64,000 nt of DNA, from NCBI GenBank assembly GCA_022835595.1, contig BQUP01000003.1:502629-566628 (forward strand), given 5' to 3'. The notes beneath the pieces are model-generated. The model worked only from the letters and a program-made list of their open reading frames with translations, was not told the DNA's origin and did no database searches. Source of the DNA: Cystobasidium ongulense (lineage: Eukaryota; Basidiomycota; Cystobasidiomycetes; Cystobasidiales; Cystobasidiaceae). The position numbers and the translations under genes are program-made. Shown here piece by piece: positions 1-64,000 of this stretch (the first letter of the stretch is position 1; the number at the start of each line of letters is the position of its first letter).

Positions 1-330
1 AGCACAAGCTCCTCAGCAGGTGAAGCCATCTGCATAGCTATCCCAACTTCATCCTCGCCCTCTTCATCATCAATATCGACGATACCATCCCCTAATTCAG
101 TACATACAATCATAGTCACTCCATCACGAGCGACTCAATTAGCTGGACGACCAAGATCAACTCGTACAGTCACCGCAGTTCAAACTTTACAAAGACAGGT
201 CGAGCCTACTCCTTCGACTACTGTGGTCCAAGTCACTTCTACTGTCTTTGTTCTCAGCACGACTACTTTTCTAAATACTGTCTATACAACTATCACTCCA
301 AGGCCAACTGCGGCTTGGGTTACATCGTAG
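1..330 (+). CDS. 3' end of a Ser/Thr/Pro-rich protein (partial)
   Basis: Frame 1 is open from the window edge to a TAG ending at 330 (109 residues visible). The sequence is low in complexity: serine runs, then threonine/valine-rich stretches with motifs such as VVQVTSTVFVLSTTTF, ending in ...AAWVTS. This composition is typical of the O-glycosylated stalk of a fungal cell-surface or secreted protein, but no domain, membrane segment or GPI-type tail is visible in this piece. The N-terminus lies outside the window, so the function cannot be named. It runs tail-to-tail with the helicase gene on the other strand. Confidence 0.6.
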   Translation, partial: STSSSAGEAICIAIPTSSSPSSSSISTIPSPNSVHTIIVTPSRATQLAGRPRSTRTVTAVQTLQRQVEPTPSTTVVQVTSTVFVLSTTTFLNTVYTTITPRPTAAWVTS

Positions 331-675
331 TGCGAAACAGCCAGGCCTTCGATTTGTCTGCATCAAGACCGTAGTGTCAGTTCATTAGTAATGTACAGAG
401 TTCGTCCTTCCAGCTCTAGAAGTTTCCATGTAGCAATATGATGTCAGCAGCGATCCAATCTGGGGCGTATAATTAGTTGAGTACAGTCTAACAATAATGG
501 GCAATACATATCAGCTAGCAATGCAATAAGCTATTCCCTTGATGTCTATGCCAAAGGAGGTAGATCCTGTATTGATTTGCCATGCTTCTTAATGTTCGAT
601 GTCCTGTACGGTAATCTGACTATAGCTACATTCGAGATACTGCAGTACTAGGCCATATGAAGCTTTTGTCTATTC
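331..675. other. Convergent intergenic region, nothing recognised
   Basis: 345 bp between the stop of the Ser/Thr-rich gene and the stop of the helicase gene. It should hold both 3' untranslated regions. I see no repeat, RNA gene or open frame of note. Confidence 0.5.
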
Positions 676-3600
676 TTATATTCTTTTAGAGGCTGTATTG
701 GCTATTTGCTCTAAGAGTGCTACTGCAACACGAGCTTGAGCTGTCTCGAGCTTACTACCACCAGGCGGTAATTTCTTGTTCAAGAACGTGAGCATAAGCG
801 CTTTAGTGACATCCATCTCTGGTTCGGGAGCAGGAGTGTTCGCATCTTCCTGCGTGCTGCCCATCGATTTCTTGTCCTTCGAAGGTTCTTTCGCTTCTGG
901 TCCTTCAAGCTTGCGCTGTATCGATCTTGGTAGACGTTTTATAAAGGCTTGCATTTCACTCGTGTTGACATTGCTAGCAGTTTTCTTGACGCTTTCTGAT
1001 CCTTTGATTATTCTTAACGCCGTACTTTCCTTCATTTCGAATATTGCAGCAATCTGCTTTTGAGTGATTCTATTCTGACTGATTGCCTTTCCGAATGGTG
1101 TTACCTTCATAGTAGTGGATTCTTCATTGACAAATCTAATCAACAAATTACTCCTCAAATCTTCCAAGGTATCATCGACTAGAGCTGACAATCTTGTATT
1201 CTTCGATTCGGTCTTGCCATTCGACAGCACTGGTTCTCTACCATAGTAAAATGGATTGACCTGTATCCGCTCGCCCATGAAAGTAGTTGCTATCGCATCT
1301 AAACATTTTTGCTTGGAGTCGATTGCGCCATTGACTACGCGAGAAAGGATAGCATGGAACAATGTCTCGGAGCCAAGTAGCTCCGATTCAAGCGGTAGCC
1401 CTTCATTCATGAGTTTGGAAATGAGAGAAGCTTTATCTGGTTGCGTGAGAATTATGCATTGGCCTGTGGGCGATGTAGCTGTATCTTGCTCCTGATGTTC
1501 CGCAGGAATCGCCTGCATCCGTAATAGATCGTCCATTGGATAGTCAACGATGTGCCTCTCGTCTGTTTGTCGGTCGTATGTAGCATACTGCGTCGACATG
1601 ACAATGACAAGGCTAGCTGTCATTTCTAGAGAGTGACACGAGTCTCTCGGTGCAATCAATGCTCTGATAGCATGAGTATTGAACAGATACCTGACCAAGA
1701 CTTGATCGGCAGGACTCATTGACTCGTTGTAAATAGCGAAACCATGTTCAATTCCTTCTGCTATCTTTGGATCTGAGATACGCATCGCATACTGCGCTAG
1801 AAGTTCTTCGTCCATTTCTACGAGCTTGTTCATATCCGTCGCGCTAGCAGTGAGTAAATCCGCCAAGGCCGTGTAGCATTGGCTTCTATGTGGGACGAAA
1901 CATATCGTTGAGCCCAAGTTAGAGCGCATGGCTTCGTATGTAGGTCTGATCATCGCTTTAAGCAATCCAGGCGATGAGGGAAGATTGAAGGTTGTAAAAG
2001 ACGTAATGACGGGGAACGGACGTGCGGACGCAGGGAAAGAGAATGTGTGGACATGCTCGACTTGTAACCAATTTGCAAGTCCAGTTGCGTCTAGAAGAGG
2101 CGCACTGAAGCCTACGATACGTGGTGGAGAGGCCGTGCCACGGCCCATGCAAGCTAGAGTGAACTCGTACTCCGCTTGAAGATTATGGAGGTCGCAAGCT
2201 ACAATCAAGTCCAGCGAAGATAGGATGGATTTGGTTTCACGTCCTACAATTTGCTGTATTGCGCGAGTCGTTGACACAACCACAGTATGAGATTCAGTGC
2301 TCCTTATTGAAGAAGCAAGACTATCGAAGTTAGCTTGTCTCGTCACAAGCCTGAGATTGATTGTGTGCGTCCTTGAGAGGAGTTTCAGGTCGTCTGACAA
2401 AAAATGATGGATTTGTCTAGCCTGAGCATTGCTGGGCGCCAGTACTAGACTCATCGACTGTTTCTTGCTTTGTATCAATCGCCTATTTGCAAAATTCGTT
2501 AGCTTGTACGCAGCAGATGTCTAACATTTTGGAAGGTGACTCACCAGATCGGCACTGTGAGCAGCTGATCTCGAGACTTAGATACGGGGGCAGCCACCAA
2601 AATATTCGCCTGGCTAAAGAACAGCGAGTGAAGACTTTGCAGCTCGAAGGCACTTGGTGAACCTTGACGCGTCTGGAGAAGCTGGGCCAGCCTTTCATCC
2701 AGGAGATTCTCGTGGAAAGGTATATCAATAATCTTCCGCTTTGCAGGCGCTTGAGGTGGAAGCACGAGATCGTGAAGAGGAACGACGGTTGTGCTCTCGC
2801 TTCCTAGCCATGTGTCGGACATTATGCGAACATTCAACATTTCAGGCTTGTCCGTGAGCGCAATATTGAACTCCACTCGAAGAGTAGTCGTATTTTGCTT
2901 GACTGATATCTTCGCAATTTGCAGGATTTCCTGATCTTCTGCGTCGCTAAGCCAGATCCAGAACCATTCTGTTCGATGATGCAGCCTGTCGTTCCACTGG
3001 AAGACAGGCTTAACCTCGCAGACAACTCGGAGTAAGTCGTTCGACAAAGGCTGAAGCTTCGGGGTAATCTCAAGACGAGGAAACTGTCTGGCAGCTGTCA
3101 AAGCTACTTCGCCCAAACGATCATTCAGTCGAATGAGCTTGCCGAGTTCATTAGCGCTCATCTCAACTAGGTCCTCAATGGCCAGATCGTCTGCCCATTG
3201 CTTGATATTATATAAAAGATCGCCCGAAAGGGACATCTGCTCGAGGGGATGGCACCACGGCCAGAGGCGCTCTAGAACAAGGAGCAATTAGCACCGATCT
3301 ACATTAGCAGCAACAGTTCTACATACTCTCTACGGCCTTGCAGATGGAAAGCAATGACGCCGTCGCTTGAGACCACTTGCGCGACATTGCAATATCCTGC
3401 AGTGAGCGAGCAATTCGGCCTGCGTTCTGAGCCACATAACCCATGTCCGAAATAAGAGCAAAGTCTTGCACCGATGCTCTTGAGATATGGGCTTGCAGAA
3501 GAACGTTCGCCTTCCCATCAGATGTGTCCGTTCCGCCCTGATAAAATGGGACGATCGTTAGTAAAGACCGTTACGTCTCTCAGTCTTAGCGCACATACCT

Positions 3601-6600
3601 TCACTTGGCACGGTATAACGTTTTCAATCAGCAGCTTCAGCTCCTCCGCTTCCGAATCTCGGACTGCTACTTGCTGAAATTCCGTACTCTTCGCCAGCAA
3701 TCCGAGCAGGTCGGCTTCCGTCATTGTGGGTCGGAACAAGCTGTTGAAGACCTCTACACTCGCCGACCGTAGATAGTACCTGGAAGCAATCTGTCCGAGT
3801 TCTTTAGCTACAAGTGTGCCCGTCGCGTCGTCGTATTGTATCATCCCGTTCCGCATGAGAATCTTGGCTGCGCTGTCGATAAGCTCTCGACGCCTTGTAC
3901 CAAGGGCTGGATCGTTGAAGAGATCGACTGAAGATAGCCCGTAAACAAGTGGATTTTTGCGCATACGCACATGCAGGAAGGTATAGCCAAGCCACCGCAC
4001 GCCCTCGTCGATTGTCGAGACGGTGCCCAGCGAAATCTCGGCATTCAACGAGTCGACCAAACCTTCGATAAATTTAGATTCGATAGGGACTTGCTGATTA
4101 ACCGCTGTGATATAGTGGTCCACTTTGTCACTTGTGGTACAAATATACGAGACACCGTGTGTCTCATACTGGGGTCTTCCTGCTCTTCCAAACATTTGAA
4201 GTACATCAAGCACCGAGAGATCCATGAATTGACCTTTAGCCGAGTTGTAGAGCTGTGTACCTTTGATAATGACAGCATATGCGGGCAAATTGACACCCCA
4301 TGCAAGTGTTGCTGTACAAACCAGTATCTTGGTGACATTCTGTTCGAACAGTCTTTCGCTGATCGTTCTGTCGGATCGAAGCATACCAGCGTGATGTATA
4401 CCTAGACCAACATCGACCAGCTCCTTCATTTCGCGATTTCGGCTCATGTTGAGTTCTCTCCTGAACGTCTCATATTTTGGATCCTCTTTGCCATTGAAAA
4501 ACTCCATTTCTCCCTCGGCAATCGCTTTCTCCTTTATCATCTGTGCAGTCTTGACTGTGTCTTTTCTCGCATGAACGAAGATGAGCACCTGATGACCTTC
4601 CTTGACCAGAGCCAATGCTTTATCAAAAGTTGCATGATCAAGATTATCCTTTGATGTTTGACTTCCCGGCTTGCCCTTGGCTGCGATAAAATGCTGCTCC
4701 AGGGGAACAGGTCTGAAAGAGCTATCAAAGAAGAACATGCCTTTATACGGGTTGACACTGTTAACAGGCACGTCAGAAAGGTGCTCTGCTCCTCAAAACA
4801 AGCTACTTACCGTAAAAAGTCCGCAACGTCGATATAGTTCGGGAGAGTCGCTGACAGCCCGACTATTCGAATGAGCGTCTGACTCGATTCAACCTGGCGC
4901 AGCGTTCTAGCTACGATACTCTCTAGAACGGACCCACGGTCCTCGTGCAACAAGTGTACTTCATCGATGATAAGCAGTCGCAGGCGCTAAAGAGGTACTT
5001 GATCAGCTTTTTTACCCCTCTACTCTTGGAGCCAGAGAGACGTACACTAGCCAACTCTCCCTCACCAGTAGTCTTGCGTGTGACAACGTCCCATTTTTCA
5101 GGTGTGGTAACGATCATTTGCGTTTCCGCTATTTCTTGCCGAGTGAGTTGCATATCACCTGTCAACTCTCTCACTGCCAGCCCACACCAGCTGAATCTCT
5201 TTTTCATCTTGCCGACAATCTCACTAGCCAGCGCTTTCATAGGCGCTACATATACTACCTTCCATTCCTTATTGCGCATCTTGCCATCCGTCAGGCGAAC
5301 GTCGGCGTACATGCTTATTGCTCGAAGCACGGTGAGAACTGCGACATCCGTCTTACCAGCTCCTGTAGGGGCGCACACAAGCATATTTTCCGTGGTCTCA
5401 AATGCAGTGGTGTAGACAAGCGATTGGAGCCTGTTGAGCTCTTTGTAGGGAAAGGAGCGGCGCACTAAGTCCGGGAGTGTAGAGATAGGTAGAAGTTTGG
5501 CTGTATATGTGGATGGATGTTTTGGAGGAGTAGGTATTGACGTTTCGGTATAATGGTCGTACTCTGTCTTCGTTGTACCTATGGGCAGCAAAACCTTGCT
5601 TCCAAAGGCAGAAGCTGCCTCTGCAGCTGCATGATTGGCGTAAACGTGCGGATAGCGGACCGCTTCTTGATATACATGCTGTGAAAGAAAATTGTTTATC
5701 AGCCCGGAGAGCGACATGCAATTTGAGACCATGATGCTCACGCCGTCTTTATTTGATACGAGCGGTCGTGCAGCTGTTTCTTCCAGCTTTTGTAGGTGCA
5801 TTTGCTCCAGCTCCTCTATCGTCATGCCCGCATGCAGGGCAAACTTGAGTTCCTTCGGCTTGCCATCCTTCCGTTGTTTGCCTCGCTGTTTGCGGTTTTG
5901 TCCGTTCCGATTATTGTCGAACAGCGAACTTGGCGGTACATCTGAGTCACTCTCTAGTGGTGTTTGCGTAGCCGGTGTATCAGTCAAGCTGACATCCTTG
6001 AAATTGGTAGCAAGCTGTGGACAGAGAGTCAGCGTCGAGGGCCTATCTTCGGTCTTCGGTCTGACACCCGGCGTTCAGGAACTCACTGCTGCGCTCTGAT
6101 CTACCAGATTATCCTTGACTTCAGTTCTACGAGATATCAAGGGAGGTAACAGGTCGATATGGTCGAAGCCTATCAAGTCTAGCAGGTCCGATACTATTTC
6201 ATCATCGGTGCGGCTGGGTGAGCCTAGCAGAGAGGCGACTGAATCATAGTTGGCGCTCGAAGGAATTGTCCTGGTCCCAAGCGTGTCAGCATTGAACGAG
6301 TGAATGAAAAAGCTGCAGACGCACTGTCTCAGCCATTGTAGTACTTCTGGCTCTTGCGCTTGCTCGTCTCGGTGATCGGCCTCGTCAGGTGTATTGTCTT
6401 CCAGGTCTTGCCATTGTGACTGCAGATACTCCTCTACGTCTGCGTCGGTAAAGCTACGCTTGCTTCGTTGTGATGCATACTTTTGCTCGAGTGCTAGAAG
6501 AGCTTCTTCGTCCGTGTCACAAAGTGCTCCTGCAGACGTTGACCTGACTAGAGACTCAAGATGGGCGCGAAACGCAGCAGAGGCTTCTTGTTGGCTGCCG

Positions 6601-6605
6601 GCCAT
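676..6605 (-). CDS. SLH1: SLH1/ASCC3-type Ski2-like RNA helicase (RQT/ASC-1 complex)
   Basis: Exons: 6605-6325, 6270-6087, 6014-5742, 5678-5046, 4986-4811, 4757-3599, 3537-3327, 3271-2545, 2482-676, giving about 1,816 residues. Two introns (6324-6271, 54 nt; 5741-5679, 63 nt) are multiples of three without stops and could be misread as coding; both have good splice sites. The family (yeast Slh1, human ASCC3) splits collided ribosomes in ribosome quality control and has two helicase cassettes, each followed by a Sec63 unit. Cassette 1 looks active: [10 protein letters not shown] (Walker A), [16 protein letters not shown] and [10 protein letters not shown], then a Sec63-like region. Cassette 2 is degenerate: the Walker A position reads APVSKSRDQ, the DExH position ACDLH, and the GRAGR position LRMQAIPA. 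The second Sec63 unit looks short. ELTGDMQLT and [13 protein letters not shown] favour Slh1/ASCC3 over Brr2. Confidence 0.9.
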
Positions 6606-6838
6606 TTGTGGGTGGAGTGCTCAAAACGAAAGGGTACGATGCAACGTGAATGCTGTTTTGCAAGCGATGTAAACGGAAGCGGACCTGCTATTAAATTGCC
6701 TGACTCGCTATGCCCGACCTAATAATTTCTTGATCAAGGTCACTTGCATCCACGACAATTACCCAACATACCAATATGGCGATTTGGTGCAGTAGAACGT
6801 AGCTTTATTCAATGATCTTGGCTGGATAGCTCCCAATA
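6606..6838. promoter_or_regulatory. Divergent promoter between SLH1 and BET1
   Basis: 233 bp separate the two start codons on opposite strands, so both core promoters must lie here. I see no clear TATA box. Confidence 0.4.
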
Positions 6839-7713
6839 ATGTCGAGGTGCGCTTTCATCTGGCTTTCTCCCGTGCCAGTGCAAGTCCCCAAGCTGAAGTG
6901 CCGCACCTCCACGTCGACGACATCATCTTGCACATCTGTGCTCATAACGCATGAATCATATATGTTGAACGTGTGCTCTTCACAAACGCATCTGGATAAT
7001 GACCAACTAGACGAAGCTACCTGACGCCCGCTGGAGCGACTGGCGAGTCGACATTATCAAAACGAAATGCCCTGCTCGGCACAAGCACCCCAGCAGGCGA
7101 GGCGCATCTGAACCTATCCGACCCATACGGAAGCAGCAGTTATGGCAATTCATATGGCAATGGAGGCTATAATGGAACATCAAGGTCAAACAGCCCTTAT
7201 GGAAGACCCAGCTCGAGCAATTCGCAGTATGCAAGCCATCGAACAGCAGAAGATCTAGAAGGCCAAAATGAGGAAGAGCTCGAAGGCTTGGGCGCTAAAG
7301 TCAAGCTATTGAAGGATGTGAGCTACTTTCTACCATAGTTAACCCAGAGCCTTGCAAATGTAACTTGCTATGCGCCCAGATCACAATCAACATTGGTAAC
7401 GAAGTACGAGATCAATCTAAACTGCTCGGCAGTATGGTAAGCTATCCTACGTAAGCCAAAAATCGGTCACTGCTGAACATCTTTCCTCCTCCAGAACGAT
7501 TCGTTCGAGAATGCAGGAAGTTTCTTGAGCGGCACCTTTAGCCGTATGAACCGCATGGCAGCGCGGCAAGGTGGAAGATGGTGGTACTGTAAGTTTTGTT
7601 TGTGGAAACTCCTATGAGATCGACAGTATCTGACATTCCTGTGGGCTATCAGGGATGCTGTTTCTCATTTTTGTCTTCTGGATATTCGTATTCCGGTGGC
7701 TTGGGTTTATTTA
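6839..7713 (+). CDS. BET1: BET1-like ER-Golgi SNARE
   Basis: Exons: 6839-6846, 7011-7317, 7380-7436, 7495-7588, 7652-7713; 175 residues. The first exon holds only eight bases (ATG TCG AG) and was chosen because it restores the frame and supplies the only usable ATG. A Gly/Ser/Asn/Tyr-rich N-terminal half (YGSSSYGNSYGNGGY) precedes a SNARE coiled coil (EELEGLGAKVKLLKD, then INIGNEVRDQSKLLGSM) and a C-terminal membrane anchor (MLFLIFVFWIFVFRWLGFI) that ends at the last residue. Bet1 is the Qc-SNARE for COPII vesicle fusion with the Golgi. The low-complexity N-terminus is longer than in yeast Bet1 (142 residues). Family assignment is firm; the first exon is inferred. Confidence 0.85.
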
Positions 7714-7969
7714 AAAAGGGTATGGTGATAGTTTGATCCAAATGTACAGCAGACAGCTAGATGTAGCTCTTCGCTTGTATTGCGATATTTTTCTCTTCGT
7801 TCGTTGCCGAGATATGCATACTTTCTATGATACAGTTTTAACCGATGATTCCGCCAATAAAGTTTTGTTCACAACAACGGAAAAGGCCGAGCTTCTCAGC
7901 AAAGGGCTTGTAGCAACTAAAGCATGCAACATTATGCCTTCGTCCGCTTGCCGAAAGAGTAGGATCTGA

Positions 7970-10150
7970 TCATGCGTTAGGATCATACCATTTTTCAGGT
8001 GCGATCTCCATTATTTTGATCTCATGTATCATCTTTCTTCTTAGATACGGCATATTCTTCTGATCAAAGTCAAAGTGACCATCTCGTCTACTTAGACATT
8101 CGATGAACTGAGATGTAAAGACACCACAATCATATCCGTTTGCTTGTTGTGGTGTTTTAGGGTTGTAATAATTCTCCCAATCGCTCAGATCGATTGGTGT
8201 TTTCTTCTTGTCTAGGTGCTCGGCTTCGACGTACTCTCGAAGTGTCTATCGTTTACAAAGGGAAAGCCAATCAGTTCTACGGTCATTTTGTTTCAGGCCC
8301 GAGGTACAACTCACATTCAGCACATTGAGGTTGATCTTCCCCATGGAATCGTAATACTCGAAGCGCTGCTTTTCGATATTGATAGCCGCGCAAACCCAGT
8401 GTGCGTTGCCTAGATTGACTGGGAGGATGATAATGTCTTTCTTGAACAGATCGAACTAAATTATGAAAGTAATTTGTCAGACCTCATTTTAGACGATAAT
8501 ATTTGCATGATACGCACCTTTTTGGTCCACCTTTTAACGCCAGAATAGCCAACGTCTGATAACTTTTGGAAGAAGAAGCTGGTGAAGACATGAACATCCA
8601 ACAAGTTCTCATCTCCGACTTCAGGCAGCTTCTTATCCCTCCTCAGTTTGGCATCTGCTGAACGTCTATTGACCATGACACCGTAGAAATTGATGACTTC
8701 GTCATTGAGCCATTCGCCAGGTAAAAGCTTTATGATGTCTTTTTGAGCTACTTCAGCTGCTGGAAGAGACGATATAACACCGGGTGTCTTAAGCACGGCT
8801 CTGATAATCTGCTCGTTTTCAGCTGGTATTTCCGTAGGCCACTGTAGCGTGAATTAAAAGAAGGTTTAGATCTGGAAGTAATAATTTCTAATTCGGCAAT
8901 ACTGACAATTCGTCTACGCCTTGTAAGGTCATCGATGCGCTCGCTGATCTTTTCATCGCGAAGTTGAGATTTCCTGTATGTTTTGAGGCTCGCCTTTGAT
9001 GGTTTCGGTGCCTCAATGGTCTGTCTAGCTATTTCTAGTGTTCGGTCGAAGTCTTCCAGGTTCTGCCGTGGCTATAATGACAATGGGAATCAGTCAGGCT
9101 GAGGGGATCAAAGAGCGAAAGATGGACTTACTGGTAGCCTTCGATGAGCTAAAATGTCTTGAGACGTAATTCTATGTGCGTCAAATATATTGTTGGCATC
9201 ACCTAGGTCTCTAGTCGCCAGGAATTTCCTGTATGTCTCCAGTCCCAGATTGGATGCTGCAATTCGCAAAGGTATCAGTCATCGTAGAATGCGGCTTGCA
9301 TCACGAACTTGACGTACTATTGTAAGCTGATCCTGTGAAGACAAGGAAGGAGGTCAGCAAATACTTGGTCAACAATATGTAACTCTCTTACCTGTATACA
9401 ATCGATCCCCCGTCCGGTCTGACCCCGTGTATGATAAGTTTGAAGTGCGGGTACGTGTGTAATTTGCTGGGCTGGAGGCATCATAAAATGAAACATCACC
9501 AGAAGGTGAATCCACCTGTTCTGATTTTGGCTTGGTTTTATGTAACTCTACATCGATTCCGCCACGCATAACACGCTGTCGATTTAAACGTTGTTGCCGC
9601 CGAGCTTGGGTCTACAGAAAGAGGTCTCAGCTTTATAAGGTACTAGACGTGGGCTCAAACTGACCTCTTCCTTATACAAGGGCTCACGTCGTCTTCGAGA
9701 TCCACCTGCAACACTCGAGTTTGATGATATGGAGGCGAGAGTCCGCGACAAGGCAGGCGGCGAAAGGTACAGCAAGTCTTCGTCGGGTTCGCGCGTCATA
9801 TCGGCGAAGGTCGTGTTGTCTTGGTTGGGAGTTTCCACATGCAAGTCGCGTAGCCCTGCCAGCTTGCTCGAGGATGGCGGTTGAATGGGCTGGATGTCGC
9901 TGGCATGACTGAACGACAGGGCTTTAGTCCATCTCGAAAGGAGATCCCATATTCCTCCGCCTTTGCTTTCACTGTCACCGATGCTGCTGCCGTTTCCTCG
10001 CTCTTGAACTGGAGCCAGCGTGCTTTCTTCTGGCATGGCCTTTTGCCTCTTTCTGGCGCGCTTCGGCCTTGACTGTGAGGACCGCTTCACGCCGGATGGA
10101 GTGCTCGTCGGTGGTCCTCTCCACGCATTGCTGCCCGGCACCTGGTTCAT
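7970..10150 (-). CDS. ULP1: ULP1-type SUMO protease (C48 cysteine peptidase)
   Basis: Exons: 10150-9665, 9611-9392, 9332-9318, 9256-9132, 9071-8907, 8841-8518, 8455-8315, 8245-7970; about 583 residues. The enzyme matures SUMO and removes it from proteins. The catalytic domain is C-terminal: LLPGEWLNDEVINFY, then the triad His in NAHWV, Asp in YYDSMG and Cys in NGYDCGVFT, with the oxyanion Gln just upstream in PQQANGYD. The N-terminal 250 residues are basic, serine-rich and disordered (KRSSQSRPKRARKRQK), typical of a nuclear-pore targeting region. One exon is only 15 nt. Two donors read GTCAGT. The start at 10150 is the first ATG of the conserved frame; an additional 5' exon upstream (10160-10290) cannot be excluded. 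Confidence 0.88.
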
Positions 10151-10509
10151 CTGCAGCTGGCACTCTTGAGACTGTCGATTGGCATCTGGAAGAGGTGTGA
10201 AGTGGATTATCAGATGGGTTGCCGCTGGATTGACATTCGGCAGAATGACATGGGCATCTGAGGCAGGACATTACACATCATTGTGAACACTGTGTGACTC
10301 TACGATACCTACTCGAACGCCTCACTCGCTCGTGATGACCCTGATGCTTGTATCTATAAATGCGATCACCATCCAGGCAGGAAAACCAGCTCACTCTCTT
10401 CGCCTTCAACCACACGCGAGCAGCGAGATGCTCCTCTAGCTAGGAAAAGATCTATCAAGTACCGCGGGAAAGACACTTGCGTGTCCTTCAGGAACCTGCA
10501 TTTAGGAGA
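10151..10509. promoter_or_regulatory. Divergent promoter, ULP1 / MFS transporter
   Basis: 359 bp between divergent start codons. It may also hold an unrecognised first exon of ULP1. No clear TATA box or repeat was seen. Confidence 0.35.
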
Positions 10510-12808
10510 ATGGCGGACGAGCACAGTGTACCACCACAGGTAATTCCGAACAGCTTTACTATAAAGCGTGACGAAGACAGAACTGATCATCTCAATTTGT
10601 GATGTCTGCATCAGCGGTCCTTTCGGACTGTGTATTTGGCTTTAATGATGCTCGTCTCGCTGGCGGCTCTCGATTCTACAATCGTAGCTATTGCCGTAAT
10701 ATCCATGATTGAAGATCTGGGTGGAGCAAGGTACGACTGGGTTCATGATGGTATTGGCGGCGCTGTGACAGTCTTACTCTTTCTCTCTTTCAGCCTCTAC
10801 AGCTGGGTCGGGGCTGCTTACCTTCTCACAGCCGCATGTTTCGCTCCCCGTGTGTCAATTCTGACAAGAGCCCGCTTGATACTTGACCACCTTCTGAAGC
10901 AAGGCTCCCATCCTCTCGACAGTTTACGGCAAAATGGCGGATGTGCTCGGACGTCAGTTTGCGGCCTTTTTTGCTCTAGGCACCTTCTTGTGCGGGTGAG
11001 AGCGCGACATCCTATCTTCACCCAATTAGTCACGTGCTTGTGCACTGACTTTCATCTTACCACCTATGACGGAAAGCTCCCTCATCTGCGCCGCTGCAAG
11101 TAATATGCCAATGCTTATACTAGCTAGAGCTGTACAGGGTGTTGGAGGTGGCGGTAAGCTCAGACATGCTCGGGCTATGTTTTCCCGTAACTGACGATGG
11201 GTTCATCAGGCTTGATGCAAAGTACGCTTTTGGCCGCTCCACCTTTGTCGCACTAGCTTGCTAACAAGTCGTTCTGGCTGGTGCAGTGGTCCGAATCATA
11301 ACTTCCGATGTTACAACACCGAGCGAGCGCGGCAAATATCTAGGTGGTATTTCGGCAACATGGGGACTCAGTACGACGCTAGGCGGCTTCGTTGGAGGAG
11401 CAATCATTACCATAGTCTCATGGCGAGCTATCTTCCTCGTCAATCTTCCCATCGGTGGACTTGCTGGATTCATGCTTTACTCAGGCTTGAATGTTCCGAA
11501 GAAGCAGGGGAAGACATTTCAAGAGCATCTGAAAGAGTTCGACCTACTTGGCTTGCTGTTGATAGGTGGAGGTTCAGCAGCATGTGAGTTTGCAATACAC
11601 TCTGCGTTACATTGGGACATCCAAGTTGACAACGACAGTATAGTCCTGTTAGGCCTCAATCAAGGCACCTCTGGCATATTTCCGTTCATACTTGGAGTAG
11701 CAGCGCTAGTATACGGCGCCTATCATGAAGTCACCACGACAAAGTCGCCTATCATTCCACCAAAGCTCTTCAAAAAGGGAAATGCTGCTCTTGTAACAGC
11801 TATCAATGGATTACATAATCTTACAGCTATGATAGCAGCGTTTTGTAGGTATCTGCCATTGGTCCATAGGCGTACTCCTTCCTGATTGCTGCCTACCGGG
11901 ACCTTCTAGATCTGCCACTATACTTCCAGATTCTTGGGAGCAGTCCTCTGAAAGCCGGCGTACTCACCATACCCTTCGCTGTCGGGTCAACATGTGAGTG
12001 AGGCCTGCTTGATAGATGCGGAATCAATTGCTGAATACCGCTTTCTCAAGTAACATCGACTGCTGTCGGTTTCATTCTGGCCAAATATCCCCATCATCGA
12101 TTTCTCACAATTTGCTCTACAGCTCTCATGTCTTTCGGCGCTGTGTGTATGACTCGTCTAACCCGGCAAACTCCTTTCTTTCTGCAAGAAGTATATACTG
12201 CGATCGCGGCGCTTGGTATGGGACCACTATGGACTTTAACACTGCTCATGATACAAGCTTGCGTCTCGAAAGATGAATTGGCTACCGCTACAACGGGCTT
12301 CGGCCTCGTGCGAAGCCTTTCAGGCGCGCTAGGAGGTACCACCATTCGTTCCGCGCTACGGATGACACCCTTGTTGACGCTTGAAAGCTGCAGTTACGAT
12401 GGGTTCAGCGCTATATTCATCGCAACTTGTCACAAGGCTTCCACGTATACCTGGGTTCTATCCTGAATTGCGCATATTACCTGTCAAGGCATTTGCACAA
12501 ATTAGACCGCAAGTATTTCAAGATGCTGTGATTGATGCGCACGTCCTGTCCATACGTAGCTTGTGGTAAGCGGAATCGTTGCATGGGCAGACCGGTATCC
12601 ACCTGGGCGCAATCCTAACAAACCGACTTATAGGTTCTTCATGATTCCGATATCGATGATGGCGCTGTGTCTAAGCTTGCTGCTTCCACGACGACTGGAA
12701 CAGTATAAGAGTGGAGATGTGCAGCTACTCAAGCAAGGACAGCAGCTTCAAGGTGACGAGGAAGACGGGCTTCTGTCTAATGATCCAGATAATGACAACG
12801 AACGATAG
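10510..12808 (+). CDS. MFS transporter, DHA2-like (14-TM drug/H+ antiporter class)
   Basis: Exons: 10510-10539, 10615-10730, 10803-10849, 10923-10995, 11077-11153, 11210-11221, 11287-11844, 11910-11993, 12051-12335, 12394-12565, 12634-12808; 542 residues. Diagnostic pieces in order: AALDSTIVAIAVI in TM1, SWVGAAYLLTAA in TM2, LYGKMADVLGRQF (motif A), ILARAVQGVGGGGLMQM, GGISATWGLSTTLGG (motif C region) and SWRAIFLVNLPIG. This is the fungal family of proton-coupled multidrug or vacuolar amino-acid exporters; the substrate cannot be read from sequence. The tail after the last helix is acidic (GDEEDGLLSNDPDNDNER). One exon is only 12 nt. Every junction keeps phase, which supports the model. Confidence 0.85.
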
Positions 12809-14446
12809 GGGCGGGCCTCGCATGTGTCCATGTCAGTCAAGCTGGAATCTGTAGGGCAAGGATACAATCGTACCCGTCCATCTGTACCATCAGGGGAACT
12901 TGAAAGTCCTACACAGGCTTGATGCGCTGTATCGTGTTGTTTTTGGCAGTAACGACGACACTCAGAAACATCCTCTGATACAGTAGGAGTCCGAAGAGCA
13001 TCCTGTGATACAGTACGAGTCTAAAGAGCATCCTGTGATACAGCAAGAGTACATAGCTCGAGCTCTTACGTTCTGCTCAGAATTGAACATATGTGCCACG
13101 GTGGCGGCCGTTAAAGAGTAGGACGAACGGGGCCGACAAGTCTAACGCACGGATACGCACATCTCAACAAGGAATACAGTATTTGATGTGATTATACTTT
13201 AGGTTTCTTGAGACCCTGCGACGATCTTTGTAAATAATTGACAATGTCGCTAACGTCGCGGGAATATATTGTCAGTATTGAAGTTCCAAAGCTAGACAAA
13301 CTTCCAAATCCCAAGCACCAGTGGCAGAACCTAGTGGGCTGTATTGGGTGGCTTTCAAGCATAGAGATATTGCCCTGGAAACAGGGCCCATACATTCTTT
13401 GAGTACACCATGAGGTTTGTCTTGTGTGGGAATGGAAATAGTCATGGTCGCTCGGAGAAACCGCAGTCCAATGACGGCCGGTCGACTCACTATAGCCCGG
13501 TAGCCAGCCTCCTTGCCCTACAGACGATGATGACTTTGATGTTCTCTCCCAATTGTGACTATCGGAAATCCGTGCTGGTCTGTACTATATTGTTGTTAAC
13601 AATATATTTGCGATATCATGTCGCGGCATATGTCTTCCAAATAGCAAGAATGAAAAGCTTGCGAAGCCTTCAGGAAGCAGTCATAGTGTGAAACAGCCAA
13701 AGGATGTTGCCAGCAACTCGCTGATATTCCAGTCAATTATCTAGAGTCGAACTTGAGGTTTCGGATCAGGGTACAGGGTAAATGTTCGAGGCGTCTACGT
13801 AATACGCGGATGACCGGCCGTAACCAGATGGAAGCTCGGGCAGACTCAGTCAGAACGTCGCAGCGAGGACACTCGAGCGTGTTCCATGGCGCAGCTGGCA
13901 AGGTCTGCTCTGTGAAGCGCACACCGAACTGCGCGGGCTCCTGCTGATTACACGCGTCGGAACCTCTCGCCGGACCGCCCCGGGCCGAATAGGCGACTAC
14001 TAAATGGCTGTTGACACGAAATTCATCGCGCCGAAAGTCAAGAGCCGGCAACAGTACGACTGCAACTGACCTGCGCTCCTGGTGTCTTCTGCGCCAACTG
14101 GCCTCCTCACGGGGCAGACGTCGGCTCTGTTAAGCAGGCTCATGCAGCAGCCTGCAGACAGGCGCGAGCCGAGGCAGCGCTGATTGCCAGCTTACAGAGC
14201 ACCTGTCCGGACATCGGTTAGCCGTACGCTGTACCGAGCTGTCACCTTCGCTGCAATATGCCCGAGCAGCACTGACACACCACATCGGGAGTTGAGCTTC
14301 ACTGATCATTATCTCGACCGAAGCTGCCCATCCTCTCCCTCTTCTTCTTCTTCGCCTCTCGCCTTCTCAGCCTTCTCACGCAGTTTCAAAATCGAAGCTG
14401 CCTAAACTTACGCAATTCGTTTCTCGACGCTTCAGGAAGATACATC
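12809..14446. other. 1.6 kb intergenic region with a 30-bp tandem repeat
   Basis: No convincing gene on either strand; the open frames here are short, lack family motifs and cannot be joined by good splice sites. The region holds three copies of a 30-bp repeat (12969-13058). The last 150 bp before the dehydrogenase start are pyrimidine-rich, as in a fungal 5' leader. Confidence 0.5.
12969..13058. repeat. 30-bp tandem repeat, three copies
   Basis: Three head-to-tail copies start at 12969, 12999 and 13029, each opening with CATCCTSTGATACAG. Copies 1 and 2, and 2 and 3, differ at a handful of positions; the third decays at its 3' end. It lies outside any gene model, downstream of the MFS gene. 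Confidence 0.85.
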
Positions 14447-15813
14447 ATGCTTGGCGCACTCCTGGCAGCTATCTCTCCCAGTGGAGCACTAGTTCAGCTC
14501 TTTCCACCAGCTAGCAAGTTTGACCCCGTCCGTGATATGCCAGATCTGTCAAAAAAGGTACGTTGCTGGCCGCCACTGGCGGCGTTGTGTTGCTGAAGAG
14601 CTGTGCTCGTCTGAAGGACATGTAAGGCAGTTGACTGATATTGCTCTGCTTGCTCTCTGGCAATCTAGATCGTCCTCGTCACAGGCTTCAATAGCGGACT
14701 CGGCTACGAGACCAGCAAACGGCTCATTCAGCGCAACGTCGGCAAGATCTATCTAGCTGCACGCACGCCTAAGAAAGCCCAGGAAGCTATCGCAGAGCTT
14801 CGCAAGCTGTATCCACATTCCACCTCTCAGCTTGTTTTCCATCAGCTTGACATCAGTGACCTGAAAGCTATCCGCAAGTCGGCGGACGAATTCCTAGCTG
14901 GTGAAGAAAGACTGGACGTGCTTTTCAATAACGCGTGAGTCATCCTGTCGTTGCGGGCCTGCTAGCTTGACTGCATCCGCGTCACAGCTCACGCTGAGTC
15001 CAAATATTTCAGCGGCATCATGCAGCCGGAACCATCAGCACTCACCCCACAAGGTTACGACATGCAATGGGGCACCAATGTGCTCGGTCCTTTCTTCTTC
15101 ACGGAACTTATCATGCCAGCGTTGAACAGATCTCGTCAAGCAACCGGCGAGCCAGCGAGAATCGTGAACACCTCTTCGTACTTGCATGTTGAGACAGTCA
15201 AAACGACTAGCGGTGTTGACCCGAATACATACGTAGGTGGGCAAGCCAGAGATGCTACGATGCAGAAGATGGGCGATAAAGCGCTAAAGTCAGTCGCGAC
15301 GGTCTGAATGTCCAAAAGAGTGGCACGTCAGTCTGCCTTCATCACGCTGACGTCTGAGTCTGCTCTTGCATCGTGTGTAGTGCCTTGTATGGACAAAGCA
15401 AGCTCGGCAACATCTTCGTATCAGACTACTGGTCGCAGCAAGATCCTCAGAGCGTCGAATCATGCTCCCTGCATCCCGGTCTCATCCGGACCAACCTAGT
15501 CGGACACGCCGAGCCTAGTCTTCAGACAAAGATCTTCCACATGCTAGGATCACCCGTAGAGTAAGTAGACAGCTTTGCATTTTGGCAGACTAGATGAAAG
15601 GATAGTTGGATGCTGACTAGAAGACCTGCACTTTTGTCGAAAATCAGGCTTGGAGCTTTGAGTCAGCTCTATGCCGGCACTACAGCCAAAAATATCAATG
15701 GAAAATATTACATCCCCTGGGCTCGTGAGGGAGAGGTGTCAGCGCAAGCGAAGAACACAAAGACACGCGGGGAGGTGATAGCGTGGCTGAAGTCAGCTTG
15801 TGACGGATTTTGA
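14447..15813 (+). CDS. Short-chain dehydrogenase/reductase (SDR) 1
   Basis: Exons: 14447-14557, 14669-14934, 15013-15288, 15381-15560, 15648-15813; 332 residues. It is a classical Rossmann-fold oxidoreductase: cofactor loop TGFNSGLGYE (TGxxxGxG) near residue 42, AARTPKKAQE next to it as in NADP-preferring members, LFNNAG, catalytic Ser in IVNTSSY and the catalytic YxxxK in ALYGQSKLGN. The layout matches fungal retinol-dehydrogenase/WWOX-like SDRs that begin with a short N-terminal stretch ending near PDLSKK. The first 15 residues are hydrophobic and may attach it to a membrane. The substrate is unknown. A second, different SDR lies 3.6 kb downstream on the same strand. Confidence 0.85.
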
Positions 15814-16399
15814 GCGTTGTCGTGTTCTACAGAAACCATGTTCTACAGAAACCAGCCAGACCGCGGTTGCTTAACGTTGTGCCAACACATGCTATCACCA
15901 GCAAGGGAATAAGCAACCCACTGAGCAAGACTAGATCTTGAGTATCCACTACTTTTCGTCTCCATATGCCTCCTCGCTACTTCAATGTTCAACAACCCTT
16001 CTTCGCCCAAGTAGCGATGTGTTGGAGAGTCCAGCCAAAATGATGAGATCTTCGATACAGGCACGCATGGTAAATCGTACCATTCTGAAGATCGTCGCAC
16101 TATAGCTGTGCCAGTGTCTGATTATCGTACAATTCGAAACTTGACTGACTGTCCTGACCTGCCATCTCATCCAGGCACCAGGCCGTCGGCATTAGCGATG
16201 TGTCACTGCTATATAAGAGAGGACAACGAGTCGACTTCACCCTTGTCAATCAGTCTCTCCAAGCTCGCTATTCCAATCCCTGCTTTACTCACGCTCTCCC
16301 AGCCGCCCTCTCCACTCTTGAGAATCTAGTCTCGCTTTCACTCACCTTCTATTACTTTTTATTCACCCCTATTCGAACCCACCTCAAAAAGACCTCAAG
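15814..16399. promoter_or_regulatory. Promoter region of the small secreted peptide gene
   Basis: 586 bp. A 16-bp unit (GTTCTACAGAAACCAK) is repeated twice in tandem at 15824-15855, just after the dehydrogenase stop. A TATA box lies at 16210-16217, followed by a strongly pyrimidine-rich leader (16240-16395) running into the ATG. Confidence 0.5.
16210..16217 (+). promoter_or_regulatory. TATA box upstream of the small secreted peptide gene
   Basis: TATATAAG, about 185 bp upstream of the ATG at 16400 and followed by a CT-rich leader. A strong TATA box is unusual in this window and suggests an inducible, highly expressed gene. Confidence 0.55.
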
Positions 16400-16745
16400 A
16401 TGTTCAAAAACATTCTGGCAGCTGCTTTGTTGCTTGCTATCAATGTCATGACCAGCAAAGCGGTTCCGGGTGACATATCCGTTGGTGGAATGATGCCTGC
16501 ATTGGTTCCCCGTTCGAACGCCGAGGCTTTCGCTAATGGTCTCCCGCCTTTGCGCCAACGACATCATGGTGAGTCATTCATCTTTTAGATCTGGATGCCT
16601 TGTCCAATGACTAGGTCTTTATAGCTCGCAACCGCTCTAGCCGCCGCGCCGCTCCAAGTAATTCTGTGAGTGTCACCACAGTGCAATAATCTTCAATATG
16701 ACATTGCTGACCCGTTTCTACGTCTAGCCTATGAAGCGTATCTAA
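16400..16745 (+). CDS. Small secreted peptide precursor (75 aa), unrecognised
   Basis: Exons: 16400-16568, 16625-16665, 16728-16745. The start is a classic signal peptide (MFKNILAAALLLAINVMTSKA) with likely cleavage before VPGDISVGG. The remaining 50 or so residues are Gly/Pro/Arg/His-rich, hold a dibasic site (SSRR) and end in PMKRI. There are no cysteines. I do not recognise the family. If the first intron is kept, translation ends ten bases later as ...HHGESFIF, so two C-termini are possible. A TATA box and CT-rich leader precede it. Candidate roles (secreted signal, antimicrobial or host-directed peptide) are guesses. Confidence 0.65.
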
Positions 16746-17287
16746 AGAAGAAACGGTCCACTGCGTCATCATTACGGCTTTCCGTTCCAAACTTGTAGTT
16801 GGGAAGGATAGTTCACACCCTGTGTTCCAGTCAATTCCAAATCAAACGCATTACACTTTCACGTTAACGATTCCTCGAGCCTCACTTTCATCGGAAATGA
16901 AGTGAATTCCTATCCGCCTTCGATTTCTTTCTGCTGCGCATCTTCGGGTTGTCTTCTATATATCTTTCAACTGCCTACTAGGTGCCTCCTTTTCCTACTA
17001 TTTTCTGCATACAATACTACATCATAATACAGGGTTATGGGAGTCGGGGCAAGTTTTGGGTTATAGTCTATTATCGTGTAAATGCATAGCGACGCTCTTT
17101 CGCTGCAAATCACTTCAGCAAATAGACATCTCAGACACTGCGATACACTGCGATATCCAGCTATCGCAGTGTCTGATCGGCTTTGCCACCGAACTATTTG
17201 CTCGTTGTTGCGAATGAACTGCAAATTGCAGGCTTTGCTTCCTGCGAAGCTGAAGATCCTTGGAACTTATAGAAAGGCATCCGCGAA
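16746..17287. other. Intergenic region with a perfect 15-bp inverted repeat
   Basis: 542 bp between two + strand genes: the 3' untranslated region of the small peptide gene and the promoter of the phosphatase gene. It holds the hairpin-forming repeat listed separately at 17131-17176. Confidence 0.5.
17131..17176. repeat. Perfect inverted repeat, 15-bp arms
   Basis: The left arm TCAGACACTGCGATA (17131-17145) is exactly complementary to the right arm TATCGCAGTGTCTGA (17162-17176), with a 16-nt spacer. The spacer begins with a second, direct copy of CACTGCGATA. It lies 112 bp upstream of the phosphatase start codon. Confidence 0.9.
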
Positions 17288-19113
17288 ATGACGCTTATAC
17301 TCACTTTGGTTCGGCATGGCGAGGTAGGTTTTGGTGTCCTGCAATCTACAGTAGACAACGCCAGCTGATGATGCCATCGCGATGGACTCGCTTCGGGACA
17401 TACAGTCTACAGACAACCTCAAGGCACTATGGGCTGGTGAGTTTGGTCGTCCCCTTAATGCTTCTATACCGTACTGCAGCTCACCAACTATCCTTCATCA
17501 ATTGTCCAGGCCATCGCGACGCACCTCTGACAACGCATGGTGAGCAAGCTTCCCACGATACAAGTCGCACGAGTCAATGTCAAAACTCTCACTGATATCG
17601 AATGTTCATCTTCTCCGCTGTTATCACTCACAGGCATGAATCAAGCACGTCGACTAGGCAAATCCTTCGAGGATGTGTACATCTCGAAGATCTACGCGTC
17701 CGACCTGAAGCGTGCACACTGGACAGCCTTGCAAATAGCAACACAGAACAAGAGTCTTTTAAATCGTCTCCAGGGAGAACTCTCAGAAGGAGATGCGAAT
17801 TCTGCTACGCCAGCCGCTTCCAGACCGTCTTCCTCGCTCGAAGAGAATGGCACTTCCACACCTGATCGCTCCAGCGGCGAGCTCGACCAGGAAGAGATTG
17901 CCGAAACCTCTGCAGGACCCTCTTCATTGACTTCCACTGATAGAACCTCCTCAAGCGTGTCCACCTTTCCAAACTATACCGACGACTTCAGCTGTTCCTC
18001 TTCAGCGGCTGCTTCATCGCCGGTTCCTTCGCCAACTACCGCCACCGGTCGCACGACACCCACGTCGCACGAAGCGTTATTGCCCAAGACAGTCACCACA
18101 ACAAACAAACTCAGAGAACAGTACTTTGGTCTAGCAGAAGGCCAAAGTTGGAAGACTGGATTCGCGACTAGTGCCAATTCCTACCATAATCGTGGATACA
18201 AGTTTGAGCAGGGCGAGAGTCTGGAAGATGTGCACGAGCGTGCTCAGGAGATTGTACAGCGTTGTGTCGTACCCTGGCTTGTTAAGAGCGCTAAGAATAC
18301 CGAAGGAAAGAAAGAGCATATCGTTCTGGTGGCCCATGGCATTGTAAGCTACATAGACTACCGTCCCGTTCCCAGTGTTACTCTGCTGAATTCTGGTACC
18401 TGGTCTACAGATGATATCGGAGCTCCTGTATGCGCTTCATCGACTACAAGATCCGAGGGTGCAATGTAAGTATGCGCCAACCGCCGCATCTAAACCGTTG
18501 CTAACCACATATCTGTAGATGAGCGTCGGTCTGGCCATACGAATGTGCGTTCACGTCCATTCGCTATTCATTTTGCGCTCTTTGTTATCTAACAGATTAC
18601 CCTTTGCAGACTGGATGGACTCGTTTCGTCTTAACACTTCCTCAAAACTTCCACTCACCATCCTCTCCGCTTCCCGATCCTCCTCTCCCAGATATTCTTG
18701 CACCTGAGCTGCCTCCGCATTACCACGAGGTCCTGGCACCTCAACCTTTACCTCAAGTGACGATCAAGCAGACTCATGCCAACGTCACTACACATCTAGA
18801 CGGGTTGAAACGCACGAAAGGCGGTGTCGGTTCAGAACAATACGATGCTCGACAAAAGAGCTTGCGGGACTTCTTTAGCGGTGCATCCACTTCTGATAGC
18901 AGTGCGACAGATAATGAAAAGAAAGCAACAGAAAGCAACATCGGAACGAACGGCACACCGAAGTCGAGCAAGCCTGTACCGGATCCAAGACCTATCGATC
19001 TTACTGGCGATGACAAGGACGATGTCATGAAGACGAACGGGGAACATCAGAGACGTGGCGTAAGACTCACTAGTCCGACAAGTCCCAGTCCTAAGAAAAG
19101 CAGATTGAGCTGA
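17288..19113 (+). CDS. Histidine phosphatase (phosphoglycerate mutase-like) with PIP-box/SIM-like tail
   Basis: Exons: 17288-17323, 17406-17436, 17510-17539, 17634-18343, 18411-18465, 18519-18544, 18610-19113; 463 residues. The phosphatase fold is shown by LTLVRHGES at the N-terminus (catalytic His), GHRDAPLTTHG, YASDLKRAHWTA and the second catalytic His in VLVAHGIMISELL. A Ser/Thr/Pro-rich insert of about 100 residues splits the domain. After residue 300 the tail is disordered and holds QKSLRDFF (residues 378-385), which fits the PCNA-binding PIP box QxxLxxFF exactly, and PIDLTGDDKDD (424-434), a SUMO-interacting-like motif, ending in basic SPSPKKSRLS. The enzyme could act on sugar phosphates, nucleotides or proteins; the tail suggests a nuclear, PCNA-linked role (inference). 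Confidence 0.85.
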
Positions 19114-19399
19114 ATGCCATACATTCCGGTTCCGTGGGACTAAACTGTAGTCATGTGTGTATGTATGATGGAAAGTTGAGGTCTGGTCATGACCCCTTGG
19201 ATTTGTTCGTTGTACGCCTAGCAAGCCAGTCAGACGAGTGCAGTTGGCAGTGAATATGCCCAGAGATACCGTGCAAAAGGAAGTTGTCCAGACGTGCCTG
19301 TTTTATCGACTGACGTCGTCTTCGCCACTTTCGCGACTTGTAACTTATCGACCTATCCTTAACATTCGACCAACACAACGAAGACCGACAATCAGCGTC

Positions 19400-20689
19400 A
19401 TGGCACCCAAAGATCCGCCTTCGGCATCACTGTTAGGCAAGACTGCCATTGTCACAGGTGAGAATGCCATTCCCACACTGATAGATGCGTGCAGCAAAGG
19501 CTGAAAGTAGGATGATCGTATCATTAATCGACTGATAGGCGCAAATATTGGTATTGGCCATGCTACTGCACTTTATCTGGTTAGCTGCAAGCAACTCTGA
19601 ACACATATGCATGTCCTGATTCCCCTCTTATTCAGGCATCCTTGTCCTGCAAGGTCGTCCTAGCCTGCCGCAACCAAAGCAAAGGTGAAACTGCCATTGC
19701 AGACATCAAGAAGGTGCACCCGAATGCTCAATTGGAACTCGTATCCATCGACCTGCAGTCACTCGAGAGCGTACGCAAGCTAGCTGAAGACTGGGACAAG
19801 CGAGACGACAAGAAACTCGACCTGCTCATTTGCAATGCTGGCGCCACATTTGTTGACTATCAACGCACGAATGACGGTTTCGAGCAGGGATACCAGGTGG
19901 GCAAGAGTGAGCTGACCGCACCTAGTTAAACACTAACTTTAAGAACCTCACGTAGACGAACTACCTCAGCAACTTTCTTCTTGTCCGCCTCATGATTCCC
20001 TATCTACGCTTGTCCCCGTCTCCCCGCGTTGTGCTCGTATCCAGCAATTCTGCAAGTTGGGGAAAAGTATCGATGGATAATCTGAATGCCGAAGCCATTC
20101 CAGAAAGCAGCTGGAATGGTTTCTCTAGATTCAAGACGTGCGTTGACACATGTTCAGCCTTCTGGTACGGATTCATCGAGCTGATTTCCCAACCTTTTGT
20201 AAAAACAGCGGCATGCAAGTGTATGGCAATACAAAGCTTATGGGGTTGCTCTTCATGAAACACTATCAAAAACTACTCTTTTCATCTCCAAATGAGCAAG
20301 ATCATAAGATAGCAATACAAGCTGTATATCCTGGATTCGTTGGATCAGATATGGCCAATAAACCGCATTACAACTTGCCGAAGTTCATTAGTACTATGGC
20401 AGATAAAGCCATCAAGCTTGCCGGTAGATGTGAGTGCCTACCTATTCGGTACTATCTGCCTTACCGTACTGACTCCTGGATGCGCATAGCAACCGCCACT
20501 GGAGCAAAGCCTACTCTTTACGCGGCACTATCTGATGAAGCTGGTCAGCAAGATAATTGGGGCAGCTATTGGGACGACAATTGCATAAGGAAAGATATTC
20601 CCAACGAGGCGAGGAATGATCAGCAGTTGATACTTGATCTGTGGAAGAAATCGTGCAAAGATACTGGCCTGCCTGAAAGTCTGACATGA
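19400..20689 (+). CDS. Short-chain dehydrogenase/reductase (SDR) 2
   Basis: Exons: 19400-19457, 19539-19579, 19636-19896, 19956-20137, 20209-20429, 20490-20689; 320 residues. Motifs: cofactor loop TGANIGIGHATA at residue 19, CRNQSKGE after strand 2, LLICNAG, catalytic Ser in VVLVSSNSAS, catalytic Tyr/Lys in VYGNTKLMG and PGFVGSDM after it. It is a classical NADP-type SDR of the retinol-dehydrogenase/WWOX-like class; the substrate is unknown. It shares only the fold and motifs with SDR 1, so this is not a recent duplication. The donor of intron 2 reads GTTAGC. The gene is followed by TMA22 on the opposite strand. Confidence 0.85.
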
Positions 20690-20836
20690 CCGAGATGGAG
20701 CAGTGCAGTTCATATAGCTGGTCTGCTTGAGCATTGTAACACCTGTTGTTGTGCTAATCAGCGGTAGTATGCCTGAGACGTAAAGCTTGCTTGTAGTGAG
20801 ACGATAAGCTGAAGTACAATCATTCTATCCATATGC

Positions 20837-21564
20837 CTACTCTTCTTCTCCCTTCTTCTTTTTCTTGACATCGATAATATCAATATTATCTTCTGGGACC
20901 TTTCCACCAAACGTTTCACCCTCCTTCCCTGTTTTCTTCATCAGCATCTCTTCAACTTCATAAGCCACATCACCCTGAATGACGATTTCATCATCACCCT
21001 GAGGATTCTTACTGACACTCGCACCGGTAGCGAATTTATTGGCGAATAACTTGCTTGCCTTCTTTAAATCTATTCCGAATACTTCTAAGCCTTGAATTGA
21101 AGTTGTCATTTTACGCTTTGTTCGTTCTTGTCGCTTGATTAAGATTTTACTACTCATACGTTGTGCTTCTGCTTTCGCTGCTTTGCGTTCTGCTTTTGCT
21201 TCTTTCTTCAATGCCTCTTCTTCCAATGAGAGAGCTCCCATTTTATCTGCTGTCTTGTTTACGTCGCCAGCTTCATCCTTGTCCTCTTTGTCGTCGCCTG
21301 TTGGGGCGCTCGATGAGGAAGGGTCATCGCCATAGTATTTCGTGAATAGGTCAGGATGGGCGCTTGATAGCCATTTCTTGCACTTGGACAGCTTGGAGCC
21401 ATACGCGCAGTACTCTACTGGGTATGAGCAGACTGTGGGTGTATCAGGTGTCGTTCCTGAGGTAGAATTACTTGCATCATGCATGACAGGACATGCCACT
21501 CACTTCCACAGTATGTGACCTGCTTCGGCTGAACGTAGGTTGCGGATGGGCCAGACTGAACCAT
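20837..21564 (-). CDS. TMA22: DENR/TMA22 translation re-initiation and 40S recycling factor
   Basis: Exons: 21564-21504 and 21432-20837; 218 residues. The N-terminus carries the DENR-type metal-binding segment (VTYCGICSYPVEYCAYG) followed by KLSKCKKWL; the C-terminus is a SUI1/eIF1-like domain (ILIKRQERTKRKMTTSIQGL ... KLFANKFATGASV ... EIVIQGDV). The middle is an acidic, Lys/Glu/Ala-rich linker. Yeast Tma22 pairs with Tma20 to release deacylated tRNA from 40S subunits and allow re-initiation. The length is close to the family norm (about 200). The intron was placed so that the Cys pairs line up with the family. Confidence 0.92.
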
Positions 21565-21718
21565 GGCTAGGATTGAGGAGTATCTAGCAATACGGTTGTT
21601 CTGTCTGTGATGTGTCGTCGCAAGACAAGCATCACTCGGCTTCGTACTTCGTACTTCAGAGCATAGAGGCCGATCAAGGCTTGTTGGCTCTCGACAATCC
21701 AGCAAGTCGAGCAGCAGT

Positions 21719-24700
21719 ATGGCCAGCGATAGGCCAGCGTTGGTGAGTCGAGATCACTTCCGATACCCAGCTCATTCTGACGGTCCGCTTCTTCCAGCCT
21801 CTGCCTCGCAGACCATCCAGACGCGTCGTGTCGGCAAGCTCGACCGTCGCAGGACCCTCTACATCAACACCTGTTCAAACACACACCTCTCGCTCATCAG
21901 CAGCGCAGCCACACTCGTTCATTGCAAACGGGTCATCAGATAGATCCATCATTGACTCACGACGGAGCTCCTTGAGCGGACTGAGGAACAAGCGTACAAG
22001 TGACGAGTCCCATCTGATTCTCGAGCTCGATCAGCACAACAATTCCTCAATTGCGCTGAGCCCTCGCACTGCGCCTCGAAGACATCGTGTACGCTCTAGA
22101 AAGGCTTACAATGATAGCAACTTCACAAATGGAGACGCTAGTGCTACAACTTCCGGCGCTGCAGCGCTGGGAACACTACCGTCAGGAAACGCTGCTGAAA
22201 CAAGTGCTCGAAGGCGTATAGTCTCTACGCCAATACAGCACCAGCAAGTTCGACACAATAAACGAATCATCGCCGATCCTTCGTTTGCTTCAGCTTCTAC
22301 CGCATCAACGTCAGGGATACTCGGCCCAAACGGCTCGCTCATGAACCACACTAGCTCTTCTCCGCCTCAGAACAGTCATTCATATCTGCAAGGCGAATCC
22401 AACGCCACACACGAGACTATGGGGGAGACAGACGAAGAGGAAGATGAGTGTAACTCAGATAGCACATCCGGAGAAGTATCATGGGAACTAGTTGATCGAC
22501 TACGCGTGTGGCGAAACGATGCCTTGAATCAGCATCTCTATTCTACAGCCATCTTCTGGGGTAGCAAGGTACTCACAAAGACGAGAAACCCCAACGATGG
22601 ATTCTGGCTTGCCCAAGCCTACTTTGCCGCTGGCCTTTATAGCCGTGCAGAACGAGTACTCGTTGGAGGTTGGCAAGTTGAAGTAGACGACGAGGATGAA
22701 CATGCTGAACAAAACAAAGATAAAGGCAAGCAACCAGAAACCCGAGAGGAGGACATGACACTTGATGAGGATGAGGTGCCCGCACATCAGTCCGACGAAC
22801 CTCGAAGTTCCGCTACTGAGCGCGCACAAGCTTTACCGACCGCACCTAGAACAGCGGCAAGCCAAGCCTCGACTCTCAAAGGCCACGCTAGGAAAGGACA
22901 TATTACATTTGGAAAATTGCCGGACCCGAAGGAAGTACATGATCACATCATGGGGAAGAAGACGAAACAGTTACGATTGACGGATATCAGCGTTGCTTGT
23001 AGATATCTAGCAGCACAAGCCATGGTCAGACAGGAGAAGTGGAGCGCCGCAATGGAGATGCTAGGTGAAGTCAACCCTTTCAGAACCCGAAGAGCGGGTA
23101 AAGGGCGATTCTCGAATGCGAGAGATAGAGAGACCGGCGACGGAGGCATCAAAGTGAGTGGAAACAGCTGTGTCGTTCCTTTCAAAGACGCCGTTTTAAG
23201 CTTCTGTATCTCGCAGTTCGAGGCATCCATGTGCCATCTCAGAGGTTTAGTCCAGCTACACCTAAATGCAGCGGACCGAGCCAAAGAATGCTTCATGGAA
23301 GCGTTAAGCATAGACGTTAAATGTTATGATAGCTTTGACGCTCTCGTCAGCGGTAATATGATGGATGTGCATGAAGGTGCGTCATATGAGATTTCACTTC
23401 GAAAGACGCATACTGATCGTATTGGAATTGCCATAGAATGGAACTTTGTTCAAGGCCTGCTGTTCAAACAGCATACGCCGGAAGACTCCGAATTTATCAG
23501 GATGATGTATACGATACGATTGCGAAAGGTAAGTCGAATGTATTCCTGGCAACTTGGGCCAGGATCATTTAGCTGATTTATCCAACCATCCTGCCAGTTC
23601 GACCATCGGGAAGAAATGGAGCGTTGTGGTCGAGCTCTGATGGATGATTATGGGCTGTCGGAAGATCCTGATGTCCTCTTTGGACTTGCCGACGAGCTTT
23701 ACTGTGCTATGCGGTATGCTGATTGTTATCAAGTGACGAGCAAGTGAGTTTTATCGTTATGAAGGCGAAGTCATGTCATTTGAGGTTCCGCTGCTGATGC
23801 TCTCAATACGATGGCCTCTTTTTTTCTACCCTTGAAGAATTCTGGAAATGCACGACTCCCACGCCGCCGCTTTCCCTCTCCATCTAGCCTGCATGCATCA
23901 CCTTCCCAATTTGCGATCCAAGCTCTTCCTTCTAGCGCATGAATTAGTGGATCGAGAGCCAGATAGTGTTATATCATGGTATGCAGTCGGATTATGGTAC
24001 TTTTCAGGCAAGAAATGGGAAGAAAGTAGAAGATATTTCGGCAAAGGATTACTCCTAGATAACAGATTCGGACCTGCCTGGATTAGCTTTGCTCATTCTT
24101 TTGCTCTGGAAGGTGAACACGACCAAGCTATTACCGCTTATTCCACCGCGCAAAGGCACTTTCAAGGGTAAGCTCTCACTTTGATTATCCAGTCTTGCCG
24201 GGATCAAGCTGAGTGACGATCGTGGGATTATTAGGTCACATCTCCCAGTCATGTTCATTGGCATGCAGTATCTTCAGTTATCAAACATAAAGGCAGCACA
24301 TGAATATCTTGATGCTTCGTATGCAATTTGTCAAACAGACCCGCTTATATTGAATGAGATGGGTGTCGTAAATTATTACGAGGGAAAGTGAGTGTAGAGT
24401 ATTCGCACATTCGCTCTTCGAAAACATCGCAAACTGACAGCAATGCATTCCCGATAAAGCTACGAGACGGCCGTCGGCTTCCTCAATGCTGCTTTACATC
24501 AAGCCGAATCTATGCAATCCTCCCCTTCTCAATGGGCGACTACGCATCTTAATTTAGGACAGTCATACAGGAAGCTAAAAGACTATCCTAACGCAATTTC
24601 GAGCTTGAAACGAACATTAGAGTTGAATCCCCATAACGCGACTGCCCATTCAGCACTTGGTAGTTGCTACATGATGCTAGATCAGACCGAAGAAGCAATA

Positions 24701-25339
24701 CTTGCCTTTCACGAAGCGCTAGCTATACATCCAGGCGAGCCAATAACAACGCAACTTCTAAAGCTGGTCTTGCAAGACGCGGTAGACTTGCAGACAAGAG
24801 CTAAGATCAGTGCGAAACATTCGATGAAATTTTCATTGCTATCTGATGTCGTTTCGGAAGATCTGGATTTTAGAGTCAAGAAGGATGAGACTAGATTCTT
24901 TGGAAAGATGCTGAGAATTGACGAGGGTGAGATTGAAAGTGAAGCTGCTGGTACTGCTCCGCCTACTTGGGCGAAGAAGGGTAAAGTAGGTGGTGCATCA
25001 GGGATGAAGAGAACCAGACAGCCGAGTGGAGGTGCCCCAGTCCATCAGTCACAGCACGACACAACCATAGATATGGAGTCTTCGCAAGATATGTCGCTTC
25101 AACAAAGCAGTCCTAACAATGCCGTGCTTCCCTTACCGACCAGTACGGCGTCTTCTTCCACTACATATGGCTACGGAGGAGGGACCAGGCGCACTACACG
25201 AGCGAGTGCTGCTCATCACAGTACACCAGCCTGGGCGAATCGACAGCGCGTCGAGTCGGAGTTTGAAAGTCAGGGTGAGAATGCAGAGTACGAAGAGGGC
25301 ACCGAGAGGAGTTTTGCGGGTAGCGACATGGTCGACTAG
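21719..25339 (+). CDS. CUT9: Anaphase-promoting complex TPR subunit CUT9/CDC16/APC6
   Basis: Exons: 21719-21742, 21798-23153, 23217-23376, 23437-23528, 23598-23743, 23838-24167, 24235-24387, 24460-25339; about 1,046 residues. Two introns (23154-23216, 63 nt; 23377-23436, 60 nt) are stop-free multiples of three and easy to mistake for coding; GTGAGT/GTGCGT donors and family continuity ([25 protein letters not shown]) argue that they are removed. After about 190 disordered residues comes [18 protein letters not shown], where the TPR superhelix starts, then repeats such as [20 protein letters not shown] and [23 protein letters not shown]6 is a scaffold TPR subunit of the ubiquitin ligase that drives mitotic exit. 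The C-terminal 150 residues are a low-complexity tail. Confidence 0.9.
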
Positions 25340-25819
25340 TTTGCCTGAGGCTTTGTGCACTACCTGTTGTATGTAGAGGAAGCCTGGCTGTGGTACTTAA
25401 TGGTGTATATGCAGCAGTATTTTGCCACCGTCCATCACACCCATCCGCGGCGCTTCTCTGCGCAAGTTTGACCTGATTACAACGTCGTGATTCAATCTGG
25501 CAGGCGATAAGGTAAGCAGACCTGCAGTCAAGCGCATGGCTATGTGTGCACAAGGCCGTCCTCGCTGCTGATGTGCTCGTGGCCATCCAGTTCAAGCCAA
25601 GTTCCCAGCTCGCGTCGAGCTTCAGTCCACACCGCAACGGTTTCGCAAGGCACGAACGAGAGCGAGAGCTACAGCAGGCCCACACATAGTGTCTAGACCC
25701 GATATCGCACAAGCTCGCTGCAACCATACTCGCCTAGGATTCCTTCCAGCCTGAACGCCTGAAGCGCAGGTCCAGCGACCTAAGCCAGGTAGCAGGCACG
25801 CTCGAAGACGAGACGAGCC
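25340..25819. other. Intergenic region upstream of KNR4
   Basis: 480 bp between two + strand genes: 3' untranslated region of CUT9 and promoter of KNR4. Nothing specific recognised. Confidence 0.4.
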
Positions 25820-28018
25820 ATGTTCAGCGCATTCAAGAACTCTCTGTCAGTCCTGACGGGGAGCACCAGCAACGGGAGCTCTCCAGTACGCCGCGAGAGC
25901 ACTGCGTCGTATCCTGGCGACGTTGACCGCGAAGACGAAGGCGATGAGGGCGGCTATGGCCGAGCTGCAGCGCCGCGCTTTGCAGATGGTGTAGGAACAG
26001 CTGCAGCACCCACAGCGACGACGATAGGTGCGGCTGTCCCCCGTGTGAAGCACACGATGGCTCGCATACGCTCAATGATGCGCAAGCTCAACCCGGAGCT
26101 GCTCGACACGCTTTCGTACGCAGCCACGTCCAAGCAAGTGGCCGAACTCCAGAAGCTCCTCCAGGACTATGTCATTCCGAAAGATGTGCTGGATGCGTAT
26201 GCTCTCCACGATGGTCAAGACACATACAGCGTGCCTCACACAGGGCAGAATGGCGAAAATGAAGGCAACACCGGGTTCATCTACGGTTTGTGGTGGATGA
26301 GCATTGACGAGATCATAGAAGAATACATCTTTTGGCGGAGACTCGATGTCAGTAATCCCCCTTCCCCAATCGCTTCCAAGAAGCGCAATAACAACGATAG
26401 CAAAGGCAAAGGCAGGGAACAACATCACACCCATACAGCCCGAGTCCCATCCCAAGATGCCTTTCTGTTTGGATCAGAAATGGACCCTCGAACCGTCCGC
26501 GCTACAATGCGTTCGTGTCCCGGAGGATTCGTAAGGGAAGAGTACTCTCACCCTTCTTGGCTTCCTCTACTCAAAGATGGTTACGGTAATTACATTGGTA
26601 TCGATCTCGATCCTCCCACCCTTTCGGAAGACGAGAAAGGTCAGCTTGACAGCTCTCGCGCACCACCTATACTTCCGGCTCGTGGTCAAGTCATCGCATT
26701 CGGACGAGAGATTGACACTAAAACGGTATTATGGAATGGATGGGGAGATAGCAATGCGTATGATAATCTAGGGGGTGGTGGATGGGCGCGCTTCTTAGCT
26801 TCGTTCGCGGATGACTTGTCAGCTTCGTCCGCTCTACACCGCAACGATCCCTATAGACGCGATAGCACCACAAGAGGTGGTCGACAATCAGACGATGACG
26901 ATGACGATGATGCATACAGGAACTCCTCTGGCGGCAGACAAGAACAAATGGGCTCACATCGTTCAGGCACTGGATTGGAATGGATGGATGCAAGTCCTAT
27001 ATACTCAGGCTTGGGAACAATAGAAGCATTAGTAGATAGATCACGGAGAATATGGTCGAGCGTTGGAATGCCTATGCCAGTCTCTACACCTGCTCAAGAG
27101 CTTATACCGCTCCATAATGGAGATGGCCCTGCTCCTTTTGGACCAGATCAGGGACAATCCGGTAGCTTGGAGAGGAACAACAAACCTCCGCCGTTAACTT
27201 TCACGATGCCTGGAACTGGCGCAGATGCTAATAGAGAAGGCATCTCCCCTAAAAGTACACCTCAACCTATAGAGAACGGCAGAACTATCTCGAATCCGAC
27301 TTCAGCTAGCGGAAGAATTCCATACTCTGAAAGTGCAAGTACCGATATGCCACACTCTGCTGCAATTGAGGGCGGCGGCGCCCTTTCGCCTTCGGAAGCT
27401 TTCTATCCTTCTGGAGACGATCCGAGTGCATCCTCTACTGCTCTCGTACAGCCCGAGCAGGACATGAGGCCGCCGATGTCACCTGAACCGTCCCTCATCC
27501 TTTCACCACCTTCTCCTAAAGACAACGCCGAGAGGTTTGGGGCTTTCCCTTCTGCTTTGTCGCCCGTTTTACAAACAGTCGACTTGGAAGCTTCCAACCC
27601 GTCTACTCCTATAATACAACATCATAACAACTTGGCATCCCCAGGGAAGACAGTCGTCTCGCCGGGTTCTCTGGCTGACAGTTCATTGGCATCACCAGCT
27701 CGTATGTCACCAGGCCAAGCACAGCGATACGCAGAACGGCAAAATTCGCAGCAATATCAGTTTCAGCAGAGGGATCCGCCAATAGATTCAGGACGAAGAA
27801 TTTCAACTTCGTCTATAGGAAGCTTCGGAAAGTCACCAGCGTCTTCTTCCTCTGCCAGAAGATCGAAACCTCCACCACCTGCTATGCCTCTTGGTTTGCC
27901 TACTCTTGAGTTCGGAAATGGTATCTGGGAACAAAACGATACGGTCGACGGCGATACTTCAACATATGGTTACGGCAAGAATAGTTTTGAAGTCGTGGTC
28001 GATGGTCATCAGCGGTAA
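25820..28018 (+). CDS. KNR4: KNR4/SMI1-type cell-wall and morphogenesis regulator
   Basis: Single-exon model of 732 residues, the only large uninterrupted gene in the window. The conserved SMI1/KNR4 domain spans roughly residues 95-320: LLQDYVIPKDVLDAYALHDG, GLWWMSIDEIIEEY, CPGGFVREEYSHPSWLPLL and DGYGNYIGIDLDPP. The remaining 400 residues are Ser/Pro-rich and disordered. In yeast, Knr4 coordinates the cell-wall integrity kinase pathway with beta-glucan synthesis and bud emergence, largely as an intrinsically disordered hub. The acidic run DDDDDDD near residue 358 and SP/TP sites suggest kinase control (inference). It is longer than yeast Knr4 (505 residues). Confidence 0.9.
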   Translation: MFSAFKNSLSVLTGSTSNGSSPVRRESTASYPGDVDREDEGDEGGYGRAAAPRFADGVGTAAAPTATTIGAAVPRVKHTMARIRSMMRKLNPELLDTLSYAATSKQVAELQKLLQDYVIPKDVLDAYALHDGQDTYSVPHTGQNGENEGNTGFIYGLWWMSIDEIIEEYIFWRRLDVSNPPSPIASKKRNNNDSKGKGREQHHTHTARVPSQDAFLFGSEMDPRTVRATMRSCPGGFVREEYSHPSWLPLLKDGYGNYIGIDLDPPTLSEDEKGQLDSSRAPPILPARGQVIAFGREIDTKTVLWNGWGDSNAYDNLGGGGWARFLASFADDLSASSALHRNDPYRRDSTTRGGRQSDDDDDDDAYRNSSGGRQEQMGSHRSGTGLEWMDASPIYSGLGTIEALVDRSRRIWSSVGMPMPVSTPAQELIPLHNGDGPAPFGPDQGQSGSLERNNKPPPLTFTMPGTGADANREGISPKSTPQPIENGRTISNPTSASGRIPYSESASTDMPHSAAIEGGGALSPSEAFYPSGDDPSASSTALVQPEQDMRPPMSPEPSLILSPPSPKDNAERFGAFPSALSPVLQTVDLEASNPSTPIIQHHNNLASPGKTVVSPGSLADSSLASPARMSPGQAQRYAERQNSQQYQFQQRDPPIDSGRRISTSSIGSFGKSPASSSSARRSKPPPPAMPLGLPTLEFGNGIWEQNDTVDGDTSTYGYGKNSFEVVVDGHQR

Positions 28019-28373
28019 ACTGTCTAGCACCTTGCATACCAGCTCCGTTTCGGTTTCTTTGGGAGGGAAAGGTGAGCGCCTTTGTGACTAATCATACTTG
28101 CACAAGGAATAAGAGTCTGACTGTCGTTTACAATGTAGGAAGCTTTCCTCCGTCTTTGTTGTGTAGTCGTCCCAATTCGCATTTGTAGTTTATGAATGAA
28201 ATAACTTAGGCATGACTAGATCGTTTTTTAATGCAGCAGCCAGTTACGGTAGCGTCACCAAATGTCCTCGATTGCGTCTAATAATGCTCATGCAAAGATT
28301 GCCTCAGAGCATACTATATTGATTAGCTTCTCTTGTGTCCTTTGGACTGCTTTTACATCTCGTTCTATCGTTC
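28019..28373. other. Convergent 3' regions of KNR4 and TRS120
   Basis: 355 bp between two stop codons that face each other. It holds both 3' untranslated regions; nothing else recognised. Confidence 0.4.
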
Positions 28374-31300
28374 CTATGATACATTAAAGGGTATTATGCG
28401 TTCAACCCTAGCTCTAGTGCCTGATCCCATTTGGGGCTGATCGTCCACCACTTCTTCCACTAAGGCTTTTATACTGAATACACCCTTAGAGAGGAAACAG
28501 AGTGAGAACAATATAGGTCTGTCCATTTCCTCGCCGGCTGACAGCGGCTGTAGGGTTAATATTGAACTGCCATCCACGACTACATTGCGTGCGACGGGAT
28601 CGTTTCCATTGGCCTGGTAGTCTGCAAAATGATGGGGAATATGAGAGTTTTGAGGTGCTATTCTTGCTGTCATTGTAATGGAACGGGCTATAAAAAACAG
28701 GGAATCAACACTGAAAGCATCGCATTCGAAACGGTGCCAACTCACCCTTCAGGTTTTTCAGAGAGATAGAAACATCGGTGAACACCCCTTCCTGGACGCA
28801 CCATCGATCTTTGTTATCGCGCGTGCAATTCTCTTCGTTTTGCGAAACGTCAATCGTCAACGGCAGGTCGCTAAGCTTGAACGCAGATAGCATATCGTCG
28901 CTAAGGGCGAGATGTCGAAGATTGCAATCGCCAAATCTCCCCGAGTCTACCTCGCGCCAGGTTAAATGAACGCTACGAAGTATTTCCTCCCTATACCAGA
29001 AACGCTCCAATTCGGACGCAGGAAGAACGCCTTTGCCGACAACGAACTGCCTACTTGACAGTGAAGGAATAAGTTGGACGATACGTTCTTCAGACAGACG
29101 AATTTTCTTGATTGGCAGTAGCATATCTATAGTGGTATTGGGCTCGATGCGTTCTATGGCCTTTGCTCCGATCGAATCAGGTCCGGTCAAGACGGCTTCG
29201 AAGGCCTGTCTTGGTGAAAAATTCACCACTCTTAAACTCAGAAGGCAGGAAACCTCGCCGTCTAGATCCCTGACGTTGTCTTCTATTTCTCCCTCGGTTG
29301 CCGGACTTCGCCCGACACTGGTAGTACTCATATTTTGCGGATGGTGCCGTCTTGCAGCTGTAGAATTGCGAGATACCGGAAGTATATTCCATGAATGACA
29401 TCGTAGACATGGTGAGACACTAAATGCGAAAGGGATCTGAAGTTGGCGGGTGTAGAAACGGTCGATCCGAGGAGCACCAGTACTTAGAAGCAGATTGGCG
29501 TATTCAATTTGAACAGACCCTTGCGTTCTTATATATTCGGTCGAGAGTTAGTGCGTATTGCTCTCTCATGACGGGCACTACTTACAAGCCTGGCTTCCCG
29601 TAGCAGACTACCTCAAGGGAATGGGTGCCGTTGGGGCCAATGTCGATGTCGGCCTCGCCGCCTTCTGACTTCAGTACGGGCGGTTGACGCATGTCCAGTT
29701 CGAGTTCGTAGGCCATCAGGGGTGAGGTCCCTTCCCCTACGAGACGACTCCTTTGATATTTGGTCACATTGTCCTCCAGCTGTATGATCAACGAATTTAT
29801 CTGTACGTCTGAGGCATTGACCAACACTGTTCGCACAGTAGATCTGCACAACATCTGTGAGCCACCTAAAAGCCATGCTAAGTAAATCACAAAGAGGCTT
29901 ACACTTCGCCTTCGTATAAAGTTGCGAAACCGTTGGCCGGGCTTAGCCCGGTAAGACGCAGTAGTGGCTGTTTCGGTACGACCTTGCATGTCAAGAAGGT
30001 AAAGTCTGTCTCCTCGTTGTATGCCTGCATGAGTTGCTTCTTCGTGTCGTACCACGTATCTAAATCGGTTTGTTTTGAGCGGCTTTCCTCTAGGAGAAGC
30101 AACCCCATCGCTCGGACTAGCTCGTCACCTTTAGAGGCAGCATTGGTTGGAATAAGGAAATCTCTCGCGGGACAGCCAGCTAGGCGAATGTTGCAGCCCC
30201 TAATGGTGAGCTCGCCCGCTTCGACCGGGGTGCAGATAATGGTGATGCCTTGCGTACTCAAAGGCGGCAGTGTAACGGATACAGGTGGAAATGCGGCACA
30301 CTCAACGCCAGAGCCTCTGAACAGACATGAAGTTAGATCTGTATTTCCCGCGTGAGACCCTTCAGAGACTCACAAAAGCGTGATGCTGTCAATTTGGAGG
30401 GCTACCGAGTAGGGATTATACAAGCGAATGCTTATTTCACCAGGTTCGCCCTCGATTATCGTAGGAACGGCGCTATCGCCACTGCCAGCTATCTGGCTTC
30501 GCAGTACACTATGTACTAAGAGATCAGAGAAGCCTTGATTTCCTTTGGCAGCTTGTTCAGCGGCGTCGGCTTTCACAATTTGCTCCACTACGCGAAGCGG
30601 TGCCGGAAGGCTGCAGCGTGTAATCGGGAAACTTAGTCATTGGCTCAACGGCTCGGATGAGTACAGATGATCCTCACCTTAGGATTTGCATGGATAGAAG
30701 TGGATATTCAGGTCCCCAATAATTCTTGGCTTCGTTCAAGTGTGCCTTGCCTGCTTCGCTGTTCAGTCTTCTGACCTCGTCTAAGTATATTCTCTGCTCT
30801 TTCGACGCTATGGCATCCAAAGTCGAGCGTAGAGCTAAAGAAGTGAATGAAAGTGCACCTGCAACATCTGCGTCGACAATTGGTGTAAGCATATAATCAG
30901 GTTGCTTGTTGCTTATCCGTAAATGAGGGGCACACACGTACCTGGCAGGATTTCCGATAGTCGTATCGCTTCCTTTACCAACGCATACTGCAACTCCAAC
31001 CAGCCGAAGCGCTCGAATATTGTGTTTAGAAGGACAGATATGCTTTCGGACGGTAAAACGCTTGGGTTGTTCGACCCTTCTTCTAGAGTATCTGGTAATC
31101 CATAGGTTCGACAAACGCTTCGCATAATGTCAAATACCTTAGCACTGCCTTCCGCATCTCCTTTGCTCATCGCTGGCGTTGCGCCCTGAACAGCAGATGC
31201 ATCTGCGGCAAGATCCATCTCTATTGCCTGTATCTCATCTCGCGCAACATCCATCGACACGATCGCCGCTATTTCTCTCAATATTGTTGCTTTGCGCCTA

Positions 31301-33063
31301 GGCAGATGCAATGCATCGTAGACGCGTGCTATAGCCTCGAGGGCTTGTAGTCGATCATCCCTTCGCAAGCTTGAGCTACGTGATTGGGAGTACGCCAGAA
31401 GGATAGTTGCCCCTGCGTCTGATCTTGTCACGGAACCGTGCAGGGCCCGTTTGATTAAGTCAAGTGCTGAGGGTTCAGGCCATGCAGATGTGTTAGCGAT
31501 AAGCAAGTTGGCCGTGACCGCATCCCACGTATTGCCTCGGAACAGTAAAGCCAGCTGCATTCGGAGGCATCTCATACAACTTTCGATGTATAGAAAAGGG
31601 TGTATGACAGCATCGGCGTCGGATGATGCCGTGCCGAATACGAGTGCTGCACCTTGACCATCGGCGCCAATATTTGCACTCGAACGACCAGAGCCGGTAG
31701 AGCGCGTATAGAGAGACAGAGCATCGGAGTAGCGCGAAGGTAGATCCTTTGCCAGCGCGAGGTTGTTGATAGGCGAGACTAGGGTAGGATCGATTCGCGG
31801 CGCAGTGTTACTCGAAACGCTAGATCTTGGAGTTCCCATTGTACTGCCAAGCTGCTTTCGGGACGGTCAGCACAACGTTGTAGAATGGTGATATAGCATG
31901 TTTCCCTACCGGTGTGGTATAAAGCCACGATTGATAAGTCTGCGTCATAATGTTGGCTTCTATCGCTGCCGCTTGCCATGCGTAATCATTGTGCGCTCGA
32001 GCAATTATGGTGGATTCATTGTAGCTAAAGCGGCAGTCAGCGTGAGTGCGAGCAAGCTTTGCCAGCATTGGGCATGCATGCGCCGTCACTCACCTGAGCA
32101 TAGCTTCTTGATGCTTTCCAGCCAGGCAGAGCAGATCCCCTCTGAGCTTGGCTATCCGCCCTGGATGCTTCTTGCGGGCTTTTGCATCAGAGCTTTCGTT
32201 AAAACTGCCAGGCGAACCACTCAGTGGTGCAACCGAAGATGGTCGGCTCGGTGGGAGCGGCGGCAGTGGGCTATTCGAGCGGTCGAAAGATGGTGTTCCA
32301 GATACGGACAATGCCATTCTCTGCTCGCTGCTTGGCGTACTGGGCGTTGTTGCCTGCTGATATGTGGGAATAGCTGGAAAGACTAGCCTGCCCATAGGCA
32401 TCTGCACGCCTGTCTTGCTGTCTAGCGCGCCTAACTACATTGTATGAACAGAAGTGGCGTTAATGATAGACGTGGCGAGTGCAAGTCTGGCAGGAAAAAA
32501 CGTACAATTGAAGACACGCCAGCAAGCATATTAGAGGATAACTCTGCTAGAAGCGTATTGATGTAGAAGTCGAGATCGCCGACATTAGGAATGACGACGA
32601 GACCTTCTGCATTATCATTCTGATTCTCTCTTGGATTGAATGCATAACATCGACTTGCAAAGACGCTGGCGGGTGCTTCTGCAATCAGAAGTTCTCTGAA
32701 AGCTCTCGCTCCGTCTTGAAGGTCCCCATCACTATTCTGACCTGTCCATTCTGCACAATCAAGCAGGCCGACGACGCCCATGACCCGCCGACACGCTTGA
32801 TATTCGTTGAGCCATGCAAGATCCGCATCCCATGTTTCGACAAAGTTGAGGTTCAGGAACCCACGACTGGCTGGTGTTGGTGTGATCAGAGGATGGATTG
32901 ACTCTCCTGCTGTCGTTGTTGGCGGTATATCGGCCAATGCTATCTTCGAATGTCGTCGCAGCAACGCCAGCTGTCTTTCGTACTCTTTTGCGCGAATGGG
33001 CGCGACTGGCAGCACGAGCACGCGCAGCGCAAAGTGAGCGCCATACGCGTAGTCTGCCTCCAT
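28374..33063 (-). CDS. TRS120: TRAPP-II subunit TRS120/TRAPPC9
   Basis: Exons: 33063-32506, 32434-32094, 32024-31910, 31854-30942, 30867-30678, 30610-30374, 30316-29903, 29843-29586, 29527-28746, 28687-28374; 1,373 residues, close to yeast Trs120 (1,289). The N-terminus (ADYAYGAHFALRVLVLPVAP) matches the conserved family start, followed by helical solenoid segments (WLELQYALVKEAIRL, DAIASKEQRIYLDEV) and a C-terminal half rich in beta-sandwich repeats (RTVLVNASDVQINSLIIQLE). TRAPP-II is the Golgi/trans-Golgi exchange factor for Rab11/Ypt31; Trs120 is one of its specific subunits. All nine introns keep phase. ATG 33063 was chosen as the first Met of the conserved block. TEX1 lies 145 bp upstream in the same orientation. 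Confidence 0.88.
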
Positions 33064-33208
33064 TCCATTGCCTTTCGACGGCGTGGACCTGTATATTAGA
33101 GGACAAGTAACTGCATACAAGAAGGCACGAAACAGGCCTTGAGAAAGGCGATCGGCCTGGCTACACATCATTATCTCTTATTGCACACAACATAGCTACT
33201 ACTCCCCA

Positions 33209-34565
33209 TTACAGACCAAATAGTCGGACAATGCCGTACGGCTCGTCACATGCATAGGCTAGAATGGACCGGTTTGGATGCCATGCAAGGGAATTGCATG
33301 GCGCTGGCGTCGGTATTGAATGCAATGATTGGCCTGTTTCGACTTGTGACTAAATGCAAGGAAGCAGAGATTAGCAGCACTCGTAGGTGAGCGAGATTCG
33401 TGCCTTACCAAGTCGATTTTTAGATCTTCTCCCCCGCTTGCTAAAATCTCCCCGTCGGCGGAAAAGCCGACGCTTCTGATGGGCGAGCTATAGCACTCGG
33501 GTAGTCAGCGTCGAGAATGAAATAGTCGGAGTATAGATGAAACTCACTCTAGCTTGGTAAAGGTCCGAGCGCAGTACCAGTCTTTCAAATCCCACAGGCT
33601 GACTATAGCGTCTGTGCTACCGACAGCAATGTACCTTGATAGTCGGGCATCAGCGAGTCCATTAGGACCAGATACTGTAAATATAGTTTCGCTAACCTTC
33701 CTCTCGGGTCGACGTCCACACAGAAGCATGGAGCTGGATGCGCTACTACTCGATGGTACAGCTCGAGCGACGGCACTTCGTATGTTCGTATCGTTCCATC
33801 GCCCAGCAGTATGAACATGAACTCTCCTGAATTACTGAATTTGAATTCGTTGATCTATTTGTGAAGTAAGCAGTGCACGAACAGACAACGGCGAGAAGCA
33901 AAACTGGCTCAGACCCACCTCGATACTTCTTGGAGCGAGTGGTCGATTGCTCAGCTCCTCAATGACTTTCCCTGATCCAGCATCTATGAAAGTTATAACG
34001 TCCTTGCGGTCACCAATGACTACATATTTGCCGTCTGGTGATATCGTCAAATTGATGTTCTGCCCAGTTGTCTGAATGACTTGCGTTGCTTTGCCTTGCC
34101 GAATGTCCCAAAAGCGAACCGTCGAGTCGGTCGATGCTGTGACTAGTCTCTCTGGATTTGTAGGATCCCACCGCAGCTGGTCGACGCCTCCTGTATGGCC
34201 TTTTAGCTCGGTTGACTTGCCGAAGTCGGTTCTTTCCGGTGTCCATATACGCTGAAAGGACCAAGGTAAGCTCTATGCGCATGATTCCACGGAAAATGGA
34301 ACTCACAAGTGTCTTGTCAGCCGAGCCACTTGCTAACCGCTTGCCTGTGGTATGGTACATTCGCCGTGAACATCAGATCAACTGGCATTTAGGTCGCGAC
34401 TGATATTCCGTACCATCACAACTCCAGTCAAGCGTGAAGATCTAGGAGAATATCAGCATGGGAGAGTGGTCTACGAGGCAAGCTTCGCACACACACCTTA
34501 TCACGATGTCCACGAAGTTGCCGACTCGCAGGCCAGTTCTTGATATTCGACAGCGACGTTGACAT
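33209..34565 (-). CDS. TEX1: THO/TREX subunit TEX1/THOC3 (WD40)
   Basis: Exons: 34565-34497, 34441-34414, 34344-34307, 34251-33919, 33854-33697, 33634-33548, 33487-33409, 33349-33209; 310 residues. The protein is a seven-bladed WD40 propeller: LRGHRDK ... IFTLDWSCDGKRLASGSADK, LKGHTGGVDQLRWDPTNPER ... DSTVRFWDI, NLTISPDGKYVVIGDRKD, FKFSNSGEFMFILLGDGTI, IAVGSTDAIVSLWDL, IRSVGFSADGEILASGGED and SLAWHPNRSILAYACDE. This order and length match THOC3/Tex1, which couples transcription to mRNA export. It starts 257 bp from the divergent aminopeptidase gene. Confidence 0.9.
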
Positions 34566-34822
34566 AACGTCGTCTCAAGCCGCAACGGGGACAGGCAGGA
34601 GCCGATACGCACTGTCTTCCGTATTCAGCTTCAGACACAGACACACCGAAAAACGAGCATAGAATCTTGTAGGTGTCCAGATTGTGCTAATGCAAAGCTG
34701 CACACTTTCCAAAGTCTCGATCACGACCTCGTCGACCACACCCAGTTAATGTCCGAAGGGCACCCCACTGTATGCTTTTGTCCATCCCAGCCGCGACCTT
34801 CTGCACAACCAGAGCTCCCGAC

Positions 34823-37213
34823 ATGTTGTCCTGCTTCAAGGGCAAGCAGAGAGCAGTGTTCGACGACTACGACGCCGTGTATGAGAAACACTCGCACAAG
34901 GGCGGACTTTCTACTTCAAAGGCACCGGTCGATACCACCCAAAGACTGGCTGCACTGCGAGCAGCTATTACAGATAACAAGGTAGACTGTTATGTCATTC
35001 CAAGGTAAGATGTAGACACCTTTCAGGACGCATCAGTCTGCTAACTATATCTGACAGCGGAGATGCGCATGGATCTGAATACGTTGCTCGCAAGGACCGA
35101 CGGCAGGAGTATATCAGGTGCGCTATATCCAATACGACTGCTGATCACTATATCTTCTGACTTTCATCTTTGCAGCGGCTTCACAGGCGAGTCAAGCATG
35201 GCTATAGTCTCTCAGGACGAGGCTTGCCTTTTCGTAGATGGCCGATATCACGTGTCCGCTAGCAAAGAAATTGATGCGAACTGGACTTTGTATAAAGTGG
35301 GTGTGGAAGGCGTACCGACATGGTCTATGTACTTGGAGGTCAGTTAGTGCGCTTCTATGAAAGCTGCCACAACATGGCTGACTCTACTCTTGTTCGTGCA
35401 GACCCTACCCACTGGAACAAGAATTGGTCTCGATTCCACCCTATTCAGCATTACCGAGCTAAAGACATTGCGAGACTCGCTAGCAAAGACGCAGCAGGAC
35501 ATCATACTTCTCGAAGAGAACTTGATTGACAAGATCTGGCAGGACCGCCCACCATCGAGCAAAGAACCTCTTGATCTCCACGCCAAATATGCAGGAGAAG
35601 CTTCTACCTCCAAGTTTGATAAAGTGCGCTCAATCATCAAGACGAAAAAAGCCAGCGCTTATGCAGTACATGAATTGTCGGAGATCGCTTGGCTTCTCAA
35701 TCTGAGAGGCAAAGACATACCGTTCAGTCCGGTATTCGAAGCCTACCTACTTGTCACGCTTGAATCGGCATCGCTTTTCCTGGACCGCGATAAAGTTACG
35801 GAAGAAGTTGCCAAATACTTGAAGGATGAGCTCAACACCGAAGTGCAGCCATATGAAGGGATTTGGGAGGCGCTGAAGGTTATCCAGAATGCAAAGCAAT
35901 CTGTATGTGCTCTTCTGTCCCTGCGTGAAACATTGCCAGATGTCTGACGCGCGGTTCTGACAGTGCATCCTGAGCGATTCAGCATCATCTGCTCTGTATC
36001 AAGCGCTTGGTCAGGTATGCTTTACCTCATATTCATCTGTTGTAGCTTTCGCTGACGCGCGACTGCTTTAGGACACGGCAATGCTCGTCAAATCACCAGT
36101 CGAAAGATTGAAATCCATCAAGAATGAAACAGAGATCAAGGGTTAGTTATTCGCTCGCACCACTGCACGTGTCGACTCGACGCTGATACTCTGTGAATAG
36201 GTATGCAAGCTGCATATCTCCGTGATGCAGTAGCGTGGGTAAAATGGATGGCATGGCTTGAGAAGAAGATGGCGAAAGACTACGATGCAGGATTGACCGA
36301 GTTTGACGCAGCGGAACAATTGACCGAATTTCGCGCTCAGCAACCTCTCTTTGCTGGTTTGGCTTATGAGAATATCTCAGCAACTGGCGCAAACGCAGGT
36401 GAGTTCGTTTCTGACATTGTATATGATGTGTCCCAACGGACTATTTTTATTTGATCTGATCTGATCCAATTTTGTAGCACTTCCGCACTACTCGACTGAT
36501 AAAGATACGGCTGCGCCTATCAACAGACAGGATGTCTACTTGAACGATTCTGGAGCACAGTATCTAGATGGCACGATTGATACTACTCGAACTTATCATT
36601 TCGGCAAACCCAAGGCTGAACATAAGTGAGTCGCCTGTATTTCTCGAAAGAAGAGGAGGGTAAGTGTACTGACTTGCAACATAGACGTGCATATACACGC
36701 GTACTTCAAGGTCACATACAGGCTTCCGAAGCCAAATTCCCTGAAGGTACTACCGGTGCAAGTATAGATGCATTAGCTAGAGCACCACTCTGGAAAGACG
36801 GCTACAATTTCCTTCATGGAACAGGGCATGGTATCGGTTCCTACTTGAATGTTCATGAAGGTCCACAAAGAATTGCAAGTTATTCAAGTGAACCTTTACG
36901 AGCTGGACAATTTGTTTCTATTGAACCTGGTTATTATGAAGAAGATGAATTTGGAATAAGAATAGAAAGTATTTATCTTGTTAAAAAAATTGAAACGTAT
37001 AGAAATTTTGGAGGAAGTGATAAATGGTTAGGTTTTGAAAGAATTACTCAAATTCCTATTGATATTAGATTGATTGAATGGAAATTACTTTCAAAAGAAG
37101 AAATGAATTGGTTAAAGGAACATAATAGGGCTTGTGCAAAAGCAGTTTTACCATTATTAGGTAAGAAAGATACAGAGGCCAGGAAATGGTTGAAGAAATA
37201 TTTGTGGCAGTAG
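34823..37213 (+). CDS. Xaa-Pro aminopeptidase (M24B, aminopeptidase P)
   Basis: Exons: 34823-35004, 35058-35117, 35176-35338, 35402-35902, 35964-36014, 36072-36141, 36201-36398, 36478-36625, 36685-37213; 633 residues. It removes the N-terminal residue before proline. The N-terminal creatinase-like domains show CYVIPSGDAHGSEYVA, FISGFTG-type text (YISGFTGES) and LFVDGRYHVSA. The metal-binding pita-bread domain is complete: YLNDSGAQYLDGTIDTTR (two Asp), HGTGHGIGSYLNVHEGP (His), SIEPGYYEEDEFGIRIE (two Glu). The length and three-domain order match cytosolic XPNPEP1. An in-frame ATG at 34772 would add 17 residues; 34823 gives MLSCFKGK, which may be lipid-modified. Base composition shifts sharply to AT-rich codons within the last exon from about 36,880. 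Confidence 0.92.
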
Positions 37214-37345
37214 GGCTCTCTCTTAATACTATGCTGTGGAAGGGGTGTGGCTTTATACTGGATAGTTTTGTTGATGTTGATGTAGCATTACTTCAGATAC
37301 AATGCATTGCTAAACTTCCTTTTGCTAATCTAATGTCTTTCTTAT

Positions 37346-38668
37346 CTAAACACTCTTACCGTCTACCATGACTTCACCTCTTCCTTTCATATCCCCAAAC
37401 GTCTTTTCATAATCGTCCAACATATCCTGATCAACTTTACTTCCACCACATACGACAATAACTATATTCTTCTTTTCTTTCTCATTTGGACCTTCTAGTC
37501 CTTTTAGAAGAGGTTTCAAAAGTCTATCGGAATGATACGCGACTGATAATGCAGCTCCACAACTTAATTCTACCATTAAATCGTGATCTCGTTTAAATTG
37601 CCATGCTGATGAAGCTGCTAATGAATCTGACTGTATGACTGTAGAAAGGTATTTCCGCTCATTGTCGAGCTGAGGTCTATCGGAGTGACCATTTATTCCA
37701 TTGGTAGATAATGTTGACGAAGAAGGAAGACTGCAGGACCCTTTAATAGCATATTCACGAGCGGCTTGTAATGAAAAAGGAGAACATTTCTTAGTTCCCA
37801 TAGAAGTAGCTTTTGAAGTAATAGCATCCAGAGTAACATGAGCATTTTCGTTCTTGTCTGGTTCTTGAAACCATAGGTTTATAGATTGAGAGAATGAATC
37901 TGCACCAAAATCTTGTGTTGCTATCACTCTAGGTGATTTAAACTTTTCCCCTCGTCCTTTTTCTTCGTGTGTTTTTCTTATTGATGATATTCCACGTAGT
38001 ATACCTTGTATTAAACCTCCCCCTCCTACTGTGCATGCTATCACATCAGGCTGTTGACCCGTTGCGAGTTCTTCTAATTGAGAATAGATTTCATGTGACA
38101 TGCTACTGTGACCATTTACTAAATCATCACCGATAAAAGGATGTATGTAAACTGCTTCTTTTTCTTTATCCACTAAAGCTCTAGCACCAGCATCAGCTCC
38201 ATCCCAAGAATCCCCACCTACTATAACTTCAGCATTCAATTTACGTAATAAAGTGATAACACTATCTTCAGTTGAAAGAGGTACGAAAATTGTACATTTT
38301 AGAGAAAGCATTTTGCATGCAGTAGCAGCAGCAAGACCTGCATTCCCACCACTTGAAGTCACTATATGTGCTTTTGGACCATGTTTCTCATGTGCTATTG
38401 AAACTGTTCTACCTACTCCTCTAATCTTGAATGATCCACTAGGTTGTAATGCGTCTAATTTGAGATATATATTATGTCCAGTGAGGTTTGATAATGGTTT
38501 TGAATAGATTAACGGGGTTACTTTGTGGAGTGATAACCTGTCCGGAGCATCGGGTGTCGAAGTTAGGATTGAGGCGTTCTGCTTTGCTGTCGAGGTCGAG
38601 TGAAGCGATGTGGGGTCTACATTCGGGTTACCTAGTGCGACAGTGGGTACATCGATACTTTCGGACAT
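37346..38668 (-). CDS. L-serine/L-threonine dehydratase (PLP, fold type II)
   Basis: Single exon, 440 residues. Pyridoxal-phosphate lysine lies in PSGSFKIRG (SxxxxK type) near residue 84; SSGGNAGLAAATA and the phosphate-binding VGGGGLIQG follow, with the C-terminal VVCGGSKVD. This matches catabolic serine/threonine dehydratase (yeast CHA1, animal SDS), which makes pyruvate or 2-oxobutyrate plus ammonia. A serine-rich insert (CSLPSSSTLSTNGINGH) interrupts the small domain. The chosen ATG at 38668 opens MSESIDVP; an ATG at 38893 in the same frame would add 75 residues with little conservation. Codon use is strongly AT-rich, unlike most of the window. It converges on the aminopeptidase gene with only 132 bp between stops. 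Confidence 0.9.
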   Translation of the reverse strand: MSESIDVPTVALGNPNVDPTSLHSTSTAKQNASILTSTPDAPDRLSLHKVTPLIYSKPLSNLTGHNIYLKLDALQPSGSFKIRGVGRTVSIAHEKHGPKAHIVTSSGGNAGLAAATACKMLSLKCTIFVPLSTEDSVITLLRKLNAEVIVGGDSWDGADAGARALVDKEKEAVYIHPFIGDDLVNGHSSMSHEIYSQLEELATGQQPDVIACTVGGGGLIQGILRGISSIRKTHEEKGRGEKFKSPRVIATQDFGADSFSQSINLWFQEPDKNENAHVTLDAITSKATSMGTKKCSPFSLQAAREYAIKGSCSLPSSSTLSTNGINGHSDRPQLDNERKYLSTVIQSDSLAASSAWQFKRDHDLMVELSCGAALSVAYHSDRLLKPLLKGLEGPNEKEKKNIVIVVCGGSKVDQDMLDDYEKTFGDMKGRGEVMVDGKSV

Positions 38669-39644
38669 GGTAAACTTCAGGTAGGCGTAATGGTATCTGT
38701 GTCTTTGATATCGGTATGAAGAGAACTTTCGGGAACGAATATGGCGAATAAGGACGAGCAGGTGAACCCAGAGACCAGTCTGAAAAGCAGATGAGACCGA
38801 GAATCCAGTAAAGAAGGGGGGGTATTGGGCAATATGGCTGCTGTTTCTTTGTATGCGATGACAATTAATTGTTAAAGAGGAAAAGAGCTGCATGTGGCTT
38901 GCTCCGTCTATTTCGGCATTCCCATGCGTGGCAAATCCCGGTGGAATATCAATTGCCTAGCACGGAGACCAGGAGCTTGGCTATTCCTCTAACACACTCA
39001 CCTTGTGGGATGATGCTGCAGATACACTGCCGTACTCTATCTACCACATCCTAAGCTGATTGCTGCAATGCGTTGCTGCGGCGAGTCGGAGTCCGCGAGC
39101 TTCGAGCTCAAAGGACCCCGATCACGCGGTTGGTATCGCTCCAATATGTACACCATCCTATGATACACGATAACGACAGCAGCAGGAGCGACGACTTGGA
39201 CACTGCCTTGAAGATGATCTCATGAACGCTTGCTGGATCCTTCAAGTGGCCATGATAGCTCACTAGCTACCTGCACAGCACACCTACATTGACAACAACG
39301 CCGAGTGGCCGCTTACGCATACACGTACACCAAACTGTTTGTGGAAAGTGACAGATCTTGCTGGAATAAAGACGTAGCTTACGACGCCTTGCTGGGAGTG
39401 GATTGATAATTGATAAGCTGGGGGAACACGCAAGTGGTGCATGATACGCACTCTCTCTCTCTCCTCTTCTAGCTCTTTACTACTCTCTTTACACGTCTAC
39501 GGTATTCTTGCCAAGCTTTGGACACCACCGACAGCCACAGTCGAAGCAACAAGCCATATAGCTGTAGCTGGACACTCACCTCACGCTTGAGGAGTAGAAG
39601 GAGGACGTCCTTTAATCACTGTCAAACCGCAAGCAAAGGCAACC
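38669..39644. promoter_or_regulatory. Divergent promoter, dehydratase / AN1 protein
   Basis: 976 bp between two divergent start codons. A (CT)n run lies near 39450-39470, within the probable AN1 leader. No other structure seen. Confidence 0.4.
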
Positions 39645-40833
39645 ATGTCAATCCCAATCCTACCCCAACTATCCGACATTTCCTCCGACCCATCATCCAT
39701 ATCAAATGAACGACGACCAAGTCATATTGAATCTTACGGAGTACACTGCCAAGAACCAACCTGCAATCTAGGTGATTTCTTACCATTTAAATGTGAATAT
39801 TGTAAACTATCATATTGTTCTTATCATAGACTACCTTTTTCACATTCTTGTTCTGAATATGATGAAAGTCAGGTTGATAATAGAGCCAAGTTATGCCAAT
39901 TTTGTGAAGAACCTTTAAGAGTTGAGAATTTAAATGGTAGAGATACAGATATTAATATCGTTATGGAATATCATATAACAAATGGAGAATGTAAAGTGCT
40001 GAATAATGTTGGACTCTTTCACGATAGCAGCAGGAATGGAAAGCCAACTAAAGGGAGTCAAAGTTCAACAAGTACTACTACTACTAACAAGAAGAGTGGG
40101 AAGATATGTAATTTTGGAAAATGTAGGAATATAATGTGGGTTGAAATAAAATGCCCTTCATGTCAGGAAAAGTTTTGTCCTAGTCATAGGGAAAGAAAGA
40201 GCCATAAATGTGGTGAAGAAGAGCCATCTACGACGAAAAACAACGACACGAGTAGTAGCTCATCATCATCCAAATCAAATCAACAAGAAATTAAGAAATC
40301 GCCTCTTTTCAATTCTTCTGCTCCTTCAATGAAAACGAATTTATCTTCCTCTTCTACCACTACTGGTGGTAGTAGTACTACATCACGACCAACGGCATCA
40401 CCCAAATCATCACCTCTAAGCGTACAGTCTCCATTTTCGAAATTATCGTTATCGACAAGCAAGAATGCTGTCATCGATAAAGGGAGCAACAACAATAAGA
40501 GTGGGAGTAATAATACGCCCAATGTCATTGAAGTTATCAAAGGTAAAACATCGTCCAATGTGAATGACATGTCAAGTAGTCGAAGAGCAGCTCGAGAACG
40601 AGAACAAGCCGCCATGGCGTTGAAGAATAGAGCAAAGAAAGGGTGAGTCCAATTGTCAAGTCTGACAGAAGAAAGAGAGAGATAGAAAGAGAGCAGTCGC
40701 TGACGAGTGTCTCTTGATATGATATAGACTGCTGACAGAAGATGAAAAGATTAGATATGCGACTTTACAAGCGTTAGAAGCGCAGCAAGGCAACAATGGA
40801 GGAGGGAAAGGGAAGGATTGTTGTGTACAGTAA
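39645..40833 (+). CDS. AN1-type zinc-finger protein with C-terminal CaaX box (ZFAND2-like)
   Basis: Exons: 39645-40642 and 40728-40833; 367 residues. Two AN1 zinc fingers are visible: CQEPTCNLGDFLPFKCEYC ... CSYHR ... HSC (residues 35-70) and CNFGKCRNIMWVEIKCPSC ... CPSHRERKSHKC. Between them lies an extra CQFCEE ... GECK segment that could bind zinc. A 130-residue Ser/Thr/Asn-rich linker leads to a short helical end (LTEDEKIRYATLQALEAQ) and the last residues KDCCVQ, a CaaX farnesylation motif. Human ZFAND2B/AIRAPL has two AN1 fingers and a prenylated C-terminus and sits on the ER with p97 and the proteasome; a similar proteostasis role is inferred. The gene is AT-rich. Confidence 0.85.
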
Positions 40834-41300
40834 CGACTAGAGTTGTTCTCCAATCTGTTGCTCTCGTGCTTTATAGCCAGTGTCCACCCCTTCACCTTGT
40901 CGTGTATTTTTGCCAGCTTTCTCACTCTTGCGTGCTCGTTGCATCCAACTGCAGTCGATCAGGTACAGCAGGATCTCCGAGACGCGTGTCGGCTCGAGCA
41001 AAGGCTTGACAGGTGATGAGACGGAGCGAGAGGGAGTGCTATGGGATGGAGCAGGAGTGATGCATGAGGATGGTGTGCAGTATATAGCGTACACAGCTCT
41101 GTAGTTGTCCAGATCATGGCAGTCTGAAGCTTGCTTGCCCGTCACTCCGTCGACGCGTCGGTGTGCTTTGCTTTGATCGCGAGAGAGAGAGAGACAGGTG
41201 AAGAGAAGAACGAGTGGCGACGAGGGAAGAAGAAGCAAGCAAGCAAGCAAGCATGCAAGGATGAGAAGCAAGTTGCCATCTCCTCGACATCGACATCACA

Positions 41301-41335
41301 TCATCCCATCCCACTCCATCCCATCCCACCCCATC
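41301..41335. repeat. CCATC/CCCAT-type simple repeat
   Basis: An imperfect pentanucleotide run of CATCC/CCACC units in the long upstream region of the PPS1-like gene. Confidence 0.7.
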
Positions 41336-41458
41336 TCCCACGTCACCGCCTTCCCACGCGCAGTCTTCGTCGTCGTCGCCTGTTTCAAGTTGCTCCGAGA
41401 AGCGCTCCCACCGTCGGACACGCTTCTCGACTGCGGGAAAGAAAGAAAGATCCACTCG

Positions 41459-41460
<2 letters not shown>

Positions 41461-41517
<57 letters not shown>
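41461..41517. repeat. (GCAA)n tetranucleotide microsatellite
   Basis: About 14 uninterrupted GCAA units (57 bp), 440 bp upstream of the PPS1-like start codon. Because the unit is four bases long, all three frames on both strands stay open across it. Confidence 0.95.
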
Positions 41518-41961
41518 GGCCGTGTTCATTCGTTGCATGGTGCATGGTTCTGGCAACCAGGTGGATTCCCAATCATCAAAGAGCGGTCATAGCCAGTCAG
41601 TCTACCAGTCTACCGTACATTATTACGGTCATCTCGCTCGACTTTAGTAACTCGAGAGAGATAGCTGGCTTCAAGGTGTAGGTGGGCAGAGCGAGAGCAC
41701 CGTACTCCATCCACGACTGTCCTCCTTCCCTCTCCTCCTCTCCATCGTCGCGCATCCACGGGCCTCTGCTCCTCGCTCGGACACCAGGGGTCAAACTGCG
41801 CCAACTTTACTTTGCTGCTCCGAGATAGATTGATGAAAGCGGAGAGGGAGACGATTCTGCATCAACCTTGGGCCATCTCCATCTCGACCATCTCCATCTC
41901 CATCCTCACTCTTCACTTGCATCCATCCAGCACCGTATCATAGCCAGTCTGGAAATACAGC

Positions 41962-44900
41962 ATGGCCGCCACATTTCATCCCCAGGTGATGCGAGGAGGC
42001 AAGCAGAGTAATGCGGCAACGACCACCTCTACAACCACTGCAACTACACCGTCGTCCAGTGCTACTACCGCTCCTTCCCCACCCTATGCTCCATCCGCCC
42101 CCTCAAATCTCCCCATCCACGGCCTGCAACTCGACGCGACCTCGTTCCCACGCCATCCCTACTTTGCATCATCAAGTCCCAACTCTGGCAGCAGTGTCCG
42201 CCTCGTCACAGCACAGCAATACGCAAACATAGCACACCAGCATGCTTGCATCAAACTACAGGACGAAAGCACACTCTTCCCGTGGTTGCATGGCGCTGAT
42301 ATACCCAACTCTGCCCAAGCTGAGAATTTCGGATATAGGAATGGAGCGTGCAAGGAGGTGCCGAGGTGGGTCGTCTCTCTCTCTCTCTCGCTCTGTTGTA
42401 TGCTGATAAAGTGCCTTTTCACCCCCAGATACCGTGGCATGGTCACTATCGCTGCTCATGGTCCAAGAGGTCAAGAGCAGGAGCAGGACCATTTGAATAC
42501 TCGGGCCGAGACTCAAGAGGTTCATTCTGAATATGCCCATCATTCCTCACCGCGAGAGACCCCTTGCGAATCAATTAAATATGCTCATCATCCACCACCA
42601 CGAGCATCCTCGTGCGCATCAATATTCGAAGATCCTTCATGTCAAAAAGAGGATTCTACTCTCCCTAGTCATCAAATGGACGAATCTCACCCACACTTAG
42701 ACACTGCGAATACCGCGAATACCGCTCCTATAGACCACGACACCGGCGTCGCCCCTCCAGCACATGCTAGACATCCAACTTCAGCTTCGATTGCAACTTC
42801 TTACTCTACGGATTCATTCTCCTCATCTCGTACTCAGAGTAGTCAATTTTCTACTTCTTCTTCTTCTTCGGAGCAAGGAAGAGGATCATCATCATCATCG
42901 TCATCTTCATCTATCAATTCGGGATTAGCTTCTTCTGCTTCTTCTGTTTACTCGTATGACGATCACAATAACAAGGCAATGTCTACTTCGAGTAGTAGTG
43001 CTACTAGCTCTACTACTCCTTCGCCGTCATCTGTCGGATTGAGTAGGAAACATACTCCCACTAGTTCGTTCTCTTCAAATTCTATTGATGAGGAGGAAAA
43101 TGCTCTTTGTGAGTTGGGGATGGAAATTGGAGAATTGGGTCATGATGCTCGCATGCGAGGTGGACATGCGGAAAAATTGGAGAATCTCAATAATGAGAAT
43201 GGGTCGAGGAGAAAAGTATCCTATGGACCGGAAGAATATACTTGTCTATTGGTCAATTCTCATCATCCACATCAAGTTTTGGCATATGAAGAGAATTTCA
43301 ACCCATCATCAATATCTCGTCATCAACACCGTCGTCAATCCTCATTATTCTCAAATGAATTCGAACAAGATGATGATGATGATGATTCAAAATATGTTTG
43401 TTTTCAAACATTACCAATTTCAATAAATACAATTTCATTTAGAAATTTTAGATTGCAAGATTATAAATTGAATACTATATCTGATTTTTACATCTATCAT
43501 AAAAATGGTGGATTTCATTATGATTTGATTGATTTGGCTAGGAAATTATTGGTTGCATTGGAGAAAATGAAAAATGTTAGATTGAGAAATGGAGAGAGAG
43601 ATTTGATTGATTATCATGTTTATGTAGTACTCGGTAAGTTTCGCTCCTTTTTCATTTCTCTCCTTTTTATATGGCTTTCCAAAGTTAGTCTGTTTCGCTA
43701 ACCAATTCCTTTCCCTGGCTCTGCCGCATGTGTCTTTCAATATCTTCTAACGCACGCGTACACAGAACCATTTGAGACATTTGAAAAACATTACCCTCAT
43801 TTAATAAGCGTCGATTCACTAGCCCATTCCAATCCATCAAATAAAATTGATTTTGAAAATCAAGATCATTTGGAAATGAGAAATCTTACCAAGGTTTCAA
43901 AAATTGGTGAAAATGTTTATGTAGGTGTTTTCTTTCTTTCTTTCTTTCCTTTTTTCCTTCTCTTTCATTTGGGCCCTCTTCACTTTCACTTTCCACTCCA
44001 TTCTGTTACACTCCTCCTTTTTTTTTTCTCTTTCTTTCTTTCTCCATCTTCTTTTTCTAGCCTTCAATCGCTCCTCCCTATCCCTTTCCTGTTTGCTTCC
44101 CTCTCGTGCTTTGTCCTTTCCGTCTCTACCCCTCTGTTCTAGCCTTTGTCACTTAGAGCCATCCCTTCCCTTCTCTTCTCTAGCAGTCCTCGCACATAGA
44201 GCTAACAGTTTCTTTTCCTATCGCGAATGTATTCTCATTCATTTAGCTCGGAAACACATTCGATGTACCTTTGCCTCATCCTCAGGGGAATCTAGAAGCT
44301 GAAAACAATGGTAATGGCCACGATAATCCTCCCCCTCCATCTGCTAGATCTTCCTTCTCTCACCATCGTTCACCTTCTATTTCTTCACTATCATCATCAA
44401 TCTCCTTGTCTCGTGAGGACGAAGAGAAGTATGAAAGAGCACAATTACAAGAATCTCAAGGTAAATCCGACTCTTCTGTTAATCCTTACAATTTTAGCAT
44501 TTGTATCGAAGGAAGGGATATGGCTGCTATGTGCTCTACTAGACTTTTATCGGAAAGAGAATTATATTTGGATGAATTACAGATACAAATTGAACGTGAG
44601 AGAGCTATTGAAGAAGGTTATAAGAAGAAGACGACTATAAAGAGTTCTGTACTTTCGTCAAATGCCCCTTATAAATTGAATAACATCGGAACCAGCAGGA
44701 AAACTGAAAAAAGTAAAATGATCAAGAAGAAAAAGACTAGATCTAGTGCTTTTTGGTTCTCTTCTTCTAGTGCTTCATCTTCTTCTTCCGAAGAAGAAGA
44801 GCTAGATCCCTCTTCGTCTGAATCCTCAGATGATGCTGCAAATGAAGATGTTGAGGGATATTATTCTCGACATTCCACTCTACAACAACACCAAGATGAA

Positions 44901-46934
44901 GATGATTCGGAATATGAGGAATTCGCGGATAGACCACAAGAGCTACTTTGTGATACTACTGCCCAATATTATCATGGTCATGGTGATGAAAGCGATGACA
45001 TCGATATCACGCTCTCACCTGGACGATTCTCAATGTCGCTGGACCAAGCACCTTCCTCTTCTTCTGCTTCGAGAGCCTCTGCCGCTCAAGCTAGCGGAAG
45101 ATATGTTTCTCCTCCTCCTTATAATCATCAGGGCAATACTGCGAACGCTGCTTCTAGGCATTCTACGCCTATCAAATTGCAATATAAGAAGAGCAAAAGT
45201 CTTAGAATGGCTCGTGAACTTGAAGAGAATAAGCTCAAAGCTGAAAAGAAAGCTAGGCTAGAAGCTGCTGCAAAAGAAGAAAATGATAGTATAATAAGAG
45301 AAGTTTTAGAAATCAAAACTGAAGAAATTGTACATATGGAATGTTTGTCTACAGCACAAACTTTTAATCAAGCTTCTATTCCTACTATGGTTGATTCCAT
45401 TGTTGAATATGTAGTTTGGTTACGTACTCAAGCTAGACCTCATTTGAGAAGTAGTAGGGAATTACAAAAAGCTTGTGCCGAATATAGAATGAATCAAGAG
45501 TCACGATATCCTCATCAACAACAACCTTTTGGTTCTTCTTCTTCTAGATCGAAATCGTCATCATCATCATCACGTCAGACGAATCAAGAAGAAGAATTCA
45601 AGCCTATGGCGAGGAGAATACTTATTCATTGTACGGATGGATATACTGATTCTTCAGTATTAGCATTATCATACATTATGTATGATCAAGCTATTTCATT
45701 ACCTCAAGCCTATCTCTACCTTCAAAATGATTGTCAACGATCTTTTTTCGTTTATCAATCTGATGTTGAATTTTTATTAGCTATTGAGAGGAAATTAGTT
45801 AAAGTTGTTAGATCTCAAGGTAGAGATAGATTTAATGATGATGTTTCACAATCTATCATTGATGCTGCGCTGGAAAGGGAAGATACCTCTGTTAATACTT
45901 CGAAAGCTTCATCGAGACCTTTTACTATTAGAGGACCTGGATCGGATCAAATTGCAGAAACGATCATACCTAGACCCGGTCTATTCTCTAGATCTAGCTC
46001 GAAAGATTCTACTGGTTCTACCTCTACTGTAAAAGCTGGACATGTCACTTTTGGTACTCAGATGCCTTCTCCATCAATAACTCATTCAATCAGAGGGCCT
46101 CCTCCTCAGAAGATTTTGAGCAATTGCAACTCAAATACTTCTAGTTCCTCATCATTTGCTTGTGGGCAGCAGCAGAAAGAAGATCCAAATACTGTCTCGC
46201 ATGCATGGTTCCATAGCGAACATTTCGATGGTCATTTTCCCTCTAGGATACTAGACTATCTTTACCTTGGCAACCTAAGTCACGCAAGCAATGCACTCAT
46301 GCTGAAAGAACTAGGTATAACGCATGTCTTATCGATCGGAGAAAGTGCACTCGTACCTCCTTCTAAACAATGTGCCCCTACTACACCTTCTTCTGCTGCT
46401 CGCGCTCGTACACCTACAAATTCCCTATGGCTTGAACACAGTCTAGGTAATATCAAGGTTATGGATGTACAAGATATAAATGATGATGGAGTTGATTCTA
46501 TCCTACCTCATTTAATGAGCGGAATTGAATTTATCGAAAAAGCACGCTCTGAAGGTGGTAAAATTCTAGTACATTGCAGAGTTGGAGTATCTCGTTCTGC
46601 TACTATTGTTATAGCACAGGTTATGATGGATTTGAATAAATCACTTGCAGAAGCTTATTTATTCGTTAGAGCTAGAAGATTAAATATACTCATTCAACCT
46701 ACTATACTTTTCATTCATACTCTATGGACTTGGGAAGAAGAAATTAGAAAATTAAAACATAAGAATGGATCACAAAGATCACCCGCTGCCAGACTTTCTT
46801 ACCCTATGTTGTGTACTGAAATTGCGGATTTAAACTATAAATGTGAGTCTTTTGCCTTTCTCTTCTATTTTCTCCTGCACAAAGGATTCTGACTCTCTGT
46901 GTGCTCTGCTGTAACTTCAGATCTCAATTGCTAG
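41962..46934 (+). CDS. PPS1: PPS1-like dual-specificity protein phosphatase
   Basis: Exons: 41962-42365, 42429-43633, 43766-43920, 44247-46842, 46921-46934; about 1,457 residues, against 807 in yeast Pps1. Conserved pieces: FPWLHGADIPNSAQAENFGY near the N-terminus, LCELGMEIG and YVVLGEPFETFEKHYPHL in the middle, then VYLGNTFDVP. A phosphatase-like segment (RILIHCTDGYTDSSVLAL, LPQAYLYLQND) lacks the arginine of the active-site loop and is probably inactive. The C-terminal DSP domain is complete: SRILDYLYLGNL and ILVHCRVGVSRSATIVIA (Cys and Arg of HCxxGxxR). Yeast Pps1 acts in S-phase control. The extra length is Ser-rich, disordered filler. Intron 3 is long (326 nt) and full of TTTC/CTTT. The last coding exon is 14 nt, adding YLNC. 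Much of the gene is AT-rich. Confidence 0.88.
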
Positions 46935-47907
46935 ATAACCTTCCCAAAACTCCACACCCACAAAAAAACTCAAACAAAGAATCTCGAATTGCAAAGCTGG
47001 CCTTCTTTTCAACCAGACTCCCGACAGTATGCAAGAGCAAACTTCATACATCGCAAACAAACATCACACATCACACATCATATATTACAGCACATGCAAA
47101 GTTTTCCTCAAAAAGCTTCATTTTCTTTTGAAAAGCAACTTTCCAGACGCTTCTGCAAACACATTTCATTACTATCACCTACTACACTCTCCATACTACA
47201 CAATATCCTTTCAAGCATCCACATTTCATGCTGCAGAAGAAGTCATTCTCATTCTCGTTCTCCTTTAATTCTGCAAAATAGGGTTTCTATGCTTTCTTTC
47301 TTTTTACGCACTCTTTCGCAAAGACCTGGGAATTTCAGGCTATCTCTTTCTTTTATAATAGCAAGGTCGTCGTCGTCGCTCGTGTCGTTTCGTTCGAGCT
47401 ATTAGTCAAAAAGAGCTTCATTTCGTTCAAGGTCATTTTTACAGTGCTATTTTTTTTTTCAGTAAATGGGGGTTTCCTGCTATTTAAAATCAGGGGGAAA
47501 GAAATAATTACTAATCAGTTTTCTGTCTACAAAGGATCAGTAACATGGTAGCGTGTTTTCAAGAGGTGCTGCCCTACTTCTTCATCTCTTTCTCTGGGTT
47601 CGTTCCGTGTGTATCATAGATAGCAAGGATTTTGTCGTTTTCTGCACTCAAATTGCATCGCATGCTGTCTTTTCAACTGAGAAAGATTCTTCTTGCCCAC
47701 GAGAATGGTTCATGACGCGTCATGATGGGAAGGTACCAGCCAGTGCAGATTCCTCCATGCCAGAAACAACGACCAAGTGTGAGAGCGGCATGCTTATTGC
47801 CCAGAAACCAAGATGTCTATAGATGAACAACACACTGCAGAGTAACTAGTTCCACAACAATCAAGCGTCTAAAGCAATAGCGGCCTCGTATAGAGAGCAG
47901 TAGGACC
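46935..47907. other. Convergent 3' region, PPS1 / NOP15
   Basis: 973 bp between facing stop codons. It holds A/C-rich and T-rich stretches (for example an oligo-T at 47451-47459) and no gene I can support. Confidence 0.45.
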
Positions 47908-49464
47908 TTAGGTGGACTACAAGGGAAGAGGCGTATGTCAGAAAGCGTTGACCTGTGGATATGAAGAGAGCGTATGCTTACCTTTCTAGCCTTTTTATTG
48001 GGCTTAGCTGATGCCTTGGCTGCAGAAGCCTTAGTCTTAGTAGCTACAGCTGCAGGGGAAGGAGCGTCTTTCTTGACTTGAGATTCTAGCTTCTTGGCAT
48101 CTGTGATAGCCTTCTTCTCTTGTGCACTTGGTAAAGCAGCTGCTTTCTTGCTATAGCCATCGAAGTCGTACTCGATTCCAAGATCTTTCAGCTTGTTGCG
48201 CTTGTTGTCTTCTCGCTTGATAAGACGTTTTTTGATTCCTTCTTTCTGCTCTTCGGTCTTAGGCTGGAGAACAGGCATGGGAATCAATCAAAAAAAAAAA
48301 GGTCAGAAGGTGCATTCGTAGGATTACACTGCGAGGGAGAGCAGGTAGTAACGTACCGCATTGTGCTTCAATCGCTCAACGCGTCCTTTAGGTATAGGTC
48401 GGAATTTCCTGTTCGCGCCAATCCATAACTTGGGATGGACTTCATCAGATGGGATGACTCGGCATTGAAGGATATGTCCGTTTAAGAGATAGTTGTTCAT
48501 TGTTTCGGCAACGATATCAGCAACTCCAGAGTGCAGGAACTCGATGAAAGCGTAATGTTTCGATGCGCCGGTCTGCAGTATCGAGTGATCAGCATGACAG
48601 TCTGACACTGAGGGGTATAACCAAAGCGGTTTAGACTCACTTCTCTGTTTCGAGACAAGCGAAGACGTGTCACTTCGCCGAACTGCTCAAAGTATGGACG
48701 CATCTCGTCCTCGTGGAAACCATGAGGTATTCTTCCAAGGTAGATCACTCCAGGCTTTTGTTTCAGTGCACTGATCAGCACGCAGTCAAAACCTATGCGG
48801 ATAGAGAAGAAGAGTGACCTACAACATCCTTCTTAGCTTTTCCTTTGCTAGCCTGCTTTACGACGGCCTTGCTTGTAGTAGGCTGTGGCAAATCCTTCGC
48901 TGTTATAGGTGCAGCATCTTCCTCGTCAGAGCTGTTCTCGGCTCCATCGACATCTTCTTCATCTGATCCGCTCTCGAAACCAGCCAAAAAGTCGATTTCG
49001 CCAGCCTCGACGTCCTCTTCGTCGTCTCCTGCGGCAGACTGTCCGGCAAGGGAAGTCTCTGCTGCAGCGCTCTCGTCCGCCTCGTTCTCTTCATCCGAAG
49101 CAACAGCATCTGCTTTTCTCTTCTTTGTCTTTTTGATGACAGACTTGGAAGGTTGCTTCTTGCCATCTCTATGCTTTGGAGTGTGTTTCGTTTCGGCTTC
49201 ATTGATAATTTCAGTTGGCGCCACTTGTTCGGTACCAGTCTGTCCATTTGGATCAAGCGACGGTACGAGCTCTGCAGCTGCTGACTTTGGAGCCTTCTTG
49301 CCCTTCTTGACCGACTTGTCGGCCTTGTCGTCCTGTATTCTCACTTTGCGCTCTTTGCCTGCAGTGGCTGCCGCTGTGGCTTTGCCAGTCGCATCTTTCT
49401 TGCCAGCTTTCTTCAAAGCCACCTCGTCCTTGACGCCTGTCTCTGACCTCGTTTGGCGAGCCAT
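47908..49464 (-). CDS. NOP15: NOP15/NIFK-like nucleolar RRM ribosome-biogenesis factor
   Basis: Exons: 49464-48823, 48754-48641, 48572-48357, 48263-47982, 47916-47908; about 420 residues. The N-terminal half is low complexity: Lys/Ala-rich, then acidic serine clusters (SDEENEADES, FESGSDEEDVDG) typical of nucleolar proteins. One RRM follows: VIYLGRIPHGFHEDEMRPYF (RNP2), VTRLRLSRNRE and KHYAFIEFLH (RNP1), then the family signature PSDEVHPKLWIGANRKFRPIP. The C-terminus is a basic Lys/Ala-rich helix. Nop15 is needed for 60S assembly (ITS2 processing). The first intron was placed at GTAGGT ... CAAAAG because only this restores the RRM frame. The last exon adds just Ser-Thr and is uncertain. Confidence 0.88.
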
Positions 49465-49988
49465 TGCTTATTGAATGGTGGTATAATGGAGTATTAGTGC
49501 TAGATATGCACTCGATGAGGAAGCAAGACAAGAACGCGACTGCAGGATTTGCTGCACCTTGCCTTTGCTCGATCAACCTCGAGAAAAGTCACAATCCGCA
49601 AATCAACAAGAACATCGCAGTTGACAGCAGCTTTCACACAATGGAGCCCGTACACCGTCGACAATGCTATCCCGATTCCTGACTGTGGTTCTCCCAGAAG
49701 ACGGTCCAAATGTGCATCGGATCATCCTGAAGTTGCATCTGCCAACGCTAACGGGCCCGCTCGCTCGCTGTCAGAGCTGCTAATCAACATAACAGGCTGG
49801 TATAGATCTGGACTCGCTCGTCGCTGTCCACTTCGGGTCATCTGCTCCCGGCTCACTGCCAACACCACCCCTTGAGCTTCCGGAGGGCGGTGTGGCTTTC
49901 AAAGGCAGTTCGATAGATACCCCCCACACTCCAATGCATAACGCTGTAACATCGATGCATGAACCGTGCTTTCAGACAAATCAACACG
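49465..49988. other. Divergent upstream region, possible unplaced first exon
   Basis: 524 bp between the NOP15 start and the small membrane protein on the + strand. Open frames exist (for example from the ATG at 49664) but I could not join them to the downstream gene by clean splice sites. It may hold a 5' exon. Confidence 0.35.
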
Positions 49989-50520
49989 ATGGAAGCACAA
50001 ACACCCATCCAGACAGCGCGACCTATTCCATTTCGTCGACGTATCACGCTCAAATCAGCCATACTGGCGACAGTATGCACATACATCTTGATTCATGTAT
50101 ACCGTAAGCCATGCCATGCCAGCACAGTGACTGCATTATCTCTACCTGACACCAAGATCAGTCCTAGCATTAGTCCCATCGGTGTTCACAGAGCTTGGGA
50201 TGGAAGTGGATCTTGGGCTAGGCGCATCCAGACCGCACCTTGAAGCTCGACAAAAGAGCGAGGCAAAGGTCAAATACAAAAACGTAACGAAATGCGTCTG
50301 GCCTGCCCAGATCGACAAAGCGGCAATAGGTACCACCTCTCTGAAGTGAGTTGGCCCAAGCTTTACTTGACAAGGAACGGACTCGGACTGATGCAAGGTA
50401 TCTCGAAGATTGGTGGTAGGCCTCTCAATTGGAGCAACGGCGGGTTTGGTTGTAGGTGCTGCCATGAGACCAATCTACCTCCAGTACGCGAACACAGCTG
50501 AGATCTCGCCCCTGCCGTAG
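49989..50520 (+). CDS. Small two-helix membrane protein (about 136 aa), unrecognised
   Basis: Exons: 49989-50103, 50162-50345, 50409-50520. After a basic N-terminus (ARPIPFRRRITLKS) comes a hydrophobic helix AILATVCTYILIHVYLLALV, then a soluble middle (KVKYKNVTKCVWPAQIDKAA) and a Gly-zipper-like helix LVVGLSIGATAGLVVGAAM. I do not recognise the family. The last intron has two usable acceptors: the CAAG at 50397-50400 gives a short end (LKYLEDWW, stop), while the GAAG at 50405-50408 gives the second helix. An in-frame ATG at 49959 would add 10 residues. Basic N-terminus and glycine zipper would suit a mitochondrial or ER membrane, but this is a guess. Confidence 0.5.
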
Positions 50521-51033
50521 ATCTCTGCATTCTCTGCCTACCAGGCCGGCCAGGCGTCCCGTCCAATGCGTGGTGGAATGGGTATGAATGGTATGGGATA
50601 CTAGGCGCGGACTCGGAGGTCAGAATGGATTGAGTCTGCTCTATCATGGCGGACCCTGGCGAATTTTGCCGCCCATAGACCTCCATCATCCAGCCTGACT
50701 CCACGAGCTTACGCACCTCAGCAGTCGCGTCCAGCTCTGCTGACTATCTCAGCTCGTATCGGCTGTCCTACACCTCCGCAGGTGGCACAGTCCGTGGCCT
50801 TGCTGCAGTGCAGACATAGCCCAGCAAAGTCAACTGACCAAGCTGCGCCACTTTCGTTGAACACAAGCGTGGATGTTGTCGCACAACCTCGTGTTCTGTC
50901 TCTTGTCTTTCTACTCGTCTCCTCGTCCCCCCTACGCTTTGCGTCCTCCTCCTCCTCCCTCCGGCTGTCTCAGGTACTTTCTACTTCCTCACTCTCAAGC
51001 CCTCCTGCTTGCACAGAAAAGGCATATAACATC
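50521..51033. other. Intergenic region with pyrimidine-rich leader
   Basis: 513 bp. The last 120 bp before the next ATG are CT-rich (TCCTCCTCCTCC), as for other leaders in this window. Nothing else recognised. Confidence 0.4.
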
Positions 51034-51894
51034 ATGCACGCACCTCTCCACCGTTCAATCAATAAGAAAGGAGCGTTAGCTCTATCTTTTAGCGCTTTTC
51101 TGGTGCCTGTGTTGTTTGGTGAGTGGCTATACACATTTCGACGAAATAGCCTCAGGCTGGCGTCCGCTCTCTATCACTACCTGCAAACATCGTCTAACCC
51201 CAGAACAACTTTCCAGTCTTGTTTGTAGAAGCCTTTCTCTTACCCTCGTCCTTTCGAAAGTCTCAACTCGCATACCATAAAGACATGACCTCTACACTGC
51301 AACAGGCTGTGTACAATGCACCTCAGCCTAAACCTGCAGTCCGTGACACGACTCCAAAACTGGGCTACATGTTAGGTCACCCCGGGCTTGTAGCTAGACA
51401 AGAAGACGACAGAAATGCAGACGATGAAATCACAATAACAAGAGCGAGATCGACGAGTCGTGCAACCAGTCGCGCCTCTCGCACAAATGACGACGAAGAA
51501 GACAGGCCAACTTCGACCCGTAAAGCCACTCCTCCTGCTAAGAGTCCTTCTAAACCGAAAACAGTTAATGCCTGTGCTTGGAATCGTATGATCCAAGGTA
51601 CTAATACTACCCCATTATGGTGATTTCATGACCTTAACATCTATACAAACTTCGATTTGGTGACTGATGGGTGCTCCATAACACAGGCTCACTCTCGGAC
51701 TAAGCGCAGGATCCATTGCAGGCATTCTTGTAAGTTGTCCTTCCACCACATGTCAGAGTGCGGGACCTGAAGACTCACTTTAATTTGCCCAATGTGCGCA
51801 GATCGCGGCCTTTACATCCTACCAATATGGTAAAGCCAAGAAAGGAGCTGTTGGAATGGGTAATGGAATGGGTGGTGCTCCACCAATGTATTAA
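51034..51894 (+). CDS. Small single-pass membrane protein A (207 aa), unrecognised
   Basis: Exons: 51034-51118, 51217-51619, 51687-51729, 51802-51894. A hydrophobic N-terminus (GALALSFSAFLVPVLFVLF) resembles a signal peptide or anchor. The middle is disordered and charged: RQEDDRNADDEITITRARS, an RS/TS-rich run (STSRATSRASR) and PPAKSPSKPK. A C-terminal membrane segment (LTLGLSAGSIAGILIAAF) leads to a short tail rich in Gly/Met (GMGNGMGGAPPMY). Translation could also start at the ATG at 51285, giving a protein without the N-terminal helix. I know no family with this layout. Protein B, 0.8 kb downstream, has a similar plan (Gly/Met tail after one helix). Confidence 0.55.
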
Positions 51895-52669
51895 ACTTCG
51901 AAAGGAAAAATTCTAACTACCGAAAGTTCCGATCTTCCTCCCTTGGCTTTGTCTTCATTTTCTTTCTGTATCTTTCTTCTCTCTCGAGCATTTCTGTGCT
52001 ACTTTTTCCAGCCCAAATATGCACGCGCAATATCAATCTGTTTTTTGTTTTGTTCCTTTCGTTACTGACCATGCATTATATCATTTAAACGTTCAAGACT
52101 TTCGTTCGTTCGATTAACTTATTCCGTATTTAACAATTAAAAGGCTGGATGTTTTCAGATATTATAGACTGCTACATATATATCTCGAGCGAGTGATGCT
52201 AGGCCCTTCCAATCTGGTTGAGCAAAGTCGAACAGACTTGCATAGCCCCAAAGATTGCGTAACATACGTTCTACAAAGCGACCAAACTTTCCTCGCCGGA
52301 CAAGCCAACGGGTCTACAAGCTTGACCGTCTTTCTTTTTCTTCTTTTCCCCATTTTGTGATGACGTTGACTTGTTAAACAGAATTTACAGTCAACGATTT
52401 ATCAACCATCCGGCTGTGCTTCCGGCTAGCGTGTCTTTCAATCTTTCACTCTCCCCTAGCCTATTTTAACGCCTCTCCGATGAAGATGCCCCTCTCTCTC
52501 TCTTTCCTTTCTTTTCATTAGAAACTCGCCACCTTGATATTCAAGAGCTAGGTGTTGAATCTACTGCCTACTTTTACAAGACTCTCCCTCCACTTTTACA
52601 CAGCCGTGCCTCTTCCACATAGTCCTTCACCCCATAATCTACCTCCTGTCGTACCCCGCTACATCAGAA
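51895..52669. promoter_or_regulatory. Intergenic region upstream of membrane protein B
   Basis: 775 bp. A (CT)n/CTTT-rich tract lies at about 52490-52520 and pyrimidine-rich sequence continues to the ATG. No open frame I can support. Confidence 0.4.
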
Positions 52670-53188
52670 ATGGTACCTTCTTCGATCTCATCATCCTCAA
52701 TGGTCTCTCGTCTATGTTCTATGACCCCTACTTCCTCCTCGCCTTCATCTCTCATATCCCTCCTACTTCATCTACTTTTCATATTTGGTCTTTTTGGTCA
52801 GACGGTCATGGCGGCGCCAGGTAAGCCAACATACTCACCATATACAATTACTCGCCTTTACCCTTTCACCACTTTATACATTTGACTACGGCTTTGTACT
52901 GACACTCCGAATGTCCTATGCACAGTTGAGATACGCCCAAACCTTGCTATCCGAGGCAAAGATGAAGCTTCATCTGGAAATAGTAGTCCCGGTTTCAGTA
53001 GCAATGTAGCTGGTGTACCAGTTTATGGATGGGCACTTATTGGCGCTTCTCTAGGTATAGTACTAGCATGGTCTTTATGTTATTGCTATTGGCGAAGATC
53101 CTCTTATTCCAAGAATAATATGAATAAAAACGCAATGATGTCTGGTGGACTGTCATCTCCAAACGGTCAACCTGGAATGGGTTTCTAG
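52670..53188 (+). CDS. Small type I membrane protein B (137 aa), unrecognised
   Basis: Exons: 52670-52820 and 52926-53188. The N-terminus is Ser-rich and then hydrophobic (LISLLLHLLFIFGLFGQ), a signal peptide with likely cleavage after TVMA. A short ectodomain (APVEIRPN ... SSGNSSPGFSSN) precedes one membrane helix (YGWALIGASLGIVLAWSLCY) and a basic cytoplasmic tail that starts CYWRRSS and ends in GGLSSPNGQPGMGF. The layout is that of a small surface receptor or stress-sensor-like protein, but no family is recognised. The single intron keeps phase. It lies next to protein A on the same strand. Confidence 0.65.
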
Positions 53189-53801
53189 TCCTTCCAGAAA
53201 AATGAACATATAGGCTGTTCGACCTCACTGACAAACTGAAGAAATAAGTATATACGCAAAAACCATTTACTCCAAATGAGATGAAGTGTCACCAGGACTA
53301 CCATTAAACATTCATTCATTCACAAGACCAGATCAGATCATACCATCGTCCCAATCCGATCCGACCCGACCCTGACCTCGAACGGAAATGCAGAAGTTGT
53401 ATCATCATAGATCAATTCGTCACCCCCTTACGTTGTAGCATAGTTCTGTCCGTTGTTTTCCCAGCATTAGCATTGCAAATTCAACAATCATTTATCCTGT
53501 CCGCGCACGGACAACCGTGTTGCTGGAACCCAGAAGATCAGTCCAAATGACGTGAGTATGTCAGCATGCAGGTGTATTGTCCTTGTATGCTCATTGCAAT
53601 AGAGTACGATTGACGTAAACAAGGCGAAGTAAGGAAAGACTAGCTAGAAATGAAGACAAAGCTTTCTGTTCTTTGCTAAATGTCAACAACAGAACTAAGT
53701 ATTGGTGTAAGATTTACATCTGTCCTGTTAATCGGACAAAAGTACCACCTGACCTATGTGAATGAGGCCGGTCTGAACCTGTATTCATGGCAGGCTTTGA
53801 T
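53189..53801. other. Convergent 3' region
   Basis: 613 bp between the stops of membrane protein B (+) and the six-cysteine protein (-). Contains a run of GATCC/GACCC-like words near 53325-53380; no gene or clear repeat. Confidence 0.4.
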
Positions 53802-54442
53802 TTACTTGCAGGTCTTGAGAGTGTAGTCGACCTTGGAGTTGCAAAGGTTTGGCGTCTGGGGGTGGGGCGTGTCAGTGGACGACCGGTTACTATTATATGG
53901 GACTAAGCAAGGTGGCTCACCTTTGGCATGAAGTCGATGTAAACCAATTCGGTCTTCTCGGGGGTCCAGTCACCGTTGACGTCCTTGTAGTAGACGATCT
54001 AAAGGGGTAGCGGAAGGTCAGTCCAAAGTAGAGAACGCCCGGCTGTGGCTGAACCCACCTCGTTGCTCTTTGCATCTCTGAACTCTGCGGTGGTGTGGGA
54101 GAGAGCTCCCTCGGTGCTCCATTCGACCTAGTTGTCACACAAGTCAAGTCAGTATACTGGGGCTCCTCGACCTCATCGACGCCACCGGAAGGATGGTGAC
54201 GCACAGTGTAGCAGGTGCTCTTGTGGACGAGGACGGGTCGGGTGCAGTGCTGGTTGAGGTCTTCATCGACGCATTTCTTGGGGCCTGCAGACGTCTATCA
54301 GCAGGGCCATGGCTGGTGACAGTCCGTCCGACTCACAATAGTCCAATACCTGGCCGTCGGAAATGACCTCGCCCTTCTTGTTCTTCAGGATGCCCGCCCC
54401 GAGGAGGGTGGCAGCGAATACTTCCTGGAATGGGACGTACAT
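53802..54442 (-). CDS. Small six-cysteine protein (128 aa), unrecognised
   Basis: Exons: 54442-54337, 54284-54205, 54127-54059, 53998-53921, 53855-53802, all joined in phase. After a weakly hydrophobic start (MYVPFQEVFAATLLGAGIL) come six cysteines at DYC, KKC, QHC, STC, LCN and TCK (the last residue but one), enough for three disulfides. Beta-type text follows the third Cys (STCYTVEWSTEG, EIVYYKDVNGDW, TELVYIDFM). The N-terminus is not a convincing signal peptide, so secretion is uncertain. Size and Cys spacing recall small secreted fungal proteins, but I recognise no family. Five exons for 128 residues make it a real gene rather than a chance frame. Confidence 0.65.
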
Positions 54443-54980
54443 GGCGGTTGTGGACGGGGTGGGTACAAGTGTGTGGTGGATGGATGGGATGTGTGGATAG
54501 TGATGAGGCGAAGAGATGGAGCAGCGCAAAGACGGATCAAGCTGTCAGCTGCTCGATTGCTCCATCGCGCGGATGCAAAGTGGTCGGGGTGGGTAGGCAC
54601 ACGTTAATGCCCGAGGCTCTCCACTACTGCAACAGCACCAGCCAGTCACATAACAAGCATGCGCAGTCTCGCATTCCACGTCTTCATTCATGCTTTGCCG
54701 ATGGTACATACTTGGTGGCAAACTACCGCCCGACGAACGTTTCTATCGAGCTTGTTCTGCTCGAGTGGAGGGTCCAATTTGAGTCTGATTGGTCTCTGTG
54801 TTGTACTTCAATATAGTTGTATAACAATCTGCAATATACTCGCTTTCCACAGCAACCACTTGCCACCACTTTACATGCCCATTCTGCCCGACTTCTTGCT
54901 TTCAGAGTCTCGTTGCTACTCTTCCCTCTACACCCCGAACCATGTCCTTACTTTCATGACACCCACACCGTCCATGCAGG
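54443..54980. promoter_or_regulatory. Divergent promoter, six-Cys protein / AlkB-GRF
   Basis: 538 bp between divergent start codons; no TATA box or repeat recognised. Confidence 0.35.
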
Positions 54981-56568
54981 ATGCAGCGCAAGCGAAAGCT
55001 TGGAGAGCTGCTGCCTCAAGACCGCTCAGTGAAGGATAAACTGAAGAACAAACAACCGATTGACCTGACTCTGTCGGATGAAGAGGGTGGCCTTGCCGAT
55101 AATCAACAAGGGACTACGAGGAGCGAAGTTCTGGTCGTACTGAGCGACAGCGATAATGAAGATGAAGTACTGTTTGTAAAGAATACGCCTGCTCCTATCC
55201 AGGACAGCAACGAGTCTAAAGCGTCAACCTCGGCATCCATCACCAAAACGATCAATGATGTTTTGAAAGACAAGAATGCACCACCAGCAATACCAAAATC
55301 TCTACCACCTTTACTCCTAAGTACACCAAAGTCAATCTCTTCACACACTCCATGTTCAGTACACTATGATATCTTACCTCCTGCACTAGCAGAAGTTTTA
55401 TATAAATCAATGTTAAATGAAAGTAAAACATGGACAAGAAATAAATGGTATTTAAATGATAGATTAGTAGAATCCAATCATAGTACTTGCTTTTACCATT
55501 CCGAAATTGATGGTAGATCTGATGAACAGTGGTATATGGGTCGTAAATTGAATGATGCGCTTGATAACGGTGGTATTGAACAGGGTAGAACTTATGTCAA
55601 GGAAATGGAACAAGCTAGATGTATCATTGAGAATTTTGTAAATGAACAGTTGAGGGAAGGTAAGAGGTACGACTTGGAGTATGATGGAGAGTGGAAGGCA
55701 AATGTAGCTGCTTCGAATTGCTATAGGGGTGGTGCCGAGGTAGGCTTTCCCCGAAGGCTCCTCTGTTGCCAACTTTCGACTAAGCGTTACTTTGTTGTGG
55801 ATTGCAGACAGTAGGCTATCACGCAGATCAATTGACCTACCTCGGTCCCTTTCCCACAATAGCTTCACTATCGCTCGGCACAACCCGTATTTTCAGATTG
55901 AGAGGTGTACAATCATTACAAGATAATGCATCAGCTCCTCCTCCACGCACATATGATATAGAATTACCTCATAACTCACTTTGTATAATGGGAGCTGGTT
56001 GTCAAGAGAAGTTCAAACATACTATACCACCTGCTAGAAGTATTGATGTTTTCAAACTTAAAAATGGAGATAGTGTAGAGACGCATATTGAGCGTATAAA
56101 TGTAAGTCATCGACTCCATGCAATTACAAACCTGTTTCATAGTTTGAGAAGGACTGAACCGCTAATAACTTTTACTAGATTACCTTCAGATTCTACAGAC
56201 CCGATTTCCTGCCAGCGGACACACCAATATGTCACTGCAAAATACCCTGCGTCTTGAAAGCAGATTCAAAAGGGAAAGCAGCTGTGAATTCTACACTACA
56301 CAGTGGGAATAGTAAAGAACAAGTGGATGGGAATATGCGGTTCTTTTGGATGTGTTTCGCAGGTGCTCAGAGTGAGTTCCTGTTCAAATTATATATATAA
56401 CACAAGCGAGGTGAAAAGGATAGAATACTGATAATGTCGAATTTGTTCGCTTGCTTGCTTTGATTGGTTCATTGATGATGATTAGACGAGGGTAAGAAAT
56501 GTAATTACTTCAAGTTGCTCGATATGAAGGGTGAAAAGCGGGGACCTTGTATAGGTGATTATGCATAG
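54981..56568 (+). CDS. AlkB-like 2-oxoglutarate/Fe(II) dioxygenase fused to a GRF zinc finger
   Basis: Exons: 54981-55739, 55808-56101, 56179-56371, 56486-56568; 442 residues. The AlkB domain spans about residues 110-350: SVHYDILPPALAEVLYKSML, NCYRGGAE joined to TVGYHADQLTYLGP (iron-binding HxD), TTRIFRLRG, SLCIMGAGCQEKFKHTIPP (second iron His). The C-terminus is a GRF-type zinc finger: CHCKIPC, then NMRFFWMCF and NEGKKCNYFKLLD. AlkB enzymes reverse alkylation damage on DNA or RNA; GRF fingers bind single-stranded nucleic acid. The N-terminal 60 residues are basic then acidic, with two SUMO-interacting-like motifs (QPIDLTLSDEE, VLVVLSDSDNEDE). A nuclear repair role is likely. Base composition turns AT-rich from about 55,350. 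Confidence 0.9.
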
Positions 56569-57011
56569 GCAATGGTTGATGGAAATCAGAGGGACCTAGT
56601 AATCCAATATTACAACAGTGAGGAACTCAATAAAGGTCCTGTAGGCTGTTGGTGGATATACTCGTCATCTCTAGTCTCGCCCTGACCGTGTGGCCCGCCT
56701 TTGACGCGTCTTTGTAGTTTCGAAGTGTCATGTTAGCGAATGTAAGGCGCGAGTAACTGATGTTGATAATGATATTCAAAGAGCGTGATGCCTGGATCCT
56801 ACAGACTGCACATCCAACAGCACACACCGTGCATTCCACCGACTGACTGCCTGGTGCCTTGCTTCTGTCGCTCGTCTGCGTGCTCGCTCGCTTGCTGGCC
56901 TTTTTCTTTCGAACCGCTTCGCTGCACTTCTATTCTGCACCTCGACGAGATATAATACACCTCAAGCCAGCAACAACCAGCACTGCAGCGAGACTCACAC
57001 GCTCTGCAGTC
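56569..57011. promoter_or_regulatory. Intergenic region upstream of RAS1
   Basis: 443 bp: 3' region of the AlkB gene and RAS1 promoter. Nothing specific recognised. Confidence 0.4.
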
Positions 57012-58385
57012 ATGTCGCCGGTATGCTCGCATTGTCTCGTCGTATCGTGTGTATATCTCGCTGATTCTGTCACCTCTCGCCCTTTGTTGCGCTGGCACGC
57101 TGGAACTGCAGGCTCAGTTTGTGAGTCGATGATGGCGTAGCTGTGTGATGAAGTAGTACTACAGCTTATTGTGCCATCTATTGCTTCTGTCTCCAGGTCC
57201 GCGAATACAAGCTCGTCGTCGTCGGTGGTGGTGGTCAGTTCGGCGTTCCTTTGCTTGCCCATGCTCACTGGCCATAGATCTAGCAGCAGCAGCAGCAATA
57301 GCATCGTTGAGCAGACTCAGAACATACCATTGACTCTTCGGTATATCCCCTCTGCTCTCCAGGCGTCGGCAAATCCGCACTTACCATCCAATTCATACAA
57401 TCGCACTTTGTCGACGAGTACGATCCTACAATCGAGGGTGGGCACCTATAGCTGAATGGCATATAAGAGATATAAGGCTTATGAGGATGCATGATGGTCC
57501 ACAGACTCGTACCGCAAGCAATGCGTCATAGATGGCGAGGTCGCCTTGCTTGATGTCCTCGACACGGCGGGACAGGAGGAATACAGGTGAGCGTGAAGCA
57601 ATGCGGACAGGAGTCGCGCTGGCGTTTGGACCTGCACACCTACTTGAATGCTCGAATACATGCTGATGTGGTCCATCACATGCTCTTCACAGCGCCATGC
57701 GCGAACAATATATGAGAACGGGCGAGGGCTTCCTACTCGTCTATAGCATTACAAGTCGGAGCAGCTTTGAGGAAATGTGAGTCTCGCACTGAGGAGGTCA
57801 GATCGCGCCTAGTCCCGCCCTAAAAGCAATACACAATATGCTAAGGGTCATTTGTGTGTCACAACCGCGCCAGCTCTCAATTTCACCAACAAATATTGCG
57901 CGTCAAAGACCGCGACTACTTCCCCGTGATCGTAGTGGCCAACAAGTCAGATCTCGACTCAGAGCGTCAAGTGCATACAAGCGGTGGGTCCTAAATCCGC
58001 CTTGAGTCCGTCAGGGTGGTATGAACATACTACTTTCTTTGATGTAGCATGCTGACCATCGCATCGATCTGCAGAGGGAGCCGACCTCGCAAGACATTTC
58101 GAATGCAATTTCATAGAAACTTCAGCAAAAGCACGTGTAAATGTTGAAGAAGCCTTCTTCCAATTAGTAAGAGAGATCAGAAAGTTCAACAAGGTAAGTC
58201 TCATCTTCCTAGTATTGCCAATGAAGGGAGCCGCCAGTATTCCCAAACTGACATGCGAAATTAATGCGAAATGATTCTAGGAACAAACGGCAGGTAGGCC
58301 AGGGGGTCAAGCAGGAGTACAGCAATTCCAAACGGACAAGGGCAGTCACGGTAAAGGATGCTGCAGTGGGTGTGTGGCTATGTGA
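57012..58385 (+). CDS. RAS1: RAS1 small GTPase
   Basis: Exons: 57012-57020, 57197-57233, 57363-57437, 57505-57586, 57693-57776, 57874-57983, 58075-58193, 58281-58385; 206 residues. G-domain motifs: P-loop [11 protein letters not shown], switch [15 protein letters not shown], switch [25 protein letters not shown] and [14 protein letters not shown]. The effector loop and [11 protein letters not shown] identify Ras proper rather than Rap, Rho or Rab. The tail is short and ends [14 protein letters not shown] is a CaaX farnesylation box and the upstream Cys pair fits palmitoylation. Fungal Ras1 controls cAMP/PKA and MAP kinase signalling, growth at high temperature, mating and morphology. The first exon is only nine bases (MSP). 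Confidence 0.95.
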
Positions 58386-59240
58386 TTCTGTCAAAGCGCA
58401 CAAAAGATCGATTCAAATCGCAGCGGCAGTATACCTCAATTCTGCAAGAATCCTCCCTCCCAGTCGCTTTCCTTCACCATTATTATTATCAGTTCCCGTA
58501 TTATCCCTTCATTCAAACTGCTGGCTCTGAAAAACTGCTTGCCTAGGAGTTGAATTACGCTACCCACCCGCTTGTCAACTTCTTTCTAGAGAAGGCAGTT
58601 TCATGAATGCCCCCATTCGGTCCCTCTGTGGATACAAGGTAGCATAAGGATTCTGCTTCTCGAAGGCAAGATGAAGTTTCTGTTTGTCTGTTACCTTGTG
58701 CTGTGCTAGATCTCAAAGTATTTTGTGTCATGTTGTCTCAATTATTCACATTTAATGCTGCAAATTCGATTGCTTATTCGGCACTTGTCCACATATTCCC
58801 ACTTCGTGAAGGTTCGCTTTCCGTATGAAGCGATTTTGATCATATCAGTCCTTTCCTTTTGCTTTTCAAGGCAGGATTATAGCAGACCGAAGAGCATCAG
58901 TTGTTCATCCAAATCATACATATTACGTTTGATTGCTTGCATTGCTTTGTAATTTTGACATTATTTGCAAGGATAGAAAACTCAACAATTCGAGACATAC
59001 TAGACGAATTATTAGCAGATCTGGAGAAAAGCCTGCAGCAGAGGCCCAAAATTGACGATCAATGCTCTCTGCATTCCCATTCGGGTTGCTTTATTTTCAG
59101 CTTGATGTCACTAATCTGATTGTCGACGCAGGCGTTGTCCTCGCAGAGGTTCTTCTAGTGACCTCCTGATTTTTCAACGTACGTTCGTTGCATTGATGGA
59201 TCTTGTTTTGTTGGAGAGAAACAAAGCAGATTTACTACCA
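58386..59240. other. Convergent 3' region, RAS1 / sugar transporter
   Basis: 855 bp between facing stop codons; AT-rich in its second half. No gene or repeat recognised. Confidence 0.4.
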
Positions 59241-62200
59241 TTAGTCCAGGTCATATAGCAATAAGCCCGACATAAAAGGGGCCTTACCTATTTCATATAG
59301 AGGCTCAGCTTGAACATCCTTTCGAAGTATGTATTTCTGGAACCAGAAGCGGGGTTGTTTGGCGCCCCACTGTGCTTGTTTGCGGGTTGGTACGGAGAAG
59401 ACTGTCGACAAAAAAAAAAAAGGACGTTCTTCAGCCTCGGACCTCTCTATACGGAGACAGATCAATGGCGAATTTGGACTTGCCCATGTCTAATTCTTCC
59501 AGCGACAGCTTGGCAGTCTCAGGCAGGAAGAGGAGAACAACAGTGAAACCGACCAAGCTAGAAAGACAACTGTTAGCAAGAGATATGAGCTGACGCGCCT
59601 GTTATAATCAAGACTCACTTCCATGCAGCATCTACATTGGAATACGGGAAATGAAAAAGACTTTAGCTTAGAAGATTCTGCGCACTTTCAGATTCTGGCT
59701 CACAATAGTAGAATGCTCCGGAGGTGGTGACTGATCAAGTGGAAAGGGTCGAATAGGGATCAGCCGTAAAGCACATTGAATAGCCCCCACGCTCAGCACA
59801 ACTTACAAGCAACCTCTAGAAGGGGCCACGTAAATGCGAGAATACCGCTGTCAAGATTGCAAAAGAAGTTAAGACAGTTTCGCGTAAAGGCCATAGCATG
59901 TCTACCAGACTTACTTGAATCCCCAGCATATAGCTGTTGCCCATGCCATACCGATAGGCCGAATGTATAAAGGGAAACACTCGGCAGAATAGGCTGGTTC
60001 GCAGAGGTGATTTCAGCTCGATGGCAACAAGAAATAGCGCACGAAAGCTTACTGAAAGGAACGGGTCCTTCACTTGGTGAGTAACCTGAGAAGAACAAGG
60101 ACCTGGTCAATATTGTTGTGATTTGTCATCATGACCGAAGACTTACTAATTGCGAAGAAGTAGATACCGATAGCGATCGCGGCTAATTTACCTTCACCTT
60201 CTGGCAAGTAGAAAACGCTGCCGGTGAAAGCTAGCCAGAAAGCCATGAGCGGGAAACCTGGTCATCGAACGTATCGTGATCAGTATCACTTCGACTACCT
60301 AAAATCCGATGAAACAGGCAAATGCAAATGCGCACCGATCAGAAGCAGTGTTCGACGACCGAAGGTGTCGATAGTTTTGATGGCTGGAATCGCAAAGAGC
60401 CTGGATAAAGGTTGCTTCAGCTGACACATCACAAGATTTGACAAACTCAGCCGACCAATTGATTGCACCAAAGCCAAACGAAGCGAGTAAAGCCTGGAAC
60501 TCGCTGAAACCATTATTGACGAAGATTCTCGATGAATACTTTATTTCGGTACAAAGATTGTCAGCGATAGTGTGCCAATACGTAACACGGACTGACTCAC
60601 GTATGCGATGACGTTGATACCACAGCTGAAGGCAGATGCGTTTGTAAGTAGGCGGTTGATTGACCGGCACACAAGAGCTTACAACTGTTGCATGAACATC
60701 TGGGATCATACGGTCAGTCAGCCTGGCAACATCAAGCTTGTATGTAGGTATTACTACTCACGACGATGAAAGAAGCGAGTGTAGCTCTTCTGTTTCGAGG
60801 CACGGTGAATAATTCTGCATATCGATTTCCCTTATGAAGAGCATCTTCAGCTTTCAAAAGTTGACTAATGTAGAACAGATCTCTAGCGGCTTCAATCTCA
60901 GTATTACGTAGTCGAACAAGAGATTCGTATGCTTTTCTAGTACGCTTCTTCTGTAATAGCCATCTTGGTGATTCGGGAAGGAAAAGAACTTGAATGAAGA
61001 CTAGGATCGGGGGTACGCATCCACTTCCTAACATAAGACGCCAATTCAAGCCTTCAATCGAGCTTGAGCTGACATTGTAGAAGATAAGGCCACAAATATA
61101 GCCAAGCATGATACCGAATGCTGTATTCGCAACCTGTAAGCGCAGTCGAGGGGCATCTCATAGATTGGCGTCGCCCACCTGTCCACATTTGCCACATCAT
61201 TACGAGAGAACCCCGAATCGCTGGTGGTGCAGTCTCGGCAGCATAGACACTGAATTTCATCCGTGTGAGCAGGTTCTCTCGTGTTCGTCTATTCAGGCGG
61301 GATGCTTACGGAACAGTGGCGGACTTTGGACCAATGCCAATGGATAGGACTATTCGCGATGCCATCAAGGTTTGCCAGTTTGGAGAGAGACCGGCCCAGA
61401 TGCAGGGGATAGTAGCCTTGGAGACAGCTTCGATGAGCTTTTCATTGTACGTACCCTTCGAGATTAAAGACTTACAAATACCAGAGTGATGAGAATTGTG
61501 CCTTTACGCCCAAAGTACCGATTTAGTGGATCCTAATATATAGTCTGACAAGTTAGGTACTTTAGCGATCAACACTAGCATGAAGGCTCATACAGTAAGC
61601 CAGCATGCAAATGCCACGCATGCGAAGTAAGGTGCAGCATTGACCAGACCGAGAATGAGCGTATCGTAACGACTGTCGGATCCGATACCGAATCTGAAGG
61701 GAATTTGACCATCAGATTGATATTTCCCATTCGGATCTGATACTTTTAATGCTTACTGGTCTGGGAAAAAAATGTTGGCACCATTGATAAGAGATTGATC
61801 TTGTCTTCATACAGGTACTTGTTAGTCGACTATAAATCTTTGGCTAGATATATAGAGTTTTCACACACCCTTGCACGACAGCTGCCATAGAACAGCAGAT
61901 AACCAGTGCGTATAACGTCTTGGTTTGTTTCCATTTGTTAGTGTGCTCGAGGCGCAGAGCGGCCTTTTCCTCTTCGCTCAGGTCTGGCAGCTCTTCGAAA
62001 GCATGAGGGTTCGCTGCGACGAGAGCACCCCTTCGGATGAGGTCTGACATGTCGTGCAGATCATTCTCGGCGACTGTAGAAGAGGTCGAATAACCATTCA
62101 GCATTTTGCATTCAGATCATTCATGTCACAGTGCGACTCACTGAACTCATCGGCCTTCACAAGGAGCTTTTCTCTGCCCAGTCCAGCTAGGGGATTTGCC

Positions 62201-62346
62201 AATTTGGCGTTCTCTTCCATGATTTTACCCAACTTGGGATCATGTGTGGGGTCGTGACCATCGGCAAGTGTCGATGCTTGGTCAAATCTATCATGGTCTT
62301 GCGCGACAGAGTTCTTGGCCTCGGCCATGGTAGTGTCCTTGCCCAT
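59241..62346 (-). CDS. MFS sugar/polyol transporter (SP family), 20 exons
   Basis: Exons: 62346-62142, 62073-61869, 61804-61757, 61693-61594, 61532-61476, 61437-61310, 61249-61179, 61120-60762, 60699-60683, 60625-60601, 60538-60456, 60400-60336, 60257-60147, 60085-60053, 59993-59915, 59847-59807, 59730-59704, 59631-59619, 59557-59484, 59401-59241; 633 residues. Signature pieces: AAVVQGQDQSLINGAN (TM1), NRYFGRKG, SIGIGPKSATVPVYAAE, MMWQMWTAFGIMLG, FLPESPRWLL, MFMQQFCGINVIAYYSS, DTFGRRTLLLIG, YSPSEGPVPF, FLPETAKLSLEELD and FSVPTRKQAQWG. These fit fungal hexose/polyol/inositol-type carriers; the substrate is unknown. A long 110-residue cytosolic N-terminus precedes TM1. Two exons are 13 and 17 nt. 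The last intron starts with GC (GCAAGT) rather than GT; only this joins LEELDM to VFSVPTR. Confidence 0.88.
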
Positions 62347-63288
62347 GGCTGTGAGCGAGCTGTGTCTTGCAGTAGCAGCCTACCAGCACCAGTATATTTG
62401 TGGAAGCAAGAACTGGTAAATAGACAGGGTGACAAGCCTGGGAGAGCTCGGGGAAGTTAAGCAAAGGCAAGGAGGGTGGATAAAAGTCACCAGTCTGGGG
62501 CAAAGCAGCACCGAAAAAAGCTCTTTGAAAGCACACTGAGCGCTAGTTTTAGAAGCTTCTTGCCGGTTCTCTGGGCGTGGGGGATATCACAGCCGATAAT
62601 TCGCAGCGGAGGTGGAGTGGCGTACCTGAGTAGCATGGGCTTGAGCCTTGGCGAACCTTCCGAGAAAGCACTCAGCAGAGTCGGAACGCCGGAACGCCGG
62701 AACTGACGTCAATCTCAGATACTAAAAGCTTGTCGTCGTTCTTCGCATCGTGATGATTGGATTGTTAGCATTCACTTATCCCCACTAAATCAAGTTCGGC
62801 TTGTCGAGCTTGCATTGTTTGATGACTTTCGGGCCGTCCGTGACTCCGTTAGAGGAGCGATTGGATACGGATAGCAAAGGTCAGTATTGACGTGCGCATT
62901 ACCTACACGCCGGCAGCGGTGAGTGAAGCTATATGTCTCTGCTGTATGGACACGCGGCCAAGCACTGCAGACATGGTTCGAGAGGGGCCAGACGCGATGC
63001 TTGACGGAGCTGGTGGTTGCATCTATTCTTGCTTGGACCTGCAACGCGGGCTGGCCACATCGGCGACGCTTCGATGGTCACTCAGATGGGCGAGAGTGGT
63101 ATAGGGCTGAAGGTCGTCCTCCTCTCCTATTGCCCAGTTGCAGCACAAGGAAGAGCACTGCTGCTGCTGCTGTGTATAAGGGCGACCGTCATAGACCGTG
63201 ATCGACAATCTGCAGCAGCACTTCGCTGCATTGAGCTGCACGGCTTGCTTGCTTACATCTGCTTGTCCTTGCCATCTTGCAGAGTAGC
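62347..63288. promoter_or_regulatory. Divergent promoter, sugar transporter / glucosidase I
   Basis: 942 bp. A (CTG)5 run at 63158-63172 and a TATA-like TGTATAAG at 63173-63180 lie about 110 bp upstream of the glucosidase ATG. No other gene seen. Confidence 0.45.
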
Positions 63289-64000
63289 ATGTCGATAAAG
63301 CGACATGGCAGTCGCAGGCGTGGACACGCGTCTTGGCTTTTCAGCATTGCAGCGGTCCTGCTCGTAGCCGTCCTACAGGTTGTCCTAGTGCAGGCGCACC
63401 CAGACGCAACAACAGAGGCTGCAGACCTCCTAGAAGAGTACACTGCCATCTCGAACTCGTCGTTGAAATGGGTACAGAGACCGAATCTATACTTTGGCAT
63501 GCGCGCTCGCGTGCAAGGAGATTCGCCTCTGTTCGGCATCGCATGGTACGGCACCGCAGACTATAATGGGTACCAAAGTCGGTCAAGCTTCAGCAAAACA
63601 TCCCTGTTTTCTAATACTTGCATACTGACTTGCTCTGTCTCGCGTACAGAAATAAGACATTCCTGTGAGCAGGATGACAAGCTGTCAAGCTACAACTGGA
63701 TCATGCATGATGGGCGAAGTGCAGGAGTGCAGCACATCAACGATGCAGAGAACAATGTCAAATTATCTGTGGAGCTCCTCAAGACTCCAGGAGGTGAAGA
63801 AGGAGGGAATTGGGCTGTTAGGATTTCGGGAGAACCGCTTGATACTTGTTAGTCTCTATGCAAAGACACGTGGTGTCGCTCCGTACTAAAGGCAGTTCGT
63901 TTCCCATGCAGCTCGGCCTTCCCGGATAGCGTTGGTAACCTACTATGGGTTGGAAGGCCTCGGTAGTTTACAGCTAGACAGCGAAGACGATTTCGAAGAG
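63289..64000 (+). CDS. CWH41: Glucosidase I (mannosyl-oligosaccharide glucosidase), 5' part
   Basis: Exons: 63289-63577, 63650-63847, 63912 to the window edge; 191 residues visible, C-terminal catalytic part outside. The enzyme trims the outermost glucose from Glc3Man9GlcNAc2 on new glycoproteins in the ER. The start is a type II anchor: basic KRHGSRRRGHASW, then LFSIAAVLLVAVLQVVLVQA. The N-terminal domain follows: SNSSLKWVQRPNLYFGMRAR, GIAWYGTADYNGYQ joined to KIRHSCEQDDKLSSYNWIMHDG, and GGNWAVRISGEP, all in the order of family GH63. The first intron uses the donor GTCGGT and the second GTTAGT; both keep the frame. Confidence 0.85.

Follow-up and report, generated by a model that had tools for sequence, protein, structure and literature searches.

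A fungal histidine phosphatase whose low-complexity tail carries a canonical PIP-box sequence and a SUMO-interacting-like motif

A PCNA-binding part and a SUMO-interacting motif (SIM) occur together in one protein in Srs2 and Elg1, as they do in the protein described here, according to the parts of two papers that were available to us (PMC4030836, PMC5333041). In yeast, SUMO is attached to PCNA on K164 and, to a lesser degree, on K127, as stated in the available part of the first of these (PMC4030836). In Xenopus, yeast and human, AP endonuclease 2 (APE2) binds PCNA via a PIP box, as summarized in the available sections of a review (PMC9900424). Metabolic enzymes have also been associated with the clamp: PGAM1 (phosphoglycerate mutase), ENO1 and 6PGD have been reported with human PCNA, and as to motifs, the accessible portions of these reports name an APIM for ENO1 and a putative PIP-box for 6PGD (PMC9937922, PMC11640687). 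A search of the open-licence literature for a PIP box together with a histidine phosphatase or phosphoglycerate mutase returned, in the portions of text available, only reports of PGAM1 in human PCNA complexes, and a search of the same literature for phosphoglycerate mutase with a SUMO-interacting motif returned nothing related by title.

The gene described here lies in a window of 64,000 nucleotides, by which we mean the whole stretch of DNA that was analyzed, from the basidiomycete Cystobasidium ongulense (contig BQUP01000003.1 of assembly GCA_022835595.1). The source genome comprises 19.77 Mb over 19 contigs, and all genome-wide pattern counts given below cover both strands. The spliced model of the gene has six GT..AG introns, each of them 53-94 bases long, and its features are as follows.

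17288..19113, + strand: histidine phosphatase gene; spliced model of 7 exons and 463 amino acids, with GT..AG introns and 0 internal stops
17288-17323, 17406-17436, 17510-17539, 17634-18343, 18411-18465, 18519-18544 and 18610-19113, + strand: exons 1-7
17288..17539, + strand: start of the catalytic domain in exons 1-3, with VRHGE (RHGE at residues 9-12) and GHRDAPLT; from the model and the PDB alignment
17634..18343, + strand: exon 4, with SDLKRAHWTA, a low-complexity insertion (residues about 73-190), LREQYFGLAEG and VAHG
18610..18642, + strand: putative domain end, TGWTRFVLTLP, sharing its exon with the tail; read from an unscored alignment to 3e9c
18643..19110, + strand: low-complexity tail of 156 residues, disordered class by charge-hydropathy
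18853..18876, + strand: QKSLRDFF, canonical PIP-box sequence, residues 378-385
18991..19023, + strand: PIDLTGDDKDD, SUMO-interacting-like motif, residues 424-434
19081..19104, + strand: SPSPKKSR, basic end, residues 454-461

A Pfam search of the spliced protein returned a single family, His_Phos_1 (PF00300), with an E value of 3.4e-31 and a score of 108.8 bits against a curated cut-off of 21.7. The catalytic motifs are found in RHGE and, further along the chain, in LKRAHWTA (residues 57-64), LREQYFGLAEG (192-202) and VAHG (265-268); we take these to supply the R-H-G motif, the second Arg, the Glu and the second His, respectively. The score above cut-off and the motifs place the protein among the branch-1 histidine phosphatases, in agreement with a first-pass annotation of this DNA that had called it a histidine phosphatase, and because all four motifs are there the enzyme is probably active. 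Among solved structures, the chains closest in sequence are those of CobC-type phosphatases and of zebrafish Zgc:56074 (3e9c), the latter presumably TIGAR. None of the 21 NCBIfam families listed scores above its cut-off; the top one, TIGR03162, reaches 76.1 bits against 162.9, and by this cut-off the protein is no alpha-ribazole phosphatase (CobC). When the genome was searched with the phosphatase domain we obtained four matches, three of which are the gene's own exons and the fourth a weak one (E 0.0175, contig C9), and no close paralog was seen in the genome by this search. The PF00300 family has 13 exon-level matches genome-wide, two of them in the phosphatase gene. Pattern matches in viral contig collections (8 and 20) and in prokaryotic genome contigs (40 and 141) yielded no confirmed relative, which says nothing on fungi, and an Rfam scan of the window gave no match at gathering score.

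The last exon had previously been placed at 18610-19113, and exon 7 of the six-intron model coincides with it exactly. Its segment NTGWTRF aligns with NTG..RF of zebrafish Zgc:56074, although this segment alone scores -1.7 bits, and we read TGWTRFVLTLP at the exon start as the last strand of the catalytic domain. As the exon opens with the putative domain end, the tail and the end of the phosphatase would be encoded in one exon. No further intron was found within this exon by a rule that requires a donor, a branch point and an acceptor; the rule recovers four of the six modelled introns, its branch-point demand missing the other two. The G+C content at the three codon positions is 0.56/0.50/0.47 in the tail and 0.44/0.50/0.50 in the 3' flank; the difference is not clear, and composition therefore adds no support for translation of the tail.

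Upstream of the gene there is a perfect 15-nt inverted repeat with a 16-nt spacer (window positions 17131-17176), which ends 111 bases before the ATG. It contains a tandem 10-nt repeat. The sequence CACTGCGATA occurs exactly 3 times in the window, each time at 17131-17176. This inverted repeat is a possible promoter element.

The tail itself had been described as disordered, and it is indeed of low complexity and falls within the disordered class, a call that rests on the charge-hydropathy rule and composition only. Its sequence QKSLRDFF fits the PIP consensus, Q-x-x-[LIM]-x-x-aromatic-aromatic, and is exact at Q1, L4, F7 and F8; both the position at 18853-18876 and the exact fit that had been claimed for it hold in the spliced model. 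The first-pass annotation had also pointed to PIDLTGDDKDD, 39 residues later, as a SUMO-interacting-like core followed by a basic end, and both are where it put them. PIDLTGDDKDD fits [PILVM][ILVM]DLT with acidic neighbors, which we take to be the VIDLT class of SUMO-interacting motif, while the basic end, SPSPKKSR, could presumably serve as a CDK site overlapping a nuclear localization signal.

Taken together, these features suggest to us a nuclear branch-1 histidine phosphatase of CobC/TIGAR-like fold that would dock on PCNA with the assistance of SUMO. We favor this reading tentatively and judge its probability to be somewhat below even. The basic end may bring the phosphatase into the nucleus, and the PIP box, borne on a flexible tail, could then dock it, with modest affinity, in the PCNA pocket. 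The SIM would add binding near a SUMO-modified protein, which might be PCNA modified away from K164 or some other repair protein, and the phosphatase, once docked on chromatin, would dephosphorylate either a small metabolite or a phosphoprotein. A nuclear, PCNA-docking phosphatase is in our opinion plausible on the motifs at hand.

The same motifs could have arisen by chance in a fast-changing low-complexity tail; in this case the protein would be a cytosolic small-molecule phosphatase, acting on a sugar bisphosphate or a similar compound, and its tail would have no partner. How often the motifs occur bears directly on this question. At the DNA level, Q..(L/F)..FF has 403 matching sites in the genome and its backward control has 342, and because the pattern is this common a PIP box alone is unremarkable. 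The SIM pattern, I/V/M-D-(L/F)-T-x-acid-acid, is found at 13 sites in 19.8 Mb against 10 backward. Single matches are thus mostly noise, and either motif taken singly is weak evidence. Within the window the PIP pattern matches 3 times where 0.86 are expected, and 9 of 100 shuffles reach 3; the open frames around the two other matches are only 34 and 2 codons long. A PDB search with the PIP peptide gave 0 matches, and a DNA pattern for alternative codons of the peptide gave 0 sites. The enzyme also has a second long low-complexity segment, the insertion within its catalytic domain, and low-complexity nuclear tails favor both PIP and SIM sequences, two further points in favor of chance. Against chance stands the co-occurrence of the motifs: shuffling the 156-residue tail 400,000 times produced the strict PIP 70 times, the relaxed PIP 894 times and the SIM core 1,498 times, but in no case the relaxed PIP together with the SIM.

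Additionally, we searched 1.5 kb to either side of every SIM-pattern site, on both strands, for a PIP-like box that shares its open frame. Such a box accompanies 2 of the 13 sites, and the only bearers of the pair are the phosphatase, in which PIP and SIM lie 47 codons apart, and a homologue of AP endonuclease 2 (L050/L069, contig C2 around 708576, minus strand), which was identified by Pfam and PDB match. In the tail of this homologue QRLLSNFF precedes IDLTLDESDED by 113 codons and QQTLATFF follows it by 60 codons. The scan reads single open frames over the 1.5 kb per side, and boxes in other exons escape it. Two strings near other SIM sites were excluded from the pair count: QPLLARFY (L051) lies in another frame, and a box-like string (L053) lies in another frame and is broken by a stop. 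The expected number of same-frame strict boxes for the 13 sites is 0.0125 over 141 nt, 0.044 over 500 nt and 0.18 over 2000 nt, these distances having been picked after the pair was seen. The scan used a looser box than the strict pattern behind the expected values; the strict pattern is satisfied by all three boxes, one in the phosphatase and two in the AP endonuclease 2 homologue. The pair is rarer than either motif and lends moderate support to docking; the support is only moderate because of the post hoc distances and the looser box, and because repair-type tails favor both motifs. That the one other frame with the pair among the 13 sites belongs to a homologue of a known PCNA client also argues against chance. 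Nevertheless, we regard chance motifs as nearly as likely as a phosphatase that docks on PCNA.

If the phosphatase does dock on PCNA, the strength of the contact can be estimated from the residues around the box. Flank charge moves PIP affinity over four orders of magnitude, and peptides with a canonical box are sometimes weak (34 uM for a UNG2 variant, 45 uM for FEN1, 3 uM for MSH6 and 80 nM for p21), according to the available part of Prestel et al. (PMC6881253). Over the box and 7 residues per side (22 residues) the net charge is -1 in the phosphatase, and +1 and +4 for the boxes of the AP endonuclease 2 homologue. The charge rule from that study (PMC6881253) predicts weak binding at a net charge of -1. 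The contact between phosphatase and PCNA, if binding occurs, should by this analogy be weak and regulated.

The residues of the box also bear on two other possible roles of the same string. Its FF core may bind a different partner: it could contact VAP at the ER in a phospho-FFAT-like manner (D-F-F-S) or act as a Mlh1-type MIP box (R-D-F-F). The string overlaps both consensuses at the aromatic pair, and the yeast phosphoglycerate-mutase-like protein Det1 reportedly has a role in sterol transport, which may be counted for a different partner. However, position 5 of the FFAT consensus is here occupied by G rather than A or C, the tract before the core is a mixture of R, K, D and E, and both alternatives leave unexplained a Q and an L at exact PIP spacing; we consider such a partner very unlikely. 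The box might also be a PIP-degron, a type of motif whose docking on PCNA loaded onto chromatin brings about destruction by CRL4-Cdt2 in S phase. Such degrons carry T-D as residues 5 and 6 and are basic at +4. The phosphatase shares the D at position 6, but has R in place of T at position 5 and, at +4 from the box, S in place of a basic residue. Downstream basic residues are required in a PIP-degron, as stated in the available part of one paper (PMC5333041). Destruction through the box thus seems to us the least credible of the roles considered here.

We examined the other side of the proposed contact in the same genome. One PCNA_N match and two PCNA_C matches were found genome-wide, all at a single locus (L066, contig C5:173300-176000, 1272-2051); its pieces could be aligned to PDB entries for PCNA, that of yeast among them, the first residues being outside the model. 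The stretches AMDNSHVAL, LMDIDSEQLGIPE (LGIPE, 126-130) and C-terminal FYLAPKI are kept, and we take these to be residues of the PCNA pocket. In the stretches checked, the pocket is conserved as judged from the translated gene.

K164 is the main SUMO and ubiquitin acceptor of PCNA. The sole PCNA gene found has S at 164 (codon AGC) and G at 127, so that neither of the SUMO acceptors that a Srs2-type protein would read in yeast is present, while K168 is kept. With S at 164, a Srs2-type reading of SUMO-K164 in its yeast form cannot work here. The first-pass annotation had proposed recruitment to replication forks by such a SUMO-PCNA reading; the exact PIP box and the kept pocket stretches favor recruitment, whereas S164 and G127 weaken the Srs2-type part of the proposal. 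A comparison of 15 fungi found K164 in 15 of 15, restricted K127 to S. cerevisiae and C. glabrata, and described an insertion of >80 residues in the back loop for the PCNA of Cryptococcus neoformans alone, which also has T in place of K168, as far as the available part of that paper goes (PMC9225081). The serine read here at position 164 is outside the pattern of these 15 reviewed fungi. The back loop of the C. ongulense protein likewise carries an insertion, of about 107 residues, 35% of which are D/E, with three psi-K-x-E sites (VKKE, VKKE and VKDEPASDDEEE); K168 is kept here and is T in C. neoformans. No intron was found inside the insertion by the donor, branch-point and acceptor rule, which misses 2 of the 6 phosphatase introns.

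With K164 and K127 both absent, SUMO on PCNA would need another site, for example in the Lys- and acid-rich back loop. It is conceivable that PIP and SIM together read a re-sited SUMO mark on this loop, whose psi-K-x-E sites fit the SUMO consensus, as a substitute for a K164 code that this fungus has lost, and that the phosphatase is a standing client of the clamp; we think this improbable. A SUMO-like gene, named by reading of its exons, is found in the genome, and SUMO binding by the tail therefore stays possible. The SIM might also work alone: the protein would then be a nuclear phosphatase recruited by reading SUMO on modified proteins of repair or transcription, with the PIP-like string an incidental feature. 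The presence of the SUMO-like gene, the fit of PIDLT followed by acidic residues to the VIDLT class, and the small number of SIM-pattern sites in a genome of this size are consistent with such a role, but the pattern is barely above its backward control and a perfect PIP would be left unexplained. We therefore consider a SIM working alone unlikely.

Several other genes of PCNA-related processes were looked for in the genome. Rad18 was not detected genome-wide, since TIGR00599 has 10 matches and 0 above cut-off, and an intron-split gene could escape this search. Seven of the 10 matches (L074, L075, L076, L090, L092, L093 and L095), those with a readable RING context, look like other RING proteins; one at C8:712748 is probably Rad5, given a HIRAN match 2 kb away; another (L094) has no RING by pattern; and the tenth is on contig C12. 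The Y-family polymerase family (IMS) has 10 matches in the genome. A UvrD/Srs2-like helicase (L091, contig C5:48000-52500) carries VVIDLDAEEDD in one frame; no Q..[LIMV]..aromatic-aromatic box was found in six frames of its 4.5 kb, which perhaps hold a partial gene.

If docking of the phosphatase on PCNA is true, then a family associated mainly with small metabolites would have a member at work on the replication clamp. What this member dephosphorylates, whether a nucleotide, a sugar phosphate or a phosphoprotein, would become a concrete question. The genome is also a natural test of PCNA clients in the absence of K164, the main PCNA modification site.

Compared with known systems, the protein shares with branch-1 histidine phosphatases (CobC, TIGAR-like; PF00300) the RHG, second Arg, Glu and His motifs as well as their domain order, and differs from them in an insertion of about 118 low-complexity residues and in the 156-residue tail with its PIP and SIM. 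It differs from Srs2 and Elg1 in that its box is a canonical PIP and its SIM is not at the extreme end, and its host PCNA, unlike that of yeast as described in the available text, offers S and G at the two SUMO acceptor positions. With the human PGAM1, ENO1 and 6PGD reports, as far as their accessible portions go, it has in common the notion that an enzyme of metabolism, in one case a phosphoglycerate mutase, is bound to PCNA. The AP endonuclease 2 homologue of the same genome shares the presence of PIP and SIM in its tail, but has a second PIP and an unrelated catalytic domain. The layout of phosphatase, PIP and SIM is a new combination of known parts.
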